A stretch of DNA of 64,000 nucleotides, taken from contig NZ_JQML01000001.1 in assembly GCF_000744705.1 (NCBI RefSeq), forward strand, positions 62,001 to 126,000, written 5' to 3'. Numbering within the stretch: position 1 is the stretch's first letter; every line of letters starts with the position of its first letter. Origin of the DNA: Streptacidiphilus albus JL83. GTDB taxonomy: Bacteria > Actinomycetota > Actinomycetes > Streptomycetales > Streptomycetaceae. Positions 1-64,000 of the stretch are shown here, in pieces. A program made the position numbers and the translations under genes. The notes under the pieces were generated by a model, which was not told the origin of the DNA, did no database searches, and saw only the letters and a program-made list of their open reading frames with translations.

Positions 1-1255
1 GGAAGAGGTCGAAGAGACGTACCGGGGCTCCGCCACGGTCGGTACAAGGGGCGTCCGGAGCGCGGTCCCCCGCGTGGAGGGCTTCCTCGACGAGAGCGGG
101 GCGCATCTCCGCGTTGGGTGGAACACCCCGGTATCCGAGTGCCAGATGGTGCGTGGTGCGGTCACGGCGCGCGGCCAGCTCCCTGACCCGACCCGCCCCT
201 TGGTGGATGCGGGTGCTCACTCCCAGCACCTCCGCCGCAGCGGGCCGGCGCTCCGCCTCGTAGGAGTCCAGGAGCGAGGGTGCTGCCTGGCCGGTTGCCG
301 CGAGCGCCAGTTTCCAGCCCAGGTTGTAGGCGTCCTGGATGCTCGCGTTGATGCCCTGGCCGCCCGCCGGGGAATGAACATGCGCGGAGTCACCGGCCAG
401 GAACACCCGGCCGACCCGGAAGTGCTCCGCCAGCGCTGCTCGTGCCCGGAAGACCGATGACCACAGCACCTTCCGCACCGGCACTCCCGTGCGGGCAGCC
501 ACCAGTTCGCGGACCCGCTCGGGAGCGGGGTCGGGGGTTCCCGTCGCGAACCGTGCGATGACCTGGAAGTAGTCCGTTCTGGCGACGGGACAGATCGCGG
601 TCATGATGCCGACCGCGTCACCCCAGGTGTGCCAGTGCTCGCGGTCCAGTCCGGGAATATCGGCATCGGCCACGAGCAGCGGCCGGGTGTCCACGTCTTC
701 GCGGTCGAACCTCACACCCAGGATTTTCCGTACGGTGCTGCCGCCCCCGTCTGCCCCGACCAGGTAGTCGGCCGCGATCTCCCGCGTACCTCCGTCGGTC
801 CGGACAACCTGGGCCAGCACGCCGGCCTCGTCCTGGGAGAATCCGTCGAGCCGCGCTCCGAACTCGACACGGTGGCCCAGATGCAGCAGTCGCTCGCGAA
901 GCAGTTCCTGGGTACGCGACTGAGGAAGCATCAGGGGCTCGGCATAGGGCGTGGCCCCGGTGGGCTCGCCACGGGCGATGACGTCCCACTCCCTGACGAT
1001 CCTTCCCTCCTCCCAGGCCACCATCGGCGGCAGCGGCGCTCCCTCCGCCTGTACGGAGTCGATGATTCCGAGGTCGTCGAAGATCTCCAGGGTGCGCGGC
1101 TGGAGACCCTTGCCCCGTGATCCCGGAAAGGGACCCGCGCCGGCGTCGATGATCCGGAAGTCGACGTGCCGACGGGCCAGTTCCACCGCCAGGACCAGTC
1201 CGGCAGGTCCTCCTCCGGCAATCAGAACAGATGTGTGGTGGCGATTACTGTCCAC
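1..1255 (-). CDS. FAD-dependent aromatic-type monooxygenase (3' end outside window)
   Basis: A PHBH-fold flavin monooxygenase of the FAD_binding_3 family, which uses NAD(P)H and O2 to hydroxylate or epoxidise a substrate. Visible motifs are the N-terminal dinucleotide fold IAGGGPAG, the middle VGADGGGSTVR (DG motif) and GDSAHVHSPAGGQG (GD motif, FAD ribityl binding). The reading frame is open from a GTG at 1255 to the left edge, about 418 codons; the C-terminus lies outside. GTG 1255 is chosen because AAGGGG sits about 8 nt upstream and the Rossmann strand follows within 10 residues. It is the last visible gene of the minus-strand run starting with the cyclodipeptide synthase and lies 83 bp after the P450. 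The role as a tailoring oxygenase of the dipeptide pathway is inferred from position; the fold assignment is secure. Confidence 0.9.
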   Translation of the reverse strand, partial: MDSNRHHTSVLIAGGGPAGLVLAVELARRHVDFRIIDAGAGPFPGSRGKGLQPRTLEIFDDLGIIDSVQAEGAPLPPMVAWEEGRIVREWDVIARGEPTGATPYAEPLMLPQSRTQELLRERLLHLGHRVEFGARLDGFSQDEAGVLAQVVRTDGGTREIAADYLVGADGGGSTVRKILGVRFDREDVDTRPLLVADADIPGLDREHWHTWGDAVGIMTAICPVARTDYFQVIARFATGTPDPAPERVRELVAARTGVPVRKVLWSSVFRARAALAEHFRVGRVFLAGDSAHVHSPAGGQGINASIQDAYNLGWKLALAATGQAAPSLLDSYEAERRPAAAEVLGVSTRIHQGAGRVRELAARRDRTTHHLALGYRGVPPNAEMRPALVEEALHAGDRAPDAPCTDRGGAPVRLFDLF

Positions 1256-1338
1256 GGCATGTCCCCTTTCCGGTCCTCCGTCATCGTGATGTGGAGGAGG
1301 TCGCTGCCGGCTGTACGCGGTTTCCCCCTTCTGGCGGT

Positions 1339-2580
1339 TCAGGCAGCCAGGAGCCGTCCTTCCACGGTGGGATCGAAGGTGAGGGTGAGTGATTCGGGGC
1401 CGCGGGAGTAGAAGCCGGTCTCTTCGTAGGAGGCGTCCTCGGGGAAGCCGATGTTCTCCATGAGGGCCAGCAGCATCGTCACGACCGTCTCCAGTTCCCT
1501 GCGCGCGAATGCGGCCCCGACGCACGAGTGCATGCCCGCGCCGAACCCGAAGTGGGTAGCGGCGGCGGTGAAGGACCGTTCGGGACCGAGGTCGGTGCGC
1601 TGGAGGTCGAAGGTGTCGGGCCGTTCGAAGACACGCGGGTCGCGGTTGGCGGCGGCGAGCATGCACCAGACCATGGTCTCGGCGGGTATGGCGACACCGG
1701 AGATCTCGACGTTCTCCGCTGTCCTGCGGGGGATCAGTTGCACCGGCGGTGTGTAACGGAGCGTCTCCGCGATGGCGTTGGTCACCAGTCCGGGATCGCC
1801 GCGGACCAGGGCCATCTGATCGGGGTGGGTGATCAGATGCCGGAACAGCAGGGCCAGTGTCTTGTCCGCCGGTTCGGTCGCGGCGAGGAGCACGTTGTGG
1901 CACAGAGCGGTGACCTCGTGCAGGCTCATCCTCCCGCTCTCGTACTCCGTGTGGCACATCAGCGAGATCACATCCTGGCCGGGGTTCTCGCGCCGTTCCT
2001 TGATGAAGGGCCGCAGATAGTCCTCCAGCCGGCGGGCGCACTGGACGCAATGCCGGTATCGCTCCTCGGTCAGAGTGACGCTCGTCACGAATTCGGCCAC
2101 GCCCTGGAACCAGGAGTGCACATTCCGCCAGTTGTCCTTGGGCAGTCCAAGACTGTCCAGCGCGACCCAGATCGCCAGCTGCTGTCCGAAGTCCTTCACC
2201 AGGTCGAACCGGCCGCGCCGCAGATGGGGGCGGATGAGCTGCTCCACGTTGCGGCGGATGAGCGGGATCTGGTCTTCCAGCATCGGCCCGGTGTATCCGC
2301 GGATCATTGTCCGGTGTTTGGCGGTGTGTTCGGCGCCGGTCATCTGTGCCAGGACGCGACCGCGCATGACCGGCTCGGCCCGTTCCCGTAAGGCTTGGGT
2401 GGTGAAGGTCTGGTCCTCGGTCAGAACCCGGCGAACGTCTTCGTGCCGGCTCAGGAAGTAGGCACCGATGCCGGGTTCGTAGTGGACGGGGTCGTTCTCC
2501 CGCAGCTGGGGATACCAGGCGTACGGGTCCCGGGCGAACTTGTCGGACAGGACGCTGATGATGCGGGCAGTCGGATGCAT
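1339..2580 (-). CDS. Cytochrome P450 with atypical I helix
   Basis: A 413-aa bacterial class-I-size P450. The heme loop FGFGAGMHSC places the axial thiolate at Cys353, and the ExxR pair is E272/R275 (AETLRY). The I helix around residues 231-241 reads LLAATEPADKT, so the usual acid-alcohol pair of the A-G-x-E/D-T motif is not recognisable at its normal place. AGGAG lies 8 nt before the ATG. It starts 27 bp after the heme-less P450 homologue and shares its operon with the cyclodipeptide synthase. In known clusters P450s act on cyclodipeptides by hydroxylation, desaturation or C-C/C-N coupling; which applies here cannot be told from sequence. No ferredoxin gene is visible in the operon. Confidence 0.95.
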   Translation of the reverse strand: MHPTARIISVLSDKFARDPYAWYPQLRENDPVHYEPGIGAYFLSRHEDVRRVLTEDQTFTTQALRERAEPVMRGRVLAQMTGAEHTAKHRTMIRGYTGPMLEDQIPLIRRNVEQLIRPHLRRGRFDLVKDFGQQLAIWVALDSLGLPKDNWRNVHSWFQGVAEFVTSVTLTEERYRHCVQCARRLEDYLRPFIKERRENPGQDVISLMCHTEYESGRMSLHEVTALCHNVLLAATEPADKTLALLFRHLITHPDQMALVRGDPGLVTNAIAETLRYTPPVQLIPRRTAENVEISGVAIPAETMVWCMLAAANRDPRVFERPDTFDLQRTDLGPERSFTAAATHFGFGAGMHSCVGAAFARRELETVVTMLLALMENIGFPEDASYEETGFYSRGPESLTLTFDPTVEGRLLAA

Positions 2581-2607
2581 GGTGTTCTCCTCTCATCGGG
2601 TTGGCCG

Positions 2608-3774
2608 TCACCAGGCCACGGGCAGACAGGCGGGACGGATGAACGTCAGATCATTTCTCCAGGGAATCTCGTGTTCATCCACGGCCAGGCGCAGTTGTGG
2701 GAAGCGCTCGAACAGGGCGGGGCAGACGATGGTGAGAACCAGCCTGCTGAGGGCGTCGTCTGCCAGGGGGCCAGGATCCGTGCGAAGGTCTGTGGACCCG
2801 GCGTCCGGACGATGGATGTCGAATTTCGCCGGGGTGGGGTAGTGCTCCTCGTCCCAGGCCGCGCCGAGGGGCGAGGCGCATACCGCGTCTCGGGCCTTGA
2901 TCAGGGTGCCGTGTAGTTCCAGGTCTCTGAGCGCGATATGGGTGGGGCCGAGCACCGTGCCCGGGTGGTAGCGGCGGAGTTCCCCGGCTGCCGCCCGCCA
3001 CAGCACTGGATCGCGCAGGCACTCCCGTAGCGGTTTGGGGTGGAGCAGGAGAGTGAACGGTCCGGTCAGCAATGCCGAGAAGAGTGACCTCGCGCACCGG
3101 ACGAGCAAGCCTGTCACCACGGTGTGCGACGGTTCAGTGTCGGCCTCCCGCTGTTCGCGGGCTTTAAAGGGCGTACCGGCGGCATTACCGCGGACGGGGC
3201 CATCCCGGAGGTGCTCTGTGAGCGAGTGCAGGACCGGGTGCCCGACAGCCGAATTTCCTGTCGGCTCTTCCTGGATCAGAAGGTTCCGCAATTCCTGGGG
3301 ATCGAATGACAGCCCGAAGACATCGCGGCACACGGCGGCTGTTAGCGGCGCTGCCAGTTTTTCCAGCAGATCGGCAGGGTTGTTCCCGGTTTCCATGGCG
3401 TCCAGGACGAGACCCGTCTGTTTCACGATCGAGGCCCGGTGGGATTCCACCGCCCACGTCGCGCAATACTCGGCGCCCGGCTGCCCGGCCCGCGAGCGCG
3501 CTGCCCCGCTGATCCCGGCCGGAGGGGGAAGTGCTTCAGCGGCATCGCTCAGCCGCACGAGGTCCGGGTCGGTGAATACTCGAAGGATGTCGTCCCGGCG
3601 GGAGATCATCCACAGCCGGGATCCGCCCGGAAGCTCGACCGGGCAGACCGGCTGCCGTCGGCGTGCCCAGTGGATCACGGGCGGAGGCGTGCCCAGGGGG
3701 CCCAGCACGAAGGGAAACCTCAACGGTATTTCCGGTGTCCTCGCCGGCATCGGGAGCTGCCTGAGCTGCCTCAT
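2608..3774 (-). CDS. Heme-less cytochrome P450 homologue
   Basis: About 388 aa with P450-like organisation: an ExxR-type ELRRYHPG segment, a following beta region, and a C-terminal ALFERFPQLRLA segment typical of P450 L/K-prime regions. Where the heme loop FGxGxHxCxG should stand there is only DPGPLADDALSRLV, without cysteine, and no I-helix AGxxT motif. It therefore cannot ligate heme in the normal way. P450-fold proteins without the Cys are known as helper subunits (DesVIII/EryCII type) that activate glycosyltransferases; no glycosyltransferase is nearby, so a partner role for the adjacent P450 or the synthase is an inference. ATG 3774 overlaps the synthase stop as TGATG, implying translational coupling; a GTG at 3777 is the alternative start. 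The frame is intact over its full length, which argues against a pseudogene. Confidence 0.8.
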   Translation of the reverse strand: MRQLRQLPMPARTPEIPLRFPFVLGPLGTPPPVIHWARRRQPVCPVELPGGSRLWMISRRDDILRVFTDPDLVRLSDAAEALPPPAGISGAARSRAGQPGAEYCATWAVESHRASIVKQTGLVLDAMETGNNPADLLEKLAAPLTAAVCRDVFGLSFDPQELRNLLIQEEPTGNSAVGHPVLHSLTEHLRDGPVRGNAAGTPFKAREQREADTEPSHTVVTGLLVRCARSLFSALLTGPFTLLLHPKPLRECLRDPVLWRAAAGELRRYHPGTVLGPTHIALRDLELHGTLIKARDAVCASPLGAAWDEEHYPTPAKFDIHRPDAGSTDLRTDPGPLADDALSRLVLTIVCPALFERFPQLRLAVDEHEIPWRNDLTFIRPACLPVAW

Positions 3775-4490
3775 CACGAACCACCCGGCAGTACAGGCTC
3801 GGCCACCACGAACCCCTGTTGTGCAGCTGACCGCAGCCCGGTCGCCGGACCGGCGAGCAGGGCTGCGGCGAGCTCGATCCGCCGGTGGTAGACGAACACC
3901 GAAGAAGCCACGTCAAAGATCGACGGGCTGTCCACGATCAGCGGCAACTCTGCGATCGGATAAGTGACGCAGGCGTCGATCTGCTCCTCACCGGGCTCCG
4001 TATCCGCGATGGACCGGACCGCTCCCCGGGCAACCGCCCGGCAGGCCGCCCTGAGGGCGGGATCGACTCGGTATGCCGCTCTGGCCCGCTCACGCAACGC
4101 CACGTACTCGGGTCGGCTCATCAGCTGAGTCCAGGTATGGACGCGCCGTTCCGGCGTGGACACACCGGCACGCGACAGCGCCAGCACCGCGGGATTCCTG
4201 AGCTGGTTCACAGCTCGCCGCACACGCCCCACTGCCTCCAGCGGCCTGACGCCCGCAGCGGTGAGGGTATGTGCCGCCTCGAATCCGGGAACGAGAACGT
4301 CGACCCTCGTGAAATGTCCGGCTGCCCACTGGACCAACGCCTCCACCCGGCATGGTGTGTAGTAGCCGTTGAACGGGCTCAGACCCACGACGCAGTGGTC
4401 GGAGGCATCGGCGATCCGACGGCAATTCTCGCTCTGTGGTCGAATCAGGAAATCCACGGTCACCATCGCTGACCTGCATCTGTATGCCAC
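3774..4490 (-). CDS. Cyclodipeptide synthase (NYH subfamily)
   Basis: A 238-aa protein matching the AlbC family, which joins two aminoacyl groups taken from charged tRNAs into a 2,5-diketopiperazine. All diagnostic residues are visible at almost the AlbC numbering: nucleophile Ser38 in GLSPFN, Asn41, Tyr177 and Glu181 in YPIAE, and Tyr201-His202 in VYHRR. Asn41, Tyr201 and His202 define the NYH subfamily. QWAAGHFTRVDV and SPSIFDVASSVF also align with AlbC. The GTG at 4490 is preferred because it gives the AlbC N-terminal length; ATG 4466 is an alternative with AGG 7 nt upstream. First gene of the operon with two P450-family genes and a flavin monooxygenase. The product dipeptide cannot be predicted reliably by eye. 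Confidence 0.93.
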   Translation of the reverse strand: MAYRCRSAMVTVDFLIRPQSENCRRIADASDHCVVGLSPFNGYYTPCRVEALVQWAAGHFTRVDVLVPGFEAAHTLTAAGVRPLEAVGRVRRAVNQLRNPAVLALSRAGVSTPERRVHTWTQLMSRPEYVALRERARAAYRVDPALRAACRAVARGAVRSIADTEPGEEQIDACVTYPIAELPLIVDSPSIFDVASSVFVYHRRIELAAALLAGPATGLRSAAQQGFVVAEPVLPGGS

Positions 4491-4979
4491 GTTCTCATGC
4501 CAGTACCTTTCCCGGTCGCCAGGTCTGAAAGTCCGCCATGAAGTGGGCGGCCCGAAGAGAGAAGGCCGTCACGCCAGAATTCACACCGAATTCTCTGCCC
4601 GAACGGCTCAGGTCATTTTGAGACGAAACCTGTCTTCTCGTCACGGCAGCCCTGCGGGCGGCGCCAATACAACTCGACGGTCGAGCCGTGCGCATCACCC
4701 GTGATCACTCCGCAGTGCGCCGACGCCTCCTCGCCGCGCTGCTACACACTACAGGATGTTATGAACATTCGATAGCCCTTATTGCTGTATTAGTTTGGGC
4801 CCGGGAGGCCGCCCTCGATGGGCAGTGGAAATCGTTATTGCGTTCTTTGATGACATTTAGTTCGAATACAATTTCCCTCGGCTGCATTTCGAGCCCGTCG
4901 GCACGATCCTCGCCATCCACGGATCTTCCTCACCGAGGTCCGCTCGGCTCGGCGGCACCACCCGCACGTCGGCAACCGT
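4491..4979. other. AT-richer region upstream of the cyclodipeptide synthase
   Basis: No convincing gene. Positions about 4730-4880 are strikingly poorer in GC than the rest of the window (for example ttattgctgtattag near 4780 and gttctttgatgacatttag near 4843). This stretch probably carries the promoter of the minus-strand operon, or marks a junction of acquired DNA. Short ORFs on both strands here show no codon bias. Confidence 0.5.
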
Positions 4980-5267
4980 GTGGTGATGTCGACGCCTACG
5001 CCTGGGGCCTCGCGCCTTGGCACCGGCCGTGCGTGCTGCCCACCGCGCCCCCGATGGCCAGGCCACTTCGGCCCCGACCTCCCCGGGTTGTTCGCGGAAC
5101 ACACCCTCGGCGACGACATCTTCGCCATTCGTGGCGACGGCAGGCACACCGTGCCGCGCTTCCCCGAATGCCGGCCCTTGGGCCGGCTGGTACTCACCGC
5201 CTCCGGCGGCTGCAGCGTCGTCCCCACGAAGGAGCGCTTGTGGCCGCTGTCGCTCCGCAACCCGTGA
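4980..5267 (+). pseudogene. Possible coding remnant, unrecognised
   Basis: A 95-aa frame whose second half (about 5080-5267) has high GC3 and a plausible globular reading with segments GDDIFAIRGDG and KERLWPLSLRNP. The first part looks less protein-like. I do not recognise the family. No good ribosome binding site is present, so it may be the tail of a decayed gene. The opposite strand also has an open frame here, so the strand itself is not certain. Confidence 0.25.
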
Positions 5268-5671
5268 CGATCTGCCGCTGATCACAGACGTCCACGCGTT
5301 CGGGGTCGCCCGCCCCGAACGCGGGATCGCCTTACCGACTGCTCCGGCTGAGCACCGGAGAACACGCATGCGGCTCGTGCGTGCCCTGATCGTGGCGATC
5401 GACACCGCGATCTCCCGCCCGCGGACGATCACCAGAGCACGATCAAGCCCGTGACCTGCCCGAGCACCCTGCCCCTGCACCACGCCGGCGCCCGTGACCT
5501 GTGGATTTCAGGATGGAATCAGCTCACTGGGCATTCGTCAGTTCATGCCGACCCACCATGACTGGGCTCATGCCCGGAGCAGCAGTAGCTCCACCATCCG
5601 GACAAGAGCCGTCAGACACGGCCCAGGCCCGTATTCCGCGCCCTGAGGATCGTCAAGTCTCCTCGCAGTGA

Positions 5672-5850
5672 CTGGGCTTGATCCGTTTTGACGGACACCT
5701 GAGCTCAGGTGCTTCGGTCCACTTGCTCCCCCTCCCTGGCCGGCCTGGTCCGCGGCCTCCGCCGGGGCTTCGCAGCCGCCACCGCCGACCTCGCCCTGGA
5801 GTGAATTCCGGCCGAGTCCAGGGAAACCTGAATCGCACCAAACGGATCAA
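5672..5850. repeat. Inverted repeat pair, possible IS end remnants
   Basis: CTTGATCCGTTTTG at 5672-5685 is the inverse of CCAAACGGATCAAG at about 5837-5850, with one mismatch. The arms are separated by about 150 bp of non-coding DNA. They could be the ends of a small non-autonomous element or one terminus duplicated in inversion. Confidence 0.5.
5694..5709. repeat. Perfect 16-bp palindrome
   Basis: CACCTGAGCTCAGGTG is fully self-complementary and lies 8 bp inside the left arm of the inverted repeat pair. It could be a dimeric regulator site or part of a mobile element terminus; no gene start is close enough to decide. Confidence 0.45.
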
Positions 5851-6130
5851 GAAGAGATGGGTATGGTCGCGCGGGCTTCGACCTCCTCCGCCCGCAGATC
5901 CTCCACGCCGACTGACCGGACCCCTGGTCATCGCTCCGTATCAAGCGGATCAGAACCACTCCTACTGTCCCTTGACAGTGGCCGATCAGGCAGCGGCGGC
6001 AGGGGCAGCAGCGGCAGGGGTCGACGGCCTCGCGTCGGGCAGCCGTCAAGTGTTCCCTTTCAGCTTCTGGGCTTTGCGAGTGGGGCTCGCGGGTCAGGGA
6101 CCTTTGAGTGAGGGGCGGTGGGGCAGTTGG

Positions 6131-6793
6131 TCAGAGGCTGCGGGCGGTGATGTCGCCCTGGTTGGTGGTGGCGTGGATGTGGAGTTCGGTGGCGCCGTCG
6201 TTCTTGAGGCTGTTGGTGACGCGGCCCTGGGTGGTGCCGGCGTTCAGGGAGGCCGAGACGTCCTTGGCGGCGCCGACCGAGATGCTGCCCGTCTGGGTGC
6301 GGAGCGCGACCCGGCCGCGGGTGGCTTCGGCGATTCGGATGTCGCCCCTGGCGGTGCTGATGTCGGCGGGGCCGCCCAGTCGGCCGACCTCGACGTCGCC
6401 GTCGACGGCGGCGAGGTGCAGGCCGGCGGCCTCGTCGATCTTGATCTGGCGGTACGCGCCCTCGAAGGCGATCTCGCCGAGGCGGCCGACGGCCCGCAGT
6501 TCGGTGCTGGCCGCCTTCGCCTCGATCCGGGAGCCGGCGGGCAGTTGGACGGTCACCTCGATGGATCCGGTCGGGCCGAAGTACTGGTTCTTCGTCGGGA
6601 CCCCGATCCGCAGGACTCCGTCGGTGTATTCGACCGTGGTCTGCTCGGCGGCCTTGACGTCGCGGCTCTTGGAGGCGTCCGCGGGCAGGACCTCGACCGT
6701 GGTGTCGGCCCGGTCGGCGGCGATGAGCTGGACGCGCCCGGAGGGGATGTCGAGGACGGCGGCGATCGGGGCGGGGGTGGCGAACTTCTGCAT
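6131..6793 (-). CDS. DUF4097-type beta-strand repeat protein
   Basis: A 220-aa protein made almost wholly of short beta-strand repeats with alternating hydrophobic residues and frequent Gly/Asp turns (for example GRLGEIAFEG, VDGDVEVGRLGG, STARGDIRIAEATRG). This is the right-handed beta-helix pattern of DUF4097/adhesin-like proteins common in actinomycetes. No signal peptide or membrane segment is present, so it is probably cytoplasmic. ATG 6793 is chosen over longer frames because AGGAGAG precedes it by 4-5 nt and the domain starts right after. A perfect palindrome 79 bp upstream of the start is a likely operator. Function of the family is not established. Confidence 0.85.
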   Translation of the reverse strand: MQKFATPAPIAAVLDIPSGRVQLIAADRADTTVEVLPADASKSRDVKAAEQTTVEYTDGVLRIGVPTKNQYFGPTGSIEVTVQLPAGSRIEAKAASTELRAVGRLGEIAFEGAYRQIKIDEAAGLHLAAVDGDVEVGRLGGPADISTARGDIRIAEATRGRVALRTQTGSISVGAAKDVSASLNAGTTQGRVTNSLKNDGATELHIHATTNQGDITARSL

Positions 6794-6871
6794 GATGCTC
6801 TCCTGCGAGTCTGCGGCCTGCTGGCCCGGTGTTGCTGACATGGGAAACGCTACGTTGCATTCCAATGTCCA

Positions 6872-6887
6872 GCAACAAGCTTGTTGC
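6872..6887. promoter_or_regulatory. Perfect 16-bp palindrome upstream of the DUF4097 gene
   Basis: GCAACAAGCTTGTTGC is a perfect dyad in the AT-richer leader of the DUF4097 gene. Related half-words gttgcat and gttgca recur around 6855 and 6966. This fits a binding site for a dimeric repressor, but no regulator gene is adjacent. Confidence 0.6.
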
Positions 6888-7171
6888 GCGAAAAGGCCAT
6901 CGCTGCTGGTGAATGGCGCTAAATCGTTGCACTGGCGCTGAAGGTCAATGCAATGCCCCGTCCTTGCGTGTTGCAATGGACTGAGAGTGAACGCTATGCA
7001 CGGGGCATCGCCGACGCACGACACACGACGCACCGACACACCGATGCACGAAGGACGTCGACCCGCCGGAGGCCGCTACGAAAGCATCCGTCAGCAAAGG
7101 ACCAACGAGAAGGTGGTCACTGCCAACCGCAGCGTCTGGGCGACTCCTTCTGGCCTGTACCGCTAGACCCC

Positions 7172-7205
7172 GTTGGCCCCCTGCATCCGGGCGCAGGGGG
7201 CCAAC
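7172..7205. terminator. Strong hairpin, 13-bp perfect stem
   Basis: GTTGGCCCCCTGC pairs exactly with GCAGGGGGCCAAC around an 8-nt loop. It stands between the leader of the minus-strand DUF4097 gene and the plus-strand gene at 7287. A GC-rich factor-independent terminator is the simplest reading, though no T-run follows on either strand. Confidence 0.65.
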
Positions 7206-7286
7206 ACTGCAGGTCCAGCGACAGCTGAGCGACAATCGCACCATGGTCTTGGTGGGCCATCGGCGCGACCCGGGATGGGGTGGGGG

Positions 7287-8135
7287 ATGCGGCATCCGGT
7301 GGAGATGTGGCTCGACGATGTGTGGGCACGGACCGTGCTCGTCCAAGTCCTTGGTGGAGGGGAAGGCCACTGCCCTCTGGAAGACCGGCCGATACTGGGC
7401 TGGATTGAGGATCCGGAAGCCCTGTCGGAACTGCGTGTGCTGTCGACTACTGGGTCGTTCACTGGCGATGTCTGTCGGTGCCTGGGCAGCTTGACCCTCA
7501 GCCTGCACGACGCCGATGGAGGGGCGGTCGGGCATGCGAGCCTGCACGGCCTGGACACAGTCGCGTGGGCCCGTGCTCGTTTCGGGGACGACTTGGAGGT
7601 CGCCGACCCGGTGGGTCTGGCGCTGCTGCTGTCCCGGTACGGGGCGTCACGTTGGCTGACCCGTTCTTCCTCGCGTCTCGCGCGGGTCCTCGGGCTCCAG
7701 GAGGGCCGACCGCAATTCCGTCAGGCCGGCCATGGCAGAGCCGGAGCTGACCTGCTGGCCGTCCGTCAGGTCCCCGTTGCGCTGCGGCCCGCGTTGGCCA
7801 GGGTTTCCGGGCAGGAGGCGGCGGATCTGCCCGAGGAGCAGGTGGACGAGCTCCGGCAGGAACTGGTGAGGGCTTGTCCGAATCCCGACGCCCGCAGTTT
7901 GGCTCTGCTTGCCTGGCTCGGGAGCCTGCCCGAGCCGATGGAGGCGGAGTTCGGGGAAGGCGTTCTGGTCCGGCGGCTGCTGGAAGGCCCGTCCCCGCTG
8001 GCTTCGGCGAGTGGCTGGCGCCAACCTCTGGAGGGGATGGTCGCCCTGGGTGTGATGCGTTGGGCCGGAAGCCAGTCGCAGGAGTTTCCCCTGGCGGACC
8101 TTCTGGAGCCTTGCCTGCGCACGCTTTTGGGCTGA
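7287..8135 (+). CDS. Hypothetical protein, 282 aa
   Basis: Codon bias supports this frame throughout. The protein starts with an acidic/aromatic strand (MWLDDVWARTVL), followed by a Leu-rich helical C-terminal half. No catalytic motif, signal peptide or membrane segment is visible and I do not recognise the family. ATG 7287 follows a G-rich run (GGGGTGGGGG) that can act as ribosome binding site; the frame is open further upstream, but that part lies inside the hairpin region. ATG 7305 is an alternative. It stands alone, without obvious operon partners. Confidence 0.7.
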   Translation: MRHPVEMWLDDVWARTVLVQVLGGGEGHCPLEDRPILGWIEDPEALSELRVLSTTGSFTGDVCRCLGSLTLSLHDADGGAVGHASLHGLDTVAWARARFGDDLEVADPVGLALLLSRYGASRWLTRSSSRLARVLGLQEGRPQFRQAGHGRAGADLLAVRQVPVALRPALARVSGQEAADLPEEQVDELRQELVRACPNPDARSLALLAWLGSLPEPMEAEFGEGVLVRRLLEGPSPLASASGWRQPLEGMVALGVMRWAGSQSQEFPLADLLEPCLRTLLG

Positions 8136-8840
8136 TCGCCAGGCAACCCCTGTGCGGCCCTGTGCCAGGGACCTGCCTGTGCAGTTGTGCCCGCACCGAT
8201 CCGGGCACAACCAGGCGGTCTTGTCCGATGGCAGCGCGATCCACAACGGCATGGGCCGATGGGTCTGCGCTGCGTGCGGTTCGCGCAGGATCGTCGAGCT
8301 TCTCACGCCAGCTGACGAGGTCTTCGCGTACTCGGCCGGTGTTGGGGCCCGGGCGGCGCTCGGACCGGGTGCGGCGCGGGGGCGGCGGGCCCGGGACCGG
8401 GGCGTACCCGGCGCGGCCCGGTCGGGAACGGCCCGGCGGCGGGCGCCTGTCTTCCGCACCCCCGGGCGGGCCGGGCCCAGCGGTCCGGGCACGGCCCTCC
8501 CACACCCGGGGGCGCTGCCGCCCACGCCACCGCGAACGGGCGCCCCGCTGTTCCGGCCCGCACCACCCACGACAGCTTCGCCACGGGGAAACGGCTCATC
8601 GCCCGGCGTTCGAGAACCCGCAGCGGCCACCCGTCCGCCGCCACCCACCGGGCCCCGACCGCGCCGGGTCCCTGGTGGAACCCGTCCTGGGGCTTCGCCG
8701 GGAAGCAGCAGACCCGGGTGATCACGAACGATGACGACGCGGCGTCACCGCCCCCGGCAGCAGCCTCCCCGCAGCAACAGCAAGGCAGCAACAGCAAGAT
8801 CGATCGGCGATCCGACCGTCGGCCGCGCACGCGGGTCCGC
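8136..8840. other. Very GC-rich gap with one possible small zinc-ribbon-like ORF
   Basis: Positions about 8152-8340 read on the plus strand as a plausible peptide with a CPHRSGH and CAACGSR pair of Cys/His motifs, suggesting a small metal-binding protein or remnant. The frame then runs on into extremely GC-rich low-complexity DNA (about 8345-8700) where all frames are open by chance. I see nothing else here. Confidence 0.35.
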
Positions 8841-10331
8841 TCAGTTGGTGCGTGTGGGCTTGAAGGTGAGCGAGACCAGGACGGTCAGCACGGAGATGAC
8901 GGCCGCGGTGGCCATCGCCGCCGTGGTGCCGCTGGTGATCGCGGTGGCCGGGTGTGCACGGGAGGCGCTGCCGGCGATGGTGACCAGTACCGCCAGGCCC
9001 AGGGTGACCCCGGTCTGCTGCAGGGTCTGCATGGTGCCGCCGGCCGCGCCGGCGTCCTCGGGCCTGACGGTGGCCATGATGACGACCATCAGCGGGCTGA
9101 ACGCCAGGCCCATGCCGAGGCCCATCAGCAGCATCGGGGCCAGCAGGTCGGCGAAGTAGCTGCTGTGCTGGCCGACCTGGGTGAACCCGATCAGGCCGCT
9201 CAGCATCAGCACGGTGCCGAGAACGGCCATCGGCTTGGGGCCGAAGCGCGGGAGGAGGCGGGGAACCAGCCGCGACATGGTGAACACCAGTGCGGCCATC
9301 GGCAGGAAGGCGAAGCCGGTGCGGACCGGGCTGTAGTGCAGCACGTCCTGGAGGTACTGGGTGAGGAAGAAGAAGGTGCCCATGCCGGCGGCCGGACCCA
9401 GCAGGTAGTTGGCGTAGGCGGCGGCCCGGTTGCGGTCCTTGAACAGGTGCAGCGGCAGCAGCGGGTGTTCGGCGCGGAGCTGCAGCAGCAGGAACCCGGC
9501 CAGCAGTACCACCCCGGCGGTGATGGGTGCCACGGTGGCGGTGTTGCCCCAGCCGTTGGAGGCGGCGTGGATCAGGCCGTAGACCAGTGATCCGATGCCG
9601 GCGGTGGCGGCGATCGCGCCGAATACGTCGAGCTGGGTCTCGTGCCGCGGCGGCTGCTTCAGGTACCGCGGGGCCAGGAGGGTGGCGACGGCGCCGAACG
9701 GGACGTTGATGAACATCACCCAGCGCCAGTCGAGTGCTTCGGTGAGCATGCCGCCGAGGATCAGGCCGAGGGAGAAGCCGGCCGAGGACATGCCCGCGAA
9801 CAGCGACAGCGCCCGCACGCGCGCCTTGGGGTCGGTGAAGGTGCTGTTGAGCAGCGCGATCGCGCTGGGACCCGCCGCCGCGGCGCCGACGCCCTGCAGC
9901 ACCCGGGTGATCAGCAGCCAGGACGCCGAGGTGGCCAGGCCGCCGGCCAGTGAGGCGAGCGTGAACAGGGCTATGCCGAGGGTGAACAGGCGCCGCCGCC
10001 CGACGAGGTCGCCGAGGCGTCCGCCGAGGAGCAGCAGTCCGCCGAAGGTGAGGGTGTAGGAGTCCAGTACCCAGGCGAGCGAGGAGGAGGTGAAGTGCAG
10101 CCCGGTGGCGATCCGGGGCAGTGCCACGTTCATCACGGTGGCGTCGATCATGAGCATGAGCTGTGCGGAGAGGATGACGGCGAGGGCGATTCCTGGCCTC
10201 GACCTGGGCTGCGCCTGGTGTGTTCGGGTGTCGTGGCCGTGGGTTTCACCACCAGTGGCGGTGGCGGCACCGCTGGCGGCGGTGGTGGCGGTGGGCGCGA
10301 CGGTTGTCTGCGGCTGGGCCTGCTGGGGCAT
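8841..10331 (-). CDS. MFS drug exporter, DHA2 (EmrB/QacA) type
   Basis: A 496-aa, about 14-helix major facilitator. It shows the DHA2 signature around LDSYTLTFGGLLLLGGRLGDLVGRRR (motif A: GGRLGDLVGRRR) and the antiporter motif C GFSLGLILGG. Expected role: proton-driven efflux of hydrophobic drugs from the cytoplasmic membrane. The N-terminus before the first helix is a 35-residue Gln/Ala/Thr-rich tail. ATG 10331 is taken; a TTG at 10343 is in frame, but neither has a clear ribosome binding site. It is transcribed divergently from a TetR regulator with two dyad operators between them, so repression by that regulator and induction by a drug-like ligand is likely. Confidence 0.93.
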   Translation of the reverse strand: MPQQAQPQTTVAPTATTAASGAATATGGETHGHDTRTHQAQPRSRPGIALAVILSAQLMLMIDATVMNVALPRIATGLHFTSSSLAWVLDSYTLTFGGLLLLGGRLGDLVGRRRLFTLGIALFTLASLAGGLATSASWLLITRVLQGVGAAAAGPSAIALLNSTFTDPKARVRALSLFAGMSSAGFSLGLILGGMLTEALDWRWVMFINVPFGAVATLLAPRYLKQPPRHETQLDVFGAIAATAGIGSLVYGLIHAASNGWGNTATVAPITAGVVLLAGFLLLQLRAEHPLLPLHLFKDRNRAAAYANYLLGPAAGMGTFFFLTQYLQDVLHYSPVRTGFAFLPMAALVFTMSRLVPRLLPRFGPKPMAVLGTVLMLSGLIGFTQVGQHSSYFADLLAPMLLMGLGMGLAFSPLMVVIMATVRPEDAGAAGGTMQTLQQTGVTLGLAVLVTIAGSASRAHPATAITSGTTAAMATAAVISVLTVLVSLTFKPTRTN

Positions 10332-10398
10332 GGCGAGATCCAAACTGGCGGGAGGCGATGAAATGGAGGTACTCTCCGGTTGATGACACGACGACTAT

Positions 10399-10436
10399 AC
10401 GGAGACTGTCTCCGTTTGGCAATGGAGACTGTCTCC
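10399..10436. promoter_or_regulatory. Tandem TetR operators
   Basis: Operator 1, ACGGAGACTGTCTCCGT at 10399-10415, is a perfect 17-bp palindrome. Operator 2 at 10424-10436 repeats its core GGAGACTGTCTCC, extended with one mismatch per arm. Their centres are 23 bp apart, about two helical turns. They lie between the divergent exporter and TetR genes, so both promoters can be controlled. Confidence 0.88.
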
Positions 10437-10455
10437 GTTTGATGAGGAGTCACGG

Positions 10456-11022
10456 ATGCGAGCGGACGCCCGACGCAACTACGACGCGCTGGTGGCCGCC
10501 GCCCGCGGCCTCTTCCTCGAACAGGGCTGCGACGCCCCGCTGGACGAGGTCGCGAAGCGGGCCGGCGTGGGCGCCGGCACTCTCTACCGCCACTTCCCCT
10601 CCCGGCTGGACCTGCTCTCCGCGGTGTACGTCTCGGACATCGAGGAGTTCTGCGACCGCGTCGAGAAGCAGACCCAGGACCTCGGGCCCGGCCCCGCGCT
10701 CAGCCACTACATGGACCTGCAGCTGGAGTCCGGCATGCACAACGGCGGCATGCGCAAGGCCATCAGGGACATGCTGGACGAGGGACTGACCCACCCGCCG
10801 GCACTGACCGCGTGCAAGGCCCGGATGACCGACATCGCGGCGACCCTGCTCGACTCGGCGAAGGCCGCGGGCGCGGCCAGGCCCGAGGTCGACGCGACGT
10901 CCCTGGTCAAACTGATCCACGGGATCAACATGTCCTGCGAGACGACCCCGGACCTGGCCGAGGCCATGATGGACGTGGTGCGCGCCGGAGTACTCCGCGA
11001 GCCGCAGCAGCAGGAGCCGTAG
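10456..11022 (+). CDS. TetR-family repressor
   Basis: A 188-aa regulator with an N-terminal TetR helix-turn-helix at residues about 8-50 (LDEVAKRAGVGAGTLYRHFPSR is the HTH plus recognition helix) and a helical ligand domain behind it. GAGGAG lies 8 nt before the ATG. Divergent from the DHA2 exporter; the tandem palindromes just upstream are its most likely binding sites, giving autoregulation as well. The effector cannot be predicted. The C-terminus has the Met/Glu-rich helices typical of this branch. Confidence 0.95.
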   Translation: MRADARRNYDALVAAARGLFLEQGCDAPLDEVAKRAGVGAGTLYRHFPSRLDLLSAVYVSDIEEFCDRVEKQTQDLGPGPALSHYMDLQLESGMHNGGMRKAIRDMLDEGLTHPPALTACKARMTDIAATLLDSAKAAGAARPEVDATSLVKLIHGINMSCETTPDLAEAMMDVVRAGVLREPQQQEP

Positions 11023-11127
11023 CGTACCCGTCGTCGCAGGTCACCGGCGGCCTGGCCCCGGCCCCGCCCTCTCGGGCCGGCCAGGTAGCCTGCGGGGACG
11101 CACGGCCAGGACGACCGAGGGACCACC

Positions 11128-11601
11128 ATGATCAAGCCCGCCACCTTCTTCGGCACTCCCTGGTGGGCAGGCGTCCTCTGGGTGCGCGGCGACGAGGAAT
11201 GGATCACCGTCCGCGGTCTCCTTCGCAAGCGGCGCGTTGCCCTCGACCGAGTCGTCGCCGTCCCGCGCGGACAGACCATCCTGTGGTGCGACCCGCACGG
11301 GCGGATGCGCCGCCGGGGCATCTGGTTCCTCGGACCGGGGCGTGCCGGCACCGGAAGCGACCCGAACTACGCGCAGCGCCACGGGCTGGAGCAGTGGTTC
11401 CTCGGCGCCCTGAAGGATCAGCACGGCGGCGGCAAGCGATCCGCGCAGCACCACAGCGAGGACCTGCTTCGCGCCGAACTCCAGGTCGCCCTGCGCGGCG
11501 AGCAGTGGGCCGGCCGGCACCACGAGGACCTGTACAGGCTCTGGTCGCGCCGCGCCGCAGTCCTGCAGGCCGAACTCGACCGGCGCAACCGGCAGCGCTG
11601 A
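11128..11601 (+). CDS. Hypothetical protein, 157 aa
   Basis: A basic, Trp- and Arg-rich protein (FFGTPWWAGVLWVRGDEEW near the N-terminus, coiled C-terminal AAVLQAELDRRNRQR). Codon bias is good and the ATG at 11128 starts a frame closed only at 11601. No signal sequence or known motif. It lies 105 bp after the TetR gene on the same strand, probably as an independent unit. I do not recognise the family. Confidence 0.65.
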   Translation: MIKPATFFGTPWWAGVLWVRGDEEWITVRGLLRKRRVALDRVVAVPRGQTILWCDPHGRMRRRGIWFLGPGRAGTGSDPNYAQRHGLEQWFLGALKDQHGGGKRSAQHHSEDLLRAELQVALRGEQWAGRHHEDLYRLWSRRAAVLQAELDRRNRQR

Positions 11602-11866
11602 CCGACGCGTGTGCCCGTCGGCCCGTCGGCCCGGCCGCAGCGCCCCGGTGCCGGGCATCCCCACCGGGCGGAGAGGACCAAGCCGGTGCCACACGAGCCC
11701 GGCCCGGTTCGGAGCCGCGTCGCACGCAGGGCGCCCCCGGGGGGCTCACCCGGGCCCGCAGCACGGCGCGTGTCCCGGTCGCGTCGTGCCCCGGCTACGG
11801 CCGCCGGGGCACGGGCGGTAGCGCCCTGCGCCACGGCGGCCGATCCCGCCGAGCGGCGGCAGCCCT

Positions 11867-12520
11867 ATGCTGACGGTCCACATGGCCGAGGGGACAACCG
11901 GGGGACAAGCAGTGCTGATATCGGAGCCGCAGCAGCACGGATACGTACCGCCGCCGTCGCCCGGCACGGGCATCGCGCTGCTCTGCGTCGGACTGGCCAT
12001 CGCGCTGGCCGCCATCGCCGCCGTGGCCGGCCAGCGGTGGAGCAGGGGCTCCGGGCACGCGGACCGGCAGACCGGGCGCACAGGCCGCTGGTTCGTCGGA
12101 CTCGGGATCGCGCTGGCGTGCATGGGCGCGGGGCTGCTCGGCATCCGGTACTGGGCCGACCAGGGCGTCACCGACGGCCTGCAGGAGGCAGGGCGACAGG
12201 TGATCGGGCAGGCCGTTCAGGCGGCACAGGAATGCGGGACGCTGCCGACCATGGGGCCGATCCCCATGCCCGGCGGCGGGGTGATGACGCCGCCACCGTG
12301 CCGCACGAATCCGCGTGGGGCCTTCGCGGGCTCCGGCCTGGACGCGCCGGAGCCGATCGTCAACTCCCACGGCGTCTACGGCGTGCGGCTGGCCGACTCG
12401 TACGCCACCAGCGGGCAGGTCCAGATCACCGACACCGACACCGGCCGGACCGTGTGCGTGACGCTCCCGGCCACCACCGCCGGCAGCGGCGGCATCACCA
12501 ACGGCCCGTGCACAAGCTGA
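11867..12520 (+). CDS. Hypothetical membrane protein
   Basis: About 217 aa with two hydrophobic helices (TGIALLCVGLAIALAAIAAV, residues about 34-53, and WFVGLGIALACMGAGLLGI, about 76-94). These are followed by an extracytoplasmic domain of about 120 residues holding four cysteines (CGTLP, PPCRT, VCVTL, GPCTS) that could form disulfides. Starts at ATG 11867 or ATG 11882 are both possible. Family not recognised; the layout suggests a surface-exposed protein held in the membrane by a helical hairpin. Confidence 0.65.
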   Translation: MLTVHMAEGTTGGQAVLISEPQQHGYVPPPSPGTGIALLCVGLAIALAAIAAVAGQRWSRGSGHADRQTGRTGRWFVGLGIALACMGAGLLGIRYWADQGVTDGLQEAGRQVIGQAVQAAQECGTLPTMGPIPMPGGGVMTPPPCRTNPRGAFAGSGLDAPEPIVNSHGVYGVRLADSYATSGQVQITDTDTGRTVCVTLPATTAGSGGITNGPCTS

Positions 12521-12592
12521 CCGGCGAGAACGTCCCCACGGCCGGGAGGCGGGCCGACACCGGCCCACCCCGCACCGGCCGGCCCGGCCGGG

Positions 12593-12868
12593 TCACTGCC
12601 GCCCTGCCTCGCCGTCCCGGTGGCCGTGGCGGACGCGGGTACGGGCGATGCACTCCACGTCGATCTGGTCGGCGGCGTCGCGCAGCGCCGCAGTGAGCAG
12701 TTGGAGCGTGTCCCGGTCCAGGACCGGCTGCTCGCCGTCGTGGCCCCAGTCCTGCCACTGGCCGGCCAGGCCGCGCAGCAGGTCGGTGACCTGCTGCGCG
12801 GGGATGTAGAGGGTGCCGTCGTCGTCACGCGCGACCCCCAGCCGCATCTCGGGCGGGGTCCGCGTCAC
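12593..12868 (-). CDS. Small conserved protein resembling DUF6213
   Basis: A 91-aa protein whose core LYIPAQQVTDLLRGLAGQW and LTAALRDAADQIDVECI resembles a small Streptomyces family that I recall as DUF6213; the assignment is from memory. The function is unknown. The GTG start at 12868 overlaps the stop of the upstream 52-aa ORF as GTGA, which both fixes this start and implies coupled translation. The acidic middle and basic tail suggest a soluble cytoplasmic protein. Confidence 0.72.
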   Translation of the reverse strand: MTRTPPEMRLGVARDDDGTLYIPAQQVTDLLRGLAGQWQDWGHDGEQPVLDRDTLQLLTAALRDAADQIDVECIARTRVRHGHRDGEAGRQ

Positions 12869-13023
12869 CGGTCCGCTCCCCCGGGCGGCGACGGGCGGGG
12901 TGGTTCCAGGCGGCGGGCGCAGCGGTAGGCGCAGCGGCGGGGATGCCGCGAGCGGGCCGGCGCCGATTCCTGCTCCGGACGCGGGATGCCGGTGCCGGGC
13001 TGCTTCAAGGCGGGCCTGGGCAT
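12865..13023 (-). CDS. Small 52-aa ORF coupled to the DUF6213-like gene
   Basis: A short Arg/Pro-rich peptide with two cysteines (CAYRCARR). It starts at ATG 13023 with TAGGAG 9 nt upstream and stops inside the start codon of the next gene (GTGA overlap). The strong ribosome binding site and the overlap are the evidence for translation; the peptide itself is not recognised. Its ribosome binding site is part of a predicted hairpin, so expression of both genes may be controlled at translation. Confidence 0.6.
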   Translation of the reverse strand: MPRPALKQPGTGIPRPEQESAPARSRHPRRCAYRCARRLEPPRPSPPGGADR

Positions 13024-13032
13024 GACTGCGCT

Positions 13033-13075
13033 CCTACGGATGTGGAGGACGCAAAGCGTCCCCCTGCTCCGTAGG
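13033..13075 (-). promoter_or_regulatory. Two-part hairpin covering a ribosome binding site
   Basis: On the minus strand CCTACGGA pairs with TCCGTAGG, the last three bases of which are part of the AGGAG of the 52-aa ORF. Inside it a second stem of nine pairs (one G-U) closes on a TTT loop. The structure would hide half of the Shine-Dalgarno sequence in the transcript. Confidence 0.5.
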
Positions 13076-13396
13076 GCTCCGCTCCGTCCGTGCGGGCCGG
13101 ATCCCGTCGATGCTATCCACCCGCCGTCGGTGCCGGGGATTCGCCGTCCGCCGGGGACGCGGTGGCGCCCGCCCCGGCGGGTCCCGCACCGTCGGCCTCC
13201 CGGCTGCCGGTGCCTGCGTCCCTGACCGTGCGGGGACGCGGGGCCGGGTTCCGACCAGGTCGACGGCCGGCCCGGTGACGGCTCGTCAGGCCGCTCGGCC
13301 GGTTCGGGCCCGGCGCCGGGTTCGACGGATCAGGCGGCCCCGGCGGACAGCCGTGTCCGATCGGCTCAAGCCGCGGCCGGCCGTCCCCGCGACGTC

Positions 13397-14193
13397 CTAC
13401 TCCTCCGGTTCCCAGGCGCGGAGCAGGTCGATCAGCCCTGCGTCCCCGTCCACGCGCAAGGTGCCGGCCGGGAGGCGGTCGTAGCAGAAGAGGACCAGCT
13501 CACCGGCCGTGCCGTGGACGGAGGCGCCTACTGCGTCCGGGGCCTGGCCGGCCGTGGTGCCGGGTGCCGGCACACGGGTGGCGCGCGCGCCGTCGCCGTC
13601 GACCGTCAGGCGCCAGGAGCGGCCCTCGGCGGCGTGGAAGTCGAAGGACGTGGGCTCGTGCGGCCATGGACTGGGCGTCGCGCAGACGGTGAGGAGGAAC
13701 TCCTCGACGCCGTCGAGGGCCGCCTCGGCCGGCAGCGGCTGCGGCGCGCCCACGGCGGCCTGGGCGTCGTAGGCGTGCACCGAGGTCTCCTGGACCCGGT
13801 GCCGGGCGATGCCGCCGGCGCTCTGCGGTGACTGCGATGCGGGCCACCACGTCCAGCAACCACTGTCCGGTCCTGCCTGGCGCAGGGCGCCCAGCAGCAG
13901 CTGCGTCGACGCGGCCAGCCACGCCACCAGGGCCTCGCGTTCCCGCGGCAGCACGAGGGCGGCGCGCGCGGCGGCAGCCTCGGCCGGGGGCCGTCGGCGG
14001 GCCCCGCACCGACGACCGCGGCCCAGAAGCGGTCTCCCCCGCCCAGGTGCTCCACCAGGTCGAACAGCGTCCACTCGGGGCAGGTCGGCACCCGCGCGTC
14101 GAGACTGGGCGCGGCGGCGACCGCGGCACGGAAGGCGGTCGACCGTTCATCGATCAGTCGCAGCAGGTCGGGGAACTCAAGATTCTTTTGCAC
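13397..14193 (-). pseudogene. Mycothiol-dependent maleylpyruvate isomerase-family gene, frameshifted
   Basis: The N-terminal frame (from GTG 14193) carries the family hallmark VPTCPEWTLFDLVEHLGGGDRFW, with the DinB-like metal site His in LVEHLG. The rest, VLPREREALVAWLAAST through HRVQETSVHAYDAQAAVG to the end at 13397, is in another frame. The two join if one base is added in the C5 run near 13988-13992 (minus strand), giving ADGPP-AEAAAARA. The reconstructed protein of about 265 aa is full length for the TIGR03083 family, which uses mycothiol or binds metal in a four-helix fold. Either a recent inactivation or a homopolymer sequencing error. Confidence 0.85.
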
Positions 14194-14353
14194 GCCGGAT
14201 GTCTATCACCGTGCTCCGGCCGCCGGACAGCGATTTTCACCATCCCCACCGGCAGGCCCTGCCGACGCCGCCCTCCCGGGCGACCAACCGGCCCCGGCCC
14301 CAGGAGAACCGGCCGAGCCCGGACCGGCGCGGACCGGGCTGCGCCGGGACGCC

Positions 14354-15631
14354 TCAGGCCGCGGTGGTCACCGGAGCGGCGGCCGGGGCGGACACCGGGG
14401 CGGCGGTCTTGATCCGCAGCGCGCGGACGTCGCGCACCGCGAGCATGGCGACCGTGCAGCCGAGGATCACCGCGGCGGACCCGAACAGTGCGGCGTGCAC
14501 GCCGATCGCGGCGCCGAGCGGGCCGACGGTCGCCTGGGCCAGTGGGACGGCCACGAAGGAGCCGAGCGCGTCGTAGGAGTAGACACGCGCCAGCCGGTCC
14601 TGGGGAATCTCCTGCTGCAGGGAGGTCTCCCAGGCGATGCCGCCCTGTTCCACGCCCACGCCGGCCAGGAAGTTCACCCCGGCCAGGACCGCCACGGGCA
14701 TCCCCAGGGCCAGCGCGAAGGGCAGCAGGGCGCAGCCCGCCATGCACACCACCCCGACCAGCAGCGGCCGTTGCGGGCGCAGCCGCAGCCCGAGCACACC
14801 GCCGACCAGCATCCCGGCGGTCTCAGCGGCCAGCACCAGCCCCCAACCGGCGCCGCCGAAGGACTTCTCGGCGATGGCCGGGCCCAGCACTCCCACGGCG
14901 CCCGAGTACGCGGCGTTGAGGAAGCAGAACGTGGCCACGATCGTCCACACCCAGCGCCGGGCGACGAACTCCCGCCAGCCGACCCGCAGTTCGTGCAGCA
15001 TGCCGGTGCCCGCCGCCCCGGGCGGGGCGTCCTGGGCGGGCGCCGCCGTGGGCCCGACCCGGACGCCGGCGAAGAGCAGGCCCGAGAGGGCGAAGGTCGT
15101 CGCGTCGATCGCCAGGCCCCAGCCCGGACCGGCGGCGGCCACCACGGCGCCGCCGAGCGCAGCCCCGCCGATCATGGCGCCGTTCGCGGCCATCCTGTTG
15201 AGCGCGTTGGCCTGGCGGCGCAGCTCGTCCGGCACGGTCTGCGGCAGCAGTGCGGAGGAGGCGGGCATCGCGAAGGCGGCGAACGTTCCGTTGCAGGCCG
15301 ACAGCGCCAGGATCCACGGGACGGTCGCGTGATGGGTCAGGACGAGCGCAGCCAGCGCTCCCTGGCTGGCCGCGCTGAGCACGCTCGACCCGACCAGCAC
15401 CAGGCGGCGCGGCAGCCGGTCGGCCAGGACACCGCCGAAGAGCACGAACGCCACGTTGAAGAGCGAGCGCACCGCGACCACCAGGCCGAGCTGCGTCGGC
15501 GAGCCGGTGGTCCGCAGCACCGCGAAGGCCAGCGCGATCGGCGCGCCCCCGTTGCCCAGCATCGCCGCGGCACGGCCCAGGGCGAGCCGTCGGAAGGGGG
15601 CAAGGCGCAGCGGGGCCAGGATGGTTGACAT
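14354..15631 (-). CDS. MFS exporter (MFS_3/EntS-like)
   Basis: A 425-aa, 12-helix transporter with motif A GGVLADRLPRRLVL after the second helix and Gly/Ala-rich helices throughout (LGLVVAVRSLFNVAFVLFGG, MVGGVLGLRLRP). The family exports siderophores, macrolides and other natural products. The ATG at 15631 has no clear ribosome binding site (CAGTCCGGATG), so the transcript may be leaderless. The C-terminus is an Ala/Pro/Val-rich tail. It stands alone between the frameshifted isomerase-like gene and a DUF1707 gene; the substrate is not predictable. Confidence 0.9.
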   Translation of the reverse strand: MSTILAPLRLAPFRRLALGRAAAMLGNGGAPIALAFAVLRTTGSPTQLGLVVAVRSLFNVAFVLFGGVLADRLPRRLVLVGSSVLSAASQGALAALVLTHHATVPWILALSACNGTFAAFAMPASSALLPQTVPDELRRQANALNRMAANGAMIGGAALGGAVVAAAGPGWGLAIDATTFALSGLLFAGVRVGPTAAPAQDAPPGAAGTGMLHELRVGWREFVARRWVWTIVATFCFLNAAYSGAVGVLGPAIAEKSFGGAGWGLVLAAETAGMLVGGVLGLRLRPQRPLLVGVVCMAGCALLPFALALGMPVAVLAGVNFLAGVGVEQGGIAWETSLQQEIPQDRLARVYSYDALGSFVAVPLAQATVGPLGAAIGVHAALFGSAAVILGCTVAMLAVRDVRALRIKTAAPVSAPAAAPVTTAA

Positions 15632-15848
15632 CCGGACTGTCTACCGACCCGGTGACCGCGCGGGCAACGGATTTTCGTCGACTGCGGCAGCGGCCCGGCA
15701 GTGCGGCAGTGCGGCGGCGCGGGCCGGCGACAGGACGTCGACGCCGCGGACGGGGCTGCGCCGGGAGGCCGCTGGTCAACCCCCGAACGCAGCACCGCCG
15801 TGGAGCGCTCCCTGCCCCGGCCCCCGTCAACCCTTCGGGCCCGCCCGG

Positions 15849-16463
15849 TCAGCCGGGGAGCGGGAGCACTGCCGGGGAGTCCCGACGCAGCTGCTTGATC
15901 CGGATGCGGCCCGACCGCGGATGGCCGACGACGGTCACGGTGGGGGCCGCGAGGTCCGGCTGCCCGGCCGCCTTGTTGACGATGTGGGCGGTGTTGGTGC
16001 TCGACGCGTCGACACGCACCGCCCAGCCGCGCGGGACGATCAACCGGATGCTGTCCGATCCGCACACCGCCTCGACGGTCACATCCCGGTGCACGCAGAC
16101 GGCCTGGGTGAAGTCGATCGTGATGTTCAGCATCGTGCACTCGGCGACGATCCGCCGAGGAACGGTCCACTGTCCGCTCTGCTCGATGCTGCCCAGGCGG
16201 GTCTTGAGACGGAGCACCTCGGTATCCGGCCCCGCCCCGCCCAACCGCTCCCCCAAGTCCGCGACCAGTTCGTCGAGTTCGCGGTACGTCCTGGCGCCGT
16301 ACGCCAGGCCGAGCCGCTCGTCCAGCTCCACGAGGTCGATACGGCCGTCGCCTGCGGCACTGCGCAGTCTCTCGGCCACCGCCTCCCGGTCTGCGTCCCC
16401 CGCACGTGCTTCCGCTGCGCGGTCCTGTGTCATCCCCACCGGCCGCTGTTCGCTCTTGGCCAT
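15849..16463 (-). CDS. DUF1707 domain protein
   Basis: A 204-aa protein. Residues about 20-75 form the DUF1707 domain (DREAVAERLRSAAGDGRIDLVELDERL, then YGARTYRELDELVADL), a short helical module frequent at the N-terminus of actinobacterial envelope-related proteins. The C-terminal half is a beta-rich domain (MLNITIDFTQAVCVHRDVTVEAVCG, IRLIVPRGWAVRVD) like the LiaF/DUF2154 stress-sensing fold. ATG 16463 has GGAG 8 nt upstream. No membrane helix is present, unlike many relatives, so it is probably cytosolic or peripheral. Confidence 0.88.
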   Translation of the reverse strand: MAKSEQRPVGMTQDRAAEARAGDADREAVAERLRSAAGDGRIDLVELDERLGLAYGARTYRELDELVADLGERLGGAGPDTEVLRLKTRLGSIEQSGQWTVPRRIVAECTMLNITIDFTQAVCVHRDVTVEAVCGSDSIRLIVPRGWAVRVDASSTNTAHIVNKAAGQPDLAAPTVTVVGHPRSGRIRIKQLRRDSPAVLPLPG

Positions 16464-16543
16464 GGATCGACTCCAGGGCACAGACGATCTCCAAAAGACG
16501 GGCCCTGGCCGGCTCTCTCCCCGTCCCGCGCCAGGTCCGGCGG

Positions 16544-16966
16544 TCAGGAGGGGATGGACTGGGGGCACTGCGGCAGGCCGTTGTGGAACGCGGCGGCGCC
16601 GTCGACGTAAGGGGCGAAGGTCCACGCCGTCTCGTCGTTGAAGTACGCCGCGTTCGGAGTCCCCGGGCCGTTGTAGTCCACCTCGACGGTGTCGTACCAG
16701 ACGTCGCCGTAGTCGCCGATGCTCTGCCCGGCCTGCCAGCACATGGCCCAGACCGCGTTGCCGTAGCCCGGGACCACGTCGGTGCCCACCTTGCGGGCGC
16801 CCGAGGTGGCCGCCGCGTAGATACCGACGCCGTGAACCGTGCTGAGCACGACCTTGGTCGCCGGATAGGCGGCGGCCGGCCCGGTGGCACAGGCCAGCCC
16901 CCCGGCTGCGAGAACCCCGACCAACACCGTCCGCGCGCCACGCCGTCCCAACGAGAAACGCATCAT
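16544..16966 (-). CDS. Secreted small protein, possible SH3-like domain
   Basis: About 140 aa. Residues 1-34 form a signal peptide (RRGAR, hydrophobic VLVGVLAAGGLACA, cleavage near AAA-YP). The mature part (VLSTVHGVGIYAAAT, WAMCWQAGQSIGDYGDVWYDTVEVDYNG, ending in LPQCPQS) resembles secreted actinomycete SH3-type proteins with a pair of cysteines. The start is either of two adjacent ATGs; GGGGGAAG precedes the second (16963) with better spacing. Cell-wall association is an inference. Confidence 0.75.
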   Translation of the reverse strand: MMRFSLGRRGARTVLVGVLAAGGLACATGPAAAYPATKVVLSTVHGVGIYAAATSGARKVGTDVVPGYGNAVWAMCWQAGQSIGDYGDVWYDTVEVDYNGPGTPNAAYFNDETAWTFAPYVDGAAAFHNGLPQCPQSIPS

Positions 16967-17111
16967 CTTCCCCCGAAACTCGCGGGCACCGACCCCGGTG
17001 CCCTGGCATGCCGATTGTGCCAGCCGGCCCCGGCGTCCGCGCCGGATTCGCCGATCGGCCCCGTCCGGACCGACCCGCCGGGCCGGGGGCCGGCCCGAGG
17101 CCGGGCCGGGG

Positions 17112-17771
17112 TCAGCGGCGGAGGGCCCGGCGGGCGAGCCAGTTGCCGAGGAACTGGCCGACCTGGACGATGATGATGATCGTCGCCACCGTGATGTAGA
17201 CGATGGGCCAGTTGTAGCGCTGCGAGCCGTAGGTGATCGCGAAGTCGCCGAGGCCGCCGCCGCCGAAGAGGCCGGCCTGGGCGGACATGTCGACCACGGC
17301 GATGAAGATGAAGGTGTAGCCGAGGACCAGCGGGCCCAGTGCCTCGGGGATCAGCACCGTCAGCAGGATCCCGACCGGTCGGGCCCCGGCCGCGCGGGCG
17401 GCCTCGACCACGCCGGGGTCGACGGTCAGCAGGTTCTGCTCGACGATCCGACTGATGGCGAACGCCGCCGACAGCGACAGCGCGAAGGTGACCGCATTGG
17501 TGCCGATGGTGGTGCCGATGGTGTGCAGCATCAGCGGCTGGATGGCGGTGATGAAGATGACGAACGGCACCGGCCGCACCACGTTGACCAGGACGTTGAT
17601 GATCAGGAACACCGCCCGGTTGGCGAGCAGGTGGCCCGGTCGTGTCGCGTACAGGGCCAGGCCGAGGACCAGGCCGAGCACACCGCCGACCACCAGCGAG
17701 ATGCTGACGATGTAGAGGGTCTGTCCGATCGCCTCCCGGTAGACCGGAAGGTTGGTGAGGAACTCGTGCAT
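17112..17771 (-). CDS. metI: Methionine-type ABC transporter permease
   Basis: A 219-aa inner-membrane permease with five helices. The cytoplasmic EAA-type coupling loop is EAARAAGARPVGILLTVLIPEALGPLVLGY, as in MetI. It pairs with the MetN ATPase encoded immediately upstream: the MetN stop and this ATG are separated by one base (TGAGATG), so translation is coupled. Together with MetQ it would import D/L-methionine or related sulfur compounds. It is the last gene of the operon. Confidence 0.95.
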   Translation of the reverse strand: MHEFLTNLPVYREAIGQTLYIVSISLVVGGVLGLVLGLALYATRPGHLLANRAVFLIINVLVNVVRPVPFVIFITAIQPLMLHTIGTTIGTNAVTFALSLSAAFAISRIVEQNLLTVDPGVVEAARAAGARPVGILLTVLIPEALGPLVLGYTFIFIAVVDMSAQAGLFGGGGLGDFAITYGSQRYNWPIVYITVATIIIIVQVGQFLGNWLARRALRR

Positions 17772-17772
17772 C

Positions 17773-18915
17773 TCAGGCTTCTTCCTCTACGAGGTCCACG
17801 CCGTCCGCGCGCAGTGCCTCCAGCGCTGCGGCCACGGCGTCGTCGGTGCCGGTCAGGGCGAACGTCAGGCTGCCGACCGGCCGTTCCTGGATCTCGCTGA
17901 TGCCGCCGAACACGATGTCCGCGGCCACGTGGTGTTCCAGGAACCTGCCGGCCAGCCGGGTCTGGAACCCCGCCTGGTCGCGCACCCGGACCGTGACCAA
18001 CCGTCCGGCGTGCGCGGCGCGCAGCCGGGCCAGGGTCTGCGGCGACGGGCGGTCGCGCAGCGCGGTGCGCACGAAGCGCGCGGCCTCCTCGGTCCTCGAC
18101 TCGGCCAGGACGTCGTAGGCGCTGCCGGACTCGACCACCCGGCCGCGGTCGAGCACCGCGACCCGGTCGGCGACCGAGCGGATGACGTCCAGCTCATGGG
18201 TGATGATCACGATGGTCACGCCGAGTTCGCGGTTGACCTGGCGCAGCAGGGCCAGCACCTCGCCGGTGGTCTCCGGGTCCAGCGCGCTGGTCGCCTCGTC
18301 CGCCAGCAACAGCGACGGCTCGGTGGCCAGCGCGCGGGCGATGCCCACCCGCTGCTTCTGACCCCCCGACAGCTTCTCGGGATGGTCGTGGGCGCGATCG
18401 AGCAGCCCGACGAAGTCCAGCAGCCGGGCCACCCGGCGGTCGCGCTCGGGCTGACGCACGCCGGCGACCTTCAGCGGGTAGGCGACGTTGCCGGCGACCG
18501 TACGCGACCGGAAGAGGTTGAACTGCTGGAAGACCATGCCGATGTCGCGACGCACCTCGCGCCGGCCGCGCTCGTTGAGCGCCGTCAGCTCGTGCTGCCC
18601 CACGTGGACACGTCCCGTGGTGGGTGTCTCCAGGCCGTTGATCAGCCGTACCAGCGTGCTCTTGCCGGCTCCCGAGTGGCCGATGACGCCGAACACCTCG
18701 CCGCGGCGGATCTCCAGGTTGACGTCGTCGAGCACCGTCTGCGGCGCTGCCTTGCGCCCCTTGCCGGGGAAGGTCTTGCCGACGTGGTCGAAGCGCACGT
18801 GCACCGGCGCGGGCACGGCGGTCGGCGCGGGGCCGGGCACCGGCACGGGATCGGGCACCGGATCGGGCACGGGGGTCGGCGCGGGCACGGGGGTCGGCGG
18901 GCTGTCCGCGGGCAT
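17773..18915 (-). CDS. metN: Methionine-type ABC transporter ATP-binding protein with NIL domain
   Basis: A 380-aa ATPase. Walker A GHSGAGKST, signature LSGGQKQRVGIARAL and Walker B LLLADEATSALD are intact. The last 80 residues (VTVRVRDQAGFQTRLAGRFL onward) form the NIL regulatory domain that in MetN binds methionine and gives trans-inhibition. The N-terminus carries an unusual 35-residue Pro/Val/Asp tail with PVPDP-type repeats before the ABC domain. AAGGAAAG precedes ATG 18915. Its stop lies 141 bp downstream-to-upstream spacing from MetQ, with no gene between, so one operon metQ-metN-metI is likely. Confidence 0.95.
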   Translation of the reverse strand: MPADSPPTPVPAPTPVPDPVPDPVPVPGPAPTAVPAPVHVRFDHVGKTFPGKGRKAAPQTVLDDVNLEIRRGEVFGVIGHSGAGKSTLVRLINGLETPTTGRVHVGQHELTALNERGRREVRRDIGMVFQQFNLFRSRTVAGNVAYPLKVAGVRQPERDRRVARLLDFVGLLDRAHDHPEKLSGGQKQRVGIARALATEPSLLLADEATSALDPETTGEVLALLRQVNRELGVTIVIITHELDVIRSVADRVAVLDRGRVVESGSAYDVLAESRTEEAARFVRTALRDRPSPQTLARLRAAHAGRLVTVRVRDQAGFQTRLAGRFLEHHVAADIVFGGISEIQERPVGSLTFALTGTDDAVAAALEALRADGVDLVEEEA

Positions 18916-19056
18916 TGCTTTCCTTGACTCCGGGGCGGCCCGGGCGTCCTGTGACGGCGAGTCACAGGACGCCGGGCCGAACCGGTCTGCCGGGCGCCCC
19001 GCAGCGGGGGCGCGTGGGTGGGACGGGCGTGCTGGACGGCTGCCCGTGCTGGACGG

Positions 19057-20028
19057 CTACTGCTGGGCGGCCTTGGCCTGCTGCTCCACGGTTGCCAACT
19101 CGGCCTGCAGCTGCGCGGCCGGCACGTCGCGGAACACGGCGGTGCCGCCGTTGGCCGCCTGGACGCCCTGCTGTACGGCCGGGTCCTGGTACAGCGCGGC
19201 GAGCTTGAGGTAGGTCGGGTCGGTGTCGTCGGCCTTGCGGGCGACGAAGATGTTCACGTAGGGCGCGGCGCTGGGGCTGGCCGGGTCGTCGTGGAAGATC
19301 GCCTGCTCGGACGTCAGCTTGGCGCTGATCGCGTAGTCGTCGTTCACGATCGCGGCGGCGACCGAGCCGTTGCGCAGTGCGGCGGCGGTCTGCGAGGCGT
19401 CGAGCGCGGTGACGTCGACCCTGTGGGTCACGATGTCGCCGGTGGTGGAGAACGCGGTGCCGCCGTCCTTGAGGGTGAGCAGTCCGGCGGCCTGGAGCAC
19501 CAGCAGGCCGCGCGCCTCGTTGATGGCGTCGTTGGGGATCGCGACCTTCGCGCCGTCCGGCAGCGCGGACGGCTTGGCGTACTTCAGCGAGTACAGCGGC
19601 AGCGGGTAGACCGCGGTGGCGCCGATCGGCTGGAGGTCGTCGTGCGCGGTGACGTTGTAGTTGGCCAGGTACTGGATGTGCTGGAACTCGTTGAGGTCGA
19701 GCTGCCCCTCCTTCAGCGCCGGGTTGGGCTGGCTGTAGTCGCTGAAGCTGACGATCTGCACGGTCAGGCCGAGCCGCTTCTTGGCCAGCTCCGTGTAGGT
19801 CTTCCAGTACGGCTGGGAGGCGTCGGTGACACCGATGCGTATGGCCTTCGGCCCGCTGTTCGAGCCGCCGGAGAGCGACAGGACCAGGGTCACGATCACA
19901 GCGGCGACGACGACCAGGGAGGTCGACGCGATCCACACGGTGCGGCGGCGGCCGTTGCCGCGTGAGGGCAGCTGCGGCTCGTTCGCCGAAGGGGCTGGGG
20001 TCCCGCTGGACGGGCGTGACTCAGTCAT
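19057..20028 (-). CDS. metQ: MetQ/NlpA-type substrate-binding protein, membrane-anchored
   Basis: A 323-aa binding protein. The mature domain shows the NlpA pattern: IRIGVTDASQPYWKTYTELAKKRLGL, LDLNEFQHIQYL, VAIPNDAINEARGLLVLQ. ATG 20028 is chosen because GGAG lies 9 nt upstream and the leader follows. The N-terminus has a 17-residue hydrophobic helix (ASTSLVVVAAVIVTLVL) after Arg-rich GNGRRRTVW, but no lipobox cysteine, so it appears to be held by an uncleaved helix rather than by lipid. First gene of the transporter operon, preceded by a leader peptide that suggests cysteine-dependent attenuation. Confidence 0.92.
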   Translation of the reverse strand: MTESRPSSGTPAPSANEPQLPSRGNGRRRTVWIASTSLVVVAAVIVTLVLSLSGGSNSGPKAIRIGVTDASQPYWKTYTELAKKRLGLTVQIVSFSDYSQPNPALKEGQLDLNEFQHIQYLANYNVTAHDDLQPIGATAVYPLPLYSLKYAKPSALPDGAKVAIPNDAINEARGLLVLQAAGLLTLKDGGTAFSTTGDIVTHRVDVTALDASQTAAALRNGSVAAAIVNDDYAISAKLTSEQAIFHDDPASPSAAPYVNIFVARKADDTDPTYLKLAALYQDPAVQQGVQAANGGTAVFRDVPAAQLQAELATVEQQAKAAQQ

Positions 20029-20219
20029 GACAAGTATCTCCAATGGCTTCTTGAGGGAGGGGTGGTTCGGGGTACGAGGGCATGCGTGATCACGACGCGC
20101 CCGAACGCGCCCGGACAGGGGCCGTCGGTGCATCGACTACGGGATCACGAAGGGCGCAGAGACGCGCGGCCGCGCCGGGGGCGGTGAAACCGATCGGCGC
20201 GGGTGGTGTCGCGAAGAGG

Positions 20220-20291
20220 TCAGCGACAGAGAGAGCTGGCGACCTGGACGTAGTCGACCGCTCGTCGACTCGTCAACAGGGCAGAACGCAT
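20220..20291 (-). CDS. Putative sulfur-metabolism leader peptide, 23 aa
   Basis: A 23-codon ORF on the minus strand, ATG 20291 to TGA 20220, with the core LTSRR, an internal VDY and the ending VASSLCR. This is the pattern of the 'putative leader peptide' class found before sulfur-assimilation and methionine/cysteine transport genes in Streptomyces: an L-T-x-R-R start and a Cys near the stop. It stands 191 bp before metQ. By analogy with cysteine-rich leader ORFs in mycobacteria, slow decoding of the Cys codon under cysteine shortage would raise expression downstream. No strong Shine-Dalgarno is visible, so the mRNA may be leaderless. Confidence 0.75.
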   Translation of the reverse strand: MRSALLTSRRAVDYVQVASSLCR

Positions 20292-20476
20292 GTTCCACAC
20301 GCTAGCAGTTTCCTGAGAGATGCTCGAAATCGGTGCGATGTGGGTCATGCCACACATCGCGGCTGCATCCGCCGGGGTTCATCGCCGCGCCCCACGGGGG
20401 CTTGTGCGAACAGGGGCCCCGCGGCGGCCAGGGCGCGTGGCGTTCGCGCCGCCCCGGCGCAGGCTAGGTTGTCCGG

Positions 20477-20917
20477 ATGAACCTCCTCGATGATGTGGCC
20501 GAGCGCGACGGCTGGCGATGCTGGGTGTGCGACGAACCGGTCGACCCCGACATGTCGGTGAACGACCCGCGGGGACCCAGCGTCGACAGCCGGACCGCCG
20601 ACCGGAAGGCCAAGGTCGCCGAGCGGCTCGCGCACCGCGGGTGCAACACCCGCAAGGGCGCGGCCCAGGCGGTCATCGCCTGGCCGGACCGCCTGTACGT
20701 GGTCGAACCCGCACCGCTGATCACCGTCGCCGCGAGACTGGAACGCAAGGGCGGCCGTGAGATGGTGGGCCGCTGCCCGACCAGGCAGGACGCCCAGGAG
20801 ACGGCGGACTGGCTGGTGGACCGCTTCTCCCGACTGGTGCCGGGCCTGCCGGTCACCGCCGACATCCAGGCCGGCGGCGGCCAGTTCCTCGTCATCCTGG
20901 CCACCGGCCGCCGCTGA
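20477..20917 (+). CDS. HNH-like fold protein
   Basis: A 146-aa protein beginning with ERDGWRCWVCDEPVD and continuing to ERLAHRGCNTRKGA. The CxxC plus HxxCNxxKG arrangement is that of an HNH zinc-bound beta-beta-alpha module. The first His of the nuclease core (usually DHxxP) is replaced in the region PSVDSRTADRK, so nuclease activity is doubtful. The C-terminal half (RPTRQDAQETADWLVDRFSRLVPGLPV) has no recognised function. It is a solitary gene divergent from the metQ leader, with a weak AGG at the start. Confidence 0.7.
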   Translation: MNLLDDVAERDGWRCWVCDEPVDPDMSVNDPRGPSVDSRTADRKAKVAERLAHRGCNTRKGAAQAVIAWPDRLYVVEPAPLITVAARLERKGGREMVGRCPTRQDAQETADWLVDRFSRLVPGLPVTADIQAGGGQFLVILATGRR

Positions 20918-21046
20918 CCGGGCGCCTCCGTCCCCGCCGGATCGCCACCACCGGTCCACCGGACACCAACTGTGACCACCGGGCCCGGACTTCACCGCCC
21001 CCGGCGCCATCCCCGCGCCCGGGTGGCCGCAGTCACAGGCCCGGGT

Positions 21047-21520
21047 TCAGTGACCGCTGACCCGGGCCAGAGTCCCCAGGTCGCAAGGAGAGTCGGGGTC
21101 GTCCTCAAGGCACAGCAGGATGGCGTGCCCGCGCCTGATCATCTGAATGGAGACGGGAGTATTCCACTGCGCGGACAACATGACGCTCATGTTCAGGTCG
21201 ACCAGCGCCACACCGCCGTCCCCGCCCTGCTGGACGTCCCAAGTCCCGGAATACGACTCCGGACCCCAACTCCCGTCGGCCAGATCCTGGGTGGGCCAAT
21301 CCTCAGCCGTGAAAGAGCCGTTCCCGCCGAACTCGATCCGCATCCCCTTCTCGCCCTGCCAAGCGCCGGCGAGGGCTTGCGACGTGACGGGGACATAGTT
21401 CGGGCCGCCGAAGATGCTCCCGCCGTGGAGTATGAACAGGAGGGCCAGGGTCCCCACGAAGACCAATCCGAGACCGGCCGATATCGAAACAATGACGACG
21501 CGAGCCGCCCTTGGGATCAT
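21047..21520 (-). CDS. Membrane-anchored extracytoplasmic protein
   Basis: A 157-aa protein with one N-terminal helix (VVIVSISAGLGLVFVGTLALLFIL, residues about 7-30). A beta-rich outer domain follows with repeated aromatic strands (ALAGAWQGEKGMRIEFGGNGSF, GTWDVQQGGDG) and a Cys pair (LLCLEDDPDSPCDLG). This looks like a lipocalin-like or DUF-type secreted domain, not assigned further. ATG 21520 is chosen because it gives MIPRAAR just before the helix and has GGGAG...AAGG upstream; the longer frame reads through non-coding DNA. Confidence 0.75.
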   Translation of the reverse strand: MIPRAARVVIVSISAGLGLVFVGTLALLFILHGGSIFGGPNYVPVTSQALAGAWQGEKGMRIEFGGNGSFTAEDWPTQDLADGSWGPESYSGTWDVQQGGDGGVALVDLNMSVMLSAQWNTPVSIQMIRRGHAILLCLEDDPDSPCDLGTLARVSGH

Positions 21521-21834
21521 GTGCCTTCGCTCCCCTCCCACGAGCCGCAACCCGCGACGAGGCCCACTCCCCCGTAGCGCGACCCGAATTGGAATCGAAC
21601 CGGGGTCATCGTAGCCCGCCGCCGAACAGGCGTACGGGGCACAAGAAGGCGCACCGCAGCACCGGCCCGCCACCATTGCACCACCCCACCCAATTGACCG
21701 GCAGGATCGGGTCGTTCCCGGAGGAACCACACGTGGGCAGCCCCCGCAGGGGCCGCCCGTCTGCGGACGGGCCCTGCGGGGGCTGGGATCGGTGGATCAG
21801 GGCCGGTGGATCGGGGCCCGGTCCTGGCGGGGTG
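21521..21834. other. Intergenic region with a terminator
   Basis: No gene supported. The stretch near 21590 contains a word like a tRNA T-loop (ggaatcgaaccgg on the plus strand), but no cloverleaf can be formed. The 3' part holds the large hairpin listed below. Confidence 0.5.
21738..21785 (-). terminator. Large terminator hairpin after the CHAP gene
   Basis: CAGCCCCCGCAGGG pairs perfectly with CCCTGCGGGGGCTG. The 20-nt interior folds again as CCCGTC/GACGGG. It lies about 50 bp past the stop of the minus-strand CHAP gene and would end its transcript. Confidence 0.85.
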
Positions 21835-23469
21835 TCAGCCGGTGGTGGTGGGGAGCTGGGCCAGCAGGGCGGCCGGGGCCAGGACGACGTTGCTGTAGCT
21901 GTAGCCGCCGGTGCCGAACTGAGAGGCCGTCAGCAGCTCCTTGTCACCACCGGTGACCAGGTAGACGGCCGAGCTTCCGGAGGCCTGGACCAGCGTCCCG
22001 TTGGCGGGTACGGCGGCGGCCGCCGCGGCGAGCCAGGTGCCGGGAACCCCCAGCAGCGGGCGGGTGTTGTAGCCGTTGCCGGTCCACTCCGAGGCGGAGA
22101 TCAGGGCGGCGGTGCCGCCGACCATGACGTAGCGGTTGGCCGACGTCCCGGCCTGGTCCTCGACGACGGTGCCGTTGGCGGGGGCGGCGGCGACCGCGCC
22201 GGCCAGCCAGGTGCCGGGGACGCCCATCAGGGCACGGGTGCTGTAGCCGTCGGCGGTCCACTCGGCGGCGGTGATGTGCAGGGCTGCGCCGCCGATCATG
22301 ACGTAGCGGTTGCTGTCCGTCCCGGACTGGTTCATCACCACGGCCCCGGCGGGCAGGGTGCCGGCGACGGCGCCGGCGAGCCAGGTGCCGGGGACCCCGA
22401 GCAGCGGGCGGGTGTTGTAGCCGTCGGCGGTCCACTCCGCGCCGGAGATCGGCAGGGCGACGCCGTCGACCATCACGTAGCGGCTGGGGTCGGTCCCGTT
22501 CTCGTTGTAGACCACGCTCCCCGAGGGCAGGGTGCTGGCGGCGGTGGTCTGGAGCCAGGAGGTGGGGACGCCCATCAGCGGCTTGGTGCTCCAGCCGTCG
22601 GCGGTGAACTCGGCGGCGGTCACCGGCAGGGCGGTGTCGTCGACGATGACGTAGACGGTGGCGTTGGCCCCGGACTGGTCCTTGACCACGGTGCCGTCCG
22701 GAGGCGTGGCCGGCAGCGCGTTGAAGGCCGCGTCGGTCACGGAGACGATCTTGGACAGGTCGTAGCCGTCGGCGGACACGTCCGAGGCGGACACCGCGAT
22801 GCCCGCGCCACCGATGATGACCTTGACCTCGGCACTGTCCGGGGACTTGACCAGCGTGCCGGCCGGCAGGGTCGAGGGGGTGTTGTTGAGCGAGGTCACC
22901 GGGGCGATGAAGCCGGACAGGTCGACGTTGGAGCCGTCGTCGGTCCACTCGTAGTCGCCCACCCCGCCGGGCATACCGGAGTCCTGCGTGACCAGGCCGC
23001 TGGTGCCCTGGTTGCCGCCGATCCAGTTGATGGTGCCGTTGGAGTTGACGGCGGTGACGATGGCCACATGGGCGGCGGAGTCCGAGGACGCGTTGTAGCC
23101 GAAGACGACCGCGTCGCCGACCTGCGGCGTGCCGGACAGGGTCCCGTAGCGCCGGCCGTAGTCGTAGAAGCTGGCCGCACCGTCGCCCAGGATCCCGAGG
23201 TCGGCCACACCGGCCTGCGCCCAGGCCCAGCCCGCGAAGTCCGCACACCACTCGGTCGGGTTCGCCAGTGAGCCGCCCTGGTTGACCCCGTCGCTGTAAC
23301 CGGCCCCGTTGGAACCTGTATGGCCGTCATTGAGCTGGCTCTGCACGGCACTCACGATGCTGCTGGGGGTGTCGGCGTGGGCCGGGAGCACCGACAGGCC
23401 GCTCACCGCAGCCGCCGCGACCAGGGTGGCGACAGCGGACTTCTTGAGGGAACGGGAATTCATCGACAT
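21835..23469 (-). CDS. Secreted CHAP-domain hydrolase with C-terminal repeats
   Basis: A 544-aa secreted protein. Residues 1-32 are a signal peptide (KKSAVA, hydrophobic core, cleavage after AHA). A CHAP domain follows, with catalytic Cys in EWCADFAGWAWAQAG and His in HVAIVTAV; such domains cleave peptidoglycan amides. From about residue 195 to the end there are about six copies of a 55-65-residue repeat containing a YVMVGG-A-L-I strand, AEWTADGYNTRPL and GVPGTWLAGA. The repeats probably form a wall- or glycan-binding array. ATG 23469 has AAGGAG 8 nt upstream. Monocistronic, closed by a strong terminator. Confidence 0.9.
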   Translation of the reverse strand: MSMNSRSLKKSAVATLVAAAAVSGLSVLPAHADTPSSIVSAVQSQLNDGHTGSNGAGYSDGVNQGGSLANPTEWCADFAGWAWAQAGVADLGILGDGAASFYDYGRRYGTLSGTPQVGDAVVFGYNASSDSAAHVAIVTAVNSNGTINWIGGNQGTSGLVTQDSGMPGGVGDYEWTDDGSNVDLSGFIAPVTSLNNTPSTLPAGTLVKSPDSAEVKVIIGGAGIAVSASDVSADGYDLSKIVSVTDAAFNALPATPPDGTVVKDQSGANATVYVIVDDTALPVTAAEFTADGWSTKPLMGVPTSWLQTTAASTLPSGSVVYNENGTDPSRYVMVDGVALPISGAEWTADGYNTRPLLGVPGTWLAGAVAGTLPAGAVVMNQSGTDSNRYVMIGGAALHITAAEWTADGYSTRALMGVPGTWLAGAVAAAPANGTVVEDQAGTSANRYVMVGGTAALISASEWTGNGYNTRPLLGVPGTWLAAAAAAVPANGTLVQASGSSAVYLVTGGDKELLTASQFGTGGYSYSNVVLAPAALLAQLPTTTG

Positions 23470-23566
23470 CACAGGTCTCCTTGGAAAGGGCTTCGCAAAA
23501 GGCATGCGGGTGGAATCGACCGGCATCACCGACCGGCGGCCGTCCTGCAGGAACAGCCGACCGGAC

Positions 23567-23622
23567 GACGGCCCAGGGACGACGGCCCAGGGATGACGGC
23601 CCAGGGATGACGGCCCAGGGAT
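23567..23622. repeat. 14-bp tandem repeat, four copies
   Basis: The unit GACGGCCCAGGGAT occurs four times without gap (the first copy ends in C). It lies about 100 bp upstream of the CHAP gene start. A 16-bp direct repeat, gtcctgcaggaacagc, also flanks this zone at 23542-23557 and 23696-23711. Confidence 0.85.
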
Positions 23623-23769
23623 GAAACCGGGGTGGAGCGCGATGGAGCGGGACAGGGCAGAGCAGAGCAGGGTGAGCGGAATGAGCGGGACGGCTGTCCT
23701 GCAGGAACAGCGGTCGTCAAATGCGAGCGGTGAGGGTGCCCCACTGCCGGCGGGTGCCGCCGGCCGGTG

Positions 23770-24108
23770 TCAGTCCACCGGTCGATCGGGATCCGGCGCG
23801 GTCCCGGCGACGGGCGGGGGCAGGTAGCGGCGGCGCCAGACGGGCGAGGCCCGGTGACACCGGGCCAGCAGAGCGGCGGCACGCTCGGTGGCGCAGGGCG
23901 CGGCGACGGCCGGGCCACTTCCGGGAGCCAGGACGAGCAGGTACAGCAGCAGGTCCAACCGACTGGACCCGGCATGGCCGCTGACGTGCTCAAGGCCGTC
24001 CTCGGCGGTGGCGTGTGCCCACAGCGCGCCCACGGCCTCGGCGATCTCACCCGCCGGATCCGCCTCCGGCGCGGTCCGCCGGTCCAGACTGACGTAGACG
24101 ATGTCCAA
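23770..24108 (-). CDS. Hypothetical protein, 112 aa
   Basis: An acidic N-terminal half (RTAPEADPAGEIAEAVGALWAHATAEDGLEHV) and a Leu-rich middle (RLDLLLYLLVLAPG). It begins at a TTG at 24108, 5 nt after the stop of the small secreted peptide gene, so both are probably co-transcribed. No known motif. The family is not recognised; a C-terminal Arg/Pro segment ends the protein. Confidence 0.5.
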   Translation of the reverse strand: MDIVYVSLDRRTAPEADPAGEIAEAVGALWAHATAEDGLEHVSGHAGSSRLDLLLYLLVLAPGSGPAVAAPCATERAAALLARCHRASPVWRRRYLPPPVAGTAPDPDRPVD

Positions 24109-24113
24109 GGCCG

Positions 24114-24329
24114 TCAGCCCCAGCCCGGGTTGCCCGCGCCGACCGGTACAGCTGGTCCGACCTGCAGGGCCGGCGAGGCCTGCGAGGCCTGCGAGGCCTG
24201 CAAGGCCTGCGAGACTTGTGCGGGCCCGGCGGGCTGCACGGCGGCGAGCGCGGCGGCCGAAAACAGGACGACGGTGGCGGTGGCCAGGGCGGTGACCGCG
24301 GCGGCCTGGGCGAGACGGGTGCGGATCAT
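24114..24329 (-). CDS. Small secreted peptide with SQA repeats
   Basis: A 71-aa peptide from ATG 24329, with AAAGGA 7 nt upstream. Residues 1-32 are a signal peptide (MIRTRLAQAAAVTALATATVVL, cleavage near ALA-AV). The mature 40 residues are Gln/Ala/Ser/Pro-rich with QASQASQAS and end in GAGNPGWG. Pairing with the following 112-aa gene suggests a common function; none is known to me. Confidence 0.6.
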   Translation of the reverse strand: MIRTRLAQAAAVTALATATVVLFSAAALAAVQPAGPAQVSQALQASQASQASPALQVGPAVPVGAGNPGWG

Positions 24330-24906
24330 GGCAGTGGTCCTTTGCTGGAGAGGTGACGGGTGGTCATCTCCGGATCTGGCGTCCCGCGGTGACGCATCGT
24401 CCGGCCGCCGTTCGGGGCTCCCGGTCCGGGCCGTTCCCTGCTGGCAGTGACCAGCTTCGTCGCACACGGACCCCACCGGAAGGACTTCCTGCTGTCGCCA
24501 ACACGCCAGGCGCGGACCCGACAGCCCATCATGGACATGACATCTCTGGTGCCCAATCCGTCAGGACACCGCGACGGTCGACAACCAGCGGGGATGGGTC
24601 CGGCAGCCGCCGGGCCCCGACGCGCGGTGTCCGGCCGCTGCACCGGCCCGCGCGGCACGGGTAGCGAAACCGCACACCCGGCCGCACGGAACTCGCGCCA
24701 CCAGCGGTACCCCCCAAGCCCGTTCGGGCCCACCCCCCGCACACCGGCAACACCAGCAGGCCACGGAGGGCGCCATCCCACGGGCCCTTCCGCCGACTGC
24801 CGTCCGCGAAGGACACGCGGACCGCCACGGAGCAGGCGGGGCGGGGCGGGAGGGGCGAGCGGCCGGGGGTCCGGCCGGCTGTCTCGGGCGGCCGGCCGAA
24901 CGGACG
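24330..24906. other. Intergenic region, no supported gene
   Basis: 577 bp between two minus-strand genes. Several frames are open on both strands because of GC content, but none has a credible start, codon pattern or recognised segment. Confidence 0.4.
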
Positions 24907-25740
24907 TCAGGTCCCAGCGGGCGTGGGCGTGGGCCGGGGCGTGGGCCGCAGGTCGGCCCGGTAGCGACCCGGGGTCGTGCCGATGATGTCGGTGAACGCC
25001 GCGATGAAGCTGCTGGGATTGGCCCACCCGCAGGCGGCGGCGGTCCGGGTGGTGTCGTGGCCCTCGGCGAGGAGCACCAGTGCGTGGTGGACGCGCAGTT
25101 GGGTGCGCCACTCGTAGAACGTCATGCCCAGCTCGTCGTGGAAGAGCCGGCTCAGGGTGCGGGCACCGGCTCCGACCGTCCTCCCGAGTTCGGCCAGTGT
25201 GGCGTTGTCCCCGGGTGTCTCGTGCAGTATCCGCGCGACGGCCCGCAGCCGGTCGTCCCGCGGCTCGGGCAGGTGCAGCGGCTGTTCGGGGGCTTCGCGC
25301 AGTTCCTCCACCAGGACACGCAGGAGGCGTGAGCGCGCGGAGCGGCTGTAACCGGGCGCGGCGGGCCCGTAGTTGCGGGGGCCGGTCAGGGCGAGCAGGA
25401 CCTCGCGGGCCAGGCCGGAGGCCAGGAACACGGCGGGATGGTCCGGTACGAGCCGGGCCAGGGACGGCGCGAGGAACACGATCCGCATGTCGGTGTCGCC
25501 GTGGGCGCGGTGGCGGTGCGTGAAGCCGGCCGGGGTCCAGGCGACCCGGTTCGCGGGAACGATCGACGTGCCGCGCTCGGTGTGGACCGCCAGGACACCG
25601 CTGGCCGCGTACACCAGGTGCCCGCGCGTGTGCGACTGCACCGCACTCGTCCGGCCGGACGGCCGCAGGTGGCGCCCACCGGAGGGCCAGATGTGCGAGG
25701 CCGCGCCGGCGGCCGGCAGAGGTTGGCGGTGAACAGGCAT
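24907..25740 (-). CDS. AraC-family regulator with cupin sensor
   Basis: A 277-aa regulator. The N-terminal half is a cupin-like sensing domain (RGHLVYAASGVLAVHTERG, PANRVAWTPAGFTHRHRAHG with metal-site-like histidines). The C-terminal half holds two AraC helix-turn-helix units (NATLAELGRTVGAGARTLSRLFHDELGMTFYEWRTQLRV and GHDTTRTAAACGWANPSSFIAAFTDIIGTTPGRY). It ends in a PTPRPTPTP tail. Divergent from the alpha/beta hydrolase gene at 25922, which it probably controls. The AraC assignment is secure; the ligand is unknown. Confidence 0.92.
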   Translation of the reverse strand: MPVHRQPLPAAGAASHIWPSGGRHLRPSGRTSAVQSHTRGHLVYAASGVLAVHTERGTSIVPANRVAWTPAGFTHRHRAHGDTDMRIVFLAPSLARLVPDHPAVFLASGLAREVLLALTGPRNYGPAAPGYSRSARSRLLRVLVEELREAPEQPLHLPEPRDDRLRAVARILHETPGDNATLAELGRTVGAGARTLSRLFHDELGMTFYEWRTQLRVHHALVLLAEGHDTTRTAAACGWANPSSFIAAFTDIIGTTPGRYRADLRPTPRPTPTPAGT

Positions 25741-25921
25741 CAGTTGGCATCTTAGCGGTGGCAGGCCACACCCCCACCCGGCGAGACTTCCCCCGTACGC
25801 AGTGGTCCCGGGCTGCGCGCAGCGCCCGGACCGCGCGCAGCGCTCGCCCCGGCACTACCGCCGCCCGGGACCGCCGCACCCCGAGAGAGAACCCGAGAAC
25901 CCGAGAGAGAGGGAGAGACCC

Positions 25922-26590
25922 ATTGCAACTTTCGTCCTGGTACCCGGCGCCTGGAAGGGCTCATGGTCGTTCGAGGCCGTCGTTCCGCTGCTGGAACGTG
26001 CCGGCCACACCGTCCACGCCCTGACCCTGACCGGTCTACGGCCCGACGACGACGCAGCGACCCTCGCGGCCGCCAACCTCGACACGCACGCCGACGACGT
26101 GCTGCACCACCTCGACCGCAACCACATCACCGACGCGACACTGGTGGGCCACAGCTACGCCGGCATGGTGATCACCGCCGCCGCCGACCGCGCCGACGGC
26201 CGGATCTCACGACTGGTGCACCTCGACGCCTACGTCCCGCGCGACGGCGAGTCGTGCTGGTCCTCGACGAACGCGCACTTCCGGGAGGTCTTCACCGCCG
26301 GCACCGCAGCCACCGGCTACGCCGTCCGACCACCGGACGGCGGCGACCCCCGCCGCCGCCCCCACCCCCTCGCCTCGTTCCTGCAGACGATCCGACTCAC
26401 CGGCGCCCACGCCCGCGTCCCGCGCCGCGAGTTCGTCTACTGCACCCGGTGGCAGGACCGGACACCGTTCACCGAACTCCGCGACCGCCTCCGGGCCGAC
26501 CCCCACTGGCAGGTCCACGACCTGCCCACCGCACACGACGCGATGCACGAAGCCCCCGAAGCCGTCGCCGCACTCCTGCTCCGCCCGTGA
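25922..26590 (+). CDS. Alpha/beta hydrolase, apparent ATT start
   Basis: A 222-aa hydrolase of the RutD/MES-like type. The strand ATFVLVPGAWKGSWSF opens the fold, the nucleophile elbow is GHSYAG (Ser nucleophile), and the C-terminal HDAMHEAPEAV contains the catalytic His. Relatives start at the residue before ATFVLV with ATG, but here that codon is ATT (25922-25924), with a GGGAGAG ribosome binding site at the right distance. The frame is open upstream to a GTG at 25802 through a low-complexity gagagaacccgag repeat, which is unlikely to be coding. Either a rare ATT start or a lost start codon. Divergent from the AraC gene. Confidence 0.85.
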   Translation: MATFVLVPGAWKGSWSFEAVVPLLERAGHTVHALTLTGLRPDDDAATLAAANLDTHADDVLHHLDRNHITDATLVGHSYAGMVITAAADRADGRISRLVHLDAYVPRDGESCWSSTNAHFREVFTAGTAATGYAVRPPDGGDPRRRPHPLASFLQTIRLTGAHARVPRREFVYCTRWQDRTPFTELRDRLRADPHWQVHDLPTAHDAMHEAPEAVAALLLRP

Positions 26591-26741
26591 AAAGACCGCC
26601 GCACGACCAGTGACCGCCCTTCCGCACCCACCACCCCGACTACGCGACGGAGCCGTTGCATCGGAAGCTCCCGGTTCCCGCTGCCGACCGTGCCGACCGT
26701 CAATGGCTATGAGCCGGACCACAGTTGAGGTTCACCTTAGG

Positions 26742-27707
26742 TCAGGGTGCAGGCTCGTCGCAGCGGCACCACGCCGAGCGAGGCGCAACCGCAGCAAGTT
26801 GCTGCTCGCGTAGCGCCTCTCGTTGTCGCCAGGCTCCGGGGGGTTCGCCGTGGTGGCGGCGGAAGGCGGCGGCGAACGCGTAGGGCGAGCTGTAGCCGAT
26901 CGTGCGGGCGATGGTCGCCATGCCGAGTTCGCCGGTGCGCAACTGGTCGCGGGCCAGCGCCATGCGCCAGTCGGTCAGGTACTGCATGGGGGTCTGGCCG
27001 AGCGCGTCGCGGAAGGTCCGGGCGAAGGCGGCCCGGGACAGGCCACTGATCGCCGCGAGTTCGGGGACCGACCAGTCGCGGCCGGCGTCACCGTGGATGG
27101 CCTGCAGCGCGGCGCTCAGGCGGGGGTCGGCCAGAGCCCGGTACCAGCGGGGGGCGGTGGGGCTGCGGCGGAAGTCGCTGCGGATGGCGAGGACCAGGAG
27201 GACGTCGAGGAGCCGGTCGAGCACCGTGGGCTGGCCCGGCTCCGGGGTGGCCAGTTCGCGGGAGAGCAGCGCGATCACGTCCCGCAGCGGGTCGCCGACC
27301 GCGGCCTGCAGAGTGAGGACCTGCGGCAGCGCCTCCAGCAGTCCGTTGCCGATGTCGCCGGTGAACCGGTAGGCGCCGCAGAGGAACACGGTCGACCGGG
27401 GGTTCTCGGCCTGGGCGTCGTGGGCGTGCCGGGCCCGGAACTCGTCCGGTTCGAGGCATTCGGCGCCCGGCTCGTGGCCGATGTGGTGGTCCGGTCCCCC
27501 GCGCACCAGCGTCACCTCCCCCGGGACGAGTTCCACCGCGTGGCCCGGGTCGGTGAGCCACAGCCATCCCCGGCCGCGGACCACCGTGTGCACCGCCAGC
27601 TGGATCGAGCCGGCCAGCCGCAGCCCCCACGGTGGCTCGGCGACCGTCCGGGCGAAGACCGCGCCGCCGGCGCGCGCCCGCGCCAGGTGATCATGCAGTA
27701 TGTCCAC
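26742..27707 (-). CDS. AraC-family regulator (cupin_6 type)
   Basis: A 321-aa regulator. The N-terminal domain (WGLRLAGSIQLAVHTVVRGRGWLWL, VELVPGEVTLVRGGPDHHIGH) is the cupin of the AraC_binding/cupin_6 type. The C-terminal DNA-binding domain holds both HTHs (WSVPELAAISGLSRAAFARTFRDALGQTPMQYLTDWRM and LGMATIARTIGYSSPYAFAAAFRRHHGEPPGAWR). GTG 27707 is preferred over upstream starts because VDILHDHLAR starts the conserved part. Divergent from the NmrA-type oxidoreductase gene, its probable target; such pairs are common in actinomycetes. Confidence 0.92.
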   Translation of the reverse strand: MDILHDHLARARAGGAVFARTVAEPPWGLRLAGSIQLAVHTVVRGRGWLWLTDPGHAVELVPGEVTLVRGGPDHHIGHEPGAECLEPDEFRARHAHDAQAENPRSTVFLCGAYRFTGDIGNGLLEALPQVLTLQAAVGDPLRDVIALLSRELATPEPGQPTVLDRLLDVLLVLAIRSDFRRSPTAPRWYRALADPRLSAALQAIHGDAGRDWSVPELAAISGLSRAAFARTFRDALGQTPMQYLTDWRMALARDQLRTGELGMATIARTIGYSSPYAFAAAFRRHHGEPPGAWRQREALREQQLAAVAPRSAWCRCDEPAP

Positions 27708-27818
27708 CCGTCCAGTATCGCAGGACGACTGCTGTCGGCGACGGAGAGAGCGTTTGACGTAAAAGACTGAGCGATTCACGCATTGATCCGCCCCCACCAG
27801 CGCGCCCACGATGAACCC

Positions 27819-28667
27819 ATGACTGGATCACCGCATACCGCTCTCGTCCTCGGCGGCACCGGCCGCTCGGGCTCGCTCCTGGCGCAGAGGCTCGCCGAAC
27901 GCGGCCTGGGGGCCCGCACCGCGGCGCGCCACGGCGCCGATGTGCACTTCGACTGGGATGCCCCGGCCACCCACCCCGGCGCCCTGACCGGGGTCGACCG
28001 CCTCTACCTCGTCACCCCCGTCCTGCGCGTCACCTACGCGGACCGGGTCGCCGCCTTCCTCGACCTTGCCGAAGCCGCAGGCGTCCGTCACGTCACCTAC
28101 CTCAGCACCTACGGCGCCGACCAGGCACCGCCCCAGGTCGACATCAGGGCCGTCGAGGCCGACCTCGCCGCCCGCGGCGGCATCACCCACTGCATCCTGC
28201 GTCCCGCCTGGGTGATGCAGAACTTCGCCGACACCCACCTGCCGGTCATCGACGGGGCCATCACGGTCCCCACGGGCAGCGGCACCGAGGCCTTCGTCGA
28301 CGCGGACGACATCGCCGCCGTCGCGGCCGAGACCCTGCTCGCCCCCGCCGACCACGCCGGCGCCCGCTACGAGCCCACCGGCCCACAGGATCTGACCGTC
28401 ACCGAGGTCGCTGACACCATCACCGCCGTGACCGGCCGGCCCGTCGCGCACCACGACCTCGACCCCGGGCTGTGGATCGAAGGCGCCATCGCCGCCGGCC
28501 TCGTTCCCGCCGACTACGCGGTGATGCTGCGCTGGCTGACCGGCACCATCAGCTCCGGCAACGGCTCCACCCCCAACGACGACGTCGAGAAGGTCACCGG
28601 CCGACCTCCGACCGCCTTCCTCGACTTCGCTCGTCGCAACGTCCACGTCTGGGCAGCGGCCCGGTGA
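27819..28667 (+). CDS. NmrA-like NAD(P)-binding protein
   Basis: A 282-aa short-chain/NmrA-type protein. ALVLGGTGRSGSLLAQRLAERG is the Rossmann GxxGxxG dinucleotide motif. VRHVTYLSTYGAD and the later CILRPAWVMQNFADT are typical of the NmrA/QOR2 branch, which often lacks the full SDR Tyr-Lys pair. ATG 27819 is chosen because the Rossmann strand starts 8 residues later. The gene overlaps the next one as GTGA, so the two are coupled. Divergent from the AraC gene and probably regulated by it. Confidence 0.92.
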   Translation: MTGSPHTALVLGGTGRSGSLLAQRLAERGLGARTAARHGADVHFDWDAPATHPGALTGVDRLYLVTPVLRVTYADRVAAFLDLAEAAGVRHVTYLSTYGADQAPPQVDIRAVEADLAARGGITHCILRPAWVMQNFADTHLPVIDGAITVPTGSGTEAFVDADDIAAVAAETLLAPADHAGARYEPTGPQDLTVTEVADTITAVTGRPVAHHDLDPGLWIEGAIAAGLVPADYAVMLRWLTGTISSGNGSTPNDDVEKVTGRPPTAFLDFARRNVHVWAAAR

Positions 28668-29110
28668 CCGCGATCGTGGGCGACATCGCCGACTTCGGGG
28701 CGCTGGACCCGTTCTTCCGCATCATCCAGGAGGGTCTTGCGGGCCTGGTCGACGGTGAGCACTTCTTCGACCTCCTGGCCGAGGACGTGGTCGTCGAGTA
28801 CGTGGTCTCCGTGCCCGGCTACCCGCGCCGCATCCAGGGGCGACGGGCCGTAGCCGACCTGTACCGCGGCTACGGCGACATGATGGTCCTGCACAGCGTG
28901 GACGGACTCGCCGTCCACCACGACCGGGCAACGTCCGTCGTCGTGCTGGAGTACGCCGTGCACGGGCGGGCGGTCCACACCGGACGGGCCTACGACAACC
29001 GCTTCGTCTCGGTGCTCACCGTCAAGGACCGCCAGGTGACGCACTGGCGGGACTACCTGGACCCCGTCGCCGTCTTCCAGGCCCTCGGGTGGCCGGCCGA
29101 GCCCCGCTAG
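28664..29110 (+). CDS. SnoaL/NTF2-like protein
   Basis: A 148-aa NTF2-fold protein (DGEHFFDLLAEDVVVEYVVSVPGYPRRIQGRRAVADLY, then DNRFVSVLTVKDRQVTHWRDYLDPVAVFQAL). The pattern is that of SnoaL-like cyclases/isomerases, which act without cofactors; catalytic identity is not predictable. The GTG at 28664 overlaps the stop of the NmrA gene by four bases. The two-gene unit resembles oxidoreductase/SnoaL pairs controlled by AraC regulators. Confidence 0.9.
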   Translation: MTAIVGDIADFGALDPFFRIIQEGLAGLVDGEHFFDLLAEDVVVEYVVSVPGYPRRIQGRRAVADLYRGYGDMMVLHSVDGLAVHHDRATSVVVLEYAVHGRAVHTGRAYDNRFVSVLTVKDRQVTHWRDYLDPVAVFQALGWPAEPR

Positions 29111-29127
29111 AGCCCCGCTGGAGAGTA

Positions 29128-29327
29128 GCCACGAAACCATCGGCTGGGCGGAGCCGCAGACCCGCCTGCGCCCGCTTCGCAGAGCGGCCACGGCGCAGAC
29201 GATATCCGCGCTCACCGGAACGCCCGACGGCGAAGGCGACTTCCTCTGGATCACGGTGCCGCTGTCGGCCGAAGACCCACTCAAGTTCCGTGTCCGCCGC
29301 CGCCTCCGCAGGCTGTTCGCCCGCTGA
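29128..29327 (+). pseudogene. Truncated coding fragment
   Basis: High-GC3 reading frame with a protein-like sequence (TAQTISALTGTPDGEGDFLWITVPLS, ending in RRRLRRLFAR and TGA), but no start codon in reach. It looks like the C-terminal remnant of a gene whose 5' part is gone. Family not recognised. Confidence 0.35.
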
Positions 29328-29347
29328 GCCGGCAGGGGCCGCCGGGG

Positions 29348-29947
29348 TCAGTGACCGCCCCGGAAGATCTCGCGTGCCTCGCGTACCGCGTAATAGGTGA
29401 CCACGTATCCGACGAGCGGATCGGCCCACCAGAATCCGAACAGAGAGTTGAGCACCAGACCGAGCAGGACGGCGGCGGCCAGCACGCCGTCGACGAAGGT
29501 GACCTTGCCCTCGGTCTTCAGCACCGGGTTGTCCAGGGCCGCCCCGGTACGGGACTTGCCCACCGCCAGGACGAACATCACCGCGGTGGTGACCGCCGTC
29601 CACACGATGCCCAGCGCGGAGTGGTGCGGGTGGAAGCCGACAGCCAGCACCACCGTGGACTGCACCGCGAGGTACACCGCCAGCAGCGCGAAACCCCCGC
29701 CGATCAACCGCAGCGCCCGGCGCTGACGGTCCTCGCCGGTCCCCGACAACTCCCAGACCACCACCGTGGAGGCACCGATCTCGATCAGCGAGTCCAGCCC
29801 GAACCCGGCCAGTGCCACCGAGCGGGCCGCCAGCGCCGCCACGGCCAGCACCACGATGCCGACCACGTTCCAGCCGAGCGTGGCGTACTCCAACGCGAAG
29901 CCCCGGCGAAGCAGGGACGAACGGGCAAGCTCGTGCGAGGTGTCCAT
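29348..29947 (-). CDS. Cation diffusion facilitator-type transporter
   Basis: A 199-aa membrane protein with about five to six helices. The metal-site-like GLDSLIEIGAS in the second helix (CDF HxxxD counterpart) and TEGKVTFVDGVLAA, then WADPLVGYVVTYYAVREA in the last helix, are CDF features. It lacks the usual C-terminal cytoplasmic domain, so it belongs to the short CDF form. ATG 29947 follows GGGAG by 8 nt. Probable role: export of Zn/Fe/Co-type ions in exchange for protons; the HxxxD motif deviates, so activity is not certain. Confidence 0.85.
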   Translation of the reverse strand: MDTSHELARSSLLRRGFALEYATLGWNVVGIVVLAVAALAARSVALAGFGLDSLIEIGASTVVVWELSGTGEDRQRRALRLIGGGFALLAVYLAVQSTVVLAVGFHPHHSALGIVWTAVTTAVMFVLAVGKSRTGAALDNPVLKTEGKVTFVDGVLAAAVLLGLVLNSLFGFWWADPLVGYVVTYYAVREAREIFRGGH

Positions 29948-30275
29948 CCCGGCAGTCTCCCAGGCCGAGCAGCAGCCACGGCGTGCGAGCCCACCCGCTG
30001 CCCCAGCAACGGCCGTGGCCACCACCCTGGTCACGCGGCAGGCCCGGCTTCCGCACCAGGGTGTTGTCCAGCTCCGCGGCCAACCGATCCGCCGTCCCGG
30101 CCGCAGTGAGCTGACAGTGGCTGACGTGGCCGGTCTCCGTCCAGTGACACGGACGCGGCGGCCAGGCGCTCCGCCTTCGAGCGCACGCCCTCGACCTTCG
30201 CGGGCACCGGTTCCAGCCCGAGCGCCGGTGGCGCGGGCGGGTGACCCACGACATGAGCCGGTCACCCGCCCGGAG
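29948..30275. other. Intergenic region with possible decayed coding
   Basis: The minus strand shows short protein-like segments (for example DRLAAELDNTLVRKPGLP) in broken frames. They could be remnants of a lost gene before the CDF gene. No start, ribosome binding site or family could be identified. Confidence 0.3.
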
Positions 30276-30698
30276 CTACGAGTAGAAGCCATCCCAGTAG
30301 GTCTCGGCAGGGATGGTGAAGCCGTCGGGTTTTTCGCGTCGCAGCATCTTGTAGCGGGCGCAGAGTCGATCCAATGCCAGGCGAAGGTCGTCCCCGAACT
30401 CGGTCCGTATCGCCTGGATGGCGTGCATCTTGCGGCCCACGAAGATCATCGCGTCGATTGCGGCCCAAGGGAGCTCGGCCGCATCGACCGGGGCCTCGTA
30501 CGCAGCGATGGTGATCTGCAGCCTTTCGATCGCTTCGAGGATCGCCTCGTCGGTCGGCATGGTGACGGTCTCGCCGTCGGGACCCCGGCGCCAGGCGGAG
30601 AGCCGGAGCCTCGAACAGATCCCAGAACGCAGCGCATCGAGCTGATCTCTGACGTCATGAAGTTCCTGCTGCACGGCACCAGGTGCATCGCTGTCCAT
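30276..30698 (-). CDS. Hypothetical helical protein, 140 aa
   Basis: From ATG 30698: an amphipathic coiled N-terminus (VQQELHDVRDQLDALRSGI), a basic central stretch (RLRLSAWRRGPDGE) and a long helical C-terminus rich in Ile/Leu (AILEAIERLQITIAAYEAP, MHAIQAIRTEFGDDLRLALDRL), ending in YWDGFYS. No membrane helix or signal peptide. Family not recognised; the coiled-coil character suggests a protein partner. Confidence 0.65.
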   Translation of the reverse strand: MDSDAPGAVQQELHDVRDQLDALRSGICSRLRLSAWRRGPDGETVTMPTDEAILEAIERLQITIAAYEAPVDAAELPWAAIDAMIFVGRKMHAIQAIRTEFGDDLRLALDRLCARYKMLRREKPDGFTIPAETYWDGFYS

Positions 30699-30769
30699 TC
30701 CGGCACTCTGCCATGCCCTGCCTCCGTTCGTGTAGTTCGGTACGGGCCGCGAGTGCTCGGCAGGAGAGC

Positions 30770-30965
30770 GCATGATCACCCGAACCGCCTTCGTGCCTGG
30801 TTCGGCGCTTGAGCCAGGTCGGGTGGAGCTCGGCGAAGTCCAGGCTGTACTTGGCGTTCGGGTCTTCCACCCCGGTGGCACGGACGCCGGCGAACCCGTT
30901 GCCGATCGGCTTGGGCGGGCGGATCCCGAAGCCGAACCAGACCGGCTCGCCGTCCGCCGAGGCGT
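30770..30965 (-). pseudogene. C-terminal gene fragment
   Basis: The minus strand reads in one frame GEPVWFGFGIRPPKPIGNG, then EDPNAKYSLDFAELHPTW, with coding-like composition. No start is present, because the frame begins right at the stop of the DHA2 exporter. Probably the tail of a gene cut during rearrangement. Family not recognised. Confidence 0.35.
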
Positions 30966-32524
30966 CAGGCCGCCTTGCCCGGACCGGCCGCGGCGCTCTC
31001 GGCCTCTTCCGCCGGGTCGGCCTGGCGTCCCCGCTGGAGGCCGAGGAAGGCCACGACCGCTGCCACCGCCATCGTCCCGGCCATGATGTAGAGGACGGTG
31101 CGGGTGGAGTAGGCGAAGTCGAGCCGGATGAAGTGCGGGATGGTGACGGCGCTGCCCGTCCCGCCCTGCGACTGGGAGTCCCTGGCGGCCTGCGCTGCCG
31201 CCTGTCCCTTGGGCATCCCCATCGCCACCAGCGAGCTGGTGACCCGGGAGTGGAACTGCGAGACCGAGATCGTGCCCAGGATCGCCAGGCCCAGGCTGGC
31301 TGCGTAGTTGCGGACGGTCTGGGTGATGCCCGTGGCCTCGCCGTAGGAGAGCATGGAGGCCCTGTTCACCGCATCCGTACTGGCGGGACCGAGCATGAAA
31401 CCCATACCGGCGCCGGCCAGGGCGACGAGCCACTGCTGGGCGTTGAAGTCGAGCCCGGTGACCTTGCCGGCCCACAGGTAGAACCCGACGGCGGACAGGG
31501 CACAGCCCAGCACCACCGGGCGCTTGGCACCGCCCTTGTCCAGCATCCGCCCGCCGATCTGCGCGGCGACGACGAAGCCGAGGAAGAAGTAGAGCAGGAT
31601 CACCCCGGACTCGCCGGCCGACTTGCCCAGCCCGATCTGTGCGTACTCGCTCCCGAAGAAGAACACCGGGATGAACACCAGCATGGCGATGCCCAGCACC
31701 AGGTTCTCGAACAGGAACGCCCGATTCCGGAAGATGTCCACCTTCATCAGCGGCGACTCGGTGCGCCGCTCGACCTGGACGAACACGACCAGGAGCAGCA
31801 GTCCCGCGCCGATGGAGATCCCGATGCCGGGGTTGCTCCAGCCCCAGATCGTGGCCTGCTGGAAACCGAACACGCTGAGCGCCACCCCGGACGCGATCAG
31901 CGCAAGCCCGCGGTAGTCCATCCTCGCGGGCCTGTGCTCGGTCTCCGGCTTGGAGATGAACACCAGCACCAGGGCGATCAGGGCGACCGGGATGTTCACC
32001 CAGAAGATCGCCCTCCAGGTCCACTCGGTGAGGTAGCCGCCGAGGACCGGCCCGATCGCGGTGAGGCCGCCGGCGACGCCGAAGAACAGGGCCAGCGCCT
32101 TACCGCGTTCCCGCAGCGGGTAGGTCTGCACCACGATGGCGAGCGCGGCCGGGAACATGATCGCTCCGCCCGCTCCCTGGACGGCGCGGAAGGTCACGAT
32201 CCACGCCTCGGCCAGGCTGCCCTTCGGGGTCAGCCCGCACATCGCCGAGGCCGCCGCGAACAGGACCACGCCGAGCACCACCATCTTCCGGTGCCCGACC
32301 GTGTCCGCCAGCCGTCCGCCGAAGGCGAACAGCGCGGCCAGCGACAGCAGGTACGCGTTGACCGCCCACTGCACCCCGGTATTGCTCAGACCCAGCTCCC
32401 GCTGGATCTCCGGCACGGCGATGGAGACGATGGTCTGGTCGATGAACGTCATCGAGACGGCGAAAATCATCGCGGCGAGGACGAGGTACTTCGGTCGGCC
32501 ACCCGATCCGACGGCTACGGTCAT
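30965..32524 (-). CDS. MFS exporter, DHA2 (EmrB/QacA) type
   Basis: A 519-aa, 14-helix transporter. Motif A GGRLADTVGHRK, motif C-like GGLTAIGPVLGGYLTE and FIDQTIVSIAVPEIQRELGL in the first helix are DHA2 marks. Cytoplasmic-membrane antiporter for hydrophobic drugs or a secondary metabolite. GAGGAG lies 8 nt before ATG 32524. The C-terminus is an Ala/Glu-rich tail. No regulator gene is adjacent, so its control is unclear. It is different from, and only distantly similar to, the exporter at 8841. Confidence 0.93.
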   Translation of the reverse strand: MTVAVGSGGRPKYLVLAAMIFAVSMTFIDQTIVSIAVPEIQRELGLSNTGVQWAVNAYLLSLAALFAFGGRLADTVGHRKMVVLGVVLFAAASAMCGLTPKGSLAEAWIVTFRAVQGAGGAIMFPAALAIVVQTYPLRERGKALALFFGVAGGLTAIGPVLGGYLTEWTWRAIFWVNIPVALIALVLVFISKPETEHRPARMDYRGLALIASGVALSVFGFQQATIWGWSNPGIGISIGAGLLLLVVFVQVERRTESPLMKVDIFRNRAFLFENLVLGIAMLVFIPVFFFGSEYAQIGLGKSAGESGVILLYFFLGFVVAAQIGGRMLDKGGAKRPVVLGCALSAVGFYLWAGKVTGLDFNAQQWLVALAGAGMGFMLGPASTDAVNRASMLSYGEATGITQTVRNYAASLGLAILGTISVSQFHSRVTSSLVAMGMPKGQAAAQAARDSQSQGGTGSAVTIPHFIRLDFAYSTRTVLYIMAGTMAVAAVVAFLGLQRGRQADPAEEAESAAAGPGKAA

Positions 32525-33030
32525 GGCTTCTCCTCTGTCATACGGTTCGCACTACGTTGGCCCATCGCCCGGCCCCAGGGCCAGTAGGTTGGGGCCGTCC
32601 GGTTCAGCGTCTCGCAGTGATCAGCAGAAGCGTGGGAGGAGCCGCTCCCGAATCCAGTGGCGCGAGGCGACCGGCACCGGATCCGTGACGCGGAGGGCGT
32701 CCATGAGGACCGGGGCGGGATCGCCGATCCGGCTGAGCCCCACTGCAGCGTCAGGGTGACGGTCTACGGGGATCCGGTGCACGGCCGCCCGCGCCCGCGC
32801 CGCCGGAACCCGGTCCTGGTGAGCTCATCGGAGATCCGGCGGGCGCCCCGGCGCGGGTGGCAGCTGGCGCAACAACCCGCACGAACGGCTTTGGTGGTCG
32901 ACCCCGGAATTCCTTCGGGGGGTGGTCAGGCTGCCAGGGCGACGGAGGGCTCTCGGTGTCGGTCGACGGATGTCTGTCGAGCTAGCCGGGTCAGCAGATC
33001 GATCGTGCCGGAAGCGGCACCACCCGCCGA
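32525..33030. other. Intergenic region, no supported gene
   Basis: 506 bp with scattered open frames lacking start signals. The promoter of the DHA2 exporter must lie at the left end. I see no repeats or strong hairpins. Confidence 0.4.
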
Positions 33031-33705
33031 TCAGCGCACCACGGAGCGGGCGAGGCGGAATCCCACGTCGTCGACCCGGAAGGTCGGGTGGCTGCGGCGC
33101 CGTACTGAGGCCCGGCAGCTCCAGTGCTCGTCGAACCAGCCACCGCCGCGTAGCACCCGGTAGCTGCCGTAGACCTCGGCGTCGTAGACGTCCCAGCACC
33201 ACTCCCACACGTTGCCGAGCATGTCGTAGAGACCCAACGCGTTGGGCCGCTTGCGGCCCACCTCACGGATCCGCTCGTTCGAGTTGCCTCGATACCAGGC
33301 GATCTCGTCGAGGGGGCCATAACGCGGCCCGGGCGTACCGGCACGGCAGGCATGCTCCCATTCCGCTTCGGTCGGCAGCCGATACCCGTCGGCGGACGCG
33401 TCCCACTCGATGCCTTCGCCGCCGGCCTGGAAGTGGTAGGCGGGCGAGAACCCGTCGCGCTCGGACAGGGCGTTGCAGAACCGGACCGCGTCCCACCAGG
33501 AGACGCCGTCGACGGGCAACCGGTCCCCCTGGGCGGCGCTGGGACGCCGGTCGGCGATCCGGGCGTACAGCGCCTGGGTGATCGGGTACGCCGCGAGTTG
33601 GTAGGGCGCCAGCTCAACCGGCCAACTGCGCTGCGTCCGCCGGTCCGACAGCATGACCTGCCCCGATGGGCAAGCGATCATCTTCTGCTCTGCGCTCGCG
33701 TCCAT
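33031..33705 (-). CDS. SUMF1/FGE-like protein lacking one active-site Cys
   Basis: A 224-aa protein of the formylglycine-generating enzyme fold: DGYRLPTEAEWEHACRAGTPG, GNSNERIREVGRKRPNALGLYDMLGNVWEWCWDVY, then RVLRGGGWFDEHWSCRASVRRRSHP and DVGFRLARS. In true FGEs the segment after GG contains two active-site cysteines five apart; here the first position is Asp (in WFDEHWSC) and only the second Cys remains. It is therefore unlikely to make formylglycine and more likely belongs to the EgtB/PvdO-like or a structural branch of the superfamily. No sulfatase gene is nearby. Confidence 0.88.
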   Translation of the reverse strand: MDASAEQKMIACPSGQVMLSDRRTQRSWPVELAPYQLAAYPITQALYARIADRRPSAAQGDRLPVDGVSWWDAVRFCNALSERDGFSPAYHFQAGGEGIEWDASADGYRLPTEAEWEHACRAGTPGPRYGPLDEIAWYRGNSNERIREVGRKRPNALGLYDMLGNVWEWCWDVYDAEVYGSYRVLRGGGWFDEHWSCRASVRRRSHPTFRVDDVGFRLARSVVR

Positions 33706-33890
33706 GAGAAGACGACCTTACCGGAACCTGCCCTGAACGACCTGCGGGGAATGGCCCTGCTGACGGCAGTCGAGCCGACTCCGCCGCACGGCCGGGCCGG
33801 CCTCACAATCCTCGCCACGGCGGAGCTGCTCGCCCTCGGAGTCGCCCGGCGATCGCTTCGGTCGCGACGCCGGGCCCGGGCCCTGACGGT

Positions 33891-34235
33891 CTAGCAGGCC
33901 GGCACCATCCCAGGGGAAACTTCGCCTTTGTCGCTCAAAATCGAGGTGCCCGCGTCGATGTAGCCGCTTCCGCCATCGTAGGAGATCTTGTAGGACGCGC
34001 CGTAGCCCATTCCGTTGCTGTCGACCTGCCCGGCCGCGTAGCACTCCACGGTCACCGGAGCCAAGGTAGTCAGCTCGCCAGTCGGCTGTTGACCGACGGG
34101 ATCCGCGCTCGGCCAGACCGAGACGCTGTCGTAGTCCTCGATCTTCCCGGCGAGGCCGTCCGCACCGCAGGCGGACAGCAGCAGTAATGCCGCCGCACTG
34201 GCCATAGTCGCTGCCACGGCTCTTCCCAACCTCAT
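33891..34235 (-). CDS. Small lipoprotein
   Basis: A 114-aa protein. Residues 1-23 form a lipoprotein signal with lipobox LLLSAC, followed by GADGLAGK. The mature part is a short beta-rich domain (VTVECYAAGQVDSNGMGYGASYKISYDGG) with a second Cys pair (VECY and the C-terminal VPAC). ATG 34235 has GAGAGGA upstream and starts right at the basic MRLGR. Function unknown; exported to the outer face of the membrane and lipid-anchored. Confidence 0.85.
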   Translation of the reverse strand: MRLGRAVAATMASAAALLLLSACGADGLAGKIEDYDSVSVWPSADPVGQQPTGELTTLAPVTVECYAAGQVDSNGMGYGASYKISYDGGSGYIDAGTSILSDKGEVSPGMVPAC

Positions 34236-34414
34236 GTCAGATCCTCTCTGCCGCAATGGACTCCGAAGGGTGCGACCCCGACGCTACGACGCGGTCGGGC
34301 AGCGCCCACAGCTCCGCGGATGCAATGGCCGGTGGCCATTGCTGACCGGCCGTCTCCACCTGCGGATTCGCGGTCGAGACGGTCCATGCCCAGGGGGTCC
34401 GACCGCAGTCGGGG

Positions 34415-35380
34415 TCAGTCCGACGGCCTGGCCGTGAGCGCCGTGCCGGTCTGGGTGCGCAGGTGCACGGCCGTACGGCCGGTACGGTGGGTCGTCACCA
34501 GCCCAGCGCCCCGCAGAGCGCCGAGGTGCTGGGAGACAGCACCGGCGGTGACACCCAGGCGGGCGGCGAGGTCGGGGGTGCTCAGCGGTTCACCGAGTTC
34601 CGCGAGAAGTGCGGCGCGCGTGCGACCGAGGACGGCGGTGAGGCCGGCCGATGTCGGGCGGGGCTGCTCCCAGAGCAGTCCGACACCGGACGCCGGGTAG
34701 CGGATGGAGGCTGTGGTGCGTGGGGAGTAGTCGACGATCACGTCCGGCCAGCCGAAGACGGACGGCATCAGCACCAGCCCGTGCCCGTCCGTCTCGACCG
34801 TCCACTGCGCACCCGACCGGCGGCGCCCGTGCACCACCAACTCACCATCCCGCCACACCACATCGCCGTGCAACTGAGCGAAGAGCCCCTCCACCCCGCC
34901 GTCCACCAGCGCCAGCGCCCGCTTGCCCAGGTCCGCCTCCAACACCGCCCGCATCCGCCCCCAGTGCGGGGCCACCAGTCGGACGTAGCAGCGCACCAGC
35001 GCATCAGCGACCCGTTCCAACAGCACCGCCGCCCCAGGCAGTTCCCCCGCCCGGGCACCCAGCGCGGCAGCGCACTCCGCCGCGACGTACACCGGATCCG
35101 CCGCCCGCAGGCCCGCCAGCTCGGTGTCGAACACCGGCAGGCGCTCCTCCGGCACCGGGAGCAGGAACGACGGCAGACAGCCTTCGAGGAGCGTGCGCAG
35201 CAACGGCAGCTCCGGCTCTCCTGCCAGCACCGGTCGCGCCTCGCGTACCCACGCCCGGTGCACCCCGTGTCCGCCGACACCGAGCGCCGTCCGCACCCCG
35301 AGCACCGTCTCGGCCAGCGGCGACACCGCGAGCCGCACCCGCGCCACCTCGGCCGCCGAGAGCCGGATCTCCACCGCCAT
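34415..35380 (-). CDS. ArsR-type regulator with DUF5937-like N-terminal domain
   Basis: A 321-aa protein. The last 90 residues form a winged helix (STPDLAARLGVTAGAVSQHLGALRGAGLVTTHRTGRTAVHLRT) of the ArsR type. The N-terminal 230 residues resemble the DUF5937 sensor domain common in Streptomyces regulators (VARVRLAVSPLAETVLGVRTAL). A good dyad operator lies just before its start and also before the divergent hydrolase gene, so it probably represses both. ATG 35380 starts at MAVEIRLS; a TTG/GTG upstream is possible. Confidence 0.9.
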   Translation of the reverse strand: MAVEIRLSAAEVARVRLAVSPLAETVLGVRTALGVGGHGVHRAWVREARPVLAGEPELPLLRTLLEGCLPSFLLPVPEERLPVFDTELAGLRAADPVYVAAECAAALGARAGELPGAAVLLERVADALVRCYVRLVAPHWGRMRAVLEADLGKRALALVDGGVEGLFAQLHGDVVWRDGELVVHGRRRSGAQWTVETDGHGLVLMPSVFGWPDVIVDYSPRTTASIRYPASGVGLLWEQPRPTSAGLTAVLGRTRAALLAELGEPLSTPDLAARLGVTAGAVSQHLGALRGAGLVTTHRTGRTAVHLRTQTGTALTARPSD

Positions 35381-35396
35381 GCCCGCCCTGCCTCCC

Positions 35397-35420
35397 ATCG
35401 TTTAGCCGTGGCTGAACGAT
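35397..35420. promoter_or_regulatory. 24-bp dyad operator between ArsR and hydrolase genes
   Basis: The arms ATCGTTTAGCC and GGCTGAACGAT face each other around two bases, with a single mismatch. It overlaps the divergent promoter region of the ArsR-type regulator and the hydrolase, 16 bp from the regulator start, and is its most likely binding site. Confidence 0.85.
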
Positions 35421-35456
35421 AGCCGGGCCCGGCCACCACCCCACAGGCTGTCCGCC

Positions 35457-36311
35457 ATGGAATTCCTCACCTCGTACGACGGAACCACCCTCGCCTTCCG
35501 CGCTCTCGGCGACGGCCCCCCGCTGCTCTGCCTCCCCGGCGGCCCCGGCCGCGCCGCCGAGTACCTCGGCGACCTCGGCGGACTCTCCGCGCACCGCACC
35601 CTGATCCTGCCCGACACCCGCGGCACCGGCGCCTCCGCACGGCCCGCCGACCCGGCCAGCTGCCGAGTCGACCACCTGGTCGCCGACGTCGAGGCGCTGC
35701 GCCGTCACCTCGGCCTGGACCGCATCGACCTGCTCGGCCACTCCGCCGGCGGCAGCCTGGCCATGCTCTACGCCGCCGCCCACCCCGACCGGCTGAACAG
35801 CCTGACCCTGGTCGACCCCTCGTTCGCCGCCGTCGGGCTGCCCTCCGACACCGGCGCGGAAGCGGTGATCGCCGCCCGCGCAGCCGAACCCTGGCACGCA
35901 GCGGCCGTGACGGCGCACCAGCACATGAGGGCCGCGAACACCTTCGCCGAGGCCGCGCCGTACCGATTCGCCTTCGAGCCGCTCATGTACGGCCGCTGGG
36001 ACGACGCCGCCCGCGCCCACGCCGCCGCCGACCCCGCCCAGCGGGCGCTGCCCGTCAGCGAGCACTACTACAAGGACTACACCCCCGACACCGAGGCGCT
36101 CCGGCATCGCCTGAGCGCCCTGCCCTGCCCGACGCTGCTCCTCGTGGGCGAGCTGGACCTGTGGCCCACCGCCAAGTCCGCCGCCGAGGCCGCGTCACTC
36201 TTCCCCCGGGTGAGGCTCGCCGTCCAGCCGGGCGCCGGCCACTATCCGTGGCTGGACGACCCGCAGGCCTTCACGGCAATGATCGAGGACTTCCTCGCCG
36301 TGGTCAGCTGA
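35457..36311 (+). CDS. Alpha/beta hydrolase, prolyl aminopeptidase/HalD-like
   Basis: A 284-aa hydrolase. Oxyanion-hole motif PGGPGRAAEY, catalytic Ser in LLGHSAGGSLAMLYAA, Asp in GELDLWP and His in PGAGHYPWL are all present. The PGGPG signature is typical of proline iminopeptidase-like proteins, but substrate is uncertain. ATG 35457 starts right after the operator. Divergent from the ArsR-type regulator that probably represses it. Confidence 0.92.
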   Translation: MEFLTSYDGTTLAFRALGDGPPLLCLPGGPGRAAEYLGDLGGLSAHRTLILPDTRGTGASARPADPASCRVDHLVADVEALRRHLGLDRIDLLGHSAGGSLAMLYAAAHPDRLNSLTLVDPSFAAVGLPSDTGAEAVIAARAAEPWHAAAVTAHQHMRAANTFAEAAPYRFAFEPLMYGRWDDAARAHAAADPAQRALPVSEHYYKDYTPDTEALRHRLSALPCPTLLLVGELDLWPTAKSAAEAASLFPRVRLAVQPGAGHYPWLDDPQAFTAMIEDFLAVVS

Positions 36312-36672
36312 TCGCAGGGCCGAGCAGGCTGCCATCCGCGGCCACCGACCTTCGAATCGAACAGCGCCGGGCCGTGTTCTGAACCGTCAGTGGCCTCGGC
36401 TCGTTGGCCGTGGGCATCCAGATGGCATCCTCGGACGGCTCGCCGATGCGGTCACCGTCCCGCTGTCGGCGCGGTAGTAGACGGCCACGAATCCTCCATT
36501 TGGCACGGGCTGCTGTCACCGGCCGGCATTCCATGCCGGTCCGTCCGGCCTCGCTCAGAGCCACTCGCCGATCACTGCGACCAGCACGGCCGCACGAACA
36601 GGGTGCTGATGGTGTCGGTCATGGGCAGGGGCTTCCTGCTCGGTGCGGTCATCGCTCGGGTAGGGTGCCGGG
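36312..36672. other. Intergenic region with a hairpin
   Basis: No gene supported. A hairpin CCGGCAT-tcc-ATGCCGG lies at 36523-36539. The minus strand has an open frame of 86 aa here without start signal or codon bias. Confidence 0.45.
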
Positions 36673-37134
36673 ATGCTGGAGAGGGTGGGTGCTGAGGTTC
36701 TGGCCGAGCGCGAGCGCATCGCGACCCGGGTGCGGGACGAACTGGTGGCCGCCGGCTTGCCGGTCGTGGCGCCAGGACTGAATCCTGTGCTGTCACAAGG
36801 CGTTGAGGTCTCCGTCGACCCGTTCGACTCCGCCGCCGGCGGGGTTTCGGTGGGCTGGAGGTCGAGCCCACGGCTGCAGAGTTGTGTGCTCCGGGCAGTG
36901 AAACACCACCTCCTGGACGATCCGGCGCTCGCCCATCAACAGGTCGTACTGGAGGCGATGCTTGCGGCGATCGCCGCAATCCTGGGGTCGGCCGGGTTCA
37001 CGGTGCGCGACAGCCTCAACGACTACGCGCCCTTCACGTTGGAGGTGCTGACCGGACCCGGTGGCCACCCGTCGTGGGGGCAACGCGAGGAGGAGGTGAC
37101 CGTGTCGGGCCGGTCGGGGTCCTCAGCGAGGTGA
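36673..37134 (+). CDS. Hypothetical protein, 153 aa
   Basis: A soluble helical protein (LAERERIATRVRDELVAAGLPVVAPG, then VLRAVKHHLLDDPALAHQQVVLEAMLAAIAAILGSAG). The C-terminal part ends in an acidic/Ser tail. Codon bias supports the frame; the ATG at 36673 has a GGG-type site upstream. It resembles small actinobacterial proteins of the immunity type, but I do not assign a family. Confidence 0.55.
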   Translation: MLERVGAEVLAERERIATRVRDELVAAGLPVVAPGLNPVLSQGVEVSVDPFDSAAGGVSVGWRSSPRLQSCVLRAVKHHLLDDPALAHQQVVLEAMLAAIAAILGSAGFTVRDSLNDYAPFTLEVLTGPGGHPSWGQREEEVTVSGRSGSSAR

Positions 37135-37444
37135 TCTGGTACCGCTTCGAGCGGTGGCCTGACTCGCGGAAAGACTGGTTTTGGTACCTTTCCGTTGATC
37201 TGTCAGCCACCCCGCGGAACGGCCTCAGCTGCCTCCGGGCAGGGGACGTGTCCCGATAGGGGCCCTTCGCGACAGGCACCGTCACCGTCTTGACCTCCCC
37301 GGCCCGGCGACGGCCACCGGTTCCGAGGAGATCAGGTGACAGGCGACCTTGCCAACATCACCCAGCCAACTGCCCCGTGCGAATCGGAATCCGCACGACA
37401 GTCGACTGTTTCGGCTGCCCGCGCAGTTTGAAATGCTCAGTAGT
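37135..37444. other. Intergenic region with a possible coding tail
   Basis: Between 37135 and 37260 the plus strand reads VIWYRFERWPDSRKDWFWYLSVDLSATP, a coding-like segment that could be a gene remnant. Otherwise nothing is visible before the minus-strand gene. Confidence 0.3.
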
Positions 37445-37705
37445 TCAGGCGGAGCAGGGGGCATAACCGCCGACGTAGTAGGCAGTGGTCGTCCCGTAGG
37501 AAAACGCTCCGCACGGGCCGTTCTGGCGCACCCCGACGAGAAGAGTGTGCTGGGCGTTGTTGTAGTAGTCCACGACATACTCGACGGGCGGCGCTATCCC
37601 AGGCTTGGCGTACGCCTGCGCTGCCTGCGCGGGCAGGGCACCCGCCATCGCGGTACCGGTCATGAGCAGTGCGATCAATCCGGCACGGGCAAACTTGCCG
37701 ACCAT
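37445..37705 (-). CDS. Small secreted protein resembling DUF6289
   Basis: An 86-aa protein from ATG 37705 (GGAGGTCCG just upstream). Residues 1-28 are a signal peptide (VGKFARAGLIALLMTGTAMAGALPAQAA). The mature part, VVDYYNNAQHTLLVGVRQNGPCGAFSYGTTTAYYVGG, ends in a Cys, giving one possible disulfide. It resembles a small secreted Streptomyces family I recall as DUF6289; from memory only. Function unknown. Confidence 0.72.
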   Translation of the reverse strand: MVGKFARAGLIALLMTGTAMAGALPAQAAQAYAKPGIAPPVEYVVDYYNNAQHTLLVGVRQNGPCGAFSYGTTTAYYVGGYAPCSA

Positions 37706-38176
37706 CGGACCTCCGGACGCCGTGGCCAGCGACCATCCCGACAGAGGGCATTGCCCGGCAGGTCAGGGAGTCATACGGCCAGCTGAACTATCAGGACTTT
37801 GCGCCGCGACGCTACATCGCATGGCTCGAACGGTCAATGGTAGCAACGTAGTTGACGTGGGTACCTGATTCTCTCGTCCGTTCGCCGGGTTCATGCACTG
37901 GGGCCAGTCGCACTTGACTTCATGAATGGGATCCCCCGACGGGGCCTGCCCGATCAAGCCCCGAAGTTGCGTGATCGCGGCCAGGATCACCTTGTGGCTT
38001 TGTCGGCGAAAGCCGGGCAGTGCATATCGCTGAGCAGCGAGACTGCCATCCGGGGCGGTGGAGCCGCGTTGCCGGGTTCTGACAGCGCGCTGGTCCTTGT
38101 TCCGGCTCGCACAGGTGATTCCGCTCGGTCGCCGACTCTGTGCCGACCGGCTCTCCGTCGTGCGGGGGGAGCCGCT
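37706..38176. other. Intergenic region
   Basis: 470 bp with the promoter of the minus-strand small secreted gene at its left end (AT-richer 37780-37860). The stretch 37920-38010 reads on the minus strand as VILAAITQLRGLIGQAPSGDPIHEVKCDW, which might be a transposase-type remnant, but I could not confirm it. Confidence 0.3.
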
Positions 38177-38489
38177 GTGCGAGCGCTCATCGTCGGCATC
38201 GCGCTCACCGTCGCCGTGACCGCCGCCACCACCGCTCCGGCCTCCGTGGCCCCGGCCACCGAGAGCACCCGTCAACAGAGTCTGCACGCTTGGACCCTCC
38301 TCAACGAGCACGGCCCCGGACCCCATCCGGGAGAGCGGCTCACCGCCCGGGCAGACGCCCGTTCCGTCATCGGCAGCCGGGCCCGCGGGCGTGTCACCCC
38401 ACCAGCACGTGTTCCCGGGCGGCCACATCGTGCGGGACGAGATTGGCGTCGGCTGCCCCACTGCCGACGGCGCCGCCGTCACCCCGTGA
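38177..38489 (+). pseudogene. Small secreted protein, frameshifted
   Basis: From GTG 38177 (GGGGGGAGC 6 nt upstream) the frame gives a signal peptide (VRALIVGIALTVAVTAATTAPASVA) and about 75 residues. The downstream part, GGHIVRDEIGVGCPTADGAAVTP then TGA at 38487, is in another frame. Joining them needs one base change around 38385-38395 (GCCCGCGGGCG). It therefore looks like a disrupted or mis-sequenced exported protein of about 100 aa. Family not recognised. Confidence 0.45.
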
Positions 38490-38611
38490 CCGGGTCTCTC
38501 GACTCAACCCACCACGCCGTTCCCGCAGGCGAGAAGAGCCGATTCGCGGGACCCCGGCCGAGCGTCGAACGCAGAATCGTTCGCGACGCCGTGCGTTGGC
38601 CGCTCGGTGGT

Positions 38612-39076
38612 TCAGTTCTCGCCGTGGGCCTTGAACACCGTGAGCACCAGCGGCACGTCATGGGTCGGCACCGCGATGACCCACGCCCGCCCGGCGGCGG
38701 TGAGCCGGATCTTCCGGAACAGGTGGGCCTTGACCCAGAATCGGTCCGCGCCGGTGATCTCCTCGACGGACTCGACGATGACGGGCCCAGTCATCGGCTC
38801 AGCTGCACGCCAGGCCCAGGACCAGATCCCCGGCTGCCAGGCGATCGGCGTGACGTCGTCCGTGGACCGGAAGAACAGACTGCCTGCGCGCCAGCGCCTC
38901 CCGGTCTTGCGGAACGTCGACGTCCTGAGTGACACCCCTTGCTCAAGGCTTGCCAGATCGTCGGCGGGATCCCTGACGGGTTGGCCTTGCAAGACCTTGG
39001 TCATGGTTTCCGGATGCGTCAGCGTGTCCCACATCGAATGGGTACCGCTCGTCTTGCGTACCCCCTTGGCGCTCAT
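38612..39076 (-). CDS. Hypothetical protein, 154 aa
   Basis: From ATG 39076. Two beta-rich halves with many Trp/Phe residues (RRWRAGSLFFRSTDDVTPIAWQPGIWSWAW, then GRAWVIAVPTHDVPLVLTVFKAHGEN). No signal or membrane segment. Its divergent neighbour at 39245 is also a small soluble protein. Family not recognised; codon use supports the frame. Confidence 0.62.
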   Translation of the reverse strand: MSAKGVRKTSGTHSMWDTLTHPETMTKVLQGQPVRDPADDLASLEQGVSLRTSTFRKTGRRWRAGSLFFRSTDDVTPIAWQPGIWSWAWRAAEPMTGPVIVESVEEITGADRFWVKAHLFRKIRLTAAGRAWVIAVPTHDVPLVLTVFKAHGEN

Positions 39077-39244
39077 GGCGGGATCGTAGCGTGTGCCCGG
39101 CGCCCCGGCAGCTGCCGCCCCACTGCCCAGCTGCCAAAACGTCGAAACTCGACGCTCACGCAGCTCCCCACCTTGTCGAGGGCCGCGTGGGCGTCCTGAG
39201 GGGTCGTCGCCGACTGGCCGGTGGCCTCTGGCAGACTCCACGGC

Positions 39245-39787
39245 ATGGGATTGTTCAAGCGGGCCGAAGAGACGGAAAGTGCTGGTCAGACTGTGGAGCA
39301 GGATGACCTGAGGGTACTGCTCCCGCAGGGCGAAGACATGATCGAACAACTGGGTCGCGCACACATGTCCTGGGGCCTGGGATCAGCGGACCGTTGGGAT
39401 CTCGACCAGACGACGGGCACGATCACCTGGACCTTCCCGGACAAGACGGCCACGGCACCGGCACAGATCCTCGGCAGCTTCAGCCGGGGCTCGGGCTCGT
39501 GGCTGTGGGCCTGGGCCAATCAGAGCATCCTTCCCGACATGAGCCGAGACGCGCGCCTCTTCCGGGACTGGGCAGAGGCCAACGGGCATCCCGCTCTCGC
39601 CCAGCCGAGGATGGAGGTCGATGAGACGGCCGCTTCGACGCTCGTGGCCTTGGCTGTTCGGGTCACCGAGGCGACCGGCTACTACCGGGGCCCGGGAGGC
39701 AACTCTGCCGTGATCATCACCTTCGGTCCGGTCACCCTGACTGCCACGGACGGCAGTGTCTCCACCTTCAACGTCAGCGTCGGCTAG
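39245..39787 (+). CDS. DUF6882-like protein
   Basis: A 180-aa protein. The segment FPDKTATAPAQILGSFSRGSGSWLWAWANQSI is characteristic of a Streptomyces family I recall as DUF6882 (from memory). The C-terminus is beta-rich (VIITFGPVTLTATDGSVSTFNVSVG). ATG 39245 lies just before MGLFKRA. No signal peptide; the function is unknown. Confidence 0.68.
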   Translation: MGLFKRAEETESAGQTVEQDDLRVLLPQGEDMIEQLGRAHMSWGLGSADRWDLDQTTGTITWTFPDKTATAPAQILGSFSRGSGSWLWAWANQSILPDMSRDARLFRDWAEANGHPALAQPRMEVDETAASTLVALAVRVTEATGYYRGPGGNSAVIITFGPVTLTATDGSVSTFNVSVG

Positions 39788-39919
39788 CGCCGACGAGTTG
39801 GGCCGGTGTCGGGGCCGATGTGGCCGCAGTCCAGGCGGCCGAGGGCAACCCGGATGGTGATCCGCTTGTGCCGCATCGGACAGCGTTCGCCCTGCAGCGC
39901 CGCTGGAACACTCGTCAAA

Positions 39920-40237
39920 GTAGTCTCTCCGGCGCGGCTGGGGATGGCGCCCGGCGGCCATCTCGCACTCACCAGCTTCGCCGCCGGCGAGGCGGGAACG
40001 GGGTCGGAGCTCGCCGACGCGGACCTCTACCGTGAACGTGCGCTGCACGGCGGCCTCGCCTACACACCCGAATCGCTGCGCTGGATCTTCTCCGACCTGG
40101 TAGAGGTCGAACTGCGCCGCATGCGAGAAGAACCTCCTGAATCAGCACTGTTCGGCGTGACGTTCCTGTGGACTGCGTTGTTCCGGCGGGGTGCGGCCGC
40201 GTCAGGCGACGCTCGCCCTGTTCACGACCTCGCGTAG
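39920..40237 (+). pseudogene. C-terminal fragment of a SAM-dependent methyltransferase
   Basis: The frame APGGHLALTSFAAGEAG, with a following AYTPESLRWIFSDLVEVELRRMREEPPESALFGVTFLWTALFRR, matches the last third of class I methyltransferases (PGGHLALTSF is the post-motif strand). The Rossmann SAM-binding part is missing, so this is a truncated remnant. Confidence 0.55.
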
Positions 40238-40923
40238 GCGCTCGTCCCGGGCCTGGCTGCGTCATTGCTCTGATCCTCACTGAGGTGGACGCCGTCATCG
40301 CCCGTCATCGCATCGCCCGCACCGCCGCGTCGGCGGACAGCGGACAGCGGACGCCGACCGCCCGACCCACTGCCGGACTGCCTCGGGGCCGTCCAGGACA
40401 CCGGCCTGCGCGGCATGGTCGGGCCAGGGCGATGCCCATCCACGCCGGGGCCTGGCGGTGGACGCCCCTGGGGCCACGCCGATACCGAGGGCGGACCGGA
40501 ACTCACCGTTGGCAAGTCCTGCTCCGAGCACCTGGACCTCCTGCTATTTCTGCTACCGCCCAGTCCGGGACGCCCTCCTGACACTGCCTCAATGCAGCGC
40601 GCCAAACAGCTGCGCTGCCCCAGTGCCTCAACAGCCTTGCACCACCGGCGTCTACCGCCTGCGTCACTCACCCGAGCCGCCAACTCGTCCACCTGAAACG
40701 GTCGATGCCTCCGACGACCGGACCTGCGGGTGGCCCCTCCTCATGCCCCCTGCTGTTGCCTCACTGTTACAACAGCCCCACAGATCAAGGATATTGGGCT
40801 GCCAGTCTTCACCCATCGCACTGATCAGCTGCCGAACGTCCGAATCGGATACCGATCAGCCACGGCGGCGCGGCTCCCGCGAACCCCTTCGAACCACCCC
40901 CTTCACTCTTGAAAGGCATCACC
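40238..40923. other. Upstream region A of the duplicated locus
   Basis: From about 40512 this region is homologous to the DNA before the LAETG gene (42815 onward), with mismatches and small indels. Nothing coding is seen. The shared words ttacaacagccccacagatc and gcactgatcagc... indicate a conserved promoter or regulatory leader. Confidence 0.6.
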
Positions 40924-41102
40924 ATGCCTGCTCGTCGGCGTACCCTCGCCGCCACCACCGCCGTCCTGGCCGCCGGAACCGCCAACGCCGCCCCGGCCCC
41001 CGCCACTTCGAACGTGCGCATCACAGTCGGCGCCCCGGCCCCGACCGGGGCGCTCGTCCCCGACGGAAGTGCCGAGACCTTCACCGGCACCCCCACCAAC
41101 AA
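40746..41102 (+). repeat. Direct repeat copy A (surface-protein upstream region and N-terminus)
   Basis: Aligned by eye with copy B at 43059-43440: the same promoter-like words, TTGAAAGGCATCACC ribosome binding site, and the N-terminal PARRR...VLAAG signal. Divergence increases toward the 3' end, where copy A stops matching. Confidence 0.8.
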
Positions 41103-41127
41103 CCTGGGTCCGATTCCGTGCACTTGA
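40924..41127 (+). pseudogene. Truncated surface-protein copy
   Basis: A 67-aa ORF that matches the N-terminus of the full protein at 43234: signal peptide, VLAAG-type mature start, and the TSNVRITVGAPAPTGALVP region, then an early stop shortly after TPTNN. It has the same ribosome binding site. It has lost the rest of the domain, the Pro/Thr stalk and the LAETG anchor. Probably a relic of gene duplication. Confidence 0.75.
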
Positions 41128-41135
41128 GTCCACGG

Positions 41136-42692
41136 GTGATCAGAGCACCCGCTTTGCGCGGATCAGAGAAGTCATCCGAGGGAAGAGGGCGTCCCCTCGC
41201 CATCCTGGCCAGGCCCTGGGTCTTCGCACCAATCATCGGCACCTTAGCCGGTCTGTCCATGGCCATTCGGCTGTTCCTACCTGGGCCGATCGGCATGGCC
41301 GACAACGGCGACGGGCCGAGTCGAATGTGCGGCCTGAACCTGGTCGCCCACATACCCAAGGGCTCTGTACGCTGGTTCAAGTTCCTGAACCCCCGGTACG
41401 GCTACGGGCCACCCAGCGCCTGCAACGCGACCAACACCTACACCAGCAGCGAGCAGTTGCTGATGCACATCGCGAAACCGCTGAGTCATTACTGGGGCTA
41501 CCCTGGGGCGTTCGACCTGCGGGCGCTGGGGCTGCTCTTCTGCATCATCGTCGCCTTCGTCTTCACGGTCTTCGCGGCGGCGCTCCGCGGGCACCTGATC
41601 GTGCGACTGCTGATCTGCGCGGCACTGTTCGTCGTCGTAGGCGACACCGCCTTCGCCGGCTATGCGATATCCCCGTACAGCGAGTTGGCCGGACTGGTCG
41701 GGATCCTGTTCGTGGCCGCCGGGGCCATGCACTTCGGCGGCGGCACCAGGGCCAAGCAGGGCGGCCTGCTGCTGTTCACGGCGGGCGCGTTGCTGGCCGT
41801 CACCTCCAAGACGCAGGCGGTGACCTTGATTGTCCCGTTTGCCGCGCTTCTGCTCGTGGTCCGGGTCCCGCTCTCTGGCCTCCCGCTCTCCCGACTACAC
41901 GGCCGGTTCGCCCCCCGACTGCTGCCGGCCGTCGCCGCGCTGCTGATCGCCGCCTCCGGGGTCTTCACCATGCAGACCCAGATGAAGGCCTTCGAGCCGA
42001 TCAACCGCACCGAGATGATCTTCGACGGCGTGCTCGGCCACAGCTCCGACCCGTCGCAGACGGCCAAGGACCTGGGCCTCCCCCAACACTTCGTCCAGTA
42101 CAAGGGCTTCGACTGGTGGGCCGCCCACGCGCCGGAGAGGGACCCGCAGTTCTCCGAGATCGCGAATAGGATGACCTACGGCAACATCGCCACCTACCTG
42201 GTCGAGCACCCCGGAGTCGCCACCAGCATCACCCTCGGCGGCATGGACGCCTTCGCCGCAGCCCACCCCGACTACCTCGGCTCCTACCCGGCGTGGACCG
42301 GCCACCCGGCCGGCACGCTGGAGTCCCGGCTGACCCTCTTCAGCGACTTCGCCCGGGCATCCGGACGGGCCCTGGTCCCCGGCCTGCTGGCACTCGGAGT
42401 GTTCGGCTTCTTCTGGTACCGCAGACTCCGGGACAACCAGCGCCGTGCCGCCTTCGTCGCGGTGATGGTCTGCATGATCGGTGTCGTGGCGGCCCAGTTC
42501 GCCTCCGCGGTCTACGGCGAGGCGATCGAGGACACCAAGCACCTGGTCTACGGCATCTTCGCGGGCGGCCTCGCCATCGTGCTCACGGCCGCCGCCGCAT
42601 TCTGCTGCCCACCGGGAGCCGAACAGGGCCCTGGCAGCCAGAACACCCCCCTGGAAGCACCAGTGCCCTGCACCGTAGCCGCCATCGGCTGA
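41136..42692 (+). CDS. Multipass membrane protein, WsfD-like glycosyltransferase
   Basis: About 518 aa with roughly 10-11 hydrophobic helices and an outer segment MADNGDGPSRMCGL. The pattern GDTAFAGYAISPYSELAGLVGILFVAAG resembles the glycan biosynthesis hexose transferase WsfD family that I recall in actinomycetes. If so, it would act on a lipid-linked sugar in the membrane. The start is uncertain: GTG 41136, 8 bp after the truncated surface-protein stop, is chosen; the frame is open far upstream. The position between two copies of a surface-protein locus suggests a role in decorating a cell-wall protein or glycan (inference). Confidence 0.6.
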   Translation: MIRAPALRGSEKSSEGRGRPLAILARPWVFAPIIGTLAGLSMAIRLFLPGPIGMADNGDGPSRMCGLNLVAHIPKGSVRWFKFLNPRYGYGPPSACNATNTYTSSEQLLMHIAKPLSHYWGYPGAFDLRALGLLFCIIVAFVFTVFAAALRGHLIVRLLICAALFVVVGDTAFAGYAISPYSELAGLVGILFVAAGAMHFGGGTRAKQGGLLLFTAGALLAVTSKTQAVTLIVPFAALLLVVRVPLSGLPLSRLHGRFAPRLLPAVAALLIAASGVFTMQTQMKAFEPINRTEMIFDGVLGHSSDPSQTAKDLGLPQHFVQYKGFDWWAAHAPERDPQFSEIANRMTYGNIATYLVEHPGVATSITLGGMDAFAAAHPDYLGSYPAWTGHPAGTLESRLTLFSDFARASGRALVPGLLALGVFGFFWYRRLRDNQRRAAFVAVMVCMIGVVAAQFASAVYGEAIEDTKHLVYGIFAGGLAIVLTAAAAFCCPPGAEQGPGSQNTPLEAPVPCTVAAIG

Positions 42693-43058
42693 CTTCCCGT
42701 CAAAGAACGCTCTGTGGCAGGAGCGTCACGGGAACGGGGGCGACGAGGTTCCGGCGGCGGACCGTCAGTAGACCTCTACAGGACGTCGCCGCAGCGTCGG
42801 TCGGCGAGCACTGACAAAGTCCTCCCCCGAACTCCTCGACCTCTTGCTCTCCCCACTGCCGCTTCATGCAAACCAGCATCCTGACCCTGCCTCAATCCGG
42901 CGCGCCACACAGCTGCTCAACGACTACCACCATGACTCACCCCTGCGTGCCACCGCTGTTGACTGCCCGCGCCACCCACCCGACCCACCGAAGTCGTCCG
43001 TCCGAAGCGGCCGATCCTTCCAGCGACCGAACCGGGCGCATGATCCATCCTCACGGCG

Positions 43059-43440
43059 CCCACTGTTGCCCCGCTGTTACAACAACCCCACAGATCCAGG
43101 ATATTGGGCTGACAGTCTTCAGCCATCGCACTGAGCAGCAACCGAAAGTCTGGATCGGATCCCGATCGGCCACGGCGGCGCGGCTCCCGCGAACCCCTTC
43201 GAATCAACCCCTTCACTCTTGAAAGGCATCACCATGCCTGCTCGTCGGCGCGCCCTCACCGCCACCGCCACCGCCGTCGTCCTCGCCGCCACCACCGCCG
43301 TCCTGGCCGCCGGGGCCGCCAACGCCGCTCCGGTTCCTGCCACTTCGAACGTGACCGTCACGCTCGGCACCCCGGCTCCGGCCGGAGCGCTCACCCCCGG
43401 CGGCGGTACCGAGACCTTCACCGTCACCGCCACCAACAAC
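43059..43440 (+). repeat. Direct repeat copy B (upstream and N-terminus of the intact surface protein)
   Basis: The counterpart of copy A at 40746-41102, about 2.3 kb downstream in the same orientation. It contains the words gatccaggatattggg and gaaccccttcgaatcaaccccttcactcttgaaagg. Homology extends upstream with gaps to about 42815. Confidence 0.8.
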
Positions 43441-44415
43441 ACCGCCACGGCCCAGAAGTTCACCGCCGAGGCCGGCGGCATGAGCGCCGGCGTCCTGCCC
43501 ATCACCGCCGCGGACGTCACCTTCCAGGCCACCGCGATCGGCAGCACCCCGGCCACCGACGGCTCCCTGAACACCCAGGACAGAGGACTGCTCGGCGCGT
43601 TCTACCCGGCCGGCGGCACGTTCGGCGACTCCTTCACCATCCCCGCCCACGCCACCTACAGCTGGAAGCTCTCCCTCGCCGCCACCAAGGCCTGGCCCCT
43701 CAACGACGGCGACCTGAAGTTCTACGTCATGGGCAACGACGGCGCCACCTACAACTCCCACGACTTCACGGTCGGCAACGGCAAGACCGGCGGCCCGGTC
43801 CTGCAGACCATCAACGGCGACAACACCGTCGCCCCCGGACAGCCCGCCTACGAGTACCTCAACGTCACCAACAACACCGGCGCCCCCCTCGGCCGGGACT
43901 GGACCGACCGCCTCACCTTCTCCCCGGTCGACCCGACCGGCTCCCAGACCTTCCTCGACCAGGTCACCCTGGAGACCGACGTCTGGAACGGCCGGGCCTA
44001 CGTCCCCGTCGCGGCCGGCGACCCCCTCCCCGCACCGTCCAAGGACCTCGCCCCCGGAGCCACCACCGTCTACCGCATCCGCGTGGACCTGGTGAAGTAC
44101 GCCGCCACCGCCGCCAAGGGCCAACTCCGGCTGAGCGCCAACGACACCAGCAAGGTGCTGACCATCAGCCGCGACCCGCAGACCGGCCCGCACGCCTCCG
44201 CTTCTGCCTCCGCGTCGCCCACCCCCCACTCGTCCGCCGCCACAACCGGGCCCACCGCGCCGACCACCGCCCTCGCCACTCCCGCCACCGGAGCCACCCT
44301 CGCCGAGACCGGCGGCGGCAGCGACACCAGCCTGCTCGTCGGCATCGCCCTCGCCCTGCTCGCCGTAGGCTCCACTGTCATCCTCACCCTCAAGCGCCGC
44401 ACCAGTCGCCGCTGA
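43234..44415 (+). CDS. LAETG-anchored surface protein
   Basis: A 393-aa exported protein. Residues 1-33 form a signal peptide (ARRRALTATATAVVLAATTAVLAAGAANA). A mature beta-sandwich-type domain follows with two to three repeated strands. A Pro/Thr/Ser/Ala-rich stalk precedes the C-terminal sorting signal LAETG, then a hydrophobic helix (LLVGIALALLAVGSTVILTL) and KRRTSRR. LAETG is the Streptomyces sortase E motif, so the protein is expected to be covalently attached to peptidoglycan. GAAAGG precedes ATG 43234 by 8 nt. Its promoter-proximal region is duplicated at 40746. Closed by a strong terminator. Confidence 0.9.
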   Translation: MPARRRALTATATAVVLAATTAVLAAGAANAAPVPATSNVTVTLGTPAPAGALTPGGGTETFTVTATNNTATAQKFTAEAGGMSAGVLPITAADVTFQATAIGSTPATDGSLNTQDRGLLGAFYPAGGTFGDSFTIPAHATYSWKLSLAATKAWPLNDGDLKFYVMGNDGATYNSHDFTVGNGKTGGPVLQTINGDNTVAPGQPAYEYLNVTNNTGAPLGRDWTDRLTFSPVDPTGSQTFLDQVTLETDVWNGRAYVPVAAGDPLPAPSKDLAPGATTVYRIRVDLVKYAATAAKGQLRLSANDTSKVLTISRDPQTGPHASASASASPTPHSSAATTGPTAPTTALATPATGATLAETGGGSDTSLLVGIALALLAVGSTVILTLKRRTSRR

Positions 44416-44436
44416 CCCATCCCCCGCACCACTGAG

Positions 44437-44480
44437 AAGGTGCCTTCGGCAGGGAGTTCACTCCCCGCCGAAGGCACCTT
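44437..44480 (+). terminator. Terminator hairpin after the LAETG gene
   Basis: AAGGTGCCTTCGGC pairs exactly with GCCGAAGGCACCTT, with an inner GGGAGT/ACTCCC stem, and is followed by a T-containing stretch (tcggagtttt). Lies 22 bp past the stop of the LAETG gene. Confidence 0.9.
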
Positions 44481-44599
44481 TCGGAGTTTTCACTGCGCCC
44501 GGCTGCTGCAGAATTCGGGGCGAGCGAGCCGCGAGCCGAGCCGTGGACGTCTCGATCAGGCCGCGCACAGCCCGATGACGGCCTCGAAGATCAGCCCGT

Positions 44600-44790
44600 G
44601 ACGGTGTTCTGTGCCCGGGGGGAGCACCCCCGGCGAGAGTGTGCAGTTCCTTCATCGCGCCGACGACCTGTCCGACCTCGGCGCCCCCGCCGTCGAGACA
44701 CACGCGTGCACCGGGATGCCGCCGTCACCGGTGACCGCGATCCCGGCCTCGACCTGCTTCAGGTCGATACGGCGGTCCGCGGGGCGACCG
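44600..44790 (-). pseudogene. IS1634-type transposase remnant
   Basis: The minus strand translates to RIDLKQVEAGIAVTGDGGIPVHA and, in a shifted frame, GAEVGQVVGAMKELHTLAGG. This is the DDE-domain core of IS1634/IS4-type transposases (LKQVEAGIAVTGDGGIP). Only about 60 residues survive and the frame is broken. Confidence 0.75.
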
Positions 44791-44986
44791 CAGTGAGCCG
44801 GTTGACGAACAGAGCCTTGATCATCCGACTGTACGTCAGATACGAACGCTCAGCAGGCAGGCACAGCCCATTGACGATCCCGGCCACGCCCAGCCGGCAC
44901 AGCGGCGAGCGTCGCGAAGGCGCAGCTGCCCGGGGCCCTTTGGGCTGGGCCCCGGACGATTGCGGGCTCCGGGTCCGGGCGCGTGG

Positions 44987-45379
44987 TCAGCGGGCGCTGC
45001 CGAGGTTCCGGTCGGCTTCGGCGCCCTGCAGCATCAGAGTGGTCTCCTCGATCCGACGGAAGCGCCCGTCGGGGGCGAACTCTCCGAAGAGGTAGACCTC
45101 CATGCGGACGGTGGACCCGTCGGTCTTGTCCGCGGTCACCGTGTGGCGGTCGGCATACCGGTCGCCGTCCACGAGTTCGTCGTGCACCTCGACCGAGCCG
45201 CCGACTATGACCGCGCGCAGGTGGGCGATGTGGGTGAGGAACTGCGTGCGGTCGTCCCAGCGGCCGTCGGTGCGCTGGCGGTAGTCCGGGGCGAAGTGCC
45301 GGTCGGCGGCCTCGTCCAGGTCCAGGCCCGGGGTGAAGAGCAGGTCGGTGAGGGCTGCGGAGACGTTGGTGCGGTCCAT
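44987..45379 (-). CDS. SnoaL/NTF2-like protein
   Basis: A 130-aa NTF2-fold protein: LTDLLFTPGLDLDEAADRHFAPDYRQRTDGRWDDRTQF, then VYLFGEFAPDGRFRRIEETTLMLQG. AAGGAG lies 5 nt before ATG 45379. It is divergent from a MarR regulator with an operator pair between them, suggesting repression and induction by a small phenolic-type ligand. Catalytic function not predicted. Confidence 0.9.
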   Translation of the reverse strand: MDRTNVSAALTDLLFTPGLDLDEAADRHFAPDYRQRTDGRWDDRTQFLTHIAHLRAVIVGGSVEVHDELVDGDRYADRHTVTADKTDGSTVRMEVYLFGEFAPDGRFRRIEETTLMLQGAEADRNLGSAR

Positions 45380-45427
45380 GGGGACTCCTTCGATTGGCGG
45401 GAAGCACCCGCTCGGAGAGAAGAATAT

Positions 45428-45482
45428 GCGTGCCTTAAGCACGCTTATGACTGTAGCAGCAAAAGCGTGCTCGGCACACGCT
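45428..45482. promoter_or_regulatory. MarR operator pair
   Basis: Site 1 (45428-45444) is GCGTGC-cttaa-GCACGC. Site 2 (45464-45482) repeats AGCGTG...CACGCT with a seven-base centre. Both lie in the gap between the SnoaL and MarR genes, placing divergent control of both promoters. Confidence 0.75.
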
Positions 45483-45493
45483 AATCTGGAGAG

Positions 45494-45949
45494 ATGACGA
45501 ACACGACCGGGTACGACATCGCCGACGCACTGGGGCTGCTGCTACGACGGAGCACCCGCGTCCACCTCTACGCCCACCTCACGGAGGGCCTGGGAGAGGC
45601 GGTCGACGAACTCACCTACCCCGTCCTCAGCGGCCTGGCCCGGACCGGACCGTGCAGCGCCGCCGACCTGGGCCGCGAGGTGGGACTGGACCGCAGCACC
45701 GTCACCCGCCGCGCCGACCGGCTGGAACAGGCCGCCCTGCTGGAGCGCCAACCGGACCCCGCCGACGGCCGCGCCACCCTGCTCGCCCTCACCCCCGAGG
45801 GCCACACCACCGTGTCGGCCACCAGGCAACGGCTGGCGGCCAGCATCGAGTCCTCCCTCGCCTCCTGGCCCCAGGACGACGTCCGGACCTTCGCCCGCCA
45901 GCTAAGCCAGTTCGTCGCCCAGGGCCCCTTCGCCGCCCCCACCCACTGA
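45494..45949 (+). CDS. MarR-family regulator
   Basis: A 151-aa winged-helix regulator. The wHTH is AADLGREVGLDRSTVTRRADRLEQAALLERQPDPADGRATLLALTPEGH, which includes the recognition helix and the DxRxxxxxLT wing. Divergent from the SnoaL-like gene with two dyads between them. GGAG sits only 3-4 nt before the ATG. The ligand is not predictable. Confidence 0.95.
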   Translation: MTNTTGYDIADALGLLLRRSTRVHLYAHLTEGLGEAVDELTYPVLSGLARTGPCSAADLGREVGLDRSTVTRRADRLEQAALLERQPDPADGRATLLALTPEGHTTVSATRQRLAASIESSLASWPQDDVRTFARQLSQFVAQGPFAAPTH

Positions 45950-45989
45950 CGGGGACCAGCACCCGACAACGGCGGCCTCTCACCCCGGC

Positions 45990-46190
45990 TCACGCCGTGG
46001 ACGCCGTGGACGCCGAGCAGTACGCCCGGGATCAGGAGAAGGTCCACGACGAGCTGACCATGTTCTCCTCACACCTGTTCTGCCACGCCGACAACGGGGG
46101 TTACTACGTGCCGGTGGACATGAGCGAGCCGCTCTTCCTGCCCGAGGAGGACGAAGTCCTGCACCGCCAACCGGTCCCCGAGTCATTACG
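45990..46190 (+). pseudogene. Truncated coding fragment
   Basis: The frame VDAEQYARDQEKVHDELTMFSSHLFCHADNGGYYVPVDMSEPLFLPEEDEV has strong coding character, but starts without ATG and is cut by the next gene. Likely a remnant of a hypothetical protein. Family not assigned. Confidence 0.4.
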
Positions 46191-47595
46191 GAACCATGGC
46201 GACGCCCAGCAGCCGGGCCATCGCGGGAACCGGCAAAGACGGGTTGCCGGCGGCCGCAGCCCGAACCCGCTCGTACGGGTGGTCCAGACAGAGCTGCAGC
46301 GTCTCCGGGGTCACGGAGCGGTGCTTGGCCATTTCGACCAGCGTGTCGTGGGTTGTCGCGGTGGTGACGGCCATGGCGTGCAGGAGGTCGGGCGGACAGT
46401 TCGGGTTGCGGGCGAGCGCGGGGTACAGGGTCGGGCCGTGGCGTTCGGCCAGTGCGTGTAGCCGGTGCGGTGTCAGTGCGGGGTGGCGCGCCAGCCGCTT
46501 GGCCACGGACGGATCGGGGTCGCCGGCGAGGGTGGTGACGAGGTCGATCGGAAGGTCGGGGTGGGTCGCGACCAGGGCGCGGAGCTGGGCCGTGGTCGAG
46601 TGGGCGAGGTCGTGAAGCTCCTCGGGTGATGCGGCGGCGATGCGGGGCCACAGCTCGGTCCCCATCCGCACGGCGGGTGCCAACTGCTTCAGCAGGGACA
46701 TCGGGAGGGCCGGGTTGGCCGCAACGGCATTGCGGACGGAGCGGTCCGGGTCGGCCGCAAGAGCGCGGATCAGTGCCTCGCCGACGGCGGGGTTGGCCGC
46801 GGCCTCCCGGCGGACCCGGCTGTCGCGGTCGGCGGCGAGGCGGCGGTAGGCGTCGTCCGACAGCTCCGGTCGCCCGGCCAGGGTGGCTCTCACCCAGATG
46901 TCCGGGGAACCCGGAAACCGGTCCAGGCCGGCGGCCGGGGTGGACGGGTTCTGCAGCGCTGCCATCCGAAGTCTCTGGACCCCGGCCTCGTGGTCCCCGC
47001 AGCCCTCCGCGAGGTCCTCGCACCGGTTGCACCGCTCGACCGGCGGGCTTCCGCCGTCGGCCAGCAGCACGGCCAGGACATCCGGCGGGGTCGCCGCGTT
47101 CCGGGCAAGGGCGTCCCTGATCCGTAGGTCGGGGTGCGCGGCCAGGCGCCGGGCCAGGTCTGCCGGGAGCCCGGCGTGCTCGGCAACGGCGCACACCACG
47201 CCGGTGTGGGAGTCGCCACTGAGCAGATACAGCAGTTCCTCGGAGTGCCCGCCGAATTCGACGAGTTCGATCCGGAGCGACACGTCGGTACCGCGTGCCA
47301 GGTCCCGGATCCACGAAGCGGGAACGTCCGTACGCCCGGTCGCCGCGACGACCAGCCACGGATCGTCCTGCGGTATGTCCTGGAGCGGAACCACTCCGTC
47401 GGCGATCAGCCCGCGCAACGTCCACGGGCTGCACCGGACGGCCAGGTTGCGTACCTGCTGGAGAGTCAGGCCGTCCCGCTGCGCGAGGTCCTCGCAGAGG
47501 TCCTCGTCGGCGACGGCGGTGAAGTGGTCCAGCAGCTGCTGCGGCAGACCCGGGTTCCCCGCCAAGCCGGACAATTCCGGGCTGTAGTCCAACAT
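46186..47595 (-). CDS. Leucine-rich repeat variant (LRV)-type protein
   Basis: A 469-aa soluble protein made of about 14 helical repeats of 24-26 residues with the pattern AANPALPMSLLKQLA, VATHPDLPIDLVTTLA, ARNPNCPPDLLHAMA, AGNPSLPVPAMARLL. This is the LRV/HEAT-like arrangement known from the Azotobacter LRV protein, usually a protein-binding scaffold. A CxxC pair (CNRCEDLAEGC) near the middle may bind a metal; LRV proteins can hold an iron-sulfur cluster at the N-terminus. ATG 47595 is chosen because it precedes the first repeat-like LDYSPELSGLAGNPGLP. No signal peptide. Confidence 0.85.
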   Translation of the reverse strand: MLDYSPELSGLAGNPGLPQQLLDHFTAVADEDLCEDLAQRDGLTLQQVRNLAVRCSPWTLRGLIADGVVPLQDIPQDDPWLVVAATGRTDVPASWIRDLARGTDVSLRIELVEFGGHSEELLYLLSGDSHTGVVCAVAEHAGLPADLARRLAAHPDLRIRDALARNAATPPDVLAVLLADGGSPPVERCNRCEDLAEGCGDHEAGVQRLRMAALQNPSTPAAGLDRFPGSPDIWVRATLAGRPELSDDAYRRLAADRDSRVRREAAANPAVGEALIRALAADPDRSVRNAVAANPALPMSLLKQLAPAVRMGTELWPRIAAASPEELHDLAHSTTAQLRALVATHPDLPIDLVTTLAGDPDPSVAKRLARHPALTPHRLHALAERHGPTLYPALARNPNCPPDLLHAMAVTTATTHDTLVEMAKHRSVTPETLQLCLDHPYERVRAAAAGNPSLPVPAMARLLGVAMVP

Positions 47596-47659
47596 CGCCC
47601 CATGATCGGGCCTCCGCCCCATTCGGACCACCGATTTCGCCCACACATGCGGACGGGAC

Positions 47660-47860
47660 CGCATCGATCAGTTCCAACACGCCGCCACCGAGAACAGCGC
47701 CGCCCGTGTCCAGGGCGATGGGGGCGCAGTGGTCATCGGGCAGGTCAACGTGGACATCGACGGCGTGCTGGTGCCGGGGCACTCCGAGAAGCAGGATGCC
47801 ACCGCGACCAGGCGGATACGACCCGAAACGCTTGTTCAGCTGGAGAGTGCTTCTCTCCTG
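47660..47860 (+). pseudogene. IS1380-type transposase remnant
   Basis: The plus strand reads QVNVDIDGVLVPGHSEKQDAT, matching the IS1380 first DDE-motif segment VDIDATL...HSEK. Only about 60 codons survive, with no start or continuation. The element differs from the intact IS1380 copy at 51122, whose corresponding motif is FIDIDPTHRR. Confidence 0.7.
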
Positions 47861-47914
47861 CCCGGACAGGGCCCTCGACAAGTCCCGTCGTCGCAGGTGA
47901 GAAGCACTCTCCAG
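47840..47914. repeat. 16-bp perfect inverted repeat
   Basis: CTGGAGAGTGCTTCTC at 47840-47855 is the exact inverse of the word at 47899-47914. It closes on a 43-nt loop and overlaps the end of the IS1380 remnant. Either a terminator-like hairpin or remains of IS termini. Confidence 0.8.
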
Positions 47915-47948
47915 GCCATTCGGCCAAGCCCCGGACAGGCCCGGTGGC

Positions 47949-48359
47949 TCAGTTCGCCGGTGCCAGCACCGGGCTGTTGTGGTAGGCGGCGATCAGCCAC
48001 TGGCCGTCCCGCTTCTCCAGTACCCAGGTCGCGTTCACCCTGCGCTGATCCGGGACCTCGGTCTCGCCGGCGAACAGGATGCCGGACTCGCTGACGACGA
48101 TCGCGCCGTCCCTGCCGAGGAAGCGGAGGCTGAGCTGCTTGTTGCAGGTCGAGCTGCCCTTGAGCGGCCCGTCGAAGCCCAGTGCCATGTTCTGGCGGAT
48201 CACGTCACGGCTGTCGCGGAGCGAGCCGGTCATGATGGCGGTCGCATCCGCGGTGTAGTCGGCGACCATGCCGTAGGCGTCCCCGGCGTCCCACGCCCGG
48301 TACGAGGCGGCCAGCAGGGCCCTGATCGCGGCCACGTCTTCCGCACGACTCTCTGACAT
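47949..48359 (-). CDS. SgcJ/EcaC-type NTF2 protein
   Basis: A 136-aa NTF2-fold protein (VAAIRALLAASYRAWDAGDAYGMVADYTADATAIMTGSLRDSRDVIRQNM, then NATWVLEKRDGQWLIAAYHNSPVLAPAN) of the SgcJ/EcaC family. Family members occur in enediyne and other pathways; function unknown. It lies 93 bp after an ECF sigma gene on the same strand; a common unit is possible. Confidence 0.9.
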   Translation of the reverse strand: MSESRAEDVAAIRALLAASYRAWDAGDAYGMVADYTADATAIMTGSLRDSRDVIRQNMALGFDGPLKGSSTCNKQLSLRFLGRDGAIVVSESGILFAGETEVPDQRRVNATWVLEKRDGQWLIAAYHNSPVLAPAN

Positions 48360-48452
48360 CGGATTCTCCCTGGTGAACGGCTCGCTCGGGGTGTTCCGGG
48401 CGAGCTCGTCAGTACATACCGGCGCCAGGGTCGAAACTCATCGCGTCCGCGG

Positions 48453-49427
48453 TCAGGAGATGTCGTCGAGTTCGGTCGGCAGGCCGAAGGCCGCGAAGAC
48501 CTCGGGATCCTGGAAGACCGAGTTCCGGCTGATGCCCTCGGCGGTGACGGTGAAGACCTGAAGCGTGTGCAACCGGTAACCGTCACCGACCCGCTGGTAG
48601 GCGGCGAACCCGGGCTGGCCGCCGTTGGCGGTGACCGCCCTCAGCCGCCAGTCCGTTCCGGCCGCCCCGAAGACCCACTCCATGAACAGTCCGTAGTTGT
48701 CGCGGCCGGTGAACCAGTTCAGCATCGGCGGCATCTCCATGAGCACGTCCTCGGTGAGCAGCCGCTTGAGACCTTCGACGTCGGCCTGCTCGAACGCCTT
48801 CATATAGCGGTCGACCCAGGCGCGCTGCTCGGCCGCGGACGGCTCGCTGAGACGCCCCTGCCCGACCCCGGTCTCCTTCACCCGGGTACGCGCCCGTTGC
48901 AGCGAACTGTTCACCGACACGGTGGTGGTACCGAGGATCTCCGCCGCCTCGGACGCGGAGAAACCGAGCACGTCACGGAGGATCAGCGCACCGCGCTGAC
49001 GCGCCGACAGATGCTGCAGGGCGGCGGCGAAGGCCAGGCGCAGGCTGCTGCGGTCGATCGCGGTGCCGGCTGGATCGCCCACCGCCACCAACGAGTCCGG
49101 CAGGGGCTGGAGCCAGGGGTTCTCCCCCCGGACCAGCGGCCCGAGCGGGTCCGACGCAGCCACCAGCCCCGAGGGCAGGGGACGCCGGCCGCGCGCCTCC
49201 AGAGCGGTCAGGCAGACGTTCGTCGCGATCCGGTAGAGCCAGGTGCGCAGCGAGCTGCGGGTGTCGTCGTACCGGTCCCGCGCCCGCCAGGCCCTGAGGT
49301 ACGTGTCCTGAACCAGGTCCTCGGCGTCGTGGGCGGACCCGAGCATGCGGTAGCAGTAGGCCAGCAGCTCCGTGCGGAACGGTTCGAGCCGACGGTCGAA
49401 GCCGTCCTCTTCTGGCGTCACACCCAC
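48453..49427 (-). CDS. ECF sigma factor with SnoaL-like C-terminal domain (SigX5/SigG type)
   Basis: A 324-aa sigma factor. Region 2 is LLAYCYRMLGSAHDAEDLVQDTYLRAWR; region 4 is LSARQRGALILRDVLGFSASEAAEILGTTTVSVNSSLQRARTRV. The C-terminal about 120 residues (WVDRYMKAFEQADVEGLKRLLTEDVLMEMPPMLNWFTG onward) form the NTF2/SnoaL extension typical of TIGR02960-type sigma factors, thought to regulate activity in place of a separate anti-sigma. It stands upstream of the SgcJ-like gene and may control it. The target promoters cannot be given. Confidence 0.92.
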   Translation of the reverse strand: MGVTPEEDGFDRRLEPFRTELLAYCYRMLGSAHDAEDLVQDTYLRAWRARDRYDDTRSSLRTWLYRIATNVCLTALEARGRRPLPSGLVAASDPLGPLVRGENPWLQPLPDSLVAVGDPAGTAIDRSSLRLAFAAALQHLSARQRGALILRDVLGFSASEAAEILGTTTVSVNSSLQRARTRVKETGVGQGRLSEPSAAEQRAWVDRYMKAFEQADVEGLKRLLTEDVLMEMPPMLNWFTGRDNYGLFMEWVFGAAGTDWRLRAVTANGGQPGFAAYQRVGDGYRLHTLQVFTVTAEGISRNSVFQDPEVFAAFGLPTELDDIS

Positions 49428-49818
49428 GCTCCCTCTCCGCTGCTGCCAGGATCAGCTTAACGACTCGGCCCGCGATTGCTGACCGAGCGCGGTCGAGCCG
49501 CGACCCTTTGGTCGGCACCACAGCTTGTCCGACCGCAGGTCGACCTCGTGGCGGCGTGCTTGGGGCGTGCAGGACCTGGCCCACCCTTGTCGAGGTCTGA
49601 TCGGGCGGCAAGGATCGGTTCGCATGAGCCGTGCCTACGACGATGAGCGACTGGCCCATTCGCCGGCAGGGGTCGGCTCGGCATCCGGGTAGCCCTCCCG
49701 AACCTGGCGCAGCACCCACCCGCTGGCTGTGCATATGTCCCAACTCGTGCTGTCGAACTCTCTCAAGATCACCACGAGCTCGCCGCCCGAGTAGCATTTG
49801 CTGAGGCGGTCGGGCTCC
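49428..49818. other. Intergenic region with a possible small coding tail
   Basis: Between about 49640 and 49800 the minus strand reads CYSGGELVVILREFDSTSWDICTASGWVLRQV in an open frame with coding-like composition, without a clear start. It may be a small gene or the lost tail of the cREC gene. Nothing else visible. Confidence 0.35.
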
Positions 49819-50193
49819 CTAGGCCATTGCCCGCCGGACGCGGTAGTTCCAGCGTCCGAGTGACCGGACCACGGTTTCGGCACCGACAGGGTTGGCGCTG
49901 TGAACGAAGACCACTCCGATCTGAAAGGGCCGGCCGTTGAAGGCGGCTTCTTCCAAGAGGGTCACCACCGGCATGATGGTGTCGTCGCCGCCGAGATCGT
50001 GGTCGAGCCAGAGCTCGTCGATGAAGCTGTCCCGGTGCTCCTCCAGCAGCTGGATGCCTTCGCAGCTGGTCCGGGCAATTCGCGTGGCCCTGGGGAGCGG
50101 TCGGAGGTCGTCTATGCCGAGGACAACGGGCGTCGGCGCGGCGGGGGCTTCTTTCACTGGATTACTGTCCCAGTAGGCGGGCGGGACAACCAA
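49819..50193 (-). CDS. cREC-type receiver-like protein
   Basis: A 124-aa protein. LGIDDLRPLPR, LLEEHRDSFIDELWLDHDLGGDDTIMPVV and FQIGVVFVHSANPVGAETVVRSLGRWNYRVRR match the cyclic-phosphate-processing receiver domain (cREC), a receiver-like fold with conserved acidic residues. Such proteins are linked to RNA processing with cyclic phosphate ends (from recall). The start at 50193 is uncertain because the first 20 residues look like linker; a start closer to VVLGIDDL is possible. Confidence 0.72.
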   Translation of the reverse strand: MVVPPAYWDSNPVKEAPAAPTPVVLGIDDLRPLPRATRIARTSCEGIQLLEEHRDSFIDELWLDHDLGGDDTIMPVVTLLEEAAFNGRPFQIGVVFVHSANPVGAETVVRSLGRWNYRVRRAMA

Positions 50194-50317
50194 GAGCCGG
50201 CCTCGTCCGCAAACTCACAGCCACCCGCCGGGGCAACGCCAGAATCGGACCCCCGACGTGCCCTGGCTGTTCCCCGGTGGCAGCCCGGCGCCCGGCCAGC
50301 GGCTGTCGGGCGGCTGC

Positions 50318-50944
50318 TCAACCCTCGTTGAGCAGCCATGAGTAGAACGCGGCCCCGTCGGATGGGAGCGGAGCGTCCACCTCCTGCTGACGGAGCCAGA
50401 CGGCAGCCATGGACAGCTCTCCGTAGGACGAGAACTCCTCACCCTGCGCCACGACGACAGCCGCTGCACCGACCCGCCAGGCAGCGAAGTGCCAGGCCTC
50501 GGGCTCTGTCTCCAAGGTGAGCGTCAGCTGCGGTTGCCCGAGTACGCCCGACACCAATTCACAGCCGTGCTGCCAACCCTCGAAGAACGGGACAGCGTCA
50601 GCAGCGAGAACATCCCACCCGTCGAGCTCGCCGAGCTCATGGAACCCGTCACCGAGCGGGCCGTCCTCGGCCTCGTCGCGCGGATCGAAGTAGCAGAACG
50701 GCAGGTGGAAGCTGGGCTGCTGATCCTCCCAGTCCCCCAGCGAGACAGCGGGCACAAGTCGGTGTCCCGACGCGGTCTCGAAGCAATCGTCCTGCTCCCG
50801 CCATCCCTGCTCGTCAACGAACTGAGCGAGGCCGGAGCGGATGAAACCCATCCCGGCAAGCTCACCCAGCTGGCTGATCAAGGACGACGTCAGCGGCTGC
50901 AACCGAACTCTCAAAGTGACCCCACGGGCTCTCCCGAACGACAA
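50318..50944 (-). CDS. Hypothetical protein, about 208 aa
   Basis: A soluble acidic protein (WREQDDCFETASGHRLVPAVSLGDWEDQQPSFHLPFCYFDPRDEAEDGP, then LTLTLETEPEAWHFAAWRVGAAAVVVAQGEEFSSY). No signal peptide. The frame is open further upstream, and the true start may be the ATG of MGFIRSGLAQFVDEQG rather than at 50944. Family not recognised. Confidence 0.6.
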   Translation of the reverse strand: MSFGRARGVTLRVRLQPLTSSLISQLGELAGMGFIRSGLAQFVDEQGWREQDDCFETASGHRLVPAVSLGDWEDQQPSFHLPFCYFDPRDEAEDGPLGDGFHELGELDGWDVLAADAVPFFEGWQHGCELVSGVLGQPQLTLTLETEPEAWHFAAWRVGAAAVVVAQGEEFSSYGELSMAAVWLRQQEVDAPLPSDGAAFYSWLLNEG

Positions 50945-51121
50945 CGTGCCAGTCGATCATCCAGGAGCTGCCGAGCCCGCCACGCACCAGGGCCTGAGGC
51001 GACTCGGGAGATCGCCCGGGGCACAACCTCCACGCCATCCAGCTCACGCCCTGGCCCTCCACTGGCGTCTTCGAGCGGTCACTCGCTGTTTTGGACCGGC
51101 CGGCGCGCCGCCCACGCTGAT

Positions 51122-52842
51122 CCCGAATCCACCGGCTGATCATTTCGGGGTTGCTCTCCTGCCCGTGGACAGTCGGCCGCTGAGGGCACGGGTTTGAGGG
51201 TGTGCGGCAGCCGCCGTGCGCGGGTCGCGGCCTGTCCAAGGGGTTGTGCGGTGTGGTGGCCGGTTGGTGGCGGTGTCGCCGGTGGCCGTCAGGCCGTCGC
51301 GGTGCGGGATCGGGTGGCGGTCAGGCCACCGGGCGCGGTGGTGGCGAGTGGACGGCCTCGAACAGGCCGGTGAAGGCATCGCGCCAGGGCCAGTGCTCGG
51401 GCAGGTGAACTGTCAGCTTCGTGCGGGCGGTGCGCGCGAGCCGGGCTGGGACATTCACCAGGTGGGCGCGCAGGGTGGCGGTGGTGGCCTTGGCGTGGAA
51501 GAGCGAGGTCAGCGCGCCGGCTGCCCGCAGCAGGTTGTGCGACATCGCCCACAGGGTCAGCCATGCGGCGTTGGCCTGGAAGTTCCCGGACGGCAGGTGG
51601 GCCAGCGGCCCGGACTTCCCGTCCGCGATGGCCTGTTCCACCACGGCGTGCTGCCGGTGGTGCAGTTCGGCCTGCAGTAGCGCGAAGGGGCTGTCGGTGA
51701 AGACGGGGTGGTAACGCCAAGCGGTGAACAACTCGCCCTGGCCCTGGGCGGCTTCGGCGTTCAGGCGGCGGACTCGGCGCACGATCAGCCGGGCGGTGAC
51801 CTGCTCGGACTTCCTTCGGCCGGTGAAGGCGGTGTAGGGGATCTCGGCGACCTCGGCGTCGGAGACCATCTCGCCGGTGTCCGGGTCGACGAAGGCGTCG
51901 GGGTAGCGGATCACCGTCCACGCGTCTTGGGGGATGCGGCCGATCGCCCTGGCGATGGAGGAGTTCATGCCGGTGGTCAGGGAGAACCGGGCACCGGCCC
52001 GGCGGCAGGCCGCGACCACGTCGGCGGTGTAGAACTTGCTGTCCGCGCGCATCAGGCGTATCCCGTTCGCGCCTGCCTCCTTCGCGATGGCCAGGGCCTC
52101 GCCCACGAAGCTTTCGGCTCCGCGAACGTCGGCGGCCTTGCCGCGGCGCAGGCGGACCGCGCCGATTACGGGCCGGGCGATCGGGGTGGAGAAGGTGGCC
52201 AGGACTGGGTGCAGGGTGCGCTGGCCCTTGAGGCGGCCGACCTCGGCGCCCTGCTTGGCGTGGCCGTACACGCGGCGGTGGGTCGGGTCGATGTCGATGA
52301 ACAGCAGCGTGCCGGCGCCGGGCAGCAGCGGGGTGCTGCGGGCCAGTGCGGCCAGGAAGTCGCGGTGCACGCGGTGGAGTTGACGGTTGTGGCCGTGGGT
52401 GAAGGAGCGCAGGAAAGTACCCAATGTGGAGGGCGCGCGGACCGAGGTGAAGGCGCGGTCCATCGCGCCGTGCCGCAGCCGCGCCGAGTCGTCGATGCTG
52501 TCCGCGCCCGCGCACATCGCGGCGAGCAGCGACATCACCTTGGCTGCCGGGTTGGCGCCGCCGCTGTTGTCGGCGCCCTCGATGCGGAGCACGGACGCGG
52601 CCAGCTGCCGCAGGCCGGCCCGCTCGGCCAGCCGGACCAGCGACAGCAGCCCGGCGTCGGCGATCAGGTTCGGCTCATCGAAGACGGCGGAAACCGCTGT
52701 GGCGGCATGGCAGGATTGCATCTCGCGGATGTTCTCTCGATCTGGCGACTTGGTTCTGTAGGAAGTCCCATCGTCCCAGGTCAGAGAGCATCCGCGTCGT
52801 TATGTCCAGGCCCCGGACAGGTCATTCATCGGTGGATTCGGG
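51122..52842 (-). mobile_element. Complete IS1380-family element
   Basis: 1721 bp. Perfect 13-bp terminal inverted repeats CCCGAATCCACCG (51122-51134; inverse at 52830-52842). The 5-bp target duplication ctgat stands at 51117-51121 and again at 52843-52847. One transposase gene. All boundaries were read directly from the sequence, so the element looks young. Confidence 0.92.
51321..52721 (-). CDS. IS1380-family transposase
   Basis: A 466-aa DDE transposase. LLFIDIDPTHRRVYGHAKQGAEV contains the first Asp, IRLMRADSKFYTADVV the second, and VEQAIADGKSGPLAHLPSGNFQANAAWLTL the Glu with the Y/W-helix. Length and order are complete for the family and the reading frame is intact, so the element is probably active. 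Located inside the 13-bp inverted repeats and target duplication. Confidence 0.95.
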   Translation of the reverse strand: MQSCHAATAVSAVFDEPNLIADAGLLSLVRLAERAGLRQLAASVLRIEGADNSGGANPAAKVMSLLAAMCAGADSIDDSARLRHGAMDRAFTSVRAPSTLGTFLRSFTHGHNRQLHRVHRDFLAALARSTPLLPGAGTLLFIDIDPTHRRVYGHAKQGAEVGRLKGQRTLHPVLATFSTPIARPVIGAVRLRRGKAADVRGAESFVGEALAIAKEAGANGIRLMRADSKFYTADVVAACRRAGARFSLTTGMNSSIARAIGRIPQDAWTVIRYPDAFVDPDTGEMVSDAEVAEIPYTAFTGRRKSEQVTARLIVRRVRRLNAEAAQGQGELFTAWRYHPVFTDSPFALLQAELHHRQHAVVEQAIADGKSGPLAHLPSGNFQANAAWLTLWAMSHNLLRAAGALTSLFHAKATTATLRAHLVNVPARLARTARTKLTVHLPEHWPWRDAFTGLFEAVHSPPPRPVA

Positions 52843-52900
52843 CTGATTGACCGTCGATCCGCGTCAAAAACCCCGTGCCATCCACCACCCACCGCTTCTA

Positions 52901-54363
52901 GTACTACAGCCGGTTGTTCACGTGACGTGATGGCGGCTGGCTCGTTACTCCATTCGTGGGAGTGATGCTGCCGCCAGGTGCGGTGCCGACGGGCGAGTTG
53001 AGCGAGGCTGATGTCCGTTCCATGGAGGGTGAGTTGGAGGCGCTGTGTGCCTCGGTGGACGATGTGTTCGCCCGCCCGGCCTCGCGGGAGAACCTGCGGG
53101 CGATGATGCGCGGGCTGCTGGCTGAGGTGCCGCGCAAGAACCTGTGGCAGCTGGCCGAGTTCGCCGGTCACCCCAACCCCGACCGGCTGCAGGGCTTCCT
53201 GGCCAAGGCGGCGTGGGACGCGGACGAACTGCGCGACCGGGTCCGGGACTATGCCGTCGCCGCCCTGACCGCCCCGGATGCGGTACTCATCGCGGACGAG
53301 ACTGGTGACATCAAGAAGGGCACCAAGAGCGCCGGGGTGCAGCGGCAGTACACCGGAACCGCAGGCCGGATCGAGAACGCCCAGGTCAGCGTCCACCTGT
53401 CCTACGGCTCCAGCCGGGGTCGGACACTGATCGACCGCGAGCTCTACCTCGGGAGGACATGGGCTGGAACCACCGCCGAACATGAACGGCGCAGTGCCGA
53501 GCAGGGCATCCCGCCCGAGCGCGCCACGCAAGTGGCCACCAAGCCGGAACTGGCCCGGCGGATGGTGGAACGCGCCGTGCGGGCAGGGGTCCCGTTCTCC
53601 TACTTCCTGGCCGACGAGGTCTACGGCCAGGCCCGCGCCCTGCGTGCCTGGCTGGAGGAACAACGCATCCGCTACGTGCTGGCCATCCCCAAGGACGAGG
53701 CGCTGCCACTGCCCGACGGGCGCACCCGCCAGGCCCGCGAACTGTACGCGGCCGTGCCCGAGGACGTCTTCGAGCGCCGTTCGTGCGCCGACGGCGCCAA
53801 GGGCCCGCGCGACTACGACTGGGCCATCGTCCAACTCGCCCACACTGATCTGGAGTTGGAGCGCCACCTGTTGATCCGGCGTTCCACCGTTCCGAACAAG
53901 GTGAACAAGAAGACCGGCGAACTGGTCCGCGAGGTCGCCTACTTCCTGTGCCACGCCGACACCGGCACCACCCTGTCCGCACTGGTGACCGCCGCCGGGC
54001 AGCGCTGGATGGTCGAGGAGTCCTTCCAGGTGGCCAAGGGCCAGGTCGGACTCGATGAGCACGAGGTACGCAAATGGTGCTCGTGGTACCGGCACACCAC
54101 CGTATGCATGCTCGCCATGGCCTTCCTGGCCGACGTCCGGAGCCGGCTAATACCGCACCGTCCACCGACAGTCGACCCCCGACCGTGAACGAGATCCGCC
54201 GCCTGTACGACCGCATCGTCCAGGCACCAGTGCGCACCGCCCGCACCTGGCTGACCATGCACTGGCACCGCTGGCGCACCCGCCACCAAACCCGCGCCCG
54301 CCACAGCCACTACCGCACCCGAACCGCCCGCGCTCACTCACCGTAAAACCACCGGCTGTAGTA
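52901..54363 (+). mobile_element. IS701-family element
   Basis: 1463 bp. Left end TACTACAGCCGGTTGTT at 52901 and right end inverse TACTACAGCCGGTGGTT; 16 of 17 bases agree. The flanks are the 4-bp CTAG at 52897-52900 and 54364-54367, the usual target of IS701. It lies 58 bp after the IS1380 element. The right end is only 13 bp before the ADP-ribosylglycohydrolase start. Confidence 0.9.
52956..54188 (+). CDS. IS701-family transposase, C-terminus in another frame
   Basis: A 410-aa transposase with AVLIADETGDIKKGTKSAG (first acidic motif), YFLADEVYGQARALRAWL and WMVEESFQVAKGQVGLDEHEVRKW (second and third). Relatives continue with VNEIRRLYDRIV...HHWHRWRRRHQ; here that tail, about 54 residues, appears only in the -1 frame (54185-54346) after a break near 54140. 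The protein is therefore truncated, or made by frameshifting. GTG 52956 or ATG 52965 can start it. Gene lies inside the 52901-54363 element. Confidence 0.9.
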   Translation: MGVMLPPGAVPTGELSEADVRSMEGELEALCASVDDVFARPASRENLRAMMRGLLAEVPRKNLWQLAEFAGHPNPDRLQGFLAKAAWDADELRDRVRDYAVAALTAPDAVLIADETGDIKKGTKSAGVQRQYTGTAGRIENAQVSVHLSYGSSRGRTLIDRELYLGRTWAGTTAEHERRSAEQGIPPERATQVATKPELARRMVERAVRAGVPFSYFLADEVYGQARALRAWLEEQRIRYVLAIPKDEALPLPDGRTRQARELYAAVPEDVFERRSCADGAKGPRDYDWAIVQLAHTDLELERHLLIRRSTVPNKVNKKTGELVREVAYFLCHADTGTTLSALVTAAGQRWMVEESFQVAKGQVGLDEHEVRKWCSWYRHTTVCMLAMAFLADVRSRLIPHRPPTVDPRP

Positions 54364-54376
54364 CTAGGCTGCCGGC

Positions 54377-55348
54377 ATGGATCGTGACCAGCGGGTGACA
54401 GGTGCCGTAGTCGGCTCGGCGGTCGGTGACGCGCTGGGCGCGCCCTTCGAGTTCAGCAGGGAGCGCACGTTCTCCACGCGCTTCCCGGAACCGGACCCCG
54501 ACAGGGAGATGTGCGGAGGCGGGAGCTGGGATCCCGGCGAGGCCACCGACGACACCCAGATGGCCGTGCACCTTGCCGAGTCACTGCTGGAACGCGACGG
54601 CATGGACCTGCCGGACATCTTCGCCCGCTTCCAACGCTGGGCCACCGACGACCCCATGGACATCGGCCTCCAGACCGAGAGCGTGCTCACCAATGGCCAC
54701 CCCTGGGACCGGGCCGCCGCGGTCCACTTCCAGACCAACCACCTCGCCGCAGGCAACGGCTCCCTGATGCGCGCCACCACCTCCGCTGTCTACTTCGCCC
54801 GCGCCGGACAGCAGATCACCATGGACGCGGCCCGCCGCATCGCCGCCCTCACCCACGGCGACCCCGCCGCCTGGGAAGGCACCGCGATCTTCCACGAGCT
54901 CGTCAGGATCGCCCTGGACGGCGGCGACCCCATCACTGCCCTGCCCGACATCCTGCCTCTCGTCGACCCGGACCAGCGCCAGCGCTACGCAGTTGTCCTT
55001 GCCCCCGACTGGCACCCCGACCGGGCCACCGAGTTCAACGGCGCCGTCTGGCCGTGCCTCGGCTCCGCCGTCTGGGCGCTACGCACCACCTTCTCCTTCG
55101 AGGACGCCCTCCGCAGCGCTGTGGACCTGGGCGGCGACACCGACACCGTCGCTGCCGTCACCGGCGGCCTCGCGGGTGCGGTGTACGGAATGGACGCCAT
55201 ACCCGTGTCGTGGATGCGCCCGCTCCATGTTCTCCTGCCGGGATCCGGCGGTCGGGAGCTGGACTTGGCCGACCTGGCGGGACTCGCCGCGCGCCTGGAC
55301 GGAACTTCCAGGAGTCGGCTGGACCATCACGTTGGAGGCCTGGAGTGA
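54377..55348 (+). CDS. ADP-ribosylglycohydrolase-family protein
   Basis: A 323-aa protein of the DraG/ARH fold, which removes ADP-ribose from proteins or small molecules using two Mg ions. VTGAVVGSAVGDALGAPFEF opens the fold, EATDDTQMAVHLAESL carries the first metal-binding Asp pair, and DLGGDTDTVAAVTGGLAGAVYG the second. The ATG follows the IS701 right end and CTAG duplication by 9 bp, so its original promoter was separated by the insertion. No Shine-Dalgarno is visible. Its expression after the insertion depends on the IS end or on a leaderless start. Confidence 0.9.
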   Translation: MDRDQRVTGAVVGSAVGDALGAPFEFSRERTFSTRFPEPDPDREMCGGGSWDPGEATDDTQMAVHLAESLLERDGMDLPDIFARFQRWATDDPMDIGLQTESVLTNGHPWDRAAAVHFQTNHLAAGNGSLMRATTSAVYFARAGQQITMDAARRIAALTHGDPAAWEGTAIFHELVRIALDGGDPITALPDILPLVDPDQRQRYAVVLAPDWHPDRATEFNGAVWPCLGSAVWALRTTFSFEDALRSAVDLGGDTDTVAAVTGGLAGAVYGMDAIPVSWMRPLHVLLPGSGGRELDLADLAGLAARLDGTSRSRLDHHVGGLE

Positions 55349-55390
55349 AATCATGATCAATCTCCGTAGCCAACGCGAGCTCTCGCGGCT

Positions 55391-55735
55391 TCAGCGGTCC
55401 TTCGACCAGTCTTGAACGAGCTCCCACGTCGGAGAGGGCTGGTCGCCGACAATCCACGACGCCTCGGGGTACTCGCCCGACAGGTTCGCGACCAGGAACT
55501 CGCCGAACCCGCCGTCGAAGCGAAACCACGACCCTGATCGGTTCCAGGCAATGAGTCTTCGCCATCTTCGAACATGCAGGTCGGAGGCTCTGGTGTGGCG
55601 CTCGCTGAGGATACTCATGCTGGTCTCGGGCGGAAGCCTGCAGTCTTGATCATCCGCCATGTCATCGGTCGAGGCCCCGCCGGCCGAGTTGTTAATGTCA
55701 AACAGCCACTTGCGGAAGCGCGGCCCGAAGGGCAC
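55391..55735 (-). CDS. Hypothetical protein, 114 aa
   Basis: A small soluble protein (RWRRLIAWNRSGSWFRFDGGFGEFLVANLSGEYPEASWIVGDQPSPTWELV). The N-terminal half is less conserved-looking and the true start may be later. Codon bias is moderate. Family not recognised; it stands alone on the minus strand between ARH and DinB genes. Confidence 0.5.
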   Translation of the reverse strand: MPFGPRFRKWLFDINNSAGGASTDDMADDQDCRLPPETSMSILSERHTRASDLHVRRWRRLIAWNRSGSWFRFDGGFGEFLVANLSGEYPEASWIVGDQPSPTWELVQDWSKDR

Positions 55736-55841
55736 ATCAGCTCCCCAGCGTCATCCACCGGTGCGCGGTACGGTCGCGTCCCACGGCCGGCGACGGCATC
55801 CGCGAGGGTCGCCAGGTCTCCGTCGTATGTAGTGTACGGAA

Positions 55842-56405
55842 ATGACAAGAAGCGAGCGGCTCGCGGAGCAACTGGACTGGCACTGGCACAGGAACCTGCG
55901 GCCGCGGCTGCATGGTCTTACCGATGAGGAGTACTTCTGGGAGCCGGTGCGCGGCTGCTGGAGCATCCGCCCACGTGGCACGTCGGCCGCACCGATGTCG
56001 GAAGGTTCGGGGGAATGGACGATGGACTCCGCGTCCTCTGACCCGGTGCCGGCGCCGGTGGCCACGATTGCCTGGCGGCTGGGGCACATGATCGTCTCGT
56101 GCCTGGGCTATCGGGTCGGATGGTACTTCGGCGGCCAGGACGTCGACTTCGATGCCTTCGCTTACGCGGGAACCGCTGACGAGGCACTGAACCAGCTCGA
56201 TGAGATGTACGGGAGATGGAACGCGGGGGTCCGCGAACTCTCGGACGCCGACCTGGAGAATCCGCCCCCGATGGGTCCCGAGGGGTTTCCCATGGAGAAC
56301 AGGGTCCTGCACGTCAACAGGGAGCTGATCCATCACGGCGCCGAGATTTCCCTGCTGCGCGACCTCTACCGCTGGCAGGACGGAGCCGTGCCGCGCCGAA
56401 TGTAG
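55842..56405 (+). CDS. DinB-family protein (mycothiol-type metal enzyme)
   Basis: A 187-aa four-helix DinB-like protein. ERLAEQLDWHWHRNLRPRL, TIAWRLGHMIVSCLGYRVGWYFGG and HVNRELIHHGAEISLLRDLY carry the three metal-site histidines in DinB order. Members use mycothiol or related thiols in transferases or isomerases; the substrate is unknown. ATG 55842 has no strong ribosome binding site. A free-standing gene between the hypothetical gene and an IS5-type relic. Confidence 0.9.
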   Translation: MTRSERLAEQLDWHWHRNLRPRLHGLTDEEYFWEPVRGCWSIRPRGTSAAPMSEGSGEWTMDSASSDPVPAPVATIAWRLGHMIVSCLGYRVGWYFGGQDVDFDAFAYAGTADEALNQLDEMYGRWNAGVRELSDADLENPPPMGPEGFPMENRVLHVNRELIHHGAEISLLRDLYRWQDGAVPRRM

Positions 56406-56459
56406 GTTTCCGGTAACCGGCGATCGAGCCTCGGAATCCCACGTGGACCCCGTGACGCG

Positions 56460-57232
56460 TCAGCGGTTGACTTCGAAGTTCGTCAGGACGAGGAGGGCGG
56501 TGGCGCGGGCGGGGTCGGTGCGGAGCCTGGTGAGGATCCGCCAGGCTTTCAGGTTCGCGAAGCCGTGTTCGACGGGCGTCCGGCGGCCAGGACCTGGTTG
56601 GCCTGCTTTTGACCTGAGGTGAGCTTGCGGGTGCGGGTGGCCTTGTAGCCGGTGACGATGACCTGGTCGTCGGGGTTCTTGGGTTTGTCCACGTCGATGA
56701 AGCCGAGGTCGGCGAGAGCACCGAGGCCAGCCGCCTTGAGGTGCTCGACGATCTTGTCGTGGCGGGTGGCGGTGGCGTCGTGTGTCCGGCCCGGCCGGGC
56801 GGCGGATATCCACATCAGCCTGCCCCTCTCATCGGTCAGGGCGAGGAAGTGCAGGCCGTGACGATGGTGCTTGCCGGAGTAGTTGGGCCGGTTCGCGGCT
56901 CCCGTGCGCCGCTGGGTGGGGATCAGAGTGCCGTCGATCAGAACGACTTCCCCGCCTCGCGCGGCTGTCTTGCGAAGCGCCCGGTCCAGGCGCGGGGCCC
57001 TGGCGGCGAGGAGGTCGATCATCTCGTCACGGCAGCGCCGCAGGGTGGACTCGGGCACGCCGTTGCCGCCGGCCGGGTCGAGTAACCGCTGGTCGTGCCG
57101 CAGCATCGCCAGCACGAGCACCGCGACCCGGCCCGGCGGCTGTGACCTGAACGGGGAGTTGGTCGCCTTCAGTCGGGATCGCAGCAGCTCGGCGAGGTAG
57201 TCGATCGTGCTGGTGGTTCTGGCAACGACGAC
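56460..57232 (-). pseudogene. IS5-type (DDE_Tnp_4) transposase, frameshifted
   Basis: From GTG 57232 the frame gives PFRSQPPGRVAVLVLAMLRHD, VVLIDGTLIPTQRR, NYSGKHHRHGLHFLALTDERGRLMWISAARPGRTHD and GFIDVDKPKNPDD, typical of DDE_Tnp_4. After VLAAGR the frame ends; the C-terminus VEHGFANLKAWRILTRLRTDPARATALLVLTNFE continues in the other frame to 56460. Joining needs one base near 56575. This family of elements can use programmed frameshifting, but here the joint has no obvious slippery site. Terminal inverted repeats were not found. Confidence 0.85.
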
Positions 57233-57245
57233 CTCATGATGCGGA

Positions 57246-57365
57246 TCACCGGGAGTCCGGATCACCGCAGACCGGGCAGTCATACTCGTCGGCCGAGTCC
57301 GGAGCAACCGGATGGCCGCAGTAGTCACAAGGCCGCGTGTCCTCGTCGGCCGGGTGCCGGTTCAC
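57246..57365 (-). CDS. Possible small zinc-ribbon protein, 39 aa
   Basis: From GTG 57365: a short peptide with two CxxC pairs (CDYCGHPVAPDSADEYDCPVCGDPDSR). The four-cysteine arrangement of a zinc ribbon is suggestive, and the stop at 57246 lies just before the IS5-type relic. No clear ribosome binding site is present, so it may be the tail of a gene disturbed by the insertion. Confidence 0.38.
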   Translation of the reverse strand: MNRHPADEDTRPCDYCGHPVAPDSADEYDCPVCGDPDSR

Positions 57366-57857
57366 CGGGCCGTTGTCGCTACAGGTGGCTGCCCGACGCC
57401 TCACCAGGCAGCCACCTCGGCTCGGATCCGGGGCAACGCCCATGGCTCCAGTGCGCCTCCGACGAAGTCGGCAAGGAACTGGACCGCGCTGAGCATCCGA
57501 CCAGAGGCTGGCCGGTCCTCGGCACATGTCGTGTGCGCAGCGACGGGCCAGGTGTGACGACCGGACCGAAGGTGGCCACGGGCGCGCCGGAAGTGGGGCA
57601 CCAGGCGCGACTGACGGGAAGCCGTCATCGAGCACGACGTGAGCCCCGTCGAGAGCACGGCACTGCCCCCAGGAGCCGGGGCCGCACGTGGTCATACGGA
57701 CGATACGCCGCCGCGACTGGTCGACCATGGGGATGGCCTCGCCGGGACGACGAGGACTGGACGGCGCGGGCAGTTGCACCCGCATGATCAAACAGTCCAT
57801 GCCCAGGACACCATCCCGACCCCAACCGGCCAGACCCTTCGATAGGAAGGCAGATTG
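57366..57857. other. Intergenic region with broken coding
   Basis: The minus strand shows scattered coding-like segments, such as VQFLADFVGGALEPWALPRIRAEVAAW near 57420-57500, in frames that do not join. The region is probably a decayed gene, interrupted by the IS5-type insertion. Not recognised. Confidence 0.3.
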
Positions 57858-57947
57858 ATGAACGAAGCGGAAAATGAAAGGCGATCAGCTTGCTCGGGTG
57901 TAGAATATGAAGACGTAAGGCGGCCTCCAGGGTCGGCGTCAGGATGA
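57858..57947 (+). CDS. Possible 29-aa ORF upstream of a small gene
   Basis: ATG 57858 follows GGAAGG by 6 nt. The peptide is acidic at the start (NEAENERR) and ends in RPPGSASG. Stop lies 36 bp before the 50-aa gene. The region is AT-richer than its surroundings. Might be a leader ORF; translation is uncertain. Confidence 0.3.
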   Translation: MNEAENERRSACSGVEYEDVRRPPGSASG

Positions 57948-57983
57948 TGCCGACGGGTCGCCCACCATCAGGGGGACATCACC

Positions 57984-58136
57984 ATGACCAACCAACTCGA
58001 AGCGGCTCGGGCGACGATGGACGAGCGTCGGCGGGTGAGCGAGGAGTACCGCCTCGTCCGCGCGGCTCGACTCAACCACCGGGCCCAGCGCGCCACCCAG
58101 CGCGCCCGCCGGGCCCTGGCCAGCCTGACCGCATGA
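57984..58136 (+). CDS. Small basic protein, 50 aa
   Basis: ATG 57984 with AGGGGGA 8 nt upstream and TGA at 58136. The peptide is helical and Arg/Ala-rich (MDERRRVSEEYRLVRAARLN, then RATQRARRALASL), with alternating charges that suggest an amphipathic helix. A strong terminator follows within 17 bp. Good start signals and terminator make it likely to be expressed; family not recognised. Confidence 0.6.
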   Translation: MTNQLEAARATMDERRRVSEEYRLVRAARLNHRAQRATQRARRALASLTA

Positions 58137-58152
58137 ACAGCCCTGCCGCAGC

Positions 58153-58182
58153 GGGCCGTCACCGAAGTACCGGTGACGGCCC
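58153..58182 (+). terminator. Terminator hairpin after the 50-aa gene
   Basis: GGGCCGTCACCG pairs perfectly with CGGTGACGGCCC over a 6-nt loop, followed by gtccggtttt. A typical factor-independent terminator. Confidence 0.9.
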
Positions 58183-58342
58183 GTCCGGTTTTCCAGGCCG
58201 GCTGCCGTAGGCGCAACCGGCGTCACCAGCGGTCTTCCCCTTCCGGCCAGCCGGCCGCGTCCTACCGGGTCGTGTCCGTTTCGACCGAAGCGCTTTGAGG
58301 CCCGAGCCACTGCTGGGGTGGGGGCTCAGGCACAATCGAGCC

Positions 58343-59083
58343 GTGCCTACCCCTCCTGATCCTTCCGCTCTGTACCCAGATGTCGCGGCCCTGGGCAGCC
58401 TCGCTGCCGCGCTTCGGGCCGAGGCTGAGGGCTGCCTCGGCGCCGTCCCTGTCACATCCTCGGATGCGGATCCGCTGCGCCACGCGGCCGTCGCCAGCAC
58501 CCTGCCTCACCGCGAGCCGCTGCAGATCAGCGCGTGGTCCCACGAACGTCGGTGGTCGATTCGCGGCACGGAGCCCTTCCAGGGCCTGTCACTCCTCGAC
58601 GGCAGGACAGAGGATCTGACGGAGGTCGCCAGGGCTGCCCGGGCCTGGCACGACGGGGCAGCTCTGGATGAAATTCGCCGAGCGGTCCCCTTCGTGCACC
58701 TGACCGGCAGGACCGAGGTGCCAGACCACCATCCCGCGCGTCTTACGGAATCCGAGTGGCAGAGCATGCGCCAGAAAGCGGCTGAACTGGAGTACACCTG
58801 GAAGGAGCCGTACCAAGCCCTGATCGAGGCGGCATACGCCGAACCGGCGCTGCGTGCCCTCTATCCGTTCACCAGCCACTGGGCACTGCGCTTCGCGGCC
58901 ACCACCCGCCCGGACCTGACCGTCGTCGGACCATGCCTGACGGCGGGCAGCGACGGCACGTTCGGCCTGGGCCGGGGCATCATCACTCCGGACCTCGGCC
59001 GGTTCGCCACAGCGCATGAGGCTGTGGCACTGGCCGTCCAGCACCTGCCATCCGGCCTCGGCCCGGTCACGCTCGGCAGATGA
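58343..59083 (+). CDS. DUF6193-like protein
   Basis: A 246-aa protein. LYPDVAALGSLAAALRAEAEG, HREPLQISAWSHERRWSIRGTEP, AYAEPALRALYPFTSHWALRFAATTRPDLTVVG match a Streptomyces family I recall as DUF6193 ('natural product biosynthesis' in some annotation); from memory only. GTG 58343 gives VPTPPDPSALYPD at the start of the conserved part. The function is unknown; no signal peptide. Confidence 0.75.
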   Translation: MPTPPDPSALYPDVAALGSLAAALRAEAEGCLGAVPVTSSDADPLRHAAVASTLPHREPLQISAWSHERRWSIRGTEPFQGLSLLDGRTEDLTEVARAARAWHDGAALDEIRRAVPFVHLTGRTEVPDHHPARLTESEWQSMRQKAAELEYTWKEPYQALIEAAYAEPALRALYPFTSHWALRFAATTRPDLTVVGPCLTAGSDGTFGLGRGIITPDLGRFATAHEAVALAVQHLPSGLGPVTLGR

Positions 59084-59109
59084 TCGACACAGGGCCCCTT
59101 CACCCCTGG

Positions 59110-59350
59110 TCTGCCTGGTCCGGGCACGCAATGGTCGCAGGCCGCCAGGCAGTTCCGGCAGCTGGAACGAGTATTCGCCGAGCATGTTGACGTGGTGGCG
59201 CACGAACGGCGAAAGACGGGCCACGTCCTGGTCGCGGACCTCGAAGCCGTCGGCGCGGAGCTGGGCGACGGCTTCGTCAAGGTAGCGGGTGTTGAAGAGC
59301 ACCAGGGCGTTGAGGACCAAGCCGAGCGCGCCGATCTGGTCTTGTCCGAA
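59110..59350 (-). pseudogene. Tn3-family transposase C-terminal remnant
   Basis: The minus strand translates as DQIGALGLVLNALVLFNTRYLDEAVAQLRADGF, then VRDQDVARLSPFVRHHVNMLGEYSFQLPEL, the conserved end of Tn3 transposases. The rest of the gene is absent; the fragment begins directly after the stop of the 150-aa ORF. No terminal repeats were seen. Confidence 0.85.
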
Positions 59351-59803
59351 CTAGCTCAGCTCGTCCCAGATGGGAAGCGCGCTGGTGTCGGCAGTCGGAT
59401 GCGCACCGTCGAACCAGTGCTCGCGCACGGGCTGCGGAGCGTCGAGGCTGAAGCGGCGGCGGGGGCCCGCGGCCCACAGCCAGTTGGTCGGATCGGTGAG
59501 GACCCCGTGCAGTTCGGGCCCTGTCACCAGGACAGGGGCGACGGCGCGGTGGCTCTCCCCCTCGTGGACGGCCAGCAGCCCGCGTTCGGCGAGATCGAGG
59601 GCCACGCCGGCGAGCTGCGGGACCAGGGCGCGTTGCTCGTCCTCGGTGAAGCTGCGTGGGGGCGGAGCCTGGGCAGCACCGGCCCAGCGCAGGGCCACGC
59701 CGTAGTTCTGGACCATCCCGGCCAGGGAGTACCCCGAGATGGCACGACGCATGAGTGTCTGTTCGGCGATCGTCAGCGAATCCCAGGGGTGCATGACGTG
59801 CAT
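59351..59803 (-). CDS. Hypothetical protein, 150 aa
   Basis: From ATG 59803 with MHVMHPWDSLTIAEQTLMRRAISGYSLAGMVQ, an acidic middle (SFTEDEQRALVPQLAGVALDLAERGLLAVHEGE) and a Trp-rich C-terminus. The coding pattern is good. No known family. It lies directly upstream of a Tn3 remnant and may have been carried or brought close by that element. Confidence 0.6.
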   Translation of the reverse strand: MHVMHPWDSLTIAEQTLMRRAISGYSLAGMVQNYGVALRWAGAAQAPPPRSFTEDEQRALVPQLAGVALDLAERGLLAVHEGESHRAVAPVLVTGPELHGVLTDPTNWLWAAGPRRRFSLDAPQPVREHWFDGAHPTADTSALPIWDELS

Positions 59804-59838
59804 GCTCTCACTGCGAGCGGCCTGAGCCGTACCTGATT

Positions 59839-60177
59839 ATGCGGCCAGGTCGGCCATCAGCCCAGGTGAGAAGCCTGGCTCCCACTGGAGCCTGTCTGAC
59901 AAATGATCACCGGACGGGGCAGGCGCGGTTCAATTGCCTTGCCGTTTGGACGCCGGCCGATGATCCTGGGCCGGTGCCAGGACAGGGAAAGCGAAGGCGG
60001 CGGCAGGAGGTCGCAAGGGAACGGCTGGCTGCTCGTACCGCGCCGGACGCGGGACGGTGGGACGTGATCGTTGAGACCGAGGACAGCACAGGACTGCGTA
60101 TCCACGTGCGGTCTGGACACCCCGCGAGTCGGACCGGTGAACCCGGGCTCAGCTGGGTGCAGCTGACGACGCATTAG
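59839..60177 (+). CDS. Possible hypothetical protein, 112 aa
   Basis: Basic middle region (GKRRRRQEVARERLAARTAPD) and a beta-rich C-terminus (WDVIVETEDSTGLRIHVRSG). No strong ribosome binding site. The coding pattern is moderate, so the start and reality of the N-terminal part are uncertain. Confidence 0.35.
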   Translation: MRPGRPSAQVRSLAPTGACLTNDHRTGQARFNCLAVWTPADDPGPVPGQGKRRRRQEVARERLAARTAPDAGRWDVIVETEDSTGLRIHVRSGHPASRTGEPGLSWVQLTTH

Positions 60178-60186
60178 GCTGGGCCC

Positions 60187-60830
60187 ATGCTCTCAGCCGT
60201 GTCGGGACCGGTCGCCGTGCCGCGGGTCGAGGTCCTGGTGGGTCGGGTCGCGGGGGCGAGCGGCAGGCGGCGCGGGGGCTGGCGTTGGAGTTGGCGGCGC
60301 GGGTGTGCGGGGTGGCGGTGGCGGGGTTGCGGCTGGAGCGGGCGGCGAGTGGGCGGCCGTACGTGGTCGGCGGCGGGGGGCGGGTGGAGGTGAGCCTGAG
60401 TCATGCGCGGGGGGTGGTCGCGGTGGCGGCGAGCCGGGAGTCGGCGGTGGGGGTGGACGTCGAGGCGGTGCGTCCGCTCGCGGTCGGGGCGCTGGCCCGG
60501 CGCTGGTTCCCGGCCGACGAGGCGGCGTGGATCGGACGGTGGGGGCCCGGGCGGGAGCCGTCGGCCTTCCTCTGGCTCTGGACCCAGAAGGAGGCGATGG
60601 CCAAGGCGCTGGGCCAGGGCCTGGGCGGCGGAGTCGGCCTGCTGCGCGCAGTGGCGCTGCCGGACGAGTGGCCGACCGGGTGGGCGCAGCGGTGCTGGCC
60701 GCTCACCGCAGTGCCGGAGGTTGCAGAACTCGCGGTGAGCGCTGGTGAGTTGGACGGGTTGATGGTCGCGGTCGCGGCCGCGGGCCCGGGCGCGGCGCGG
60801 GTGGATGTCCGGATCGCTAGAACGGACTGA
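60187..60830 (+). pseudogene. Sfp-type phosphopantetheinyl transferase, N-terminus frameshifted
   Basis: The main frame shows VEVSLSHARGVVAVAASRESAVGVDVEAVRPL with the Mg-binding GVDVE motif and FLWLWTQKEAMAKALGQGLGGG (WxxKEAxxKAxGxG). These enzymes attach the phosphopantetheine arm to carrier proteins of PKS/NRPS. The first 20 residues (VSGPVAVPRVEVLVGRVAG) are in another frame and join the rest if one base is added to the G5 run near 60251-60255. A TTG at 60285 could start the enzyme without its N-terminus, but that would lose a conserved part. Converges with the MFS gene with 14 bp overlap. Sequencing error must be considered. Confidence 0.85.
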
Positions 60831-62094
60831 CCGGATCCTGATCCAGGCCGCGCAGGGCGCGGTCGCCCTGCAGCCAGAGGGCGGTGGCGCCGTACAGCGC
60901 GGCGGCGAGCAGGATCGCGGTGCGGGCGCCCTGGGAGTCGGCCAGCAGGCCGAAGAGCGAGGGGGCCAGCCAGCTGACGCTGGAGCCGAGCAGTTGGACG
61001 GCGTTGCCGGTCTGCGCCTGGAGGTCGTCGGGGGTGATCCGGGTGGCCCGGACCTGGAAGACGATGATCGCGGGCATGATGGTGAAGGTGCTGACGGCGC
61101 CCAGCACGGTCATCAGCCAGACCCAGGGCGCGAACGCGATGCCGACCGCGCAGAACGGCAGCAGCCAGGACGTGATCAGCACCCAGGCGCGACCGCCGAG
61201 GAGCTTGGCCAGCCGCGGGCCGAGCAGTGAACCGCCCAGCCCGCAGAGGGCGTTGACCGACACCATGGCACCGACCTCGGTCGGGTCGGCCCCCCGGCTG
61301 CGGGCCAGCACGATCACCATCAGCAGCATGCCCGCGGCGACCGCGTTCACCGCGGCTCCCCACAGGGCGTACATCCGCAGGTAGGGGTTGCCCAGGACGT
61401 AGCGCAGGCCGGCGGTGACGACGCGGCGCAGCGGTTCACGCCGGGCGCCCGTGGCGGGCCGGCGTTCGGGGTCGAGCGGGCTGCGGACCAGGGCCGAGGT
61501 GACGGTGATCGCCCCGAAGGAGAGCGCGTCCAGGCCGAACGGGAGCGACTGTGCCAGGCCGAAGAGCGCGCCGCCGACCGGCGGCCCGATCATCGCGGCG
61601 GCCTGGCCGCGGGCCTGGGTGAGGGCCATCGCGGCGGGCAGTTGGGCGGACGGGACGACCCGGCGCACCGCGCCGCGGCTGGCGCCGGTGAAGAACGCCG
61701 AGGAGCAGCCCTGCACCGCGCCGACCACCATCAGCTGCGGCAGCCAGATGTGGTGGGCCAGCACGGCCGGCACCACGCTGCCGACCGCGAGCAGTTGCAG
61801 CAGGGAGGTGACCACCATGATGCGCTTGCGCGGGTAGCGGTCCGCGACCACCCCGGCGGGCAGCAGCATCAGCAGGCTGCCGACCAGGGTGGCGCTGCCG
61901 ACCAGGCCCGCCTTGGCCGCCGAGCCGGTGGCGGCCAGCACCAGCAGCGGGTAGCAGATGCCCGACATCTGGGTACCGAGCGCGGACACCGCCTGCCCGC
62001 TCCACAGCAGGTTGAAGTCGCGGTTGCGGTGCAGCGGTCGCGGCTCGGCGGGCCGGCCGTCGACGTCGTCGTCGGAGGTCTGTTCGGTGGTCAC
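60817..62094 (-). CDS. MFS exporter (MFS_3 type)
   Basis: A 425-aa, 12-helix transporter of the EntS-like family, related in type to the gene at 14354. Motif A AGVVADRYPRKRIMVV, first-helix FNLLWSGQAVSALGTQMS and further Gly-rich helices. Expected role: export of a pathway product. The start ATG lies 22 bp after the P450 stop, so it belongs to that operon. Its stop overlaps the end of the convergent phosphopantetheinyl transferase gene by 14 bp. Confidence 0.92.
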   Translation of the reverse strand: MTTEQTSDDDVDGRPAEPRPLHRNRDFNLLWSGQAVSALGTQMSGICYPLLVLAATGSAAKAGLVGSATLVGSLLMLLPAGVVADRYPRKRIMVVTSLLQLLAVGSVVPAVLAHHIWLPQLMVVGAVQGCSSAFFTGASRGAVRRVVPSAQLPAAMALTQARGQAAAMIGPPVGGALFGLAQSLPFGLDALSFGAITVTSALVRSPLDPERRPATGARREPLRRVVTAGLRYVLGNPYLRMYALWGAAVNAVAAGMLLMVIVLARSRGADPTEVGAMVSVNALCGLGGSLLGPRLAKLLGGRAWVLITSWLLPFCAVGIAFAPWVWLMTVLGAVSTFTIMPAIIVFQVRATRITPDDLQAQTGNAVQLLGSSVSWLAPSLFGLLADSQGARTAILLAAALYGATALWLQGDRALRGLDQDPVSPF

Positions 62095-62116
62095 CGGGTG
62101 CGCCCCCGTGGTGCGG

Positions 62117-63412
62117 CTAGCACACGCTGACCGGGAAGTCGGCGAAGCCGCGCAGCACCGTGCCGCGGCGGACCGGGGCGCCGGCGGCGGCCAGCTTCGG
62201 GAAGCGCTCCAGCAGCGCGGGGAAGAACACCGCGGCCTGCATCCGGGCCAGCGGCGCGCCCAGGCAGTGGTGCACGCCGCCGCCGAAGGAGAAGACGGTC
62301 GGGCCGCCGGTCCTGGTGATGTCGAAGACGTCGGGGTCGGGGAAGGCGCACGGGTCCCGGTTGGCGGCGCCGAGCATCATCACCACCTGCCCGCCCGCCG
62401 ACACCGGGACGCCGTCGATCACGCCGTCCTCGCCCGCGACCCGGGCCATCGCCTGCACCGGGGTGTCGTAGCGCAGCATCTCCTCCACCGCGCCGCCGAC
62501 CAACCTCGGTTCGGCGCGCAGCAGTTCCGCCTGGTCGGGATGGGCCAGCAGGGCGGCCAGACCGTTCAGCAGCATGTCGACCATGCTCTCGATGGCGGCG
62601 CTGAAGACCAGGGTGAGCGTCTGTTCCAACTCGTCCTGGGTCAGCGGCTCTTCGGCCGAGCCGACCGAGCCCGCCGAGCCCGCCGAGCCCGCCGAGCCCG
62701 CCGAGCCCGTCGCACCGGCCGGGTCCGTCGCCGCGACCAGGGCGGTGGTGACGTCGTCGCGGGGGTCGGCCCGGCGGCGGGCCGCGAGTTCGCCGAAGTA
62801 GCCGGTGAGCGCGGCCCCGGCACGGTCGATGACCGCGAGGTGGGCGTCCACCCCGCCGCCGTCCACGGCGAGCCGCAGGCCCTCCAGGGGCTCCCGCAGC
62901 CGGGGCTGGTCCTCCTCGGGCACGCCGAGCACCTTGCCGATGACCGCGATGGGCAGGCCGGCCGCGAGCACCTCGTGCAGGTCCACGGGCGAGCCGTCGG
63001 CCCCCTGCACGGCGACCTGGTCGAGGATCCGGCCGGTCAGGTCGGCCACGTACGCGCGCAGGGCGGCGGCGCGGCGCTGGGTGAAGGCGCCGCCGACCAG
63101 CCGGCGCAGTCGGGTGTGGCCGGGCGGGTCCTGGAAGAGGAAGGACTCGGTGGTGGCCCGCAGGCCGGGGTGGTCGCGCCAGTCGGGGCGCTTGAGGTCC
63201 ATCCAGGCCGCGTTCTGCGCATGGAAGCGGGGGTCGCGGCTGACGGCCACGCAGTCCTCGTAGCGGGTGAGCAGGAGGCCGCCGCCGGGTGTGGGGTGCA
63301 CCGGGGAGTGCGTCCGCAGCTGCGCGTAGTGCGGGTACGGCTGCGCAGTGCCCTGCGGGGTCCGCAGGGCCGCCAGCGCCTCGGCCACCGGGTCCGCGTC
63401 AGGCGAGGTCAT
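62117..63412 (-). CDS. Cytochrome P450 with repeat-rich insertion
   Basis: A 431-aa P450. Cys383 in FSFGGGVHHCLGAP is the heme ligand; EMLRY (E311/R314) is the ExxR. The I-helix centre is SAAIESM, with Ser in place of the usual Thr. An unusual insertion of about 25 residues (231-255), made of repeated G-S-A triplets, stands before the I helix, where other P450s have a short loop; it is encoded by a GCC-GAG-C repeat tract at 62655-62712. ATG 63412 overlaps the upstream hydrolase gene by 14 bp, so the two are coupled. Part of a probable tailoring operon with an exporter. Confidence 0.92.
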   Translation of the reverse strand: MTSPDADPVAEALAALRTPQGTAQPYPHYAQLRTHSPVHPTPGGGLLLTRYEDCVAVSRDPRFHAQNAAWMDLKRPDWRDHPGLRATTESFLFQDPPGHTRLRRLVGGAFTQRRAAALRAYVADLTGRILDQVAVQGADGSPVDLHEVLAAGLPIAVIGKVLGVPEEDQPRLREPLEGLRLAVDGGGVDAHLAVIDRAGAALTGYFGELAARRRADPRDDVTTALVAATDPAGATGSAGSAGSAGSAGSVGSAEEPLTQDELEQTLTLVFSAAIESMVDMLLNGLAALLAHPDQAELLRAEPRLVGGAVEEMLRYDTPVQAMARVAGEDGVIDGVPVSAGGQVVMMLGAANRDPCAFPDPDVFDITRTGGPTVFSFGGGVHHCLGAPLARMQAAVFFPALLERFPKLAAAGAPVRRGTVLRGFADFPVSVC

Positions 63413-64000
63413 CGGCGTGCCCCCGGTCCGCGGCGGTCGGGGCGAACGCCGCCCGCAGTTCCCGGGCCGCCTGGTCGACGGCCGCCCGGCCGCCGTCCAG
63501 TACCCCGGACATCGCGAAGAAGCCGTGCACCATGCCCGGGTAGCGGGTGGCGCTGACCGGGACGCCCGACTCCCGCAGCCGTTGCGCGTAGCTCTCGCCC
63601 TCGTCGCGCAGCGGGTCGTACTCGGCGGTGATGACGGTGGCCGGGGGCAGCCCGGCCAGGTCCTCGGCGCGCAGCGGGGAGGCCAGCGGGTGGTCGCCGT
63701 CCCGGACGTCGGACAGGTAGTGGCCCCAGTACCAGTCCACCGAACGGTGGTTGAAGAGCAGCGGGTCGGAGTTCTCGCGGCGCGAGGGGGTGTCGGCGCG
63801 GTAGTCGGTGTTGGGGTACACCAGCAGCTGGTGGACCAGGGCGGGGCCGGAGCGCTCCCGGCCCAGCAGGGTGACCGCGGCCGCGAGGTTGCCGCCGGCG
63901 CTGTCGCCGCCGACGGCCAGCCGGGCCGGGTCTATGCCGAGGCTCTCGGCGTGGTCGGCCACCCAGCGCGCGGTGGACCAGCAGTCCTCGACGGCGGCCG
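63399..64000 (-). CDS. HSL-type alpha/beta hydrolase (5' end outside window)
   Basis: The last about 200 residues of a hormone-sensitive-lipase-like hydrolase. Nucleophile Ser in GGDSAGGNLAAAV, Asp in ITAEYDPLRDEGE and His in VHGFFAM are visible; the oxyanion HGGG motif lies outside. The frame runs open through the right edge (VEDCWSTARWVADHAESLGID). It is the first visible gene of the operon hydrolase-P450-MFS. Probable esterase or lactonase acting on a small molecule. Confidence 0.92.
   Translation of the reverse strand, partial: AAVEDCWSTARWVADHAESLGIDPARLAVGGDSAGGNLAAAVTLLGRERSGPALVHQLLVYPNTDYRADTPSRRENSDPLLFNHRSVDWYWGHYLSDVRDGDHPLASPLRAEDLAGLPPATVITAEYDPLRDEGESYAQRLRESGVPVSATRYPGMVHGFFAMSGVLDGGRAAVDQAARELRAAFAPTAADRGHADDLA

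Follow-up and report, generated by a model that had tools for sequence, protein, structure and literature searches.

A rare six-gene cyclodipeptide synthase operon in Streptacidiphilus albus that carries a heme-less relative of the synthase's partner P450

The window, by which we mean the whole analysed stretch of 64,000 nucleotides from Streptacidiphilus albus JL83, begins within a single minus-strand operon. In the order of transcription, four adjoining genes encode a cyclodipeptide synthase (CDPS), a heme-less P450 homologue (P4L), a canonical P450 and a group-A flavin monooxygenase (FMO). A sequence-only reading had proposed these four genes, and profile searches and motifs confirm each of them. 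However, the operon does not end with the fourth gene; in the genome it has six, with a methyltransferase and an ABM-domain protein downstream of the FMO and beyond the window's edge. The genes give good support to the proposal that a CDPS pathway leads here to an oxidised diketopiperazine, although the reading missed the two genes that lie outside the window. Because the same six genes occur in the same order in two Streptomyces genomes (L011 and L012), the gene set is far above chance. Synteny covers 6.8 kb at 95% DNA identity in L012 and 6.5 kb at 90% in L011. Judged by its gene content, this rare operon seems to direct the synthesis and oxidation of a small cyclic dipeptide.

The CDPS gene (3774..4466, minus strand) encodes a protein of 230 amino acids in the NYH subfamily, which matches the Pfam CDPS profile (PF16715) at 194.3 bits (cut-off 27) and TIGR04539 at 219 bits (cut-off 45). 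The catalytic Ser, Asn, Tyr, Glu, Tyr and His of NYH-type enzymes are all present (SNYEYH), as the sequence-only reading had claimed. That reading placed the start at a GTG at position 4490. However, translation probably begins at the ATG of position 4466, because both L011 and L012 have an in-frame stop codon between the two candidates. Numbered from this ATG, the residue previously called Ser38 is Ser30. Upstream, positions 4467..5208 (to which we assign no strand) are conserved without a break in L012 and probably contain the promoter.

We inferred the positions of the CDPS's substrate pockets, and the same positions recover the motifs of Table 2 in PMC5816076 for L015, L020 and L025, as well as cYY motifs in six genes. 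The pocket motifs, VGLPWLIF for P1 and VGASRIE for P2, match no characterised group exactly. They differ from the cYY motifs, VG(V/I)TMLFN/L.(F/Y).QLP, so that the pockets lend no support to the name cyclo(L-tyrosyl-L-tyrosyl) synthase, under which one source lists some relatives. They also differ from the cLL group, as judged by hand comparison with YvmC alone (LGLAFFFL/MAAGRWK). P1 resembles that of the cPX group, in which membership is judged also by closeness in the tree to a characterised member. We rejected a product assignment by pocket motif or by tree, as the motif lies between those of proline- and leucine-accepting enzymes and the backbone of the CDPS tree lacks resolution. The first pocket most likely accepts an aliphatic residue (Leu-like or Pro).

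On its sequence, the canonical P450 (1339..2580, minus strand; 413 amino acids, with AGAGGAG upstream of its start) is a member of the CypX/CYP134A1 (pulcherriminic acid synthase) family, which the sequence-only reading had missed. It aligns to Bacillus subtilis CypX at 463.8 bits over residues 4-403 of 413, and it has both the heme-thiolate motif (FGFGAGMHSC) and the CypX I-helix motif AATEPADKT. Against TIGR04538 it scores 497.2 bits, and so misses the curated cut-off of 500 by 2.8 bits; P0038, which is 79% identical, scores 503.4 bits. In L011, the CypX-type gene is frameshifted in a draft assembly. CypX as described aromatises cyclo(Leu-Leu). A cyclodipeptide substrate does not follow with certainty from membership in the family, because P0101, a member without a linked CDPS, scores higher against CypX (495.7 bits) than the cassette P450 does. 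CypX-family P450s were found in 9 of the 150 genomes drawn, including the cassette-bearing G471. For the eight others, we examined seven loci in Streptomyces, and none has a CDPS within about 5 kb on either side of the P450; seven of the eight genomes carry a CDPS elsewhere, with motifs of the cYY (6 genes) or cW (3 genes) type. We therefore rejected the use of other CypX-family P450s to infer the cassette's substrate, there being no clear CDPS pairing.

The FMO gene starts at a GTG at position 1255 and is truncated by the window's edge (1..1255, minus strand), while the complete gene (genome 61753-63255) encodes 500 amino acids. The part in the window matches FAD_binding_3 at 263.5 bits (cut-off 22), and the GxGxxG, DG and GD motifs are present as GGGPAGL, GADGG and GDSAH at 15, 168 and 289 in the protein. 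By these sequence features the protein is a group-A aromatic flavin monooxygenase. None of the six cassette proteins is a glycosyltransferase, in a scan that also took in some of the flanking ORFs.

P4L (2608..3777, minus strand; 389 amino acids) overlaps the CDPS stop codon by 4 bases. It has the P450 fold, as also found by Foldseek and VIA-align, and lacks the FGxGxHxCxG motif. We compared it with its relatives in alignment A4, which, like A5, has 28 rows taken from homologues and loci with near-copies excluded. With groups set by clade, which coincide with the motif, and with L024 left out of the counts as it is cut by a contig end, the heme Cys is present in all 19 heme-bearing homologues and is replaced by Leu, Val or Ile in all nine members of the cassette clade. 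In P4L itself, Leu338 occupies this position. The cassette clade has also lost the loop His and the C-helix His (each present in 19/19 heme-bearing proteins) and the beta1-4 Arg (17/19), and the I-helix acid position, Glu or Asp in most relatives, is Arg in P4L; ExxR is retained. Residues that are newly invariant in the heme-less clade include Cys228 and Ala229 in the I-helix, Arg268, Gly273, Pro278, Glu310 and Cys352.

In the predicted structure of P4L, the C-helix region is not resolved and the G-helix is short, whereas both helices are modelled in a heme-bearing control from the same rows (pLDDT 89.4, versus 76.2 for P4L). The former Cys loop of P4L is modelled with low confidence, but this says little, as the control is also weakest there. 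The Foldseek and VIA-align matches listed include no entry for a glycosyltransferase activator, an absence that is not evidence.

Heme-bearing homologues of P4L lie directly after a CDPS gene in 18 of the 22 loci first examined, often with a 4-base overlap. Among 26 loci, several of which are near-copies (L029 of L012, while L030 resembles L021), such an overlap of CDPS and P450 occurs in 15, and there is one CDPS-P450 fusion. In the tree, the heme-less clade has support of 100/100, is nested among the heme-bearing partner P450s (98/90) and has a stem of 0.77; both A4 and the tree include L004, a P450 with no CDPS, whose branch in the tree is long and of uncertain position. Sequence and tree thus show that the P4L lineage descends from the CDPS's ancestral partner P450 and lost the heme ligand once, a descent that the sequence-only reading had not recognised. 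Seven plasmid records contain P4L homologues, with a top identity of 36%.

P4L has been retained, and its dN/dS is 0.261-0.311 in all three genome pairs (z of -3.58 to -5.98), about twice that of the cassette's CypX-type P450 (0.117-0.145), for which the comparison with L011 covers only the 297 residues ahead of the frameshift. To locate the constraint, we compared the window's P4L with P0008, the single deeply diverged heme-less sequence on which this analysis rests, and set the result against heme-bearing pairs of similar divergence, with L004 excluded. Identity is 0.19 in the former Cys loop (residues 326-341; 2755..2802, minus strand) and 0.22 in the B-to-C region, versus 0.73 and 0.60 in the heme-bearing pairs, but it is 0.75 from the L-helix to the C-terminus (residues 342-389; 2611..2754, minus strand), versus 0.50 (sd 0.04); both sets of coordinates were computed from residue numbers. 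In the F-G, C-D, N-terminal and I-to-K regions, the P4L pair and the heme-bearing pairs show little difference. Judged by these identities, constraint in the P4L clade has moved from the heme pocket to the L-helix and C-terminus.

On balance, we lean towards reading the operon as a tRNA-dependent cyclodipeptide cassette of six genes with CypX-type oxidation, in which P4L is a non-catalytic, coupled subunit. The CDPS would join two aminoacyl-tRNAs, and the CypX-type P450, acting as CypX does on the way to pulcherriminic acid, would oxidise the ring of the diketopiperazine in the direction of a hydroxypyrazine. The resulting electron-rich heteroaromatic would suit the group-A FMO, the methyltransferase and the ABM oxygenase as next steps. 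A tailored diketopiperazine of hydroxypyrazine-like character is the probable product. If the product contained proline, the ring could not be fully aromatised. An alternative is a cyclo(Pro-X) product that the CypX-type P450 only hydroxylates, so that its ring is never aromatised. P1 agrees with the Pro/Arg and Pro/Met rows at 6 of 8 positions and with the Leu row at 5 of 8 (Table 2 of PMC5816076, rows by product, hand count). However, Gondry et al. regard the prediction of Pro from the P1 motif alone as uncertain (PMC5816076), and the described activity of CypX is the aromatisation of cyclo(Leu-Leu). We consider this alternative rather unlikely.

In the favoured reading, CypX-type chemistry would have replaced the ancestral partner P450 in oxidation, and the displaced P4L would have been kept as a translationally coupled subunit that binds the CDPS, the replacement P450 or both; P4L is probably a structural helper and not a catalyst. 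If it were instead a decaying remnant, made functionless by the arrival of the CypX-type P450 and kept only by its position in the operon, this would fit the lost heme residues, the drifting pocket regions, the long stem branch and the elevated dN/dS. However, the heme-less clade contains nine distinct proteins, with identities down to 54% and mostly full or nearly full length, dN/dS stays at 0.26-0.31 in every genome pair, and the conservation of the L-helix and C-terminus exceeds that of heme-bearing pairs, so that decay seems improbable. The retained fold and the newly invariant residues might also suggest a heme-free catalyst, whose vacated pocket takes up the diketopiperazine, or an intermediate, for a non-redox step, or accommodates another cofactor. 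In P450s the B-C and F-G regions form the substrate side, yet in P4L both conservation and model confidence are among the lowest there, and we regard such catalysis as quite improbable. A role as a DesVIII/EryCII-type activator, with a glycosyltransferase elsewhere in the genome acting on the product, is the least credible of these possibilities and very unlikely. While the lesions of P4L are EryCII-like (Cys absent, C-helix lost, G-helix shortened, I and L helices kept), P4L scores only 41 bits against TIGR04515 (curated cut-off 343), and this match reflects general P450 similarity because all 28 members of A4, heme-bearing and heme-less, match the profile at 1e-5. The tree, moreover, roots P4L among CDPS-partner P450s, and the cassette encodes no glycosyltransferase.

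To our knowledge, heme-less P450s with a known biosynthetic role are glycosyltransferase activators, and these were the one heme-less P450 family met in the literature searched. P4L may represent a P450 pseudoenzyme that arose in natural-product biosynthesis a second time and independently, when a catalytic P450 displaced by one of another family turned into an obligate subunit, itself non-catalytic, of a CDPS-P450 complex, with constraint shifted to the L-helix/C-terminal face; we offer this tentatively, at a little short of an even chance. If true, a heme-less P450 that arose from a CDPS partner and remains coupled to the CDPS would establish that pathways of other kinds can also reuse the P450 fold as a scaffold, and would suggest that heme-bearing CDPS-P450 pairs form physical complexes. 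The cassette is also a compact target for a tailored diketopiperazine or hydroxypyrazine. The literature searched, from which subscription papers were mostly absent, yielded no cluster of identical make-up whose product has been reported. Searches for the gene set and for a heme-less P450 next to a CDPS gave nothing recognisable as this cluster.

Several known systems share parts of this arrangement. EryCII and DesVIII likewise have a P450 fold without the Cys ligand, a lost C-helix, retained core helices and a gene that adjoins that of the presumed partner. In our reading, the subunit role of P4L would be convergent with theirs, but P4L arose independently, from CDPS-partner P450s according to the tree, falls far below the activator profile's cut-off and has no glycosyltransferase in its cassette. 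The mycocyclosin operon (Rv2275-CYP121) also has a CDPS followed by a P450, but its Tyr-Tyr pockets are of the VG(V/I)TMLFN type. Loci in Lysobacter antibioticus (CDPS 83, cyclo(Pro-Arg)), Streptomyces roseoverticillatus (CDPS 81) and S. natalensis (CDPS 80) contain a homologous CDPS and P450 in the same order and closely spaced; we assigned these CDPS numbers by species, and CDPS 83 (L025) by pocket motif as well. No product was seen for CDPS 81 in E. coli, and none for CDPS 80. Unlike P4L, the P450s of these three loci carry the heme motif, and the locus DNA examined contains no CypX-type P450 or FMO. The yvmC-cypX operon for pulcherriminic acid in B. subtilis also combines a CDPS with a P450 of the same family as the cassette's, similar over nearly its full length. 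However, its pockets, read by hand, are distinct from the cassette's in both motifs, and the cassette adds a heme-less P450, an FMO, a methyltransferase and an ABM-domain protein.

The operon that begins with the cyclodipeptide synthase (CDPS) consists of six genes. Four are on the minus strand of the window: the CDPS (3774-4466, or to 4490 with the start chosen in the sequence-only reading), a P450 homologue without the heme motif that we call P4L (389 aa; 2608-3777), a CypX-type P450 (1339-2580) and a flavin monooxygenase (FMO), which starts at 1255 and, as the last gene in the window, is interrupted by its edge. The sequence-only reading proposed an operon of these four genes, and all are in place; however, its extent must be revised, since the operon continues outside the window with a SAM methyltransferase (Pfam Methyltransf_11; genome positions 60817-61665) and a protein with an ABM domain (60441-60734). 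The gaps along the six genes, as calculated from gene coordinates, are -4, 27, 83, 87 and 82 bases, and purine-rich stretches were seen by eye immediately 5' of the last four genes. GC content is 67.1% in the operon, compared to 70.6% and 68.8% in the flanks. The window represents bases 62001-126000 of a single 9.9-Mb contig, and the operon is therefore 60-66 kb from one contig end.

This cassette is rare. A scan with the CDPS alignment against one genome per species (84,980 genomes) yielded 18 loci, two of which, in Streptomyces sp. DvalAA-43 (L011) and Streptomyces sp. ADI96-02 (L012), contain all six genes in the same order with 85-98% protein identity. DNA identity to the window's cassette is 90% across 6.5 kb in the former and 95% across 6.8 kb in the latter, and the similarity stops 60-150 bases past the ABM gene. 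In the DvalAA-43 draft, the CypX-type P450 (L011:11905-13144) is frameshifted near codon 297, which reflects either a genuine lesion or an assembly error. Protein searches revealed further heme-less P450 relatives in Streptomyces, Kitasatospora and Embleya, and on a 16,846-base contig labelled jgi. A CDPS, a heme-less P450 and a CypX-type P450 (70%, 54% and 79% identical to their cassette counterparts) are all recorded with a contig of this length, and this suggests one locus. Among 391 genomes of the host's order, the heme-less protein was found at E <= 1e-100 in two, including the window's own. An IS4/5-family transposase fragment (PF13340; L002:9652-10290) lies immediately past the ABM gene, and L011 and L012 also have transposase-like fragments (read from sequence) close to their cassettes; these fragments suggest mobility. 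Upstream of the cassette, L012 (6973-8895) and L011 (about 4815-8698) have a DNA-similar stretch in common, which in L012 encodes a selinadiene-synthase-like terpene synthase (253.9 bits versus a cut-off of 450) and a methyltransferase ~36% identical to that of the cassette. No DNA match to these two upstream genes was found beside the window's cassette.

As judged from sequence comparisons, P4L is probably not a product of simple decay. Its dN/dS ratios in three genome pairs are 0.279, 0.311 and 0.261 (z = -5.64, -3.58 and -5.98), and those of the other genes are 0.145-0.187 (CDPS), 0.117-0.145 (CypX-type P450), 0.156-0.207 (FMO), 0.360-0.423 (methyltransferase) and 0.141-0.187 (ABM protein). 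We also compared the window's P4L by region to P0008, a deeply diverged heme-less relative (53% identity over residues 16-389), using as reference 111 heme-bearing pairs with overall identity of 48-60%. Identity is only 19% in the former Cys loop and 22% in the B-to-C region, compared to 73% and 60% in heme-bearing pairs; conversely, it is 75% from the L-helix to the C-terminus and 74% in the K-L stretch, compared to 50% and 60%. Differences elsewhere are small (heme-less/heme-bearing: N-terminus 65/61%, C-D 49/47%, I-to-K 64/59%, F-G 26/34%). The heme pocket thus appears to have been freed and another face more tightly constrained, as seen in one deep heme-less comparison.

Among 26 loci with a CDPS and a P450, several of them near-copies, we took as the P450 start the in-frame candidate nearest the CDPS stop. 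The two overlap by 4 bases in 15 loci; one locus, in Mycobacterium montefiorense (L014:10019-11947), joins the CDPS and its homologous, heme-bearing P450 in a single open reading frame of 642 aa, a natural fusion, and spacing in the remainder is -38 to +37 bases. A CDPS fused to a P450 is also reported by Gondry et al. (PMC5816076). Because of the 4-base overlaps, close spacing and fusions, the ancestral P450 probably was, and P4L probably still is, translationally coupled to the CDPS. P4L might bind the CDPS, or bridge it to the new CypX-type P450. It descends from the CDPS's own partner P450 and, conserved without heme, is probably a scaffold. Elsewhere in the window's genome, at about 7.07 Mb (L054:5042-6244), the P4L family has a second member, which is 32-34% identical, bears heme and has no adjacent CDPS. 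Several heme-bearing CDPS-P450 pairs are adjoined by genes that, as read from sequence, are methyltransferase-like (L025:11902-12669, L006:687-1487 and L013:9115-9900); among the matches listed, there is no tblastn hit between these and the cassette methyltransferase.

The pockets of the cassette CDPS (P1 VGLPWLIF, P2 VGASRIE) fall between those of Leu- and Pro-accepting enzymes in Table 2 of PMC5816076, a reason for caution about the chemistry proposed below. For three named loci our pocket mapping recovered motifs listed in the table, and for six genes it recovered the cYY motif. Both Lysobacter antibioticus CDPSs (L023 and L025) have Pro in place of the NYH-subfamily His, and that of L009 has Asn; L025 also has a Pro-Arg pocket motif.

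The catalytic P450 aligns to B. subtilis CypX without gaps over residues 4-403 of 413 (463.8 bits), and both have the I-helix motif AATEPADKT. Electron-rich aromatic substrates are typical of group-A FMOs and ABM oxygenases. Acting on cyclo(Leu-Leu), CypX produces pulcherriminic acid by aromatising the ring and by N-oxidation (PMC7954767). An aromatised hydroxypyrazine would fit the group-A FMO, ABM oxygenase and methyltransferase as a substrate. Caution is appropriate for this pathway, given that a CypX-family P450 of S. chartreusis outscores the cassette P450 against CypX, and that CypX-family P450s in seven Streptomyces loci have no CDPS nearby (about 5 kb). The family label is NCBI TIGR04538, which is named CDPS-associated, and was profile-scanned for the P450 of L046. 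In L046, L047, L049 and L051, where the CypX-family P450 has no CDPS within about 5 kb, an ATPase/regulator-like gene is near it, and an MFS-like gene is also nearby in three of the four (both read from sequence).

We found no description of the cassette's gene set in the literature searched. Its CDPS, CypX-type P450 and flavin monooxygenase are ordinary; the unusual part is the conserved heme-less P450 from a CDPS-partner lineage, whose role is probably that of a scaffold. The predicted structure of P4L has a mean pLDDT of 76.2, with 58 residues below 50, chiefly 79-105, 171-179, 210-214 and 327-339. A heme-bearing relative (L021) modelled from the same 28 rows has a pLDDT of 89.4, only 3 residues below 50, and C and G helices that are both long. 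The weakest stretch of this control is also the Cys loop, so the informative difference is limited to B-C and G; the P4L model is in part consistent with a shift in constraint. The predicted lesions resemble those in the crystal structure of EryCII, which, as described in PMC3391682, lacks the Cys and C helices and parts of G/H, retains I/J/K/L, and stabilises and activates its partner enzyme.
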